In this document: in pieces, positions 1 to 34,493 of the stretch
Position numbering within the stretch: the first letter of the stretch is position 1
Layout: every line of letters begins with the position of its first letter
NCBI GenBank assembly: GCA_900197605.1
Contig: FZLQ01000007.1
Location: 1-34,493 of the forward strand
DNA: 34,493 nt
Direction: 5' to 3'
Source: Phyllobacteriaceae bacterium Water-Bin73
GTDB lineage: Bacteria > Pseudomonadota > Alphaproteobacteria > RS24
Notes under the pieces: generated by a model
The model's database searches: none
The model's input: the letters and a program-made list of their open reading frames with translations, nothing else
What the model was told of the DNA's origin: nothing
Made by a program: the position numbers and the translations under genes

Positions 1-1
1 T

Positions 2-361
2 TATCATGACAGCACACGGCGTGTTTCCGCTTTGACGCTGGAGGGTGAGGGGCTGCGCGCCCATTTCACGCCAATGGCCCGCCTATTTTATATGCAAGGG
101 CTGGGATACATTCATCCCGAATGGAATCACGGCACGCATCACGGCGCCTTGCGCGTTGGCTTTGACGAGATTGAGCTTGCGACCGCAGAGGCCGCGTTGA
201 AGCAAGGTCAAATGGAAAACCTCCATGTGCAAACATTGACCAAGATAAATCTGGAAGTTGACGGTGCCAGCCATAAAGGGCAGGGCGTGATTGAGCAGCT
301 TTTCATCGGGCCGCATGCGCCAAGCGGCTTTCAAGACCTTGTCGATCGGATTATGACATGA
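2..361 (+). CDS. Probable lipocalin-like (DUF7064/7065-type) protein, 3' part only
   Basis: This is the C-terminal about 119 residues of a gene that begins left of the window; the frame is open from base 2. An internal TTG at 32 is not needed as a start. The visible sequence has short beta-strand-like blocks, a Gly-Tyr-Ile-His-Pro-Glu-Trp-Asn-His motif, and a C-terminal block Ile-Gly-Pro-His-Ala-Pro-Ser-Gly-Phe. I associate these with lipocalin-like proteins (DUF7064/DUF7065) that often sit beside APH/EcKinase-like phosphotransferases. The stop overlaps the start of the next gene (ATGA), so the two are almost certainly co-translated and functionally linked. The biochemical role is unknown. 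The family assignment is from memory of motifs and is moderate; that the frame is coding is much surer. Confidence 0.6.
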   Translation, partial: YHDSTRRVSALTLEGEGLRAHFTPMARLFYMQGLGYIHPEWNHGTHHGALRVGFDEIELATAEAALKQGQMENLHVQTLTKINLEVDGASHKGQGVIEQLFIGPHAPSGFQDLVDRIMT

Positions 362-1446
362 GCTTTCGCGACCATCCTGCGCGCTTTGATAAGGCGTTTC
401 TGGCCGGCCTGTTTGGGCGACCGGCAACGGATTTGCAAGATTTTGCGTTCACCCCGGTCGGCACCGGCCAAGTGGGCGATAGCTATCGCGTGAGCTTGGA
501 TTGGGCTGCCAGCGAAAGCGGAAGCGAAAACAAAAGTGAAAACGGAGCGCCGCCGCCCGCGTCGTTGGTGGCCAAATGTCCGGCTGCCGATACAGTGAGC
601 CGCGACACGGCGCGCAACATGCATCTTTATGAAATTGAAACGCAATTTTACACGCATTTTGGCGATAGCTGCGGCGCGCGCGTGCCGCATGTGTTTTTAT
701 CCGATTATGATGCAGCCAGCGGCGATGGGCTTTTGCTGTTTGAGGATATGGCACCGGCTGTGCAAATCGCGCAAATGGATGGCTGTTCCATGCCCCAGCT
801 TGAGGCGGTTTTGGATGAGGCGGCGCGGCTGCATAAAAGCCATTGGAATGATGTGCGCCTTGTTGAGCATATGTTTCTCACCTATGGCCATCAAGAAGAG
901 CGTCGCGCTTTTATCGGTGGCTTAATGCCGGCGGTTTATCCTGAATGGCGCGCGCGCTATGAGGGGCGGCTTGATAAGGATATTCTCGATATGGGGGCGG
1001 CACTGGTGGCGCGTTTTGCCGATTACATCGCGCCGCGCGATGGCCCGATGGTGCTGACGCATGGCGATATGCGGCTGGATAATATGTTGTTCTCTGACGC
1101 TGATGGTCGAACCATTTTGCTTGATTGGCAAACCGCGGCGGCAGGCCCGCCAATGGGTGATATTGCCTATTGCATTTCGACCAGCCTGGCGCAGGCCGAT
1201 GCGCGCGCCGCATTGGAAAAGCAATTGGTCGGCGCCTATCACGCCAAATTGGGCGACAGTGTCGGCGCTTATGATTTTGACGCAGCCTGGGCGGATTATC
1301 GCCGCGCGTCTTTTGCCGGTTTTATTATGGCCGTCATCTCGGCGATGATTGTCGAACGCACAGAGCGCGGCGATGAAATGTTTGCCGTCATGGCCGAGCG
1401 CTCGGGCTGGCAGGCCTTGCATCTCGATGCATTAGCGTTAATTTAA
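358..1446 (+). CDS. Phosphotransferase, APH/EcKinase-like
   Basis: This 362-residue protein has the aminoglycoside-phosphotransferase/choline-kinase-like fold signature. The catalytic loop His235-Gly-Asp237 with Asn242 is followed by the metal-binding Asp256 in a Leu-Leu-Asp-Trp-Gln block. Such enzymes transfer the ATP gamma-phosphate to a small hydroxylated molecule. The EcKL/DUF1679-like branch includes ecdysteroid kinases, but the bacterial substrates are mostly unknown. Its ATG overlaps the stop of the lipocalin-like gene by 4 nt, and 30 nt separate it from the crotonase gene downstream. The context suggests a lipophilic alcohol or acyl-CoA-linked substrate, which is inference. No antibiotic-resistance role is implied. 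Confidence 0.8.
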   Translation: MSFRDHPARFDKAFLAGLFGRPATDLQDFAFTPVGTGQVGDSYRVSLDWAASESGSENKSENGAPPPASLVAKCPAADTVSRDTARNMHLYEIETQFYTHFGDSCGARVPHVFLSDYDAASGDGLLLFEDMAPAVQIAQMDGCSMPQLEAVLDEAARLHKSHWNDVRLVEHMFLTYGHQEERRAFIGGLMPAVYPEWRARYEGRLDKDILDMGAALVARFADYIAPRDGPMVLTHGDMRLDNMLFSDADGRTILLDWQTAAAGPPMGDIAYCISTSLAQADARAALEKQLVGAYHAKLGDSVGAYDFDAAWADYRRASFAGFIMAVISAMIVERTERGDEMFAVMAERSGWQALHLDALALI

Positions 1447-1476
1447 GCCCCTATTTGCCCGCCAAAGGAGAGAGCA

Positions 1477-2316
1477 ATGGCCTATCAATGTTTTGACGTT
1501 TCACTTGCTGACGGCATTGCCCATATTGTGATGAACCGCCCCGAAGTGCGAAATAATATGAACCCGGCTTTTTGGGAAGAATTGCCGCAAATCGTGCGCG
1601 AGATTGACGCCGACGCGCAGGCGCGGGTCATTGTTATGTCGTCCACCGGCCCGCATTTTTGCGGCGGGATTGATATTTCCATGTTCGCTTTGGACGCGCC
1701 CGATGACGCGGCCGCCAATCCGCATGGCAAACGCCAAAGAGGGCTGAAATTTCTCGATACGGTGAAACGCATGCAGGATTCGCTGTCCGTGCTCGAGCAA
1801 TGCCGACTGCCGGTTTTGGTCGCCATTCAAGGCGGCTGCATTGGCGGCGGCGTCGATTTGGCCACTGCGGCGGATATGCGCTATGCGACGGCTGACGCTT
1901 TTGTCACGATTTATGAAACCAAGATTGGCATGACGGCAGATGTCGGCACATTCCCGCGTATCGTCAAGCTGATACCCGAGGGCATTGTGCGCGAGCTGGC
2001 CTATACCGGACGGCGCATGCCGGCCGCCGAAGCGCTGAATGTCGGCTTGGTCAATCGCGTGTTTGACGATCATGAAGCCATGTTGGACGGGGTGATGGAT
2101 GTAGCCCGTGAGATTGCCGCCAATGCGCCGTTGGCCGTGCATGGCTGCAAACGCGCCATCAGCTATGCGCGTGACCACAGCACACAAGACGGTCTCGATT
2201 GGATTGGTCTATGGAATGCGTCGAATTTGCATCCGGAGGAGATTCAAGAAGCCATGCAGGCGCGGGCTGAAAAACGACCGGCCGATTTTGCCGATTTACC
2301 CAAACGCCGCGCCTAA
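1477..2316 (+). CDS. Enoyl-CoA hydratase/isomerase family, dienoyl-CoA isomerase-like
   Basis: A 279-residue crotonase-fold protein preceded by an SD (AAAGGAGAG near 1465). The oxyanion-hole regions are visible around residues 61-66 (His-Phe-Cys-Gly-Gly-Ile) and 119-127 (Gly-Gly-Cys-Ile-Gly-Gly-Gly-Val-Asp). Three acidic residues, Asp127, Glu147 and Asp155 (in Thr-Ala-Asp-Val-Gly-Thr), match the pattern of delta3,5-delta2,4-dienoyl-CoA isomerase (ECH1) rather than the two-glutamate pattern of classical enoyl-CoA hydratase. The likely role is shifting double bonds during beta-oxidation of unsaturated fatty acids. It lies in a run with a phosphotransferase and an acyltransferase. The crotonase family is near certain; the isomerase subtype is an inference from these residues. 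Confidence 0.88.
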   Translation: MAYQCFDVSLADGIAHIVMNRPEVRNNMNPAFWEELPQIVREIDADAQARVIVMSSTGPHFCGGIDISMFALDAPDDAAANPHGKRQRGLKFLDTVKRMQDSLSVLEQCRLPVLVAIQGGCIGGGVDLATAADMRYATADAFVTIYETKIGMTADVGTFPRIVKLIPEGIVRELAYTGRRMPAAEALNVGLVNRVFDDHEAMLDGVMDVAREIAANAPLAVHGCKRAISYARDHSTQDGLDWIGLWNASNLHPEEIQEAMQARAEKRPADFADLPKRRA

Positions 2317-2340
2317 AGTCAGCTTTGCGAGGTTAATCTT

Positions 2341-2946
2341 ATGACGCTTTTCAACACGCCAATTTTAAGCCCGTTTTTGAAAATTATCGCTTGGGGGATT
2401 TTGCTGATTATCGGTTGGCGACCCGGGCCGACCATTCCCAAAGATATTCCAAAATGCGTTGTGGTGGTTGCCCCGCATACATCGAATTGGGATTTCGGGC
2501 TGTTTTTGCCATTGGTGTTTGCGCTCAATCTGCATGTTCGCGTGTTGATTAAGCACACTTTATTTATCGGGCCGGTTGGCTGGTTTTTGCGGTTCTGTGG
2601 CGGTATTCCGATTGATCGCCGCGCCGCGCGCGATTATGTCGGCCAAATGGCTCAAGAGTTTGAAAAAAATGAGGTGTTTCATCTGGTGGTCACGCCGGAG
2701 GCGACGCGCAGCCCGCGCACCCATTGGAAAACCGGTTTTTACCATATGGCGATGGCGGCCAATGTGCCGATTCTTTTGGCCGCGATTGATGTCGATAAAA
2801 AAGCCGTCGGCGTTGACCGCATTATGCACCCGTCGGGCGATTTGGACGCTGATATGGCGGAAATTTACGCATTTTTCGACAATGTGCGCGGCATCAAAGC
2901 GGGCAATTACGCCTCGCCCAATAAACCGGCACCCGATGATGGCTAG
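2341..2946 (+). CDS. PlsC-like 1-acyl-glycerol-phosphate acyltransferase family
   Basis: A 201-residue protein with the glycerolipid acyltransferase signature: His46-Thr-Ser-Asn-Trp-Asp51 (the H-x4-D catalytic motif) and Thr118-Pro-Glu-Ala-Thr-Arg123 (a variant of the PEGTR substrate-binding motif). An N-terminal hydrophobic stretch (about residues 8-25) suggests membrane association. Such enzymes transfer acyl groups from acyl-CoA or acyl-ACP to lysophospholipids at the cytoplasmic face. It is shorter than typical PlsC (about 240 aa), so the true acceptor may differ; compact homologues exist in proteobacteria. It follows the crotonase gene by 24 nt and ends tail-to-tail with the VOC gene. 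Confidence 0.82.
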   Translation: MTLFNTPILSPFLKIIAWGILLIIGWRPGPTIPKDIPKCVVVVAPHTSNWDFGLFLPLVFALNLHVRVLIKHTLFIGPVGWFLRFCGGIPIDRRAARDYVGQMAQEFEKNEVFHLVVTPEATRSPRTHWKTGFYHMAMAANVPILLAAIDVDKKAVGVDRIMHPSGDLDADMAEIYAFFDNVRGIKAGNYASPNKPAPDDG

Positions 2947-2957
2947 CGCGTCGGCGG

Positions 2958-3329
2958 CTAGCCCATCTTATAAAAGCATATTTTATTGCCATCGAGGTCG
3001 CGAATATAAGCGCCATAAAACATATTCGGCACGCGCTCGCCCGGGGCGCCCTCATCGGTTGCGCCCAGTTCCAGCGCTTTGGCGTGCATGGCGTCAATCT
3101 TGGCATTATCGGCGCATTTAAGCGCCACCATCATGCCATTGCCGACGCTCGCGGCTTGCTTGTCATAAGGGCCGCCGACCACAACAAACGGGCCTTGCGG
3201 ATTGTCGCCGAAAAAATATAGGCGCTCATTGTCAAATAATTCCTTCATGCCCAATTCTGCCAATAGCGCACCGTAAAAAGCGCGCGCTTGTTCAATATTA
3301 TTCGTTCCGATGGTTACATATCCAAGCAT
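2958..3329 (-). CDS. VOC (glyoxalase/bleomycin-resistance fold) family protein
   Basis: A 123-residue protein with the paired beta-alpha-beta-beta-beta architecture of the vicinal-oxygen-chelate superfamily. The N-terminal module starts Met-Leu-Gly-Tyr-Val-Thr-Ile-Gly with an Ala-Phe-Tyr block near residue 17. The C-terminal module ends with Tyr-Ile-Arg-Asp-Leu-Asp-Gly-Asn-Lys-Ile, typical of the last strands. The frame is open further upstream, but the ATG at 3329 has a good SD (GGGAGG, complement of 3335-3340) and the right family length. Substrate unknown; many such proteins are metal-dependent lyases, dioxygenases or small-molecule binders. It is transcribed alone, opposite to its neighbours. 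Confidence 0.82.
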   Translation of the reverse strand: MLGYVTIGTNNIEQARAFYGALLAELGMKELFDNERLYFFGDNPQGPFVVVGGPYDKQAASVGNGMMVALKCADNAKIDAMHAKALELGATDEGAPGERVPNMFYGAYIRDLDGNKICFYKMG

Positions 3330-3456
3330 GTTTGCCTCCCAATTCAGTTGGCCTGAGAGTAACGCGCTTTGCCAAAAACGCAATTCCGCAGGCCAAGAAA
3401 AATTTGCCTTGCCGGTTGAGTTGCGGCACAATAATGCCAACTTAAGGGAGATGATG

Positions 3457-4068
3457 ATGTTGGACGACACAAAAGGCGACGGCCAAGAGCAAGCGGGCTT
3501 TCACGCCATGATTGATGGCACGCAGGAGGATTATCAAAAAATCTCTGCGGCATTTGGTGAGTTTTCGAAAACCCTGCCCGACCGCGTTATGGATCATTTG
3601 AAAATGCTGAAAGGCGATTTTGGCGGTTTTGCCGTTGACCGCTTTGAGCACAGTCTGCAAACCGCGACCCGCGCCCATAAAGATGGCCGCGATGAGGAAT
3701 ATGTGGTTTGCGCGCTCTTGCATGATATTGGCGATTTGCTGGGCACTTTTAACCATGCCGAGTTGGGCGCGACGATTTTGAAGCCGTTTATTTCAGAGCA
3801 GAATTATTTCATGCTGCAAAATCACGGCGTGTTTCAGGGCTATTATTTCTTCCACCATATCGGCCTTGACCGCGATGCGCGTGACGCTTTCCGCGACCAT
3901 GAGCATTTTGAATATACCGCGCAATTCTGCCATCTTTATGACCAGTCGAGCTTTGACCCGAATTATGAGTCACTGCCATTGGAATTTTTCGAGCCAATGG
4001 TGCGAAAAGTAATGGAACGCCCGCGCGCATCAATTTATATGAAAGAAGACGGCGAAACGGCCATTTAG
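3457..4068 (+). CDS. HD-domain protein, PhnZ/TmpB-like
   Basis: A 203-residue HD-superfamily protein. Candidate metal ligands are His65 (in Phe-Glu-His-Ser-Leu-Gln), His89-Asp90 (Leu-Leu-His-Asp-Ile-Gly), His100, His123 (Asn-His-Gly) and Asp162. The Glu-His-Ser-Leu-Gln and Leu-Leu-His-Asp blocks and the spacing resemble the diiron oxygenase PhnZ more than generic HD phosphohydrolases, so an oxidative role on a small organic substrate is possible. However, the lysine that I recall following the late histidine in PhnZ appears to be Gln here. Three in-frame ATGs lie at 3451, 3454 and 3457; the last has the best spacing to the SD (AAGGGAG, 3444-3450). It is followed by yggT after 42 nt. Confidence 0.78.
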   Translation: MLDDTKGDGQEQAGFHAMIDGTQEDYQKISAAFGEFSKTLPDRVMDHLKMLKGDFGGFAVDRFEHSLQTATRAHKDGRDEEYVVCALLHDIGDLLGTFNHAELGATILKPFISEQNYFMLQNHGVFQGYYFFHHIGLDRDARDAFRDHEHFEYTAQFCHLYDQSSFDPNYESLPLEFFEPMVRKVMERPRASIYMKEDGETAI

Positions 4069-4110
4069 CAAGACGCTGAAGGGCGTGCCGTTTTCGGTAA
4101 GAGGGTTCTT

Positions 4111-4407
4111 ATGGGTGCGGTGCTGACGCTGGTTTCCCAGCTGATTGAATTTTATATTTGGATTGTCATCGCCTCGGCGGTGCTGTCTTGGCTGGTCGCC
4201 TTTGATGTTATCAATATGCGCAATCGCTTCGTGTTTTTACTGGGCGATGCGCTCAACCGCATGACTGAGCCGGTCTATCGCCGTATTCGTTCTGTGCTGC
4301 CCGATATGGGCGGCATTGATTTGTCGCCCATTGTGGTGATTTTCGGCCTGATGTTTCTGCGCAATCTGATGTGGGAAATGCTTGGCCCCTCAGTCTATGG
4401 CGGGTAA
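4111..4407 (+). CDS. yggT: YggT family membrane protein
   Basis: A 98-residue integral membrane protein with two hydrophobic segments (about residues 5-28 and 67-90) flanking a short loop. The loop contains Leu-Asn-Arg-Met-Thr-Glu-Pro-Val-Tyr-Arg-Arg-Ile-Arg, the hallmark of YggT/CcmB-like small proteins. Single-repeat versions of about 95 aa are normal in alphaproteobacteria. YggT proteins are linked to osmotic homeostasis, shape or division and to FtsZ/SepF loci in other phyla; the exact role is unclear. The stop codon directly abuts the folD ATG (TAAATG), so they are translated together. The DUF167 gene I often see between yggT and folD in alphaproteobacteria is absent. Confidence 0.88.
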   Translation: MGAVLTLVSQLIEFYIWIVIASAVLSWLVAFDVINMRNRFVFLLGDALNRMTEPVYRRIRSVLPDMGGIDLSPIVVIFGLMFLRNLMWEMLGPSVYGG

Positions 4408-5328
4408 ATGACAGCACAAAAAATTGACGGCAAAGAGATTGCGGCGCAATTGCGTGGCCGCATCGGCAAGGCTGTGGCGGGGCTTCAAGCGGCGCATGGC
4501 AAAACCCCCGGTCTGGCAGTGGTGCTGGTCGGAGAGGACGCGGCTTCCGAGGTTTATGTCAGAAATAAAGGCATTGCGACCAAAGCGGCCGGCATGACGT
4601 CTTATGAGTTTCGCCTGCCCGCAGATACGCCTGAAGACGTGCTGCTCGATAAGGTGCGCGCGTTGAACGCCGAGCCTGACGTGAACGGCATATTGGTGCA
4701 ATTTCCGGTGCCCGCGCAAATCTCGCAACAGCGCGTCATTGACACGATTGACCCGAGCAAAGATGTCGATGGCCTCAATCCGGCCAATGCCGGTCGGTTG
4801 GTGTCGGGGCTGCAAGCGCTGACGCCGTGCACGCCTTTGGGCAGCGTTATTCTCGCCAAAGAAACATTGGCCAAACAGGGAGGCGACTTGAGCGGCAAAC
4901 ACGCTGTCATTATCGGTCGCTCCAATTTGGTCGGCAAGCCGGTGGCGCAATTATTGCTGAATGAAAATTGCACCGTCACGATGGCCCATTCGCGCACCGC
5001 CGACCTGCCCGCCATGTGTCGCCAAGCCGATATTTTGGTCGCGGCTGTCGGCATTGCTGAGATGGTCAAAGGCGATTGGGTGAAGCCCGGCGCGTGTGTG
5101 ATTGATGTCGGCATTAACCGTATCGATGCGCCCGAGAAAGGCCTTGATGATAAGGGGAGGGGTAAAACCCGTCTGGTCGGTGATGTCGCTTATGACGAAG
5201 CGGCAGAAGTGGCCGCGCATATCACGCCCGTACCCGGTGGTGTCGGCCCGATGACCATTGCCTGTCTTCTTAAAAACACCCTGACGGCGTTTTGTCGGCA
5301 AAACGGGTTTGAGGAACCGGTGGTTTAG
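4408..5328 (+). CDS. folD: Bifunctional methylene-THF dehydrogenase/methenyl-THF cyclohydrolase
   Basis: FolD interconverts 5,10-methylene-THF, 5,10-methenyl-THF and 10-formyl-THF with NADP in the cytosol, feeding purine and formyl-Met-tRNA synthesis. The 306-residue length is typical. Catalytic residues are visible: Tyr50 and Lys54 (Tyr-Val-Arg-Asn-Lys), Gln-Phe-Pro-Val-Pro, and Asp121 in Asp-Val-Asp-Gly-Leu-Asn-Pro. Other signatures are Pro-Cys-Thr-Pro-Leu-Gly, the Rossmann block [10 protein letters not shown], and the C-terminal [10 protein letters not shown]. Its ATG follows yggT with no gap and no separate SD, so expression probably depends on translational coupling. It converges with argG, with only 11 nt between them. 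Confidence 0.97.
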
Positions 5329-5339
5329 GCCGCTTCGAC

Positions 5340-6551
5340 TTATTTCTGCTTGCCCAGTAATTTCAGCCGCAGCGCGTTTAATTTGATAAAGCCTTCTGCG
5401 TCATGCTGGTCATAGACCGCGTCTTCTTCAAACGTCACATGCGCTTCTGAATAGAGCGAATAGGGGCTTTGGCGTGAGACGACAGAGACCGAACCCTTAT
5501 ACAGCCGCAGCACCACCTCGCCCGTCACATGGGCTTGGCTGGCATCAATCGCCGCTTGCAGCATGGTGCGCTCGGGCGCAAACCAAAAGCCGTTATAAAT
5601 CAGCTCGGCATAGCGCGGCATCAGCTCGTCTTTCAAATGCATCGCACCGCGGTCCAGCGTGATGCTCTCAATACCGCGATGGGCGGCGAGCAAAATCGTG
5701 CCACCGGGCGTTTCATAAACGCCGCGTGATTTCATGCCGACAAAACGGTTCTCAACCAAATCCAAGCGGCCAATACCATTGGCCCCGCCCAATTCGTTTA
5801 ATTTGCTCAGCAATGTTGCGGGCGACATTTTCTCGCCGTCAATCGACACCGCATCACCGGCCTCAAAACCAATGGTTATTTCGCGCGGCGTGTCGGGCGC
5901 GTTTTCGGGCGCGACCGTGCGCTGATAAACAAATTCGGGGCAGGCTTGGCCGGGGTCTTCCAGCACTTTGCCCTCGCTGGACGTGTGCAGCAAATTGGCA
6001 TCGACCGAAAACGGCGCTTCGCCGCGCTTGTCTTTGGGCACCGGAATTTGATTTTGTTCGGCATAGGCAATGAGTTTTTCGCGGCTTTGCAAATCCCATT
6101 CGCGCCAGGGCGCAATCACCTTAATCTCGGGATTGCAGGCATAATAGCCAAGCTCAAAGCGCACTTGGTCATTGCCCTTGCCGGTCGCGCCATGACATAC
6201 CGCATCGGCGCCGGTGGCGGCGGCAATTTCAACCTGCCTTTTGGCGATAAGAGGCCGCGCAATGGAGGTGCCGAGCAAATAAACGCCTTCATAAAGCGCA
6301 TTAGCGCGAAACATCGGGAAGACATAATCGCGGACAAATTCCTCGCGCAGGTCTTCGATGAAAATCTCTTTAATGCCCAGCATTTCGGCTTTGGCCCGCG
6401 CCGGTTCCAGCTCTTCACCCTGACCCAAATCGGCGGTGAAGGTCACGACCTCGCAGGCATAGACGTCCTGCAACCATTTCAAAATGATTGAGGTGTCCAA
6501 ACCGCCTGAATAGGCCAGCACAACTTTATTGATGTCGCTTTTCTCGACCAT
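5340..6551 (-). CDS. argG: Argininosuccinate synthase
   Basis: ArgG condenses citrulline and aspartate using ATP to give argininosuccinate, the penultimate step of arginine synthesis. The 403-residue length fits the short (type 1) family. The N-type ATP pyrophosphatase loop Ala13-Tyr-Ser-Gly-Gly-Leu-Asp-Thr-Ser21 is intact, as are His-Gly-Ala-Thr-Gly-Lys-Gly-Asn-Asp (citrulline/aspartate binding) and Ser-Pro-Tyr-Ser-Leu-Tyr-Ser near the C terminus. The start ATG at 6551 is preceded on its strand by GGAG (complement of 6559-6562). It is monocistronic here, with the 429-bp non-coding region upstream presumably carrying its promoter. Confidence 0.98.
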
Positions 6552-6686
6552 CGCTTTTCTCCATATCTCGCGTCTTTATAAGCCGAATGGCGAAAAAGGG
6601 AAGCATTTGGCGCAATGAAAATATTTTCATGTTTCAACCAGCGCGTGTGGTGAAATATGCCAAACACGCATAACTATATGTTCGGG

Positions 6687-6806
6687 AGGCAATCACTGCC
6701 TTTCGGTGGCAATCGGGCGCTAGGCCTAATGTTGAGTATTTGCAATCGTAAACTAGCCGGACTTGTTGTTTGGATTATATGTTGCCCGATTGCCGCTTTT
6801 CTTTTC
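6687..6806 (+). ncRNA. Candidate structured RNA (dyad-rich, terminator-like end)
   Basis: There is no convincing gene in 6552-6980. Within it, an 11-bp perfect inverted repeat (6708-6718 with 6784-6794) encloses a smaller pairing (6719-6723 with 6753-6757), and a 5-bp hairpin lies just upstream (6687-6691 with 6697-6701). The right arm of the large stem is followed by a T-rich run (6796-6805), as expected at an intrinsic terminator. This fits a small structured RNA of roughly 100-120 nt on the + strand, or a leader element of argG read on the other strand. I do not recognise the family. A 72-codon ORF here shows no protein-like character. Confidence 0.3.
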
Positions 6807-6903
6807 CGCCGCTTTAGCGGCCCAAATTACGGGTCGCCAATTCGGCCTTTTTCTTTTCCGCTGCCGATTGTTTGACGCTGGCCGATTTTAACTGGCCACA
6901 CGC
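6807..6903. repeat. Duplicated rlmN 3' end, upstream (left) copy
   Basis: Bases 6814-6903 are identical to 6981-7070, the last 90 nt of rlmN including its stop codon. Including the flank, 6807-6903 matches 6974-7070 at 96 of 97 positions. The copy is not attached to an open upstream coding region, so it is a dead fragment. The two copies are 167 bp apart start to start, in the same orientation. Confidence 0.95.
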
Positions 6904-6932
6904 TAAAAGTCCTTAGCGCGGTTTGCCGCGCT
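6901..6932. other. Cluster of short perfect hairpins between the two rlmN-tail copies
   Basis: The spacer between the duplicated segments carries a 7-bp perfect stem with a 4-nt loop (6915-6921 with 6926-6932) and a 6-bp pair with a 6-nt loop (6901-6906 with 6913-6918). The two overlap and would be mutually exclusive in RNA. Neither is followed by a good T-run on either strand, so I do not call a terminator here. It may mark a small repeat element or a secondary transcription/processing site. Confidence 0.4.
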
Positions 6933-6959
6933 TTAGGGCGCCTTGCGCCTGTGGCTCTA

Positions 6960-6988
6960 GAAAGAAAATATATCGCCGCGTTAGCGGC
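6960..6988 (-). terminator. Possible intrinsic terminator of rlmN
   Basis: On the minus strand a 5-bp GC stem (GCCGC-TAAC-GCGGC, from 6975-6988) overlaps the rlmN stop codon in its loop and is followed by GATATATTTTCTTT. The stem is short, so this is a weak-to-moderate terminator. The duplicated copy at 6807-6821 keeps a stem but not the T-rich tail. Confidence 0.4.
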
Positions 6989-7070
6989 CCAAATTACGGG
7001 TCGCCAATTCGGCCTTTTTCTTTTCCGCTGCCGATTGTTTGACGCTGGCCGATTTTAACTGGCCACACGC
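6981..7070. repeat. Duplicated rlmN 3' end, copy inside the gene
   Basis: Partner of the repeat at 6814-6903, with 90 of 90 bases identical. It covers the codons for the C-terminal tail of RlmN and the TAA stop. Confidence 0.95.
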
Positions 7071-8129
7071 GGCCATAATATCCCGCCCGCGTGGGCGGCG
7101 CACCGGGCTGGCATAACCGGCGCGGTTGACAATATCGGCAAAGGTTTGCATGCGCGCCGCGTCTGAACATTCATAGGGGGCACCGGGCCAGGGGTTGAAC
7201 GGAATGAGATTAATCTTGGCCGGAATACCGGCCAAAAGTTTGACCAAAGCCCGCGCATCGGCATCACTGTCATTAACGCCTTTCAGCATCACATATTCAA
7301 AAGTAATGCGCTTGGCATTGGACAGGCCGGGCCAATTGCGACACGCCGCCAGCAAATCCTCAATCGGATATTTCTTATTGAGCGGCACCAATTCATCGCG
7401 CAATTCATCGGTCACCGCATGCAGCGATATGGCCAGCATGACGCCGGTTTTCTCGCCCATATCGGCTATTTCCGGCACCACGCCCGAGGTGGATAGGGTG
7501 ATGCGCCGCTTGGACAGGCTCAATCCGTCGCCATCACTCATCACATTCAGCGCCGCGGCCACATTATCGCTATTATAAAGCGGCTCGCCCATGCCCATCA
7601 TCACCACATTAGTGACTTTGCGGGTGCCGCTATTGGATTGTTCGTTTTGTCCCCAATCATCGAGGTCGTCGCGCGCCGCCACCATTTGGCCGGTAATCTC
7701 GGCGGCGCTTAAATTGCGCACTAATTTTTGCGTGCCGGTATGACAAAAGCGGCACGTCAAGGTGCAGCCGACTTGGCTGGAAACGCATAATGTCCCGCGC
7801 CCCATTTCGGGGATATATACTGTCTCGACCAATTGCCCGTCGGCCAAGCGAAACAAATATTTGCGCGTGCCGTCTGTCGATATATGTGCCTCAGCCATGT
7901 CGAGGCGCTCAAGCGTATAGGCGGCGGCCAGCTTGTCGCGCAACTCTTTGGCGATATTGGTCATTTGGTCAAATTCGCGCACGCCATGGGCATAGAGCCA
8001 GCTCCAAATTTGGCTGACGCGCATGCGTAATTGTTTGTCGGCAACGCCAATATCGGCCAGCACTGCGCGCAAATCATCACGCGTCATACCGATAAGGCTG
8101 GGGGGACGTGTCTCGCTTGAATTTTCCAT
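6981..8129 (-). CDS. rlmN: 23S rRNA/tRNA adenine-C2 methyltransferase (radical SAM)
   Basis: RlmN methylates C2 of A2503 in 23S rRNA and A37 in some tRNAs by radical-SAM chemistry. The 382-residue protein has the cluster-binding Cys122-x3-Cys126-x2-Cys129, a Gly-Met-Gly-Glu-Pro-Leu-Tyr-Asn block for SAM binding, and the catalytic Cys355 in Ile-Met-Ala-Ala-Cys-Gly-Gln-Leu. After Cys355 comes a lysine-rich tail of 27 residues. The final 90 nt are duplicated downstream (6814-6903), but this gene itself is intact. The ATG at 8129 follows the IalB-family gene by 10 nt, so the two probably share a transcript. Confidence 0.97.
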
Positions 8130-8139
8130 GCAAATGGTT

Positions 8140-8667
8140 TTACGGGGCGGGGCAGGCCGCGTCCAGCGCCTTCATGGCGGCGGTGACGCCCTTCAGACTA
8201 TAGCTGTCTGTGGTCAGCGTGCCGCGCGCCGATGTGCCCTTGAAAACCAGCTCATTGCCGCGCTTCATGGCGGTGACAAGGCGGGCTTGGTCGTCGAGTT
8301 TTTCAAGCCAAGCCCATTCATCAGCGCCGTTTTCAACCTGCACGCCGGTGAAGAAACCATATTCATCGCTACCGACACGGGCAAACGGCTCAGAGGTTGC
8401 CGAAAACGGATAGCCGATACGCACCGAGATTTCATTGCGCACACCTTGTCCCGGCCGATGCGAGACAATTAAGAAAATATCGCCGCGCCGCGCCTTTTTG
8501 GGGGTGGAGCGTTTCGGCTCACCGACAATGAAACAGCTTTTCGCCTGTCCGCCATCATTGGCAAACAGCCGCCAATCGCCATATTCGCCGACAAGTCGGT
8601 CATTGGCATGGCTGACAGATAGGGTGCAAAGCCCCAGAATTCCGGCAAAAAGCATCTTTTTCAACAT
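8140..8667 (-). CDS. Invasion-associated locus B (IalB) family exported protein
   Basis: A 175-residue secreted protein. It has a clear signal peptide (Met-Leu-Lys-Lys, a hydrophobic core of about 14 residues, likely cleavage after Ser-His-Ala at about residue 21). The mature domain starts with Tyr-Gly-Asp-Trp-Arg-Leu-Phe and contains Ser-Cys-Phe-Ile-Val, the IalB signature. IalB proteins are periplasmic or envelope proteins common in alphaproteobacteria; despite the name they are not virulence-specific, and their function is unclear. The frame is open to a TTG at 8733 with an AAAGG upstream, but the ATG at 8667 places the signal peptide at the true N terminus, so I prefer it. rlmN follows after 10 nt. 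Confidence 0.82.
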
Positions 8668-8752
8668 GAAGAGCAAGTTATGGTGATTTGCGCCAAGAGG
8701 CCAGCCCGCTTTTTCTTGCTTTTGCTGCGCCAATAGCCTTTACTGGAGAAAG

Positions 8753-8792
8753 CGCACGGAATATTGTGCGTGGTTAGAGAGGTCTTAAGACC
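8753..8792. promoter_or_regulatory. Two dyads in the leader of the sigma factor gene
   Basis: A 5-bp inverted repeat with an 8-nt spacer (8753-8757 with 8766-8770) is followed by a perfect 12-bp palindrome GGTCTTAAGACC (8781-8792). The palindrome fills the gap between the SD (AGAGAGG, 8775-8781) and the ATG at 8793. It could be a protein-binding site or a translational control element; no regulator is known. Confidence 0.45.
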
Positions 8793-9446
8793 ATGTCAGC
8801 GAGTGGCCAGAACACCGGCTCCGCGCGAAACGAAGTAGAACGAGACCAAGTCGGTCAGCCAAACCATGCTGCCGCCATTGCGAAAACCGGAACCCAAGAC
8901 ACTAAAGCCGATTTCGCAGGTCTTATCGAAAAGATCGCCGAATCCCAAGATCGCGACGCTTTTGCGGCGTTATTTGCGCATTTTGCGCCACGCCTGAAAG
9001 GCTATTTATTGCGCTTGGGCGCTTCAGACGGCCAAGCCGAAGAGGTTTTGCAAGAAGCGCTGTTAACTGTCTGGCGCAAAGCACATTTATTTGACCGCAA
9101 AAAAGCCGCCGCTTCGACTTGGATTTTCACCATTGCGCGCAATCGGCGGATTGATATTTTGCGCAAAAAGAAATTCCCTGAAATCGATGCCGAAGACCCG
9201 AGCCTTGTGCCTGATGCGCCGCGCCCGCCCGATGAAGAAGTGATTGAGGCGCGCGAAGGCGAGGCGGTGCGCTTGGCGCTTCAAAAATTGCCGGAAGAAC
9301 AGCGAGAATTGGTGCGCTTGGCATTTTATAATGGCTGGTCACATTCGAAAATTGCGGCCGATACCAATCTGCCTTTGGGCACGGTTAAATCGCGCTTGCG
9401 CTTGGCCTTTTCACGTCTGCGTAATGAGCTTGAAGGGCGGCTTTAA
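8793..9446 (+). CDS. ECF sigma factor, ECF11/RpoE-ChrR-like
   Basis: A 217-residue group-4 sigma-70 factor. Region 2 (about residues 52-125) contains Phe-Ala-His-Phe-Ala-Pro-Arg-Leu-Lys-Gly and Thr-Trp-Ile-Phe-Thr-Ile-Ala-Arg-Asn-Arg-Arg-Ile-Asp. Region 4 (about residues 160-212) contains Leu-Pro-Glu-Glu-Gln-Arg and the helix-turn-helix ending Leu-Pro-Leu-Gly-Thr-Val-Lys-Ser-Arg. The wording resembles Rhodobacter RpoE (ECF11), which responds to singlet oxygen and is held by the zinc anti-sigma ChrR. A disordered N-terminal extension of about 45 residues is unusual. No ChrR-like gene lies next to it; the next gene is a quinone oxidoreductase 206 bp on. The subgroup call is from recalled motifs. 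Confidence 0.9.
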   Translation: MSASGQNTGSARNEVERDQVGQPNHAAAIAKTGTQDTKADFAGLIEKIAESQDRDAFAALFAHFAPRLKGYLLRLGASDGQAEEVLQEALLTVWRKAHLFDRKKAAASTWIFTIARNRRIDILRKKKFPEIDAEDPSLVPDAPRPPDEEVIEAREGEAVRLALQKLPEEQRELVRLAFYNGWSHSKIAADTNLPLGTVKSRLRLAFSRLRNELEGRL

Positions 9447-9652
9447 GCCGCCATCAAGCCGCCATCAACCGGCTCTTATTTCCCTTATTTCCTTCATGTC
9501 TCTCATTTTCCGCTTCTCATTATGGGCGATGGGCTTATGATGCCTCCCATGAAAGCATGTGCGGGCGACTTGGTAAAAGCGCGCGCCAGGAAGAAAACCC
9601 CGCGCCGCGTTATTTAAGACGCTTGAAGCGGGCATTTATGAGGGAGATAAAA

Positions 9653-10666
9653 ATGAAAGCTGTATTGTGCAAAGAGTTTGGGCCGCCTGAAAGCTTAGTG
9701 GTCGAAGATATTGCCTCACCCGAACCCGGCCCCGGTGAAGTGGTGTTGGAGGTGCATGCCGCGGCGGTCAATTTCCCTGATGTGCTCATCATTCAAAATA
9801 AATATCAATTCAAGCCGCCTTTGCCATTTGCGCCGGGCGGCGAGGTTGCCGGTGTCGTATCGAAATTGGGCGATGGGGTGAAGAATCTCAAAATCGGTGA
9901 CCGCGTTATCGGCTCATGCGGGCATGGCGGTTATGTCGAAGAAATTGCGCTTCATGAGGGGGCGTGTATTCCGGTGCCTGATGAAATGGATCTCGAGACC
10001 GCCTCGGCACTGGTGCTGACCTATGGCACCTCGCATTATGGTCTGAAAAACCGCGCGCAGTTAAAAGCCGGTGAAACGCTTTTGGTTATGGGCGCGGCCG
10101 GCGGGGTCGGTCTGGCGGCGGTTGAATTGGGCAAAGCCATGGGCGCGCGCGTCATCGCTGCGGCCTCAACCCAAGACAAGCTCGATGTCTGTGTCGCGCA
10201 TGGTGCCGATGAGACGATTCTGTATCCCTCCGGCAAGCTCGACCGTGACCAGCAAAAAGCCTTCTCTGAAGAGATTAAAGCGAAAAGCGGCGGCCAGGGT
10301 GCCGATGTGATTTATGACCCGGTCGGTGACGCTTATGCCGAACCGGCATTGCGGGCGATTAATTGGGAAGGGCGTTATTTGGTTATCGGTTTTGCCGCCG
10401 GTGATATTCCGGCCATTCCGCTCAATCTGGCCTTGCTGAAAAGCTGTCAAATTGTCGGCGTGTTTTGGGGTGCGTTCACGGCGCGTGAGCCGAAAGCCAA
10501 TCAGGCCAATTTGCAAGAATTGATGGACATGTATAAGGCCGGCACAATACGCCCGCATATTTCCGATAAATTCCCGCTCGAACAGGCCGCTGACGCGCTC
10601 AATAAAATGGCCAATCGTGAAGTTAAGGGTAAGGTTATTTTGACCACCGGTCGCAGCGAAGGCTGA
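9653..10666 (+). CDS. NADPH:quinone oxidoreductase, zinc-free MDR family
   Basis: A 337-residue medium-chain dehydrogenase/reductase. The N-terminal GroES-like domain has Ala-Ala-Ala-Val-Asn-Phe-Pro-Asp and Pro-Gly-Gly-Glu-Val-Ala-Gly. The Rossmann nucleotide-binding loop is Gly147-Ala-Ala-Gly-Gly-Val-Gly153. Structural and catalytic zinc cysteines are absent, placing it with quinone oxidoreductases/enoyl reductases rather than alcohol dehydrogenases. It probably reduces quinones or other alpha,beta-unsaturated carbonyls with NADPH in the cytosol. The frame extends upstream to 9557, but the ATG at 9653 has an SD (AGGGAG) and starts with the family's Met-Lys-Ala-Val-Leu. It lies 6 nt before the DMT transporter gene, so they are co-transcribed. 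Confidence 0.92.
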   Translation: MKAVLCKEFGPPESLVVEDIASPEPGPGEVVLEVHAAAVNFPDVLIIQNKYQFKPPLPFAPGGEVAGVVSKLGDGVKNLKIGDRVIGSCGHGGYVEEIALHEGACIPVPDEMDLETASALVLTYGTSHYGLKNRAQLKAGETLLVMGAAGGVGLAAVELGKAMGARVIAAASTQDKLDVCVAHGADETILYPSGKLDRDQQKAFSEEIKAKSGGQGADVIYDPVGDAYAEPALRAINWEGRYLVIGFAAGDIPAIPLNLALLKSCQIVGVFWGAFTAREPKANQANLQELMDMYKAGTIRPHISDKFPLEQAADALNKMANREVKGKVILTTGRSEG

Positions 10667-10672
10667 CCCCGC

Positions 10673-11605
10673 GTGGCTGAAACCCCTGCTGTACCGGCAC
10701 GCCAGCCGGTCGATAATCGCCGCGCGGCCCTATGGCTTCTCGCTTCTGCGACCATGTTCACCTTTACCGGTGTGCTGGTGAAAACGCTGGGTCAGACCCT
10801 GCACCCGTTTGAAATTTCATTTTTTCGCGGGCTGGTCGCACTGGCGGTTATTCTGCCGATTTTCTCGCGCACGGGCGGTATTCGTGCCGGCATGCGGACG
10901 CAAATTCCGCTGCTGCAAATCACCCGTGGTGTGGTCGGCTCGGTGGCGATGTTTTTGGGGTTTTACGCCATTGTCGCCTTGCCATTGGCTGAGGCACAGG
11001 CCATCAGCTTTTCGCGCAATCTGTTTCTGGTGCCGCTCGCCGCTTTTATTTTATCAGAGGCGGTCGGCCCGCGCCGCGCCATTGCCGCATGTGTCGGCTT
11101 TGTCGGCGTGTTGATTATGCTGCGCCCCAATATGGGGGCGGGCGATGCCGGCATGTTGTTGAGCCTGGGCGCGGCGGCTGCTTTGGGGCATGCGTTTTTA
11201 GTCGCGCTGGCGACGGTTTTGGTCAATATCGCGTCGCGCTATGATGGCTCGGTGACGTTGATGTTTTATACCAATACGGTTTCAGTGACGCTGATTGCCA
11301 TTCCAACCTTCTTTGTTTGGCAAACCCCGAATATGAGCGAGTTGATGATGCTGGTGGCGATGGGCATATTGGCGACCGCCTCGCATAATTGTTTCATTCG
11401 GGCTTTTGCGCTGGGCGAGGCCAGTGTGATTGCGCCGGTTGATTATTCGCGGCTTATTTTTGCCGCGCTGGCCGGGTTTGTGGTGTTCTCAACCGTGCCG
11501 GATATTTATACCATTATCGGCGCGCTGATTATTGTCGCCTCGAGCTTTTATATTTTGCGGCGCGAAGCCCAAAGCACCGGTGCGCGCCATCCCCCCTCTC
11601 CTTAA
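10673..11605 (+). CDS. DMT/EamA family membrane transporter
   Basis: A 310-residue inner-membrane protein with about ten hydrophobic segments arranged as two EamA repeats. Family signatures include Ile-Ser-Phe-Phe-Arg-Gly near residue 48 and the second-repeat block Ala-Pro-Val-Asp-Tyr-Ser-Arg-Leu near residue 256. Such proteins export or import metabolites; the substrate cannot be predicted. The start is GTG at 10673, 6 nt after the quinone oxidoreductase stop, without a strong SD, suggesting coupled translation. The stop codon lies inside the first unit of a 13-bp tandem repeat, so repeat expansion would leave the protein unchanged. Confidence 0.9.
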   Translation: MAETPAVPARQPVDNRRAALWLLASATMFTFTGVLVKTLGQTLHPFEISFFRGLVALAVILPIFSRTGGIRAGMRTQIPLLQITRGVVGSVAMFLGFYAIVALPLAEAQAISFSRNLFLVPLAAFILSEAVGPRRAIAACVGFVGVLIMLRPNMGAGDAGMLLSLGAAAALGHAFLVALATVLVNIASRYDGSVTLMFYTNTVSVTLIAIPTFFVWQTPNMSELMMLVAMGILATASHNCFIRAFALGEASVIAPVDYSRLIFAALAGFVVFSTVPDIYTIIGALIIVASSFYILRREAQSTGARHPPSP

Positions 11606-11655
11606 ACCCTCATCTTAAACCCTCATCTTAAACCCTCATCTTAAACCCTCATCTT
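11601..11655. repeat. 13-bp tandem repeat, four perfect units
   Basis: The unit CTTAAACCCTCAT occurs four times without error (11601-11613, 11614-11626, 11627-11639, 11640-11652), followed by a partial unit CTT. The first unit contains the stop codon of the DMT transporter. It shows no dyad symmetry, so it is more likely a slippage-generated minisatellite than a terminator. Confidence 0.97.
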
Positions 11656-11745
11656 GGGCTGCCCGCCAATCAAGGCTTGCGTGGCGGCGGCGGACTGAAT
11701 AGAGTTCCAGCCATATTTACGAACCTCATCTTTGGGAGAGAGATT

Positions 11746-12528
11746 ATGAAACTCGATTCAAATATTACGGCCATTGTTACCGGCGGCGCGTCCGGTCTTG
11801 GCGAAGCGACTGTGCGCCTTTTGGCCGAAAGCGGCGTGAAATGCGGCATTTTCGACCTGAATGAAGAGCGCGGTGAAGCCGTTGCCAAAGACGTTGGCGG
11901 CGCTTTTGCCAAAGTCAATGTCACCTCTGACGAAGAGGTTGATGCAGGTTTTGCAAAAATCCGCGACGCGCTGGGTCAAGAACGTATTCTGGTTAATTGC
12001 GCCGGCACGGGTAATGCGGTGAAAACCGCATCGCGCAATAAAGAGACGGGTGACATTAGTCACTTCCCGCTCGATGCGTTTAATCTGATTATCCAAATTA
12101 ATCTGGTCGGCACATTTCGCTGCATCGCCAAATCTGCCGCCGGCATGATGAGCCTCGACCCGCTGGCCTGTGGCGACCGCGGCGCCATCGTCAATACCGC
12201 ATCGGTTGCGGCTGAAGATGGCCAAATCGGTCAGGCTTCTTACTCGGCGTCAAAAGCCGGTGTTGTCGGCATGACCTTGCCCATCGCGCGCGACTTGTCG
12301 CGTGAGGGTATTCGCGTCAATACGATTTTGCCGGGCATTTTCGACACGCCGCTTCTGGCCGGTGCGCCGGATAATGTGCGTCAGGCTTTGGGCGCTATGG
12401 TGCCTTATCCGTCACGCCTCGGCATGCCGGAAGAATATGCCAAGCTGGCCAAAACCATGTGCGAAGTAAATTACTTTAATGGTGAAGATGTGCGCCTTGA
12501 CGGCGCTATTCGCATGGCCCCCCGCTAG
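11746..12528 (+). CDS. SDR dehydrogenase, 3-hydroxyacyl-CoA dehydrogenase type 2-like
   Basis: A 260-residue classical short-chain dehydrogenase. The NAD-binding Thr12-Gly-Gly-Ala-Ser-Gly-Leu-Gly19 and an Asp near residue 37 (Ile-Phe-Asp-Leu) indicate NAD preference. The catalytic triad is Ser153, Tyr166 and Lys170, with Asn-Cys-Ala-Gly near 84-87. The long segment between strands, Gly-Thr-Phe-Arg-Cys-Ile-Ala-Lys-Ser-Ala, and the C-terminal Asn-Gly-Glu-Asp-Val-Arg-Leu-Asp-Gly-Ala-Ile-Arg-Met match the HSD17B10/3-hydroxyacyl-CoA dehydrogenase type 2 branch. The ATG at 11746 follows a GGGAGAG SD; the open frame upstream to 11677 is not coding-like. Probable role: fatty-acid or branched-chain acyl-CoA oxidation. 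Confidence 0.9.
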   Translation: MKLDSNITAIVTGGASGLGEATVRLLAESGVKCGIFDLNEERGEAVAKDVGGAFAKVNVTSDEEVDAGFAKIRDALGQERILVNCAGTGNAVKTASRNKETGDISHFPLDAFNLIIQINLVGTFRCIAKSAAGMMSLDPLACGDRGAIVNTASVAAEDGQIGQASYSASKAGVVGMTLPIARDLSREGIRVNTILPGIFDTPLLAGAPDNVRQALGAMVPYPSRLGMPEEYAKLAKTMCEVNYFNGEDVRLDGAIRMAPR

Positions 12529-12545
12529 GGGAAAAGGAGCCCCGC

Positions 12546-13010
12546 TCAGATATCCATTTGATGCGAGACAAGCAATTGACAGCCGGCGATCTTCCAAGAT
12601 CCGTCCGGCTGTTTTTGCATCATATAGCGCGCTTTGTGACTGGTGCCGCGATCATCGACCAAATACACATCCTGCAAGCGGATTTCCGGCACATCGGCAA
12701 CGGCCCGCGTCGTGCCGGTAAAGCTGACGCTTTGCGCTATATAAATCGGTCGATAATGCGCCCGCACCATCGCCATAAAGCGATTGGGCGCAACAAATTG
12801 GGCGCGCAAATCGGGCGAGGCAAAGCCGAAAGCAGCGAGGTCGTCATCGCGCCGAAACGCCTCAATTTGTGCGCCGATAATTGTTCGAATGGCTTGGTCG
12901 TGCAGCGCCATTGGCTGATGGCGGTTTTGCAATAGCGCCGTGGCAATGGCCAGCCCCGCGAGCAGCGCCAATACAGCAATATCGGCAAAGCTGATGCGGG
13001 CCTGACGCAT
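12546..13010 (-). CDS. DUF4864 protein
   Basis: A 154-residue protein with one N-terminal hydrophobic segment (about residues 10-27: signal anchor or uncleaved signal) followed by a soluble NTF2-like domain. Blocks such as Ile-Glu-Ala-Phe-Arg-Arg-Asp-Asp, Ala-Phe-Gly-Phe-Ala-Ser-Pro and Phe-Met-Ala-Met-Val-Arg are typical of DUF4864. It is probably periplasmic and membrane-tethered; the function is unknown. Its ATG overlaps the phhB stop by one base (TAATG), so it is translationally coupled to phhB. Confidence 0.8.
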   Translation of the reverse strand: MRQARISFADIAVLALLAGLAIATALLQNRHQPMALHDQAIRTIIGAQIEAFRRDDDLAAFGFASPDLRAQFVAPNRFMAMVRAHYRPIYIAQSVSFTGTTRAVADVPEIRLQDVYLVDDRGTSHKARYMMQKQPDGSWKIAGCQLLVSHQMDI

Positions 13011-13318
13011 TATTTTCCGCGTCCCGCCGCGCCTGCGGTTTTATCCATAAAGCGCGCCAGCTTGACATCAAGCGCCGACAGCCCGCCCGCATCATGGGTG
13101 GTCAGCACCACATTGACGGTTTTATAGACATTGTCCCATTCCGGATGATGGTCCATTTTTTCGGCCTGCATGGCCACACGGCTCATCCAGCCAAAGGCAG
13201 CGTTGAAATCGGCAAAGACGAAAGTCTTTTTTATCGCCTCGCGCCCGCGCAGTTTCGACCAGCCCTTGAGCTTGGCCATGGCGGCTTTTTTCTCACGCGG
13301 TGTTAATTTCTCAACCAT
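13010..13318 (-). CDS. phhB: 4a-hydroxytetrahydrobiopterin dehydratase
   Basis: Pterin-4a-carbinolamine dehydratase recycles the pterin cofactor of aromatic amino-acid hydroxylases. The 102-residue length is typical. The active-site block His57-His58-Pro59-Glu60-Trp61 and the second motif around His75-Asp76 are present, and Trp-Ser near residue 20 is conserved. No phenylalanine hydroxylase gene lies in this window, so its partner, if any, is elsewhere; some family members serve molybdopterin-related or unknown roles instead. It is followed by DUF4864 with a 1-nt overlap. Confidence 0.93.
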
Positions 13319-13348
13319 GAAAAATCCTTATCGGCTTTGCCCTATGGC

Positions 13349-14392
13349 TTAAGGGCACAAATTGGGCGCGCGCAAATGCACTTTATCAATATCGGCCAAA
13401 ATCTCATCTGTCAGGTCAATATCAACACTGGTCACGGCAAGTTTCAACTGTTCCATGCTGGTCGCCCCGATAATATTGGAGGTCACGAAATCGCGCGTGG
13501 TGACAAATTGATTGGCCAGTTGCGACGCATCAAGCCCGTATTTTTCGGCAATCGCCAAATAGCCGTCAATCGCCTCCTCGGCACCGTCAACTTCATAACG
13601 TTGCAGGCGGTCGAATAATTGTTTGCGCGAGCCTTCAGGTGTCAACCCGCCTTGATATTTGCCGGTCAAATAACCTTGCGCCAAAGGCGAATAGGCCAGC
13701 AGGCCAACGCCTTCGCGGTGGAAAATCTCAGAACTGCCAAGCTCATAAATCCGGTTCAGCAGATTATAAGCATTTTGCACGGACACCATGCGCGGCAGGC
13801 TGTTATCGATTTCTTGATATTGCAGAAATTTCATTATGCCCCAGGGCGTTTCATTGGACAGACCGAAATGACGCACCTTGCCGGCTTTTTGAATATCGCC
13901 CAGCACACCCAGAATATCTTCAATGCGGTTTATCTCGCCGCCCATTTCCTTATGACCCAAGCCGCCAAAAATACGGATCGGGCGGTCGGGCCAATGCAAT
14001 TGATAAAGGTCGATATAATCGGTTTGCAGACGCGCCAGAGTTTTATCAATGGCTTCGTGAATTTGCGCCGCGGTTTGCTCTGTGCCGCTGCCATCATCGC
14101 GAAGCCAATTCATGGGCGAACGACCGGCGACTTTCGAGGCCAGAATAATATCCTCGCGCTTGCCGGTTTTTTGAAACCATGTGCCGATAATTTCTTCTGT
14201 CTTGCCTTGTGTCTCGGCCATTGGCGGCACGGCATACATTTCTGCCGTGTCGAAAAAATTAATGCCCATTTCAACCGCATAGTCCATTTGCTCATGGCCT
14301 TCGGCCTCGGTGTTTTGCTGGCCCCATGTCATTGTGCCCAAGCAAATTGAACTGACCTCAATATCGGTATGTCCCAAGCGACGATATTCCAT
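13349..14392 (-). CDS. tas: Aldo/keto reductase, Tas-like
   Basis: A 347-residue NADP-dependent aldo/keto reductase closely following the pattern of E. coli Tas. It starts Met-Glu-Tyr-Arg-Arg-Leu-Gly, has Gly-Thr-Met-Thr-Trp-Gly-Gln-Gln-Asn near residue 20, and the Tas-type insertion Tyr-Ala-Val-Pro-Pro. The AKR catalytic tetrad is visible as Asp48, Tyr53, Lys87 and His133. It reduces aldehydes or ketones of unknown identity in the cytosol. It lies between the TesA-like gene (14 nt upstream) and phhB (30 nt downstream), probably in one transcript. Confidence 0.93.
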   Translation of the reverse strand: MEYRRLGHTDIEVSSICLGTMTWGQQNTEAEGHEQMDYAVEMGINFFDTAEMYAVPPMAETQGKTEEIIGTWFQKTGKREDIILASKVAGRSPMNWLRDDGSGTEQTAAQIHEAIDKTLARLQTDYIDLYQLHWPDRPIRIFGGLGHKEMGGEINRIEDILGVLGDIQKAGKVRHFGLSNETPWGIMKFLQYQEIDNSLPRMVSVQNAYNLLNRIYELGSSEIFHREGVGLLAYSPLAQGYLTGKYQGGLTPEGSRKQLFDRLQRYEVDGAEEAIDGYLAIAEKYGLDASQLANQFVTTRDFVTSNIIGATSMEQLKLAVTSVDIDLTDEILADIDKVHLRAPNLCP

Positions 14393-14406
14393 AATTTCCC
14401 TCTCCC

Positions 14407-15114
14407 TTATGGTGTGGTGCGTGCCAGCAGCTTTTCGACTGTTGGCAAAATATTGTTGACGATGACCTCAATGCCCTGCGCATTGGGGTGAATACGGTCG
14501 CCTAAATTCAATTTCGGGTCGCCGGCCACACCGTCCAAGAAGAACGGATAAAACACCAAGCCATATTGTTTGGCAAGTTGCGGATAAAGCCGATTGAATT
14601 GCGTTTCATAATGCGCGCCCAAATTGGGCGCAGCCAACATGCCGGCTAGCATGACTTCCAGCCCTTTGGCCTGCAGCGTCTCGATGATTTGGCGCAGATT
14701 TTTATCCGTCACCTGGGGCGCAATGCCGCGTAACATATCATTGGCCCCAAGCTCGACAATCACGGCGTCGGTTTCAGGGCCGATAACCCAATCAAGGCGC
14801 GCCAGCCCACCGGCGCTGGTATCGCCGGACACGCCGCCATTATGAACCGTGACCTGATGCCCGCGTTCGGTGAGCGCGGCTTGCAATTGGGCGGTAAAGC
14901 CGTCGCGCGGCGCAAGGCCATAACCGGCGGTCAGGCTGTCGCCCAGCGCGACCAGATGGACGGGTTTTGTTTCGCCATAGGCAAATGACAGCGCGCTCAT
15001 CCATATGGCGATTAAAAGCGTAAACAAACCGAGTCTGGCGAAAAGTACCGGCAACGGATTTGACGCGGTTTCGCGTTCTATATAGGACAAACGGGCGTTT
15101 GTTTTATCAGCCAT
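14407..15114 (-). CDS. tesA: SGNH-hydrolase arylesterase/lysophospholipase, TesA-like
   Basis: A 235-residue exported GDSL/SGNH esterase. The four catalytic blocks are present: Gly58-Asp-Ser60-Leu (nucleophile Ser60), Gly97 in Gly-Val-Ser-Gly-Asp, Gly113-Ala-Asn115-Asp, and Asp206-Arg-Ile-His209. A hydrophobic segment (about residues 24-46) indicates Sec export to the periplasm. It hydrolyses thioesters, aryl esters or lysophospholipids. Other in-frame ATGs lie at 15129 and 15141; none has a good SD, so the start is uncertain. It is divergent from ybbA-ybbP with about 20 bp between starts, the same arrangement as tesA/ybbAP in E. coli. Confidence 0.9.
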   Translation of the reverse strand: MADKTNARLSYIERETASNPLPVLFARLGLFTLLIAIWMSALSFAYGETKPVHLVALGDSLTAGYGLAPRDGFTAQLQAALTERGHQVTVHNGGVSGDTSAGGLARLDWVIGPETDAVIVELGANDMLRGIAPQVTDKNLRQIIETLQAKGLEVMLAGMLAAPNLGAHYETQFNRLYPQLAKQYGLVFYPFFLDGVAGDPKLNLGDRIHPNAQGIEVIVNNILPTVEKLLARTTP

Positions 15115-15134
15115 ATAAAGGAAGACCATCGGCA

Positions 15135-15806
15135 ATGCCATCTATCGTGATTGAGACCCAAGATTTGACCGTTACCCTGCCCAGTCGCGCCGGTGACGTC
15201 AATATACTTCGCGGCATTGATTTATCCGTCACCCGGGGCGAGACCGTCGGTCTTATCGGCCCGTCGGGGTCGGGCAAAACAACATTGCTTATGGTGCTGG
15301 CCGGTTTGGAGCCGCCGACAAGCGGCGCTGTGGCCGTGGCCGCGCATGATTATGGCGCGATGAGCGAAGATGATTTGGCGCGCTTTCGGCGCACCCATAT
15401 TGGCATTGTGTTTCAAAGCTTTCATCTTGTGCCGACCATGACGGCGCTTGAAAACACGGCTTTGCCGCTCGAATTGGCGGGCGAGAAAGATTGCCGCGCG
15501 CGAGCGGCCGCGATTTTGGCAGAAGTCGGTCTGGCTGACCGGCACGACCATTATCCGACGCAAATGTCCGGCGGCGAACAACAGCGCGTGGCGCTGGCGC
15601 GCGCCATGGTGGCTGACCCGCCGGTTTTATTTGCCGATGAGCCGACCGGCAATCTCGACCAATCGACCGGCGAGAGCATTATGCAACTCATTTTGAACCT
15701 CGCAAAAAACCGCAATGCGACCCTGTTTCTCATCACCCATGACGCCAATCTGGCAGAAAAATGCGACCGCACATTGACCATGCGCGACGGGGTGCTCGTC
15801 GCATGA
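15135..15806 (+). CDS. ybbA: ABC transporter ATP-binding protein, YbbA-like
   Basis: A 223-residue ATPase of the MacB/LolD/YbbA group. Walker A is Gly42-Pro-Ser-Gly-Ser-Gly-Lys-Thr-Thr50, the signature Met-Ser-Gly-Gly-Glu-Gln-Gln-Arg, Walker B [12 protein letters not shown], and the switch His is in Ile-Thr-His-Asp. It partners with the permease encoded next, whose ATG overlaps its stop (ATGA). The ATG at 15135 follows AAGGAAG (15118-15124); the frame is open further upstream but would run into the tesA start. The complex may act on membrane lipids or lipoproteins rather than as a classic importer; that is inferred from the family. Confidence 0.92.
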
Positions 15807-18478
15807 CCGGTCGGCGCAATACTGATGCGCCAAACCGCGGCGCTGAAAAGACGGGTAAAACCCCGCCCGCCAATTTGGGCTGGGGGCTGGCCATGCGCTT
15901 GGCGCAACGCGAAATGCGCGGCGATGGTGGTCGCGGGGCAAAGGGCGGTATTTTCGGCGGCCCGCTTTCCGGTTTCCGGATTTTTCTGCTATGCCTGATT
16001 TTGGGGATTTTCACCATTTCCGGTGTCGGGTCACTATCGGCGGCGCTGGTCGCCGGTATGGTGGCGCAGGGTCAGACGATTTTGGGCGGCGATATTGATT
16101 TTCGTCTCATTCATCGCGCCGGTGACGACGCTGAAAAACGCTGGCTGGCGCAACAAGGCACATTATCTGAAATCGCCACCATGCGCGCGATGGTGCGGCT
16201 GATGGGTGATAGCGCCGATGAGGGCGCGGGGCGTGATGAAGCTATGCTGGTCGAGACGAAAGCGGTTGACGCGATTTACCCGCTTTATGGGCGCGTGGTT
16301 TTGACCGATATGGTGGACGGGGTTAACGGCCTAGCGACCGCGCTGCAAAGCCGCAATAATATCTATGGGGCGATTGCCGAGCAGGGCTTGTTTGACCGCC
16401 TCGCCATTGCGCCGGGGGCGGTGGTGCAATTGGGCGAGATAAGATTGCGCTTAAATGGGGTGATTGCCGCTGAACCGGACCGCAATGCCGGTGGGTTTCC
16501 GCTGGCACCGCGTCTGATGGTCAGCCATGACACGCTGAAAGCCGCCGGTCTGTTGCGCCCGGGCGCGCTGATTAATTATCATTATCGGCTGCGCCTGCCG
16601 AAAGCGGCGGATAATGACGCGGTCAAAGAAATTACCCGCATCGCGCCCGATAAATTTCCATTGGCCGGTTGGCGTATTCGCGACCGCAGCGATGCCTCGC
16701 CCTCCATGCGCCGCTTCATTGAGCGGCTGGGCTTGTTTTTGACGCTTGTCGGCCTCACCGCTTTGGTGGTTGGCGGCGTCGGGGTCGGCAATGCGATTAC
16801 CGCTTATTTACAAAGACGGCGCGAAACCATTGCGGTGTTGAAAGCACTTGGCGCATCGGGGCGATTTATCTTTCGCATTTATGCCGTGCAAATCAGCGCG
16901 CTTAGCTTGGTGGCTTTGGTGGTCGGGCTGGCTTTGGGCGCGGCAACACCGGGCGTGGTTAAATTTTTCTTCAATGCTTTGCTGCCGGTCGAGCTCGCCA
17001 TTGGGCTTTATCCGGCACCGCTGATGGCGGCGGCGGGTTTCGGCTTATTATCAGCGGCGGCCTTTGCCCTATGGCCATTGGGGCAGGTTGAACTGACACC
17101 GGTCACGGCGCTATTTCGCGCGCAGGCGGCTGAGCGTTATCGCGCCCCGCCCTGGCCGTATATTACCGCAATCGCTGCTTGTTTTGTCGCTTTGGGCGGC
17201 TTGGCCATGTTGATTTCTGAACGCCGCGATGTCGCGCTTTGGTTCGCCATTGGCGTGGCTTTGGCTTATCTGGCCTTGCGCTTTGCCGCCGCCTTATTGG
17301 TCTGGCTGGCCAAACGGGTCGGGCGTCCCAAGCGGCCTGAATTGCGTTTGGCGCTGGCCAATATCACCCGCCCTCAAGCCCCGGTGCGCGCGGTTATGTT
17401 GTCCATCGGTTTATCGGCGACACTGCTCTCGGCCATTTCAATGGTTGATGGCAATATTAATGCGCAAATCAGTGGCGATTTGCCTGAGCGTGCGCCGAGT
17501 TTTTTCCTGCTCGATATTGGCCCGCAACAAATTGACAATGTGTTGGAACTGGCCGAGACGCAAGGCTCGGTGTCGATGATAGAAACCGCCGCCATGTTGC
17601 GCGGTCAGGTTTTGTCGCTCAAGGGCATTGCGGCGGCGGATTATAATCCGGCCCCCGAAGCGGCCTGGGTGTTGCGCGGCGATCGCGGACTGACCTATGC
17701 GGCCAGCCTGCCAGATGGCGGCGAGATTGTAGATGGCGCATGGTGGCCTGCAGATTATGACGGCCCGCCGCTTGTCTCTTTCTCGGCCGAGGAAGCCGGT
17801 GAATTGGGCTTGTCCGTGGGTGATATGATTGAGGTCAATGTCTTGGGCCGTCCGCTGAAAGCCGAGATTGCCAATTTGCGGTTTGTCGATTGGGCATCGG
17901 GCGGCATGAATTTCATCATGGTGTTTTCGCCCAATCCGTTAAAATATGCGCCGCATACTTATTTGGCCTCCCTGAGCCTTGACACAGAAGATGAGGCGGC
18001 GTTTGCCCGCACCATGGCGCGCGATTTTCCCAATGTCACCATGATACGGGTGAAAGAAGCCATCGCCACCATGCGCGGCGTGCTGAATAATCTGGGGCTG
18101 GGTATTCGCGCTATGAGCTTGGTCACCATGCTGGCGGGGATATTGGTATTGGCCGGGGCGATGGCCAGCGGTCATCGCGCACGGGTGTATGATGCGGTAG
18201 TGATGAAAGTGCTGGGCGCAACGCGCGGGCGTATCATGCTGGCTTTTGCCTTGGAATATGCGCTGATGGGGCTGGGCGCGGCCTTGATTGCCGCGGCCGC
18301 CGGCAGTTTGGCGGCTTATGGGCTGATTGTCGGTGCCATGCAGGCCGAATTTGTGTTTTTGCCCGCCACTTTGGCGATAACCGTGCTGGGCGCGGTGTTT
18401 TTGACCGTCACATTGGGGCTTTTGGGCACATATCAGGCTTTGGGCGCACCGGCGGCACCGGTTTTGCGCAGCGAATAG
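15803..18478 (+). CDS. ybbP: FtsX-family ABC permease, YbbP-like
   Basis: A large 891-residue permease with two FtsX domains. A TM segment is near residues 55-75; a periplasmic domain follows; then come TM clusters at about 310-460, further hydrophobic segments at about 465-530, a second periplasmic domain (about 555-760), and the last TMs (about 770-885). The cytoplasmic block [13 protein letters not shown], just after the third TM, is the FtsX hallmark. It is somewhat longer than E. coli YbbP (about 804 aa), partly from a basic, disordered N-terminal extension of about 50 residues. It forms a mechanotransmission-type ABC complex with YbbA; the substrate is unknown. The start codon overlaps the ybbA stop. 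Confidence 0.92.
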
Positions 18479-18499
18479 ATAATTTTACGTCGAAACGCC

Positions 18500-18528
18500 T
18501 TGAAAAAGACAAGATTTGCGCCGATATT
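18500..18528 (+). promoter_or_regulatory. Candidate sigma-70 promoter for the Bax inhibitor-1 gene
   Basis: TTGAAA (18500-18505) is separated by 17 bp from GATATT (18523-18528), a fair match to the housekeeping consensus. It lies in the 82-bp gap between ybbP and the next gene, 32 bp before that ATG. Confidence 0.4.
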
Positions 18529-18560
18529 AGGGTTAACGCAATTTCGAGAGGAAATGAGAA

Positions 18561-19277
18561 ATGGCTGAGAACTGGTCGAATAACCAAACCACCCAAGCTG
18601 GCGAAGCGCGCGCGCAAGCGGTTGATGAGGGTCTGCGTATCTATATGACCAAAGTCTATAATTATATGGGTCTGGGTCTGCTGGCGACGGCGCTGACCGC
18701 CTATATTGGCGCGGCCTCGGGTATTTATGTCGCTTTGGCACAAACGCCGCTGATTTGGCTGGTTGTTCTGGCGCCGCTGGGCATGGTGATTTATCTCTCC
18801 ACCCGCTTGCATAAAATGAGCGCAAGTGCCGCCAAAACCACGTTCTGGATTTATGCCGCCATGACCGGCCTGTCGCTGTCTTATGTGCTTTTGACGTTTA
18901 CCGGCGTGTCTGTGGTGCGTACTTTCCTTATTACCGCCGCTTCATTCGGCGCTTTATCGCTTTATGGCTATACCACCAAGCGCGATTTGAGCGGCATGGG
19001 TTCTTTCCTGTTTATGGGGCTTATCGGTATTATTCTGGCCTCTGTGGTGAATATTTTCATGCAAAGCCCGGCCATGCATTTTGCCATTTCGGTTATTGGT
19101 GTTTTGCTGTTTGCCGGTCTGACGGCCTATGACACACAAGACATTAAGCGGATTTATTATGCCGGTGACAGCCGTTCGATAGCTGAGAAAAAGGCCATTA
19201 TGGGCGCGCTGCGTCTGTATCTGGACTTTATCAATATGTTCTTGTTCCTGCTGCAATTCTTGGGAAATCGCGACTAG
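18561..19277 (+). CDS. Bax inhibitor-1/YccA family membrane protein
   Basis: A 238-residue protein with seven hydrophobic segments. It carries the UPF0005/BI-1 signature: Leu-Thr-Ala-Tyr-Asp-Thr-Gln-Asp near residue 190, with conserved aspartates implicated in pH-dependent calcium leak in homologues. The N-terminal Tyr-Asn-Tyr-Met-Gly-Leu-Gly-Leu block matches alphaproteobacterial members. In bacteria YccA modulates FtsH proteolysis, while BsYetJ leaks calcium; which applies here is unknown. The ATG at 18561 has a nearby SD (GAGAGGAA, 18546-18553). It is monocistronic, closed by a strong terminator at 19306-19346. Confidence 0.93.
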   Translation: MAENWSNNQTTQAGEARAQAVDEGLRIYMTKVYNYMGLGLLATALTAYIGAASGIYVALAQTPLIWLVVLAPLGMVIYLSTRLHKMSASAAKTTFWIYAAMTGLSLSYVLLTFTGVSVVRTFLITAASFGALSLYGYTTKRDLSGMGSFLFMGLIGIILASVVNIFMQSPAMHFAISVIGVLLFAGLTAYDTQDIKRIYYAGDSRSIAEKKAIMGALRLYLDFINMFLFLLQFLGNRD

Positions 19278-19305
19278 ATTAAGCCGCTTTTGGGCATCAC
19301 AATTT

Positions 19306-19346
19306 AAGCCCGACCCGTTTTCGCGAATGGGTCGGGCTTTTTATTT
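19306..19346 (+). terminator. Strong intrinsic terminator after the Bax inhibitor-1 gene
   Basis: An 11-bp perfect stem (AAGCCCGACCC at 19306-19316 pairing with 19329-19339) with a 12-nt loop is followed by TTTATTTT. On the other strand the A-rich flank gives a weaker T-run, so it may work for the convergent DUF2794 gene as well. Confidence 0.9.
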
Positions 19347-19349
19347 TCT

Positions 19350-19727
19350 CTAATCAACAAGCTTGAGTGATGTGCGGTCGAAAAAGCGCATTAAGGCGGG
19401 CAGGTCGTGGCCGCGGCGCAAAACCCGCCCGTCCATCGCATGCAGCACATATTGGCCTTGCTTGCGACGCATGGCCGGAATTTTATCAATGCGAAAGAGC
19501 GGCACTTCGCTGGCGCGGCGAAAAATAGAAAACCGCGCCGCGTCGCGGCCATCATTGATCGCATAATCGCGCCATATACCGGCAGCCACCATGCGGCCAT
19601 AGACATTGAGCAAATGACCCAGCTCGTCGCGCGTCCACATAATACGCTCGGGCGTGGCCTGGGCGGCGCGGCGTTCGAGCTCGAAAGCATTGCCGACAAT
19701 GACCAGAGACTTGCGTGATTTGCTCAT
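19350..19727 (-). CDS. DUF2794 protein
   Basis: A 125-residue soluble protein of the alphaproteobacterial DUF2794 family. Recognisable blocks are Arg-Asp-Glu-Leu-Gly-His-Leu-Leu-Asn-Val-Tyr-Gly-Arg-Met-Val-Ala, Trp-Arg-Asp-Tyr-Ala-Ile, Phe-Ser-Ile-Phe-Arg-Arg and a C-terminal Arg-Arg-Gly-His-Asp-Leu. The function is unknown. The frame is open up to 19832, but the ATG at 19727 gives the family length and a sensible N terminus (Met-Ser-Lys-Ser-Arg-Lys). It converges on the Bax inhibitor-1 gene and shares its terminator region. Confidence 0.85.
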   Translation of the reverse strand: MSKSRKSLVIVGNAFELERRAAQATPERIMWTRDELGHLLNVYGRMVAAGIWRDYAINDGRDAARFSIFRRASEVPLFRIDKIPAMRRKQGQYVLHAMDGRVLRRGHDLPALMRFFDRTSLKLVD

Positions 19728-19866
19728 AATGCATGGTGCCGCTTTGGCTGGCTGATTGCAAGTTTTGGCTGCGCGAAACGACTTTTCCGCCTGCCCCGAA
19801 ATTGCCCTAATTCGGTCTTTTTCTTGTCCCATTCATGGTGATGATGGAGGGTGCTTAAAGAGCCCC

Positions 19867-19920
19867 GCCCGACGCGCTGCCTTGTTCTCTCCTCCCATGA
19901 CTGGCGCGTCGGGCATTTTT
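19867..19920 (+). ncRNA. Terminator-like stem-loop with an anti-SD loop (candidate sRNA 3' end)
   Basis: A perfect 11-bp GC-rich stem (19867-19877 with 19904-19914) carries a 26-nt loop and is followed by ATTTTT. The loop contains CTCTCCTCCC (19887-19896), a C/U-rich anti-Shine-Dalgarno motif of the kind seen in loops of known alphaproteobacterial sRNAs. No gene upstream on this strand needs a terminator (DUF2794 runs the other way), so an independent small RNA is plausible. Eight loop bases (19887-19894) are exactly complementary to the SD of the small ORF at 19988. I see no clear promoter. Confidence 0.45.
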
Positions 19921-19929
19921 CTGCCACCG

Positions 19930-19960
19930 GTTTACCGGCATATAAAAGTTTACCGGCATA
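19930..19960. repeat. Pair of 13-bp direct repeats, 18-bp period
   Basis: GTTTACCGGCATA occurs at 19930-19942 and again at 19948-19960, separated by TAAAA. They lie 28 bp upstream of the small ORF and between the stem-loop and its SD. Tandem operator half-sites are possible; no regulator is known. Confidence 0.6.
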
Positions 19961-19987
19961 AAGCGGGCGCATATGAGGAGAGGTGAC

Positions 19988-20152
19988 ATGTCTGTTTTAG
20001 AGATAAATCAACCGCACCTGACGGGCGGACAAAAACACGCATTGCCAGCGCCGGTCGCTTCACCTAAATGTAGGGCCATTGGCTTGCGTCCCGCGCCAAG
20101 CGATTGGGCTTGCGCTGAAGGGCTTGCGTTAAAGGGCTGGGGGGCTCGTTGA
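19988..20152 (+). CDS. Small ORF (54 aa) upstream of the Gld-like ABC operon
   Basis: An ATG at 19988 with a strong SD (GAGGAGAGG, 19975-19983, 4 nt before the ATG) opens a 54-codon frame ending with TGA at 20150-20152. The product starts Met-Ser-Val-Leu-Glu-Ile-Asn-Gln-Pro and contains two cysteines; there is no membrane segment or motif I recognise. The stop is 10 nt before the ATG of the ABC ATPase, which itself lacks a clear SD. It could therefore be a real small protein, a leader peptide coupling translation into the operon, or chance. The SD is the main support; composition (Ala, Gly, Leu, Pro, Arg) is not distinctive. Confidence 0.4.
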   Translation: MSVLEINQPHLTGGQKHALPAPVASPKCRAIGLRPAPSDWACAEGLALKGWGAR

Positions 20153-20162
20153 GAATAATCAC

Positions 20163-21146
20163 ATGATTGAAGTCGATCATCTAGTCAAAAAATTTGGTGA
20201 TTTCACCGCCGTTGCCGATCTTTCTTTTCGGGTTGAGCGCGGTCAAGTGATGGGTTTTTTGGGGCCGAATGGCGCGGGCAAATCCACCACCATGAAAATG
20301 ATTACCGGTTTTTTGCGCCCGAGTTCGGGCACGGCGCGCATTATGGGCCTAGATATTTGCGACGACATGTTGGCGGCGCAACGCCATTTCGGCTATCTGC
20401 CCGAAGGCGCCCCGGCTTGGCCCGATATGACACCGCGCGCGTTTTTGCAATTCATCACGCGTATTCGCGGTCTCGATAAGGCGGCTGCGCGCGCCGCTGA
20501 GGGGCGCGCCATTGAGATGACAGAATTACACGGCGTGCTGGACCAGCCGATTGATACGCTGTCCAAAGGCTATCGCCGCCGCGTCGGGCTGGCGCAAGCG
20601 ATTGTGCACGACCCTGATGTGTTGGTGATGGATGAGCCGACCGACGGTCTTGACCCGAACCAAAAATTTCAAGTGCGCCGCGCCATTACCGATATGGCTG
20701 CCGATAAAGCGATTATTATTTCCACCCATATTTTAGAAGAAGTTGATGCGGTTTGCGCCGCCGCGATGATTATCGATCGCGGGCAAATTGTGGCTGAAGG
20801 CACGCCCTCTGAATTGGCGGCGCGCTCGCGGTATAGCGGCGCGGTGGCGTTGACATTGGAAACCGAAAAACTATCCGCCGCGCAAGCCATATTGGCCCAA
20901 ATCGCGCATGACAGCGCCGAAATTGTGACGCGGGGCGATGAAAGCACGCTGCATATTTTCGCCCAAAAGGGCAATGAGCCGGGCGCCTTGCTGGCCGATT
21001 TGCGCGCCCGTGTCGGCGAGGCCGGTTTGGCGCCGCGCGCGCTGGCATTGGAAACCGGTCGCTTGGATGATGTGTTTGGTGCCCTGACCGGCAAAGCCCG
21101 TCCTGCGCCGCCTATTTTTTCAGCCGAGAAAGAGACCGCCTCATGA
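20163..21146 (+). CDS. ABC transporter ATP-binding protein, GldA-like
   Basis: A 327-residue ABC-2-type ATPase. Walker A is Gly34-Pro-Asn-Gly-Ala-Gly-Lys-Ser-Thr42, the signature Leu-Ser-Lys-Gly-Tyr-Arg-Arg-Arg-Val-Gly-Leu-Ala-Gln (the degenerate Ser-Lys-Gly form common in GldA/NatA types), Walker B Val-Leu-Val-Met-Asp-Glu-Pro-Thr-Asp-Gly-Leu-Asp, and the switch His is in Ser-Thr-His-Ile-Leu. A C-terminal domain of about 100 residues follows. It is the first large gene of a four-gene operon with a GldF-like permease, a GldG-like protein and a DUF4340 protein. GldAFG is known from gliding Bacteroidetes, but this arrangement is also widespread in non-gliding proteobacteria, where its role is unknown. 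It overlaps the next gene by 4 nt. Confidence 0.92.
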   Translation: MIEVDHLVKKFGDFTAVADLSFRVERGQVMGFLGPNGAGKSTTMKMITGFLRPSSGTARIMGLDICDDMLAAQRHFGYLPEGAPAWPDMTPRAFLQFITRIRGLDKAAARAAEGRAIEMTELHGVLDQPIDTLSKGYRRRVGLAQAIVHDPDVLVMDEPTDGLDPNQKFQVRRAITDMAADKAIIISTHILEEVDAVCAAAMIIDRGQIVAEGTPSELAARSRYSGAVALTLETEKLSAAQAILAQIAHDSAEIVTRGDESTLHIFAQKGNEPGALLADLRARVGEAGLAPRALALETGRLDDVFGALTGKARPAPPIFSAEKETAS

Positions 21147-21886
21147 TGCGCGCTTTGCTGGCCATTACCGCGCGCGAATTTGGCGGTTATTTTGCAACGC
21201 CGCTGGCGTTTGTTTTCATCATTGTGTTTTTGCTGGCCAATGGTTTGGCGACATTTTATCTGGGCGCTTATTTCTCAATGGGCCAAGCCGACCTGACCAG
21301 CTTTTTCATGTTCCACCCCTGGCTTTATTTGTTTTTCCTACCGGCCATTTCCATGCGCCTTTGGGCCGAGGAGCGGCGCAATGGTTCGATTGAACTTTTG
21401 CTGACCCTGCCGGTGCCGCTCACCGCGGTGGTGATTGGCAAATATCTCGCGGCTTTGGCCTTTTCGGCTTTGGCACTGGCGCTGACATTTCCGATTTGGC
21501 TGACCGTGAATTTTCTCGGTGACCCCGATAATGGCGTCATTCTCGCCTCTTATTTGGGCTCGCTCATGCTGGCCGGTGGCTATCTCGCCATTGGCTCATG
21601 CCTGTCGGCATTGACCCGCAATCAGGTTATCGCTTTTGTGATTTCCGTGGTGGCGTGTTTTTTATTCACGGTTTCGGGCGCGCCTCTGGTGTTGGAAATT
21701 TTCGATGGCTGGGCACCGCAAGCGCTGATTGAGACATTGGCGACCTTTTCTTTATTGACGCATTTTCGCGCCATTACCGGTGGCGTGATTGATGCGCGCG
21801 ACATCATGTTTTTCGCTTCGCTGATCGGCGTGTTTTTAACCGCGACCGTGATTGTCGTTGATATGAAAAAAGCGGAAGGGGCGTAA
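21143..21886 (+). CDS. ABC-2 permease, GldF-like
   Basis: A 247-residue integral membrane protein with six hydrophobic segments. The N terminus Ala-Arg-Glu-Phe-Gly-Gly-Tyr-Phe-Ala-Thr-Pro-Leu-Ala-Phe is characteristic of GldF-type permeases. The Leu-Trp-Ala-Glu-Glu-Arg-Arg-Asn-Gly-Ser-Ile-Glu-Leu-Leu-Leu-Thr-Leu-Pro block is the ABC-2 coupling region. It pairs with the ATPase encoded upstream (ATG overlaps its stop) and with the GldG-like protein encoded 4 nt downstream. Substrate unknown. Confidence 0.92.
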   Translation: MMRALLAITAREFGGYFATPLAFVFIIVFLLANGLATFYLGAYFSMGQADLTSFFMFHPWLYLFFLPAISMRLWAEERRNGSIELLLTLPVPLTAVVIGKYLAALAFSALALALTFPIWLTVNFLGDPDNGVILASYLGSLMLAGGYLAIGSCLSALTRNQVIAFVISVVACFLFTVSGAPLVLEIFDGWAPQALIETLATFSLLTHFRAITGGVIDARDIMFFASLIGVFLTATVIVVDMKKAEGA

Positions 21887-21890
21887 GACC

Positions 21891-23873
21891 ATGCGCGCTG
21901 TGCTGAGCCTTCAATTTTTTGCTCGATTTGTCGCGCGGCTTTCCGGCGGCCTCTTGCGCCGCCCGCATGCGCTGGCGCTGATATTGCTCGGCGTGATTTT
22001 TGTCAGCCTTAATCTGTTTTCCAATTTGGCGCTCAGAAATGCCCGTCTTGATTTGACCGAGAACGGCTTGTTTACCCTCTCGCAAGGCACGCGCAATATT
22101 GTGGCGGCGCTTGATGAACCGATACGGCTTAAATTTTATTATTCGCAAGATATTGCCGCCAATCAGCCGGGCTTGCGGGTTGAGGCGCAGCGTGTGCGCG
22201 ACATGCTGGAAGAAATCACCATGGCAGCCAATGGCATGGTGCAATTGGATATTATTGACCCTGAGCCGTTTTCCGAAGCCGAGGACCAAGCCGTCGCGCA
22301 AGGACTGGTGGCGCGTCCGGTGGCTGAGGGCGAGGTGGTTTATTTCGGCCTGGTCGGCACGAATTTGGTCGATAGCGTTGAGATTATTCCTTATTTCGCC
22401 ACTGAACGGCAGCAATATTTGGAATATGATTTGGCGCGCATGCTGCATAATTTGGGGCGGCCTGAAAAGCCGGTGCTGGGTATTATTTCCAATCTGCCGC
22501 TGGATACCGGCGCGGGCGGCATTATGGCGGCAATGCGCGGCCAGTCGCAGCCCTTCCTGATTTACGCTGAATTGGCTGACCGCTTTGAGCTGGAATTTAT
22601 CGTCGCCGATACGGTGCGTATTCCGACCCGCATTGATGCTTTGCTGTTGGCGCATCCGCGCCCGTTAACCGATATTCAGGCTTATGCGATTGACCAATTT
22701 GTCATGCGCGGCGGTCGCGTGATTGCCTTTATTGACCCGCAATCCGAGGTCAGTCTGACCGCCGGGCCGAATGGCGAACCGCTGCGCGGCTATAGCGAAC
22801 AATCCGATTTGCCGCTTTTGATGCGCCAATGGGGGCTTGCTATGGCGGGGGATATGATTATCGCCGACCGCAAACGCGCCCAGCGTGTTGCCGCCGGTCG
22901 CGATGCCCGCCGCGCGCTGACGGATTATATTCTCTGGATGGGTCTGGGCCCGTCTGAAATGAACGCTGATGACCCCATCACCGGCAATATTGACCGGCTG
23001 AATATCGGCACGGCCGGTGCCTTGCGCCCGATAGACGGCGCGACAACCAGCTTCACGCCATTGGTCACCTCTTCTGACGAAGCCGGGCTGATGACCCGCG
23101 ATTATGTTTTAAGCGCGCCGACCCCCGATGCATTGCAGCGTCGTTTCGCCATTGGCGAAGCCCCCTTTACCATTGCCGCGCGGCTTTCCGGCCCGGTGGA
23201 AACGGCCTTTGCCGATGGCCCACCGGCGGCGGAAAACAGCAAGGGCGAGCGCGCCAAAGCCGCCGCGCATCAAACCGAAACGGCGGCGGCCAATATTGTT
23301 GTTTTCGCCGATAGCGATTTTTTTGATGACCGGTTTTGGGTGTCGGAGCAAAATTATTTAGGCCAGCGTTTTGGCGTGCCGATTGCGGATAATGGCAAGT
23401 TTCTGCTCAATGCAGTTGAAAATCTGATGGGGTCAAATGACTTAATCTCGCTGCGTGGTCGCGAAGAAGCGGCGCGGCCTTTCACGCGGATTGAGGATCT
23501 GCGCCGCGCGGCGGAAGCCGATTATCTGACGGAACAGCAAAATCTGGTGGCGCGCATTGAAGCGGCGCAGGCCGAGCTCGACCGTTTGGAACAAAGCGGT
23601 GCGCAATTGGCCGAGGCCGATGAAGCGGCCAGTGCCTATCGCGCTGAATTATTATCGGCGCGCAAAGCCCTGCGGCGTGTGCAAGGCAATTTGCGCCGCG
23701 ATATTGAAGCACTGGAAGGGCGTCTGACCTGGGCCAATATCATCATCATGCCGGTGCTTATTTCGGGCTTGGCTTTGGTGCTGGCCTGGCGACAAAGACG
23801 CCAAAGACTGGCCACGCAAAAAGCCGGTGGCTTGATTATTGACGATGACACAGCGCAAAAAGGAGCGGCCTGA
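21891..23873 (+). CDS. GldG-like ABC auxiliary protein
   Basis: A 660-residue membrane-anchored protein. One TM segment (about residues 29-50) is followed by Asp-Leu-Thr-Glu-Asn-Gly-Leu-Phe-Thr-Leu-Ser-Gln-Gly-Thr, the start signature of the GldG/IFT52-like extracytoplasmic domain. The large periplasmic region (about 55-530) contains a glutamine-amidotransferase-like fold segment (Val-Leu-Gly-Ile-Ile-Ser-Asn-Leu-Pro). A heptad-rich coiled coil (about 545-625) leads to a second TM (about 625-643) and a basic cytoplasmic tail. It probably binds the substrate or senses the envelope for the ABC complex. Its stop overlaps the DUF4340 start (TGATG). Confidence 0.88.
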   Translation: MRAVLSLQFFARFVARLSGGLLRRPHALALILLGVIFVSLNLFSNLALRNARLDLTENGLFTLSQGTRNIVAALDEPIRLKFYYSQDIAANQPGLRVEAQRVRDMLEEITMAANGMVQLDIIDPEPFSEAEDQAVAQGLVARPVAEGEVVYFGLVGTNLVDSVEIIPYFATERQQYLEYDLARMLHNLGRPEKPVLGIISNLPLDTGAGGIMAAMRGQSQPFLIYAELADRFELEFIVADTVRIPTRIDALLLAHPRPLTDIQAYAIDQFVMRGGRVIAFIDPQSEVSLTAGPNGEPLRGYSEQSDLPLLMRQWGLAMAGDMIIADRKRAQRVAAGRDARRALTDYILWMGLGPSEMNADDPITGNIDRLNIGTAGALRPIDGATTSFTPLVTSSDEAGLMTRDYVLSAPTPDALQRRFAIGEAPFTIAARLSGPVETAFADGPPAAENSKGERAKAAAHQTETAAANIVVFADSDFFDDRFWVSEQNYLGQRFGVPIADNGKFLLNAVENLMGSNDLISLRGREEAARPFTRIEDLRRAAEADYLTEQQNLVARIEAAQAELDRLEQSGAQLAEADEAASAYRAELLSARKALRRVQGNLRRDIEALEGRLTWANIIIMPVLISGLALVLAWRQRRQRLATQKAGGLIIDDDTAQKGAA

Positions 23874-24898
23874 TGGATATGCGTCGCTTGTTACGCCCGC
23901 TTGCTTTGGTCACGGCGGCCAGTCTGATTTTGGCGTTTACCGCGCTATTGGGCGAGCGCCGCGTTAATGCCGTGCCGCCGCCGCAAACCCTGTTGCCCGA
24001 ATATGCCGCCAGTTTGGCGCGCGCGCAAAAATTGGAAGTCACTCACGGCACCGGCATTTCCGGCACGCGCGGGCTGGTTATCAGCCGCGCGGCTGATGGC
24101 TGGGTGCTCGATGAGCGCTGGGGCTATCCGGCCAATGATGAATTGGTCAATGAGACATTATTGGCGCTGGCTGATTTGAAAGCGGTGGAGGCGCGTACCG
24201 CCAAAGCCGATTGGCATCGCGCTCTGGGGCTGGGTGTGCCTGAAAATCTGGGTGCGGCTGTGCGCTTTCGCGTGAGCGATGGCGCGGGCGTTGAAATGGC
24301 GTCCTTGCTATTGGGCAAAGAGCAGCAAAGCGAATCCGAGGCCAAGCAGCAAGTGCAAAATTATGGGCCTGAATTGCGCCAGTTTTATGTGCGTCGCGCC
24401 GATAGCGACCAAACATGGTTGGCGCGCGGACGCTTGCCACGCAATCGCGAACCGGCGGCGTGGATTGACCCGTCTTTGGCGCGCCATGCGCCCGAAAAAT
24501 TGCAACAGGTTCGCTTCGGCAAAGCCGAAGATAAGGGCGACGCCAAGTTCAAATTCATTCGCGTCGGCGAGGGCTGGTCATTGGCCGGCGCGCAAGATTG
24601 GCTGAGGCTTTTTGAAACCCTGCGCCCCGATGATGTGGGGCGCGCTGATGGCATTAATTTTGATACGGCGCGGCCATTTACGCTGAGCTATTCAGACGGC
24701 CTGTCCATCACTTATGAAAATGTCGGTGCAGCGACAGTTATTTGGAGCCGGATGAGCGCGCAAGCGGCGGCTGATGCAGATGCTGAGGTGGTCGCTTTGG
24801 CGGCACAAATCAATGCGCGCTTTTCCGGTTGGGCTTTGCGCTTTACGGCGGAACGCTCGCCCATTTTGCTGCCCGCCAAAAGAGACCTTACCCGCTAA
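23873..24898 (+). CDS. DUF4340 protein of the Gld-like ABC operon
   Basis: A 341-residue protein with one N-terminal hydrophobic segment (about residues 9-26; membrane anchor or signal) and a large extracytoplasmic region. The repeated beta-rich modules, including Arg-Ala-Leu-Gly-Leu at about residue 117 and Ala-Trp-Ile-Asp at about 200, are typical of DUF4340. Such proteins are regularly the last gene of GldAFG-like operons and probably form part of the same envelope complex. Function unknown. The start overlaps the gldG-like stop by one base. Confidence 0.82.
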   Translation: MDMRRLLRPLALVTAASLILAFTALLGERRVNAVPPPQTLLPEYAASLARAQKLEVTHGTGISGTRGLVISRAADGWVLDERWGYPANDELVNETLLALADLKAVEARTAKADWHRALGLGVPENLGAAVRFRVSDGAGVEMASLLLGKEQQSESEAKQQVQNYGPELRQFYVRRADSDQTWLARGRLPRNREPAAWIDPSLARHAPEKLQQVRFGKAEDKGDAKFKFIRVGEGWSLAGAQDWLRLFETLRPDDVGRADGINFDTARPFTLSYSDGLSITYENVGAATVIWSRMSAQAAADADAEVVALAAQINARFSGWALRFTAERSPILLPAKRDLTR

Positions 24899-24937
24899 AT
24901 TTGGTGTCCTTGCGGCGCGAGATAAGCGGCGCGCTAA

Positions 24938-24968
24938 TTGACTTATGGCGAGCGACGCATTAAGTCAA
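24938..24968. promoter_or_regulatory. 8-bp inverted repeat upstream of the aconitase gene
   Basis: TTGACTTA (24938-24945) and TAAGTCAA (24961-24968) form a perfect dyad with a 15-bp centre, 38 bp before the acnB ATG. The left arm contains TTGACT, a good -35 hexamer, but no convincing -10 follows at 16-18 bp. It may be a repressor or activator site. Confidence 0.45.
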
Positions 24969-25005
24969 AACCATCTAAAAACACAAGCGAGAAGCGAGCG
25001 ACCCT

Positions 25006-27765
25006 ATGAGCCTTTACGACGCTTATCTTGAGAATATTGAAACCCGCAAACAGCAGGGTTTGAGCCCGAAACCGATTGATGATGGCGATTTGCTGGCCGA
25101 AATTATCGCGCAGATTAAGCAAGCCGATAATCCGCACCGCGCCGATTCGCTGACCTATTTCATCTATAATACGCTGCCCGGCACAACCAGTGCTGCCGGT
25201 GAAAAAGCGGCATTTTTGAAAGAGATTATTCTGGGTCAAGCGCCGGTTGACGAGATTCCGCAAAGTTTCGCATTTGAGCTTTTATCGCATATGAAAGGCG
25301 GTCCATCGGTTGATGTGTTGCTGGATCTGGCGCTGGGCGATGACGCAGAGATTGCAGCGCAAGCGGCGGCTGTTTTGAAAACCCAAGTCTTTCTCTATGA
25401 GGCCGATACGGCGCGCTTGAAAGCGGCTTTTGAGGCCGGCCATGCGGTGGCCAGAGATATTCTCGAAAGCTATGCGGCGGCTGAGTTTTTCACCAAGCTG
25501 CCGGAGATTGACGAAGAGATTAAAGTCGTCACTTATATTGCCGCTGAGGGCGATATTTCGACCGATTTACTGTCTCCGGGCAATCAGGCCCATTCGCGCT
25601 CTGACCGCGAATTGCACGGCAAATGCATGATTTCGGAAAGCGCACAAAAAGAGATTGAAGCGCTGAAAATTCAGCATCCTGACAAACGCGTCATGCTCAT
25701 CGCTGAAAAAGGTACAATGGGCGTCGGCTCATCGCGCATGTCGGGTGTCAATAATGTGGCGCTATGGACCGGCACGCAAGCCAGCCCCTATGTGCCTTTC
25801 GTCAATATTGCACCGATTGTTGCCGGCACAAACGGCATTTCCCCGATTTTTCTGACCACGGTTGGCGTGACTGGTGGCATTGGGGTTGACCTTAAAAACT
25901 GGGTCAAAAAAATCGGCGACGATGGCAAACCGCTTTTGAATAATGATGGCAATGCGGTTTTGGAACAAAAATATTCCGTTGAAACCGGCACGGTGCTGAC
26001 CATTAACAGCAAAACCGCCAAGCTTTATAGCGAAGATGGCAGCGAAGAATTGGTCGATATTGCCGATAGTTTCACGCCGCAAAAACTTGAATTTATGAAA
26101 GCCGGTGGCTCTTACGCCATTGTCTTTGGCAAAAAACTGCAAAGCTTTGCCTGCGAGACTTTGGGCGTTGAACTGAAATCGGTTTTCGCCCCGTCGAAAG
26201 AGATTACCCGCGACGGCAAGGGTCTGACCGCGGTTGAAAAAATCTTTAACGCCAATGCGCTGGGCGTCGCCGCAGACAAGCCCTTGCATGCAGGCTCTGA
26301 TGTGCGCGTGAAGGTCAATATTGTCGGCAGCCAAGACACAACCGGTCTGATGACGTCCCAAGAATTGGAAGCCATGGCGGCGACGGTTTTGTCGCCCACA
26401 GTTGACGGCGCTTACCAGTCGGGCTGTCACACCGCCTCGGTTTGGGACACCAAAGCGCAAGCCAATACGCCGCGCCTGATGGCCTTTATGAATAAATTTG
26501 GCCTGATTACGGCGCGCGACCCGAAGGGCGATTATCACGCCATGACAGATGTCATTCACAAAGTGCTGAATGATATTACGGTTGATGATTGGGCGATTAT
26601 TATCGGCGGCGACAGCCATACGCGCATGTCAAAAGGCGTCGCCTTTGGGGCTGATAGCGGCACAGTGGCGCTGGCATTGGCCACCGGTGAGGCGACCATG
26701 CCGATACCCGAAACAGTAAAAGTGACCTTTAAGGGTCAAATGGCCGATTATATGGATTTCCGCGATGTGGTTCACGCCACGCAAGCGCAAATGCTCGACC
26801 AGTTTGGCGATAATGTGTTTCAAGGCCGCGTCATTGAGGTGCATATCGGCACCTTGCTGGCCGACCAAGCCTTTACCTTTACCGATTGGACAGCCGAGAT
26901 GAAGGCGAAAGCCTCGATTTGTATTTCCAATGATGAGACGCTTATCGGCTCGCTGGAAATCGCCAAAGCGCGTATCCAAATTATGATTGATAAGGGCATG
27001 GATAATGCCGCGCGCATGTTGCAGGGTCTGATTGATATTGCCGATAAGCGCATTGGCGAGATTAAAACCGGCACCAAACCGGCGCTTAGCCCCGATGATA
27101 ATGCCGATTATTTTGCCGAAGTGGTGGTCGATTTGGACGCCATTAATGAGCCGATGATTGCCGACCCTGATGTCGAAAATGCCGATATTTCCAAACGCTA
27201 TACGCATGACACTATTCGGCCGATTTCATTTTACCGCGCCGAGAAAAAAGTCGATTTGGGCTTTATCGGCTCGTGCATGGTGCATAAGGGCGATATGAAA
27301 ATTGTCGCGCAAATGTTCCGCAATTTGGAAAAAACCGAAGGCGGCGTTGATTTCAAAGCCCCGCTGGTGATTGCCCCGCCGACTTATAATATTGTCGATG
27401 AGCTGAAAGAAGAAGGCGATTGGGAGATTTTGCAAAAATATTCAGGATTTGAATTTGATGATGATGCGCCCAAGCAAGAAGCGCGCACGGCCTATGAAAA
27501 CACGCTTTATCTGGAACGGCCCGGCTGCAATTTATGCATGGGCAATCAAGAAAAAGCCGCCAAAGGCGACACGGTCATGGCCACCTCGACACGGCTGTTC
27601 AAAGGCCGTGTGGTAGAAGACAGCGACGATAAATCGGGCGAGTCGCTTTTGGCTTCAACCCCGGTCGTGGTGTTGTCGACCATTTTGGGCCGCACCCCGA
27701 CATTAGATGAATATCAAGCGGCAGTGCAGGGCATTGATTTGACCAAATTTGCCCCACCGGCCTAA
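25006..27765 (+). CDS. acnB: Aconitate hydratase B (long, Bacteroidetes-type AcnB)
   Basis: Aconitase B isomerises citrate to isocitrate in the TCA cycle; AcnB enzymes can also hydrate 2-methyl-cis-aconitate. The order is N-terminal HEAT-like domain (about 1-160), the swivelling domain (about 165-400), then the catalytic core with Gly-Ser-Gln-Asp-Thr-Thr-Gly and Gly-Gly-Asp-Ser-His-Thr-Arg. Cluster ligands are Cys757 (Gly-Ser-Cys-Met), Cys841 and Cys844 (Gly-Cys-Asn-Leu-Cys-Met-Gly-Asn-Gln). At 919 residues it is longer than E. coli AcnB (865), with several inserted charged blocks (for example around 305-325). The wording recalls flavobacterial AcnB rather than proteobacterial AcnB. It lies 23 nt upstream of ccmA, where many alphaproteobacteria carry acnA. 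There is no clear SD before the ATG. Confidence 0.95.
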   Translation: MSLYDAYLENIETRKQQGLSPKPIDDGDLLAEIIAQIKQADNPHRADSLTYFIYNTLPGTTSAAGEKAAFLKEIILGQAPVDEIPQSFAFELLSHMKGGPSVDVLLDLALGDDAEIAAQAAAVLKTQVFLYEADTARLKAAFEAGHAVARDILESYAAAEFFTKLPEIDEEIKVVTYIAAEGDISTDLLSPGNQAHSRSDRELHGKCMISESAQKEIEALKIQHPDKRVMLIAEKGTMGVGSSRMSGVNNVALWTGTQASPYVPFVNIAPIVAGTNGISPIFLTTVGVTGGIGVDLKNWVKKIGDDGKPLLNNDGNAVLEQKYSVETGTVLTINSKTAKLYSEDGSEELVDIADSFTPQKLEFMKAGGSYAIVFGKKLQSFACETLGVELKSVFAPSKEITRDGKGLTAVEKIFNANALGVAADKPLHAGSDVRVKVNIVGSQDTTGLMTSQELEAMAATVLSPTVDGAYQSGCHTASVWDTKAQANTPRLMAFMNKFGLITARDPKGDYHAMTDVIHKVLNDITVDDWAIIIGGDSHTRMSKGVAFGADSGTVALALATGEATMPIPETVKVTFKGQMADYMDFRDVVHATQAQMLDQFGDNVFQGRVIEVHIGTLLADQAFTFTDWTAEMKAKASICISNDETLIGSLEIAKARIQIMIDKGMDNAARMLQGLIDIADKRIGEIKTGTKPALSPDDNADYFAEVVVDLDAINEPMIADPDVENADISKRYTHDTIRPISFYRAEKKVDLGFIGSCMVHKGDMKIVAQMFRNLEKTEGGVDFKAPLVIAPPTYNIVDELKEEGDWEILQKYSGFEFDDDAPKQEARTAYENTLYLERPGCNLCMGNQEKAAKGDTVMATSTRLFKGRVVEDSDDKSGESLLASTPVVVLSTILGRTPTLDEYQAAVQGIDLTKFAPPA

Positions 27766-27788
27766 TTCTCGTGCCATAATTCATTTCT

Positions 27789-28427
27789 ATGGCCGAGACA
27801 CAAAACCTGTTTTCCAATTTGCAGCACAGCCGCGACGCGGTTTGTCGGGCTGATGGCTTGGCATGCGCGCGCGGTGCCATAACGGTTTTTGAGGGCGTCT
27901 CCTTCAGCCTCGCTGCGGGCCAAGCGCTTTGTTTGCGCGGCGCCAATGGCAGCGGCAAATCTTCCCTCTTGCGCCAGCTTGCCGGGCTTTTGCCCGCCGC
28001 CGCCGGAACCCTGACGCATCCCGACCCGGCCTATGGCACGCATTATTTGGGTCATGCAGATGGCTTGAAAGCCGCGCTGACAATTGCCGAGACGCTAGCC
28101 TTTGATGCCGCTCTCGCAGGCTATCGGGCAGATAATGATGCATATGCCGATATTGCGGCGCGTCTCGGCTTGGCCGGATGCGATTGGCAATTTGTCGGTG
28201 ATTTATCAGCCGGTCAAAAACGCCGCCTCACTTTGGCGCGCCTGATAATGGACCCGCGCCCGCTTTGGCTTTTGGACGAACCGATGACCGCGCTTGATGC
28301 GGCAGGCCGCGCGCTGGTCACGGATTTGGCAGAGGCGCATCTTGAAAACGGCGGCATGATTATTGCCGCCAGCCATGAGACCCTTGATTTCGCCGATGAG
28401 GAAGTTTTATTGGAGCCGCGGCGATGA
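27789..28427 (+). CDS. ccmA: Heme exporter ATP-binding protein CcmA
   Basis: A 212-residue ABC ATPase of cytochrome c maturation (System I); with CcmB, CcmC and CcmD it drives release of holo-CcmE. Walker A is Gly51-Ala-Asn-Gly-Ser-Gly-Lys-Ser-Ser59, and the signature is Leu-Ser-Ala-Gly-Gln-Lys-Arg-Arg, the CcmA-specific variant. Walker B is Leu-Trp-Leu-Leu-Asp-Glu-Pro-Met-Thr-Ala-Leu-Asp, and Ala-Ser-His-Glu carries the switch His. It is 23 nt after acnB and overlaps ccmB by 4 nt. Confidence 0.93.
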   Translation: MAETQNLFSNLQHSRDAVCRADGLACARGAITVFEGVSFSLAAGQALCLRGANGSGKSSLLRQLAGLLPAAAGTLTHPDPAYGTHYLGHADGLKAALTIAETLAFDAALAGYRADNDAYADIAARLGLAGCDWQFVGDLSAGQKRRLTLARLIMDPRPLWLLDEPMTALDAAGRALVTDLAEAHLENGGMIIAASHETLDFADEEVLLEPRR

Positions 28428-29101
28428 GCGGGTTGATGCGCATATTTGCCGCCATTTGCAGCCAGCATATGCATTTGTCTTGGCGCAGTGGTCAAACCAT
28501 GCTGGCGGTCAGTTTTTTGTTTATCGCCATCACCCTATTGCCGTTTGGGCTGGGGCCTGAATTGAAATTGCTGCGTGCTTTAGCGCCGGGCTTGCTCTGG
28601 GTGGTGCTGGCCATCAGCCTGTTGACCGGTTTGGAGCGATTGTTTCAGGCCGATTATGAGGATGGCACATTGGACCGTTTATTGCTTGTGCCATTGGCTT
28701 TCGAGGCCGTGGTGCTGGCCAAATTATTGGGGCATTATTTGGCGCTGGTGCTGCCGCTCATTCTCGCCGTGCCATTGGCCGGATTATTGCTGAATATAGA
28801 AGCGGCGCGCCTGCCGGTTTTATTGGCCGCCATGCTTTGCGGCTCACCTGCTTTGGTGCTGCTCGGCGGCATTGGCGCGAGCTTGGCCGTCAGCGTGCGA
28901 CGCGGTGGTCTGTTGACGGTGCTTATCGCCATGCCGTTTTATGTGCCGGTATTGATTTTTGGCGCAGCCGCGGGGCGCGCCGGATTGGAAACCGGCGTGG
29001 CTGTGGGCCCCTATCTCGGTATTTTGGCCGCGTTAAGTGCGGCGTCATTATTGCTTGCGCCTTTTGCCATTGCTGCGGCCTTGCGCAGCGCCTTACGATA
29101 G
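28424..29101 (+). CDS. ccmB: Heme exporter permease CcmB
   Basis: A 225-residue membrane protein with six hydrophobic segments, forming the permease of the CcmABCD complex. Typical features are the N-terminal amphipathic stretch, Leu-Glu-Arg-Leu-Phe-Gln-Ala-Asp-Tyr-Glu-Asp-Gly-Thr-Leu-Asp in the first cytoplasmic loop, and Pro-Phe-Tyr-Val-Pro-Val-Leu-Ile-Phe-Gly-Ala near residue 168. The start overlaps ccmA (ATGA). Confidence 0.95.
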   Translation: MSGLMRIFAAICSQHMHLSWRSGQTMLAVSFLFIAITLLPFGLGPELKLLRALAPGLLWVVLAISLLTGLERLFQADYEDGTLDRLLLVPLAFEAVVLAKLLGHYLALVLPLILAVPLAGLLLNIEAARLPVLLAAMLCGSPALVLLGGIGASLAVSVRRGGLLTVLIAMPFYVPVLIFGAAAGRAGLETGVAVGPYLGILAALSAASLLLAPFAIAAALRSALR

Positions 29102-29114
29102 AAAGATAGCGAAT

Positions 29115-29861
29115 ATGTTGAAAGCGCTTGAAAATATATCGGCTTTTTATGCCAACCCGACCCGCTTTATGGCACTGGCGAGACAGGTGCATCGGCCACT
29201 TTGGGCATTGGCCATTGGCGTCTTGGCCTATGGCTTGTATCGCGTCGCTTATGTGCCCGCCGATTACCAGCAGGGCGACAGCGTGCGCATTATGTTTGTG
29301 CATGTGCCGGCGGCGTGGATGTCGCTATTCGGCTATAGTTTCATCTTTATCGCCTCGGTGACGGCCTTGATATTCCGTCATCCGCTGGGTCATGTGGCGG
29401 CGCGCGCGGCAGCCCCGGTCGGGGCGGTATTCACCTTGCTGGCGCTCATCACCGGCAGTTTATGGGGGCAGCCCATGTGGGGCACATGGTGGGTGTGGGA
29501 TGCGCGCCTGACGTCCGTCTTGGTGTTGTTTTTCATCTATCTCGGCTATATCGCGCTCTGGCAAGCGATTGACGAACCGACCCGCGCGGCACGCGCCGCA
29601 TCTATTTTGGCGATTGTCGGTTTCATCAATGTGCCGATTGTTAAATTTTCCGTCGATTGGTGGAACACGTTACATCAACCGGCCAGCGTATCGCGGCTGG
29701 CGCGCCCGGCTTTGCATGCTGATTTCCTATATCCGCTGCTGATTATGGGGGCGGGGTTTCTCGTCTTGTTTTTGGCGCTGACGCTCACCCGCATGCAAAT
29801 GGAAGTGTTGCGACAAAGACTGCGCGCCCGCGCACCAAAAGGGGAGCCGCCGCATGTATGA
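29115..29861 (+). CDS. ccmC: Heme transporter CcmC
   Basis: CcmC loads heme onto CcmE at the periplasmic face. The 248-residue protein has six hydrophobic segments, the tryptophan-rich WWD-type motif (Trp-Gly-Thr-Trp-Trp-Val-Trp-Asp, residues 122-129), and the two heme-ligand histidines His63 (Val-His-Val-Pro) and His187 (Thr-Leu-His-Gln-Pro). The frame extends upstream into ccmB, but the ATG at 29115, 13 nt after the ccmB stop, gives the normal family N terminus. The stop overlaps ccmD. Confidence 0.95.
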   Translation: MLKALENISAFYANPTRFMALARQVHRPLWALAIGVLAYGLYRVAYVPADYQQGDSVRIMFVHVPAAWMSLFGYSFIFIASVTALIFRHPLGHVAARAAAPVGAVFTLLALITGSLWGQPMWGTWWVWDARLTSVLVLFFIYLGYIALWQAIDEPTRAARAASILAIVGFINVPIVKFSVDWWNTLHQPASVSRLARPALHADFLYPLLIMGAGFLVLFLALTLTRMQMEVLRQRLRARAPKGEPPHV

Positions 29862-30000
29862 CATTTATATTTATGCCAGCTATGGGGTCACGGCTGTCTT
29901 ATTGGGCGGGTTGATTATCGTCAGCTTTCGGCAATTATCAAAAGCCCGCCGACAAGTTTTTGCGCTGGAAGCAGGTGAACTAAAGAAAGAAGACGAATGA
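29854..30000 (+). CDS. ccmD: Heme exporter protein CcmD
   Basis: A 48-residue single-pass protein: start Met-Tyr-Asp-Ile-Tyr-Ile-Tyr-Ala-Ser-Tyr-Gly, one TM helix (about residues 8-25), and a charged cytoplasmic tail ending Lys-Lys-Glu-Asp-Glu. The aromatic N terminus with Ala-Ser-Tyr-Gly and the size are diagnostic for CcmD, which stabilises CcmABC and helps release holo-CcmE. It overlaps ccmC by 8 nt and ccmG by 4 nt. Confidence 0.9.
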   Translation: MYDIYIYASYGVTAVLLGGLIIVSFRQLSKARRQVFALEAGELKKEDE

Positions 30001-30554
30001 GCCGGTTTGGGCGGTTTGCGCCGGCGCTGATTGGCGGGCTGCTTTTGGCGGTGTTTGCCATTGGCCTGAAACAGGGCCCGCCGGATAAGCTCGACAGCGC
30101 GTATCAGAATAAATCGCTGCCCGCTTTCAGTCTGCCGCCGCTTTATGAGGACGGCGCGGGTTTGGCGCAAGCGCATTTGAAAAGCGGCGCGCCGGTTTTG
30201 CTGAATGTGTTTGCCAGTTGGTGCGCGCCATGTCGCGTTGAGCATCCCCAGCTCAAGGCCTTGGCCGAGAAGAATATTCCGATTTATGCGGTGAATTACA
30301 AAGACACGCGCAATGCGGCAAAGCGGTTTCTTAATCGTTTGGGCAATCCCTATACCGCCATCGGTTTTGACGGGCGCGGTCGTGCGGCGCTTGATTTGGG
30401 CGTTTATGGCGTGCCGGAAACCTTTGTGATTGACGGGCAGGGCCGTGTCTTATTGCGCCATGTCGGGCCGCTCACGCCGGAAGATGTGCGCGCGGTGATT
30501 TTGCCCTATTTCAAGGATAGCCCGAAGGAGACGCAAAATGCAGTTTCGCGATAA
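29997..30554 (+). CDS. ccmG: Thiol:disulfide interchange protein CcmG (DsbE/CycY)
   Basis: A 185-residue membrane-anchored periplasmic thioredoxin that keeps apocytochrome c haem-binding cysteines reduced. It has an N-terminal TM anchor (about residues 8-24), the active site Trp75-Cys-Ala-Pro-Cys79, and the cis-proline block Gly-Val-Pro140-Glu-Thr-Phe typical of CcmG. It ends the ccmABCDG run; ccmE, ccmF, ccmH and ccmI are not in the window. Its 3' end overlaps the Nudix gene by 17 nt. Confidence 0.95.
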   Translation: MSRFGRFAPALIGGLLLAVFAIGLKQGPPDKLDSAYQNKSLPAFSLPPLYEDGAGLAQAHLKSGAPVLLNVFASWCAPCRVEHPQLKALAEKNIPIYAVNYKDTRNAAKRFLNRLGNPYTAIGFDGRGRAALDLGVYGVPETFVIDGQGRVLLRHVGPLTPEDVRAVILPYFKDSPKETQNAVSR

Positions 30555-31155
30555 ATCGCGTGCCTATACGCAAGATATTTCATTTTCAAAAACCGTGCCG
30601 CATGACGACAGTTTCGAGCGTGATGTGTGCAATACATGCGGGCTGATTAATTACGTTAATCCGAAGCTCATCGCCGGTGTGGTGGCGACATGGCATGAGA
30701 ATGGCCGGGATAAAATCCTCATGTGCAAACGCGCCATTGAACCGCGCAAAGGGTTTTGGACGCTGCCCGCCGGTTTTATGGAACAGGGCGAGACGGTGGC
30801 CGAGGGCGCAGCGCGCGAGGCCAATGAAGAGGCCAATGCCGATGTTGAAACCGACGCGCTTATCGGCATTTATAATGTGGCGCGCATTGCCCAAGTGCAG
30901 ATGTTTTATCGCGGGCGCTTGCGCACGCCCGATGTGTCGCCGGGCCCTGAAAGCGAAGAAGTTGCGCTGATGGCATGGGAGGATATTCCGTGGGACGCGC
31001 TGGCGTTTCCGGCGGTTTATTATGCGCTACAGCATTATTATGAGACCCGCGATAAAGAAAGTTTTGCGCCATTTTCTGAACCGGAAAATTGGGCCGACAC
31101 GCCCGGTTTTGAGGCGTTGCGCGCGCGTTATGAGGCGGCGGATAAGAAGGATTAA
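30538..31155 (+). CDS. Nudix hydrolase with a degenerate N-terminal zinc ribbon
   Basis: A 205-residue Nudix protein. The Nudix box spans Gly79 to about 101 with Glu85, Arg93-Glu94 and Glu97-Glu98 in place; the usual glycine near its end appears as Asn100. It hydrolyses a nucleoside-diphosphate-linked compound, possibly NADH or ADP-ribose-like. Before the box only one Cys-x2-Cys pair remains (Cys31, Cys34, followed by Gly and Tyr-Val-Asn-Pro-Lys); the first knuckle of the usual four-cysteine ribbon is missing. The ATG at 30538 lies inside ccmG with an SD GAAGGAG (about 30524-30530). Confidence 0.9.
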   Translation: MQFRDKSRAYTQDISFSKTVPHDDSFERDVCNTCGLINYVNPKLIAGVVATWHENGRDKILMCKRAIEPRKGFWTLPAGFMEQGETVAEGAAREANEEANADVETDALIGIYNVARIAQVQMFYRGRLRTPDVSPGPESEEVALMAWEDIPWDALAFPAVYYALQHYYETRDKESFAPFSEPENWADTPGFEALRARYEAADKKD

Positions 31156-31220
31156 GCCTTGCTCATCTGCCCGCATCATAGAAAACCGCCCACGCATGCG
31201 CCGCGCCGTCAGGTGATGCG

Positions 31221-32312
31221 GTGAACGACAAAATCAGCACCGCTTTTGAGGCGCAAAAACATGCCTGCGATTTGCTCGGCTCGCCTTTGACGCGCGATGT
31301 GGTCGGCTTTTGCGCCGATAATTTTGCCGCCGGTGGCATTATCGCCAAGCTGGTGCGTGGCTGGCAGGGCGATCCGCTGAATGATAATGTGCCGTTAAGG
31401 CTGGCCGGTTTTGCCCATTATCGGGCATTGACCCATGATGCGGCCTTACAGGGTTTTTATGAAAGTTGCGGCGGTATTTATGACGCGGCGAAGCGTGCCG
31501 ATTTGGCCGTCGCGCTGGAGCAATTATTTTCACGCGAGGAAGCGGCGGCGCGACAATTTTTGCGTAGCACGCCGCAAACCAATGAGACGGGGCGCGCGGC
31601 CATGTTGCTTTTGGGGTTTTCCGAGATTACCAAACGTCTCGGCCTGCCTTTGCGTTTGCGCGAAATCGGGGCCAGCGCCGGATTAAACTTGTTTTTTGAC
31701 CGCTTTCGCTATCGCTTCGCCACTGATGAGGGCGATATTTTATGGGGTGACAGCCGGAGCAAGCTGACCCTTGATGCGCGCTGGCACGGCGCGCCCCCGG
31801 CTTTGGCAGAAAAAATTGAGGTAGCCTCGCGGCGTGGCTGCGATTTATTTCCGGTCAATATTTCTGACGCTGATGAGCGGCTGAAACTGCAAAGCTGGGT
31901 TTGGGGTGATATGCCCTTGCGCCGCGCCCGACTTTTGGCGGCACTCAATATTGCCGATACGGCACCGCCCGAAATTGACCGCGCCGATGCGGCCGGTTGG
32001 GTGGCGGCACAAATTATGCAGCGGCCCGAGGAGCAAGCAACCATATTATATCATTCGATTGTCTGGCCTTATCTCGGCGTGTCGCAACGCTTTGCGATTG
32101 AAAGCGCCTTTGCCCAAGCCGCCGAAAATATCCGCCCCGATGCGCCTTTGGTGTGGCTGAAAATGGATGGCCGCGAATTGGGCACCATCGCTCAATTATC
32201 CTATCGCATATGGACCGGCGAGAATGGGCCGGAGGGCGAGGAAGTGATTATCGGCCCGTGCCATCCGCATGGGGTGGATTTGGAAATTAACGCCGGTTTC
32301 AATCCCGTTTAA
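31221..32312 (+). CDS. DUF2332 family protein
   Basis: A 363-residue protein of the DUF2332 family, frequent in proteobacteria and actinobacteria. Characteristic blocks are Arg-Glu-Ile-Gly-Ala-Ser-Ala-Gly-Leu-Asn-Leu at about 152-162, Asp-Ala-Arg-Trp at about 187, Trp-Gly-Asp-Met at about 229, and Tyr-His-Ser-Ile-Val-Trp-Pro-Tyr near 275. The Glu-Ile-Gly-Ala-Ser-Ala-Gly segment resembles a SAM-binding loop, so a methyltransferase-like fold is possible but unproven. The start is GTG at 31221, 4 nt after an AGGTGA (31211-31216). Its 3' end overlaps the convergent yciB by 14 nt. Confidence 0.85.
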   Translation: MNDKISTAFEAQKHACDLLGSPLTRDVVGFCADNFAAGGIIAKLVRGWQGDPLNDNVPLRLAGFAHYRALTHDAALQGFYESCGGIYDAAKRADLAVALEQLFSREEAAARQFLRSTPQTNETGRAAMLLLGFSEITKRLGLPLRLREIGASAGLNLFFDRFRYRFATDEGDILWGDSRSKLTLDARWHGAPPALAEKIEVASRRGCDLFPVNISDADERLKLQSWVWGDMPLRRARLLAALNIADTAPPEIDRADAAGWVAAQIMQRPEEQATILYHSIVWPYLGVSQRFAIESAFAQAAENIRPDAPLVWLKMDGRELGTIAQLSYRIWTGENGPEGEEVIIGPCHPHGVDLEINAGFNPV

Positions 32313-32874
32313 GGTCATTGAGCGCGCCGTGTTTTTTCAATAGCGGCATTTGCAGGGCCATGAAGGCAAAGGTCAGCGGCAAAATGCCGAAGACTTTGAA
32401 ATTGACCCAAATATCGGTCGGATAATTGCGCCAAATAAATTCATTCAAGGCGGCGAGAAACAAAAAGAAATAAACCCAGCGGCGGGTCAGCACCAGCCAG
32501 CCGCGCGGTTCCATTGACAGGGCTTGGCCCAGCAAGAATTTCAAATAGCTTTTGCCGCGCAGCAGGCCAAAGCTCAAAACCCCGGCAAACAGTAAATAAA
32601 CAATGGTCGGTTTTATTTTGATAAAGGTCTCGTCTTGTAGAAAAAGCGTCAAACTGCCAAAGACGAAAACAAAACCGCCCGATGCCAATGTCATATTATT
32701 CGGCTTGCCACCCCGCGCATAAGTCAATACCAGCGACACCACCAAAGCGGCCATAAAACCGGCTGTCGCAATCAGCAAGCCGTCTGTCTCTGCGCGGTCA
32801 AACCATTCAGCGCCGCGCGCATTAAGCACGAAAAAGACCAAAAGCGGTCCGAAATCTTCCAAAAATTTTGCCAT
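32299..32874 (-). CDS. yciB: Inner-membrane spanning protein YciB (IspZ/septation protein A family)
   Basis: A 191-residue membrane protein with about five hydrophobic segments. Family marks include Phe-Gly-Pro-Leu-Leu-Val-Phe-Phe at the start, Ile-Lys-Ile-Lys-Pro-Thr-Ile-Val-Tyr-Leu-Leu-Phe near the middle, and Asn-Glu-Phe-Ile-Trp-Arg followed by Trp-Val-Asn-Phe-Lys-Val-Phe-Gly. YciB is linked to envelope synthesis and cell elongation in enterobacteria and to intracellular septation in Shigella. The start overlaps the ftsY stop by one base (TAATG); the mtaB-ftsY-yciB order is common in alphaproteobacteria. Confidence 0.93.
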   Translation of the reverse strand: MAKFLEDFGPLLVFFVLNARGAEWFDRAETDGLLIATAGFMAALVVSLVLTYARGGKPNNMTLASGGFVFVFGSLTLFLQDETFIKIKPTIVYLLFAGVLSFGLLRGKSYLKFLLGQALSMEPRGWLVLTRRWVYFFLFLAALNEFIWRNYPTDIWVNFKVFGILPLTFAFMALQMPLLKKHGALNDLKRD

Positions 32875-33797
32875 TAGCCTGCCTCTTCTTCTAACCCGAC
32901 CAAAGCACGGGCAAAGCCATTGGCGGAGAAAACTTGTAAGTCATCAGCCTGTTCGCCGACGCCGATGAAATAAATCGGCAGGGCCAGTTTTTGAGCAATC
33001 GGCACCAGCCCACCGCCGCGCGCCGTGCCGTCCAGCTTGGTCATAATCAGGCCGGTGGTTTGCGCCGCGCCCAAAAACGCCTCGGCTTGGGCAATCGCAT
33101 TTTGGCCGGTGGTGGCATCGAGTATCAGCAGGCTTTCATGCGGCGCGGTGGCGTCGAGTTTTTTGGCAACACGGATAATTTTGCTCAGCTCCGCCATCAG
33201 ATTATCATTGGACTGCAAGCGGCCTGCCGTGTCGATCATCAAGACATCGATCTTATCGGCTTGGGCTTGTTCAAGCGCCTGAAAAGCCAGACCGGCGGCA
33301 TCGGCACCCGCCGCACCGGCAATCCCCCGCACCTTGGCGCGCGCCCCCCAACCCTGCAATTGCTCAGAAGCGGCGGCGCGAAATGTATCGCAAGCCGCCA
33401 GCATGACGGTTTTCCCCTCGGCCTGAAATTTTTTCGCCAGCTTGCCAATGGTTGTGGTTTTGCCCGCCCCATTAACACCGGCCAGCAAAATCACATGCGG
33501 TTGATGCGATGACACGCTAAAGGTGCTTTCGACGGGTTCCAAAAGCGCGGCGATTTCACCCGCCAAAGCGGCGCGCAGAGCGCCATCGTCGAGCTCGGCA
33601 AGGTCACGGCGCGCGCGTAAATTATCGGTAATAATGGCGGCCGTGGCGACGCCCAAATCCGCCATAATCAGCGCATCTTCCAATTCGCCCAATGTTTCGG
33701 CTGACAGTTTTTTGCCGCCCATCAGGCCGGATAGGCTATTGCCCAAGGCCTCAGAGGAGCGTGACAGACCCGATTTCAAACGCGACCAAAGGCTCAT
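32874..33797 (-). CDS. ftsY: Signal recognition particle receptor FtsY
   Basis: FtsY is the membrane GTPase that docks SRP-ribosome complexes. The 307-residue protein contains the N domain (about 1-90) and the G domain with Gly107-Val-Asn-Gly-Ala-Gly-Lys-Thr-Thr (G1), Asp-Thr-Phe-Arg-Ala-Ala-Ala (G2), Asp-Thr-Ala-Gly-Arg (G3), Thr-Lys-Leu-Asp-Gly-Thr-Ala-Arg-Gly-Gly (G4) and Gly-Val-Gly-Glu. The long acidic A domain of E. coli FtsY is absent; membrane contact would rely on the N-terminal amphipathic helix (Ser-Leu-Trp-Ser-Arg-Leu-Lys-Ser). It overlaps mtaB by 4 nt and yciB by 1 nt. Confidence 0.97.
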   Translation of the reverse strand: MSLWSRLKSGLSRSSEALGNSLSGLMGGKKLSAETLGELEDALIMADLGVATAAIITDNLRARRDLAELDDGALRAALAGEIAALLEPVESTFSVSSHQPHVILLAGVNGAGKTTTIGKLAKKFQAEGKTVMLAACDTFRAAASEQLQGWGARAKVRGIAGAAGADAAGLAFQALEQAQADKIDVLMIDTAGRLQSNDNLMAELSKIIRVAKKLDATAPHESLLILDATTGQNAIAQAEAFLGAAQTTGLIMTKLDGTARGGGLVPIAQKLALPIYFIGVGEQADDLQVFSANGFARALVGLEEEAG

Positions 33798-34493
33798 TTG
33801 ACGCCCCCCAAAAGCATCAGCCCATTATCGCCGTGAATGGTCACATCGACCAGCGTCCCGCTTTCATGGCTTTCATGGCTTGCATCGATTTGCACACGGG
33901 CAAAATTTTCAGCCCGCCCCTGACCGGGTTTTTCAATCAAGACCGACATGGTTTTGCCATGCTGGCGGCTCAGCCAGTTCTTTAATTGCGCCTGTGCGGC
34001 ATCGCGCAACCGCGCCGCCCGCGCCTTCACCTCAGCGGGGTTAATTTGCGGCATGCGCGCCGCCGGTGTGCCCGGGCGCGGGGAAAACGGAAACACATGG
34101 ACAAAGCTCAAATCGCAATCAGCAATCAGCGCCAGTGAGTTTTCAAACATTGCCCCGGTTTCGGTCGGAAAACCGGCAATAATATCGGCACCAAAAGCCA
34201 TATCGGGTCGCGCGGTTTTCAGCTTTTGACAAAACGCCACGGCCTCGGCGCGGCTATGGCGGCGTTTCATGCGCTTCAAAATCATGTCATCACCGGCTTG
34301 CAAAGACAGGTGCAAATGCGGCATCAGGCGCGGCTCGTGAATGACCATATCAAGCAGGGTCGGGTCAATTTCGACCGCATCAATAGAGGACAGCCGCAGG
34401 CGGGGCAGGCTCGGCACGCCATCCATAATGGCGCGCACCAGATGCCCCCAACCCCATTGCGCTTTTTTGCCCCCACCAAAATCCGGGGCCCAA
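33794..34493 (-). CDS. mtaB: tRNA t6A37 methylthiotransferase MtaB, C-terminal part
   Basis: The gene runs off the right edge; the frame is open to the last base, so the N-terminal domain and radical-SAM cysteines lie outside the window. About 232 codons are visible. They include Arg-Leu-Ser-Ser-Ile-Asp, the radical-SAM core block His-Leu-His-Leu-Ser-Leu-Gln-Ala-Gly-Asp, Met-Lys-Arg-Arg-His, Ala-Asp-Ile-Ile-Ala-Gly-Phe-Pro-Thr-Glu and Phe-Pro-Phe-Ser-Pro-Arg-Pro-Gly-Thr-Pro-Ala. This wording separates MtaB from MiaB. It converts t6A37 to ms2t6A37 in tRNAs reading ANN codons. A GTG at 34438 is internal and not the start. Confidence 0.93.
   Translation of the reverse strand, partial: WAPDFGGGKKAQWGWGHLVRAIMDGVPSLPRLRLSSIDAVEIDPTLLDMVIHEPRLMPHLHLSLQAGDDMILKRMKRRHSRAEAVAFCQKLKTARPDMAFGADIIAGFPTETGAMFENSLALIADCDLSFVHVFPFSPRPGTPAARMPQINPAEVKARAARLRDAAQAQLKNWLSRQHGKTMSVLIEKPGQGRAENFARVQIDASHESHESGTLVDVTIHGDNGLMLLGGVK

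Follow-up and report, generated by a model that had tools for sequence, protein, structure and literature searches.

Genes and hairpin at the locus

The window, the whole 34,493-nucleotide stretch of DNA that was analyzed, contains a DUF2794 gene on the minus strand (19350..19729; Pfam PF10984, E 6.6e-33) and a Gld-like ABC operon on the plus strand (20163..24898) that encodes an ATPase, a GldF-like permease, a GldG-like protein and a DUF4340 protein. The operon was recognized by Pfam, with NCBIfam TIGR03518/TIGR03521 matches that fell below their cut-offs. The divergent DUF2794 gene is the best syntenic marker of the locus; its start was taken at ATG 19727-19729, as inferred from a CAT that is conserved in relatives. 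The plus-strand gene upstream is BI-1 (Bax-inhibitor-1), which has its own terminator at 19306-19339. This terminator is strong and its stem resembles that of the hairpin described below.

The region between DUF2794 and the ABC operon contains a plus-strand hairpin (19867..19914) in which GCCCGACGCGC (19867-19877) and GCGCGTCGGGC (19904-19914) form 11 perfect base pairs, to which the MFE fold adds a closing T-G pair as the twelfth, around a 26-nt loop (19878-19903). Its predicted folding energy is -23.6 kcal/mol and it is followed by the T-run ATTTTTCT (19915-19922, plus strand). The perfect 11-bp stem and T-run noted in an earlier, sequence-only reading of this DNA are thus confirmed. As that reading also stated, the loop bases CTCTCCTC (19887-19894) are the exact reverse complement of GAGGAGAG (19975-19982). 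On the evidence of sequence, RNAalifold and folding energy the structure is predicted to be both an anti-Shine-Dalgarno (anti-SD) hairpin and an intrinsic terminator, and the loop segment UCUCCUCCCAUGA (19888..19900, plus strand), with the core UCCUCC at 19890-19895, is the predicted anti-SD targeting site by virtue of its conservation in the genus and order. A small 5′ stem (GCT...AGC, 19853..19863, plus strand) of only 3-4 bp and with little covariation appeared in the RNAalifold consensus of 12 sequences. The T-run is the predicted 3′ end of a small RNA whose gene would span ~19792-19922, and DNA conservation stops there: with 19728-20160 as BLAST query, it ended at the T-run, at positions 192-196 of 433. 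A terminator-like hairpin is thus placed where no protein gene needs one, as it sits between divergent genes and BI-1 has its own terminator. Two copies of the direct repeat GTTTACCGGCATA, which is absent from relatives, adjoin the hairpin at 19929-19961.

Upstream of the hairpin, GYC triplets recur four times at 11-bp spacing (GCC 19793, GCC 19804, GTC 19815, GTC 19826); they occupy 19793..19828 on the plus strand and form a predicted ChvI-type response-regulator site, judged by periodicity, alignment and the Sinorhizobium meliloti consensus considered below. The element was seen in an ungapped alignment of 24 promoters, and lag analysis of 12 representatives gave an identity of 0.415 at lag 11 versus 0.271 expected (z = 7.0). 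A predicted -10 region, TGATGATG (19839..19846, plus strand), was assigned by its column position in alignment A5 and reads CCATATT or CCATAAA in relatives; the match to the consensus was weakest in the sub-clade of the window, and scanning for sigma-70 promoters returned nothing at the sRNA. The RNA probably starts at ~19852.

Searches with positions 19728-20160 against 61 genomes by BLAST matched the locus in its own genome and in 10 of 11 congeners, but in none of the 49 others, with a conserved block that extended from ~19792 to the T-run. The BLAST match in G010 fell elsewhere than the locus, which a covariance model did find in this genome. The model (R1, 12 sequences) recovered the locus in 12/12 genomes of the genus and also in other genera. 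By covariance model and direct reading of DUF2794/ABC loci, the sRNA locus was located in 21 of the 28 genomes of the order, comprising all members of g1 (12/12), g6 (3/3), g4 (5/5) and g2 (1/1), and was not found in the remaining seven, which are six genomes of g3 and G015 (g5). In g3 the ABC ATPase ortholog also is absent and DUF2794 has other neighbors. G006 was counted once as a genome despite two near-identical copies on contigs C7 and C17, one of them at a contig end, which probably reflect a strain mixture in the assembly. The one further weak R1 match in the genome of the window (L046, 21.8 bits) was considered as a paralog and proved false on reading; weak matches L039-L043, L045 and L047-L050 are without CTCCTCC and also were judged false.

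All 13 letters of UCUCCUCCCAUGA were identical in the 12 rows of alignment A1; in the G010 loop the last base differs. The UCCUCC core was invariant in the 21 members of the order that have the locus. RNAalifold analysis of 12 sequences revealed covariation in the stem, with pair 93/138 as C-G in nine sequences and U-A in three and pair 97/134 as GU, AU or GC, and members of g6, g4 and g2 have wholly different stem sequences around the same loop core. Stem and loop conservation in related genomes thus is strong by alignment, covariation and covariance model. In the three g6 genomes the first hairpin is followed by another whose loop is also C-rich (UCUCCUCC in G016 and UCCCCUCC in G019; L058, L067 and L059, ~2030-2110, in sense orientation). 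Overall, conservation, synteny, covariation and the conserved upstream element strongly support the proposal of the sequence-only reading that an independent anti-SD sRNA, here still a predicted one, ends at this hairpin.

Relatives across the class and BjrC174

A model built from the 21 sequences of the order produced weak matches in other families, the upstream regions of which matched as well. The RNAs of these families form hairpins whose loops are large and C-rich; one such RNA lies beside DUF2794. The upstream element was also modeled from sequence alone (R3, 24 sequences), which gave matches at E<=0.01 in 62 of the 386 class genomes; 31 genomes passed E<=1e-4, and 18 of the 31 lay outside the training set. 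Pattern scanning of named genomes yielded 28 matches: five were from other groups and lacked the hairpin, and 23 were alphaproteobacterial, mostly Parvibaculum and Rhodobiaceae together with Tepidicaulis marinus (one, L158, is titled only Proteobacteria). The element directly adjoins a divergent DUF2794 gene in 17 of the 23, and in 13 the other side is occupied by a full-length ATPase ortholog that is 57-62% identical over ~309 aa. BI-1 also is nearby in many, and the gene order matches that of the window.

DUF2794 was detected in 217 of the 386 class genomes. An independent check covered the divergent upstream side of 120 DUF2794 loci from 59 families, rather than all 217 genomes; these remained from 121 upstream regions after removal of L254 (31 bases), and include four that are cut by contig ends and in which the interval scanned may be misplaced (L186, L188, L191 and L196). 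Locus L145 was left out of the evidence. The loop motif GCCCCC..AGCCC occurred in sense orientation in 24 of the 120 loci, which represent 11 families, versus one locus in antisense, and hairpins with C-rich loops were present in 29 loci versus six with G-rich loops, which served as the strand control. The 24 loci had been selected on the loop, irrespective of promoter, and GYC-N8-GYC-N8-GYC lies upstream in 13 of them, compared to one in antisense and to a mean of 0.25 and a maximum of 3 in shuffles, and triplet spacings other than N8 gave 0-3. The predicted sRNA gene is widespread in Alphaproteobacteria, but not universal, as both the loop motif and the phased triplets are lacking in the majority of the 120 loci. 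Members of families f100, f101, f74, f2 and f110 have the same element and hairpins at other places, for example between aconitase and an ABC ATPase (L101, L102, L110), next to an O-methyltransferase gene (L099, L100, L111) and next to a spermidine synthase gene (L105, L106). These copies are read as a gene that may have been relocated or duplicated. The upstream side of DUF2794 in family f42 (L219, L228, L231) carries the Rfam serC leader instead.

When 16 DUF2794-side loci were scanned with Rfam, G368, an 8-Mb genome, matched BjrC174 (RF02355), a Bradyrhizobiaceae sRNA, at 175.5 bits exactly on the DUF2794-side RNA. Eleven further loci, from several families, had sub-threshold BjrC174 matches at this RNA. 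Across 32 loci, BjrC174 gave 12 matches at E<=5, every one of them on the DUF2794-side RNA. BjrC174 is described as an abundant sRNA of Bradyrhizobium japonicum with the strongest promoter among the validated starts without a recognized promoter (PMC4842269). Like the window RNA, it is divergent from DUF2794, forms a long GC-rich hairpin with a C-rich loop and has phased GYC triplets upstream; the GYC-N8-GYC phasing upstream of the hairpin is evident both at 19793-19828 in the window and in the triple of L192. The window RNA is shorter, its loop includes UCUCCUCCC (within UCUCCUCCCAUGA) whereas that of BjrC174 reads AGCCCCCAGCCCC, and its hairpin doubles as terminator whereas BjrC174 has a separate one. 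Neither the window RNA nor 10 other loci of the order matched the BjrC174 model even at E<=10. The window gene most likely is orthologous to BjrC174 by locus, promoter and architecture, without being a member by the Rfam criterion; as the model does not match the window RNA, the proposed orthology rests on locus and promoter. Full-length sub-threshold matches to CC3664 (RF01530) of Caulobacter, at 26-30 bits versus a cut-off of 60, were observed on the DUF2794-side RNA of f62 and f112. None of the CC3664 matches is significant and none is to the window; any relation would be tentative.

The phased element and its proposed regulator

The S. meliloti ChvI consensus, as cited in PMC9731502, consists of GCC direct repeats with the arrangement N-GCC-N8-GCC, and the spacing GCC-N8-GCC occurs upstream of the predicted sRNA start. 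The ChvG marker PF13756 was detected in 25 of the 28 genomes of the order, including that of the window. The same scan revealed only the kinase domain in G000, and in G010 an OmpR-type regulator (Response_reg/Trans_reg_C) is followed by a ChvG-like kinase whose best NCBIfam match was ChvG, below its cut-off. No phased GYC triple was present upstream of chvI in the chvIG loci that were read. As g3 has ChvG but is without the sRNA, the presence of ChvG-ChvI does not predict the RNA. From the sequence of the element we infer that ChvI may control the sRNA.

CtrA and PhoB sites also are 11-bp repeats, which lends some weight to the possibility that the regulator is another member of the OmpR family (CtrA, PhoB or other), as does the motif TTAA-N7-TTAA in G012 and G022. 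CtrA itself was rejected because TTAA-N7-TTAA is confined to these two genomes. The ChvI motif proposed for Caulobacter, TTGC-N3-GCAA, differs from the element at the locus and again would favor another regulator, but the constant feature is GYC at 11-bp spacing, which corresponds to the S. meliloti ChvI consensus (both as given in PMC9731502). A different OmpR-family protein thus is a genuine but distinctly less probable candidate than ChvI.

Whether the repeats belong to the sRNA at all also was considered, since they lie 60-100 bp from the start of DUF2794, the most constant neighbor, and might be an operator of this opposite-strand gene with the hairpin as a separate feature. In several families the repeats and C-rich hairpins occur together at sites not next to DUF2794, where they keep the same orientation and the same spacing to a CCATATT -10 region; an operator of DUF2794 therefore is improbable. 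The same association bears on whether the hairpin is a plain transcription terminator that halts read-through without any regulatory RNA. The stem and T-run would make a good intrinsic terminator, but BI-1 upstream already is terminated at 19306-19339, the loop is conserved more than the stem, and the conserved upstream element goes with the hairpin across the class even where the neighbors differ; a plain terminator therefore is very unlikely.

We consider it probable that the hairpin forms the 3′ terminus of a separate sRNA that acts in trans, is activated by ChvI, carries an anti-SD loop and is the local ortholog of a class-wide gene that includes BjrC174. The 11-bp-phased GYC repeats would be bound by a response regulator of the OmpR family, for which ChvI of the ChvG-ChvI envelope-stress system is the likeliest candidate. 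This binding would activate a plus-strand promoter that belongs to the sRNA itself, in the interval from the divergent DUF2794 gene to the Gld-like ABC operon, and yield an RNA of ~70 nt. Transcription would end at the hairpin, the 26-nt loop of which would remain single-stranded, and the segment UCUCCUCCC would pair with GGGAGGAG-type SDs of target mRNAs and block their translation by analogy with AbcR1/2. The gene would belong to a class-wide alphaproteobacterial sRNA that includes BjrC174 and whose loop outside the order reads AGCCCCCCAGCCCC.

There is a precedent for ChvI acting via an sRNA in ChvR of Caulobacter crescentus, which is described as switched on by ChvI-ChvG, Hfq-independent and repressing a TonB-dependent receptor (PMC6237742). 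The ChvR gene is upstream of recF, a different locus from that of the window sRNA. ChvG-ChvI is conserved across Alphaproteobacteria, yet ChvR, its known sRNA, is reported in this source to be restricted to C. crescentus. The system would gain a general RNA arm from an sRNA that is widely conserved, keeps to one locus and carries ChvI-type sites. The evidence leans somewhat, by comparison of loci and promoters, toward one sRNA gene that predates the divergence of many alphaproteobacterial families. Its place (BI-1, DUF2794, sRNA, ABC operon) and a promoter driven by ChvI would have been retained, and in the order its loop would have changed from AGCCCCCCAGCCCC to the canonical anti-SD UCUCCUCCC. 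If so, the gene would supply ChvG-ChvI with a shared RNA arm for envelope stress, BjrC174 and perhaps CC3664 would become a single Rfam family, and ChvI-type sites would offer an explanation for the strong BjrC174 promoter. It also would be an example of a targeting loop that changes while promoter and place stay fixed. The prediction is testable in Bradyrhizobium, Parvibaculum or Caulobacter. A literature search found no description of this locus and no co-mention of DUF2794 and an sRNA.

The predicted anti-SD loop and its possible partners

Other alphaproteobacterial sRNAs with anti-SD loops provide a functional parallel. The aSD1 motif of AbcR1/AbcR2 (alpha-r15), CUCCUCCC, is identical in the window loop and is reported to pair with ribosome-binding sites in S. 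meliloti and to repress there (PMC8844928). AbcR1 and AbcR2 have a different locus and promoter control (LsrB / RpoH1) and two aSD motifs, whereas the window RNA has one and showed no Rfam match to AbcR. NfeR1 (alpha-r14), the cuckoo RNAs and CcsR1-4 resemble the window RNA in presenting an anti-SD loop within a hairpin, but are described with three or more such hairpins, compared to one, CUCUCCUCCC, in the window; CcsR shares its transcript with a DUF1127 gene and is driven by an RpoHI/RpoHII promoter (PMC3927594, PMC8844928, PMC10253847). The promoter type predicted for the window sRNA differs. No DUF1127 gene is next to the window hairpin, which is flanked by DUF2794 and the ABC ATPase. The window RNA matched no Rfam model, those of cuckoo / CcsR / alpha-r14 included, even at E<=10. 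The comparison with cuckoo, CcsR and alpha-r14 RNAs made in the sequence-only reading thus is apt as to the likeness of the loop, but does not extend to kinship. That the window RNA is a diverged member of these families or of AbcR is highly improbable: the loop equals AbcR1/2 aSD1 at CUCCUCCC (PMC8844928) and resembles the cuckoo-type CCUCCUCCC, whereas the single anti-SD hairpin, the lack of a DUF1127 neighbor and of an Rfam match, and the correspondence of the locus to BjrC174 instead all point elsewhere.

Pairing of the loop with the downstream sequence was the second option raised in the sequence-only reading, by which a read-through transcript would hide its own SD, GAGGAGAG (19975..19982, plus strand), ahead of a 54-codon ORF (ATG 19988). 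A match of at least 8 nt between the loop and the following 100 nt is expected by chance in 1.9% of Markov shuffles and 1.3% of 3402 stretches of the window, so that the match is unusual but not compelling. Complementarity reached 8 nt only in G000, G008 and G011, the three closest of 21 relatives, and was 4-7 nt in the others, in a count in which the G022 row was scored at a wrong TCCTCC site. Stem and loop are strongly conserved but the SD complement is not, and the latter was judged incidental. The ORF was rejected as a gene: it is not kept among relatives (G008 is without the ATG and the region varies by indels) and a Pfam search gave no match. A promoter-like element of the ABC operon, TTGCCA-N17-TAAATG (20042..20070, plus strand), lies inside this ORF, between the proposed SD and the first gene of the operon, and recurs in the genus and other genera; every genus with the locus has the form TTGCNN-N17-TANNNN in the interval from the terminator to the ABC ATPase. 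A cis-acting leader of this kind is scarcely tenable, as the 8-nt complement in the window and a loop-SD duplex of -17.5 kcal/mol are countered by the poor conservation of both pairing and ORF, by the location of the operon promoter-like element downstream of the SD and by the termination of the hairpin in a T-run. With pairing and ORF not conserved and a promoter-like element downstream of the terminator, the sRNA gene and the ABC operon would most simply be separate transcription units.

Sites for the proposed trans-acting sRNA were sought as GGGAGGAG-N3-10-ATG in the 12 genomes of the genus, which gave 19 occurrences versus 17 in the reversed control. As GGGAGGAG is not enriched before ATG, no target of the sRNA is claimed. 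Fourteen of the 19 sites precede ORFs of at least 130 aa, including an MFS transporter in four genomes and an SDR enzyme in three. In G001, G003, G004 and G010 (L083, L086, L088 and L095) the MFS transporter, a candidate target, has the SD UUUGGGAGGAG, which is complementary to the loop over 9 nt.
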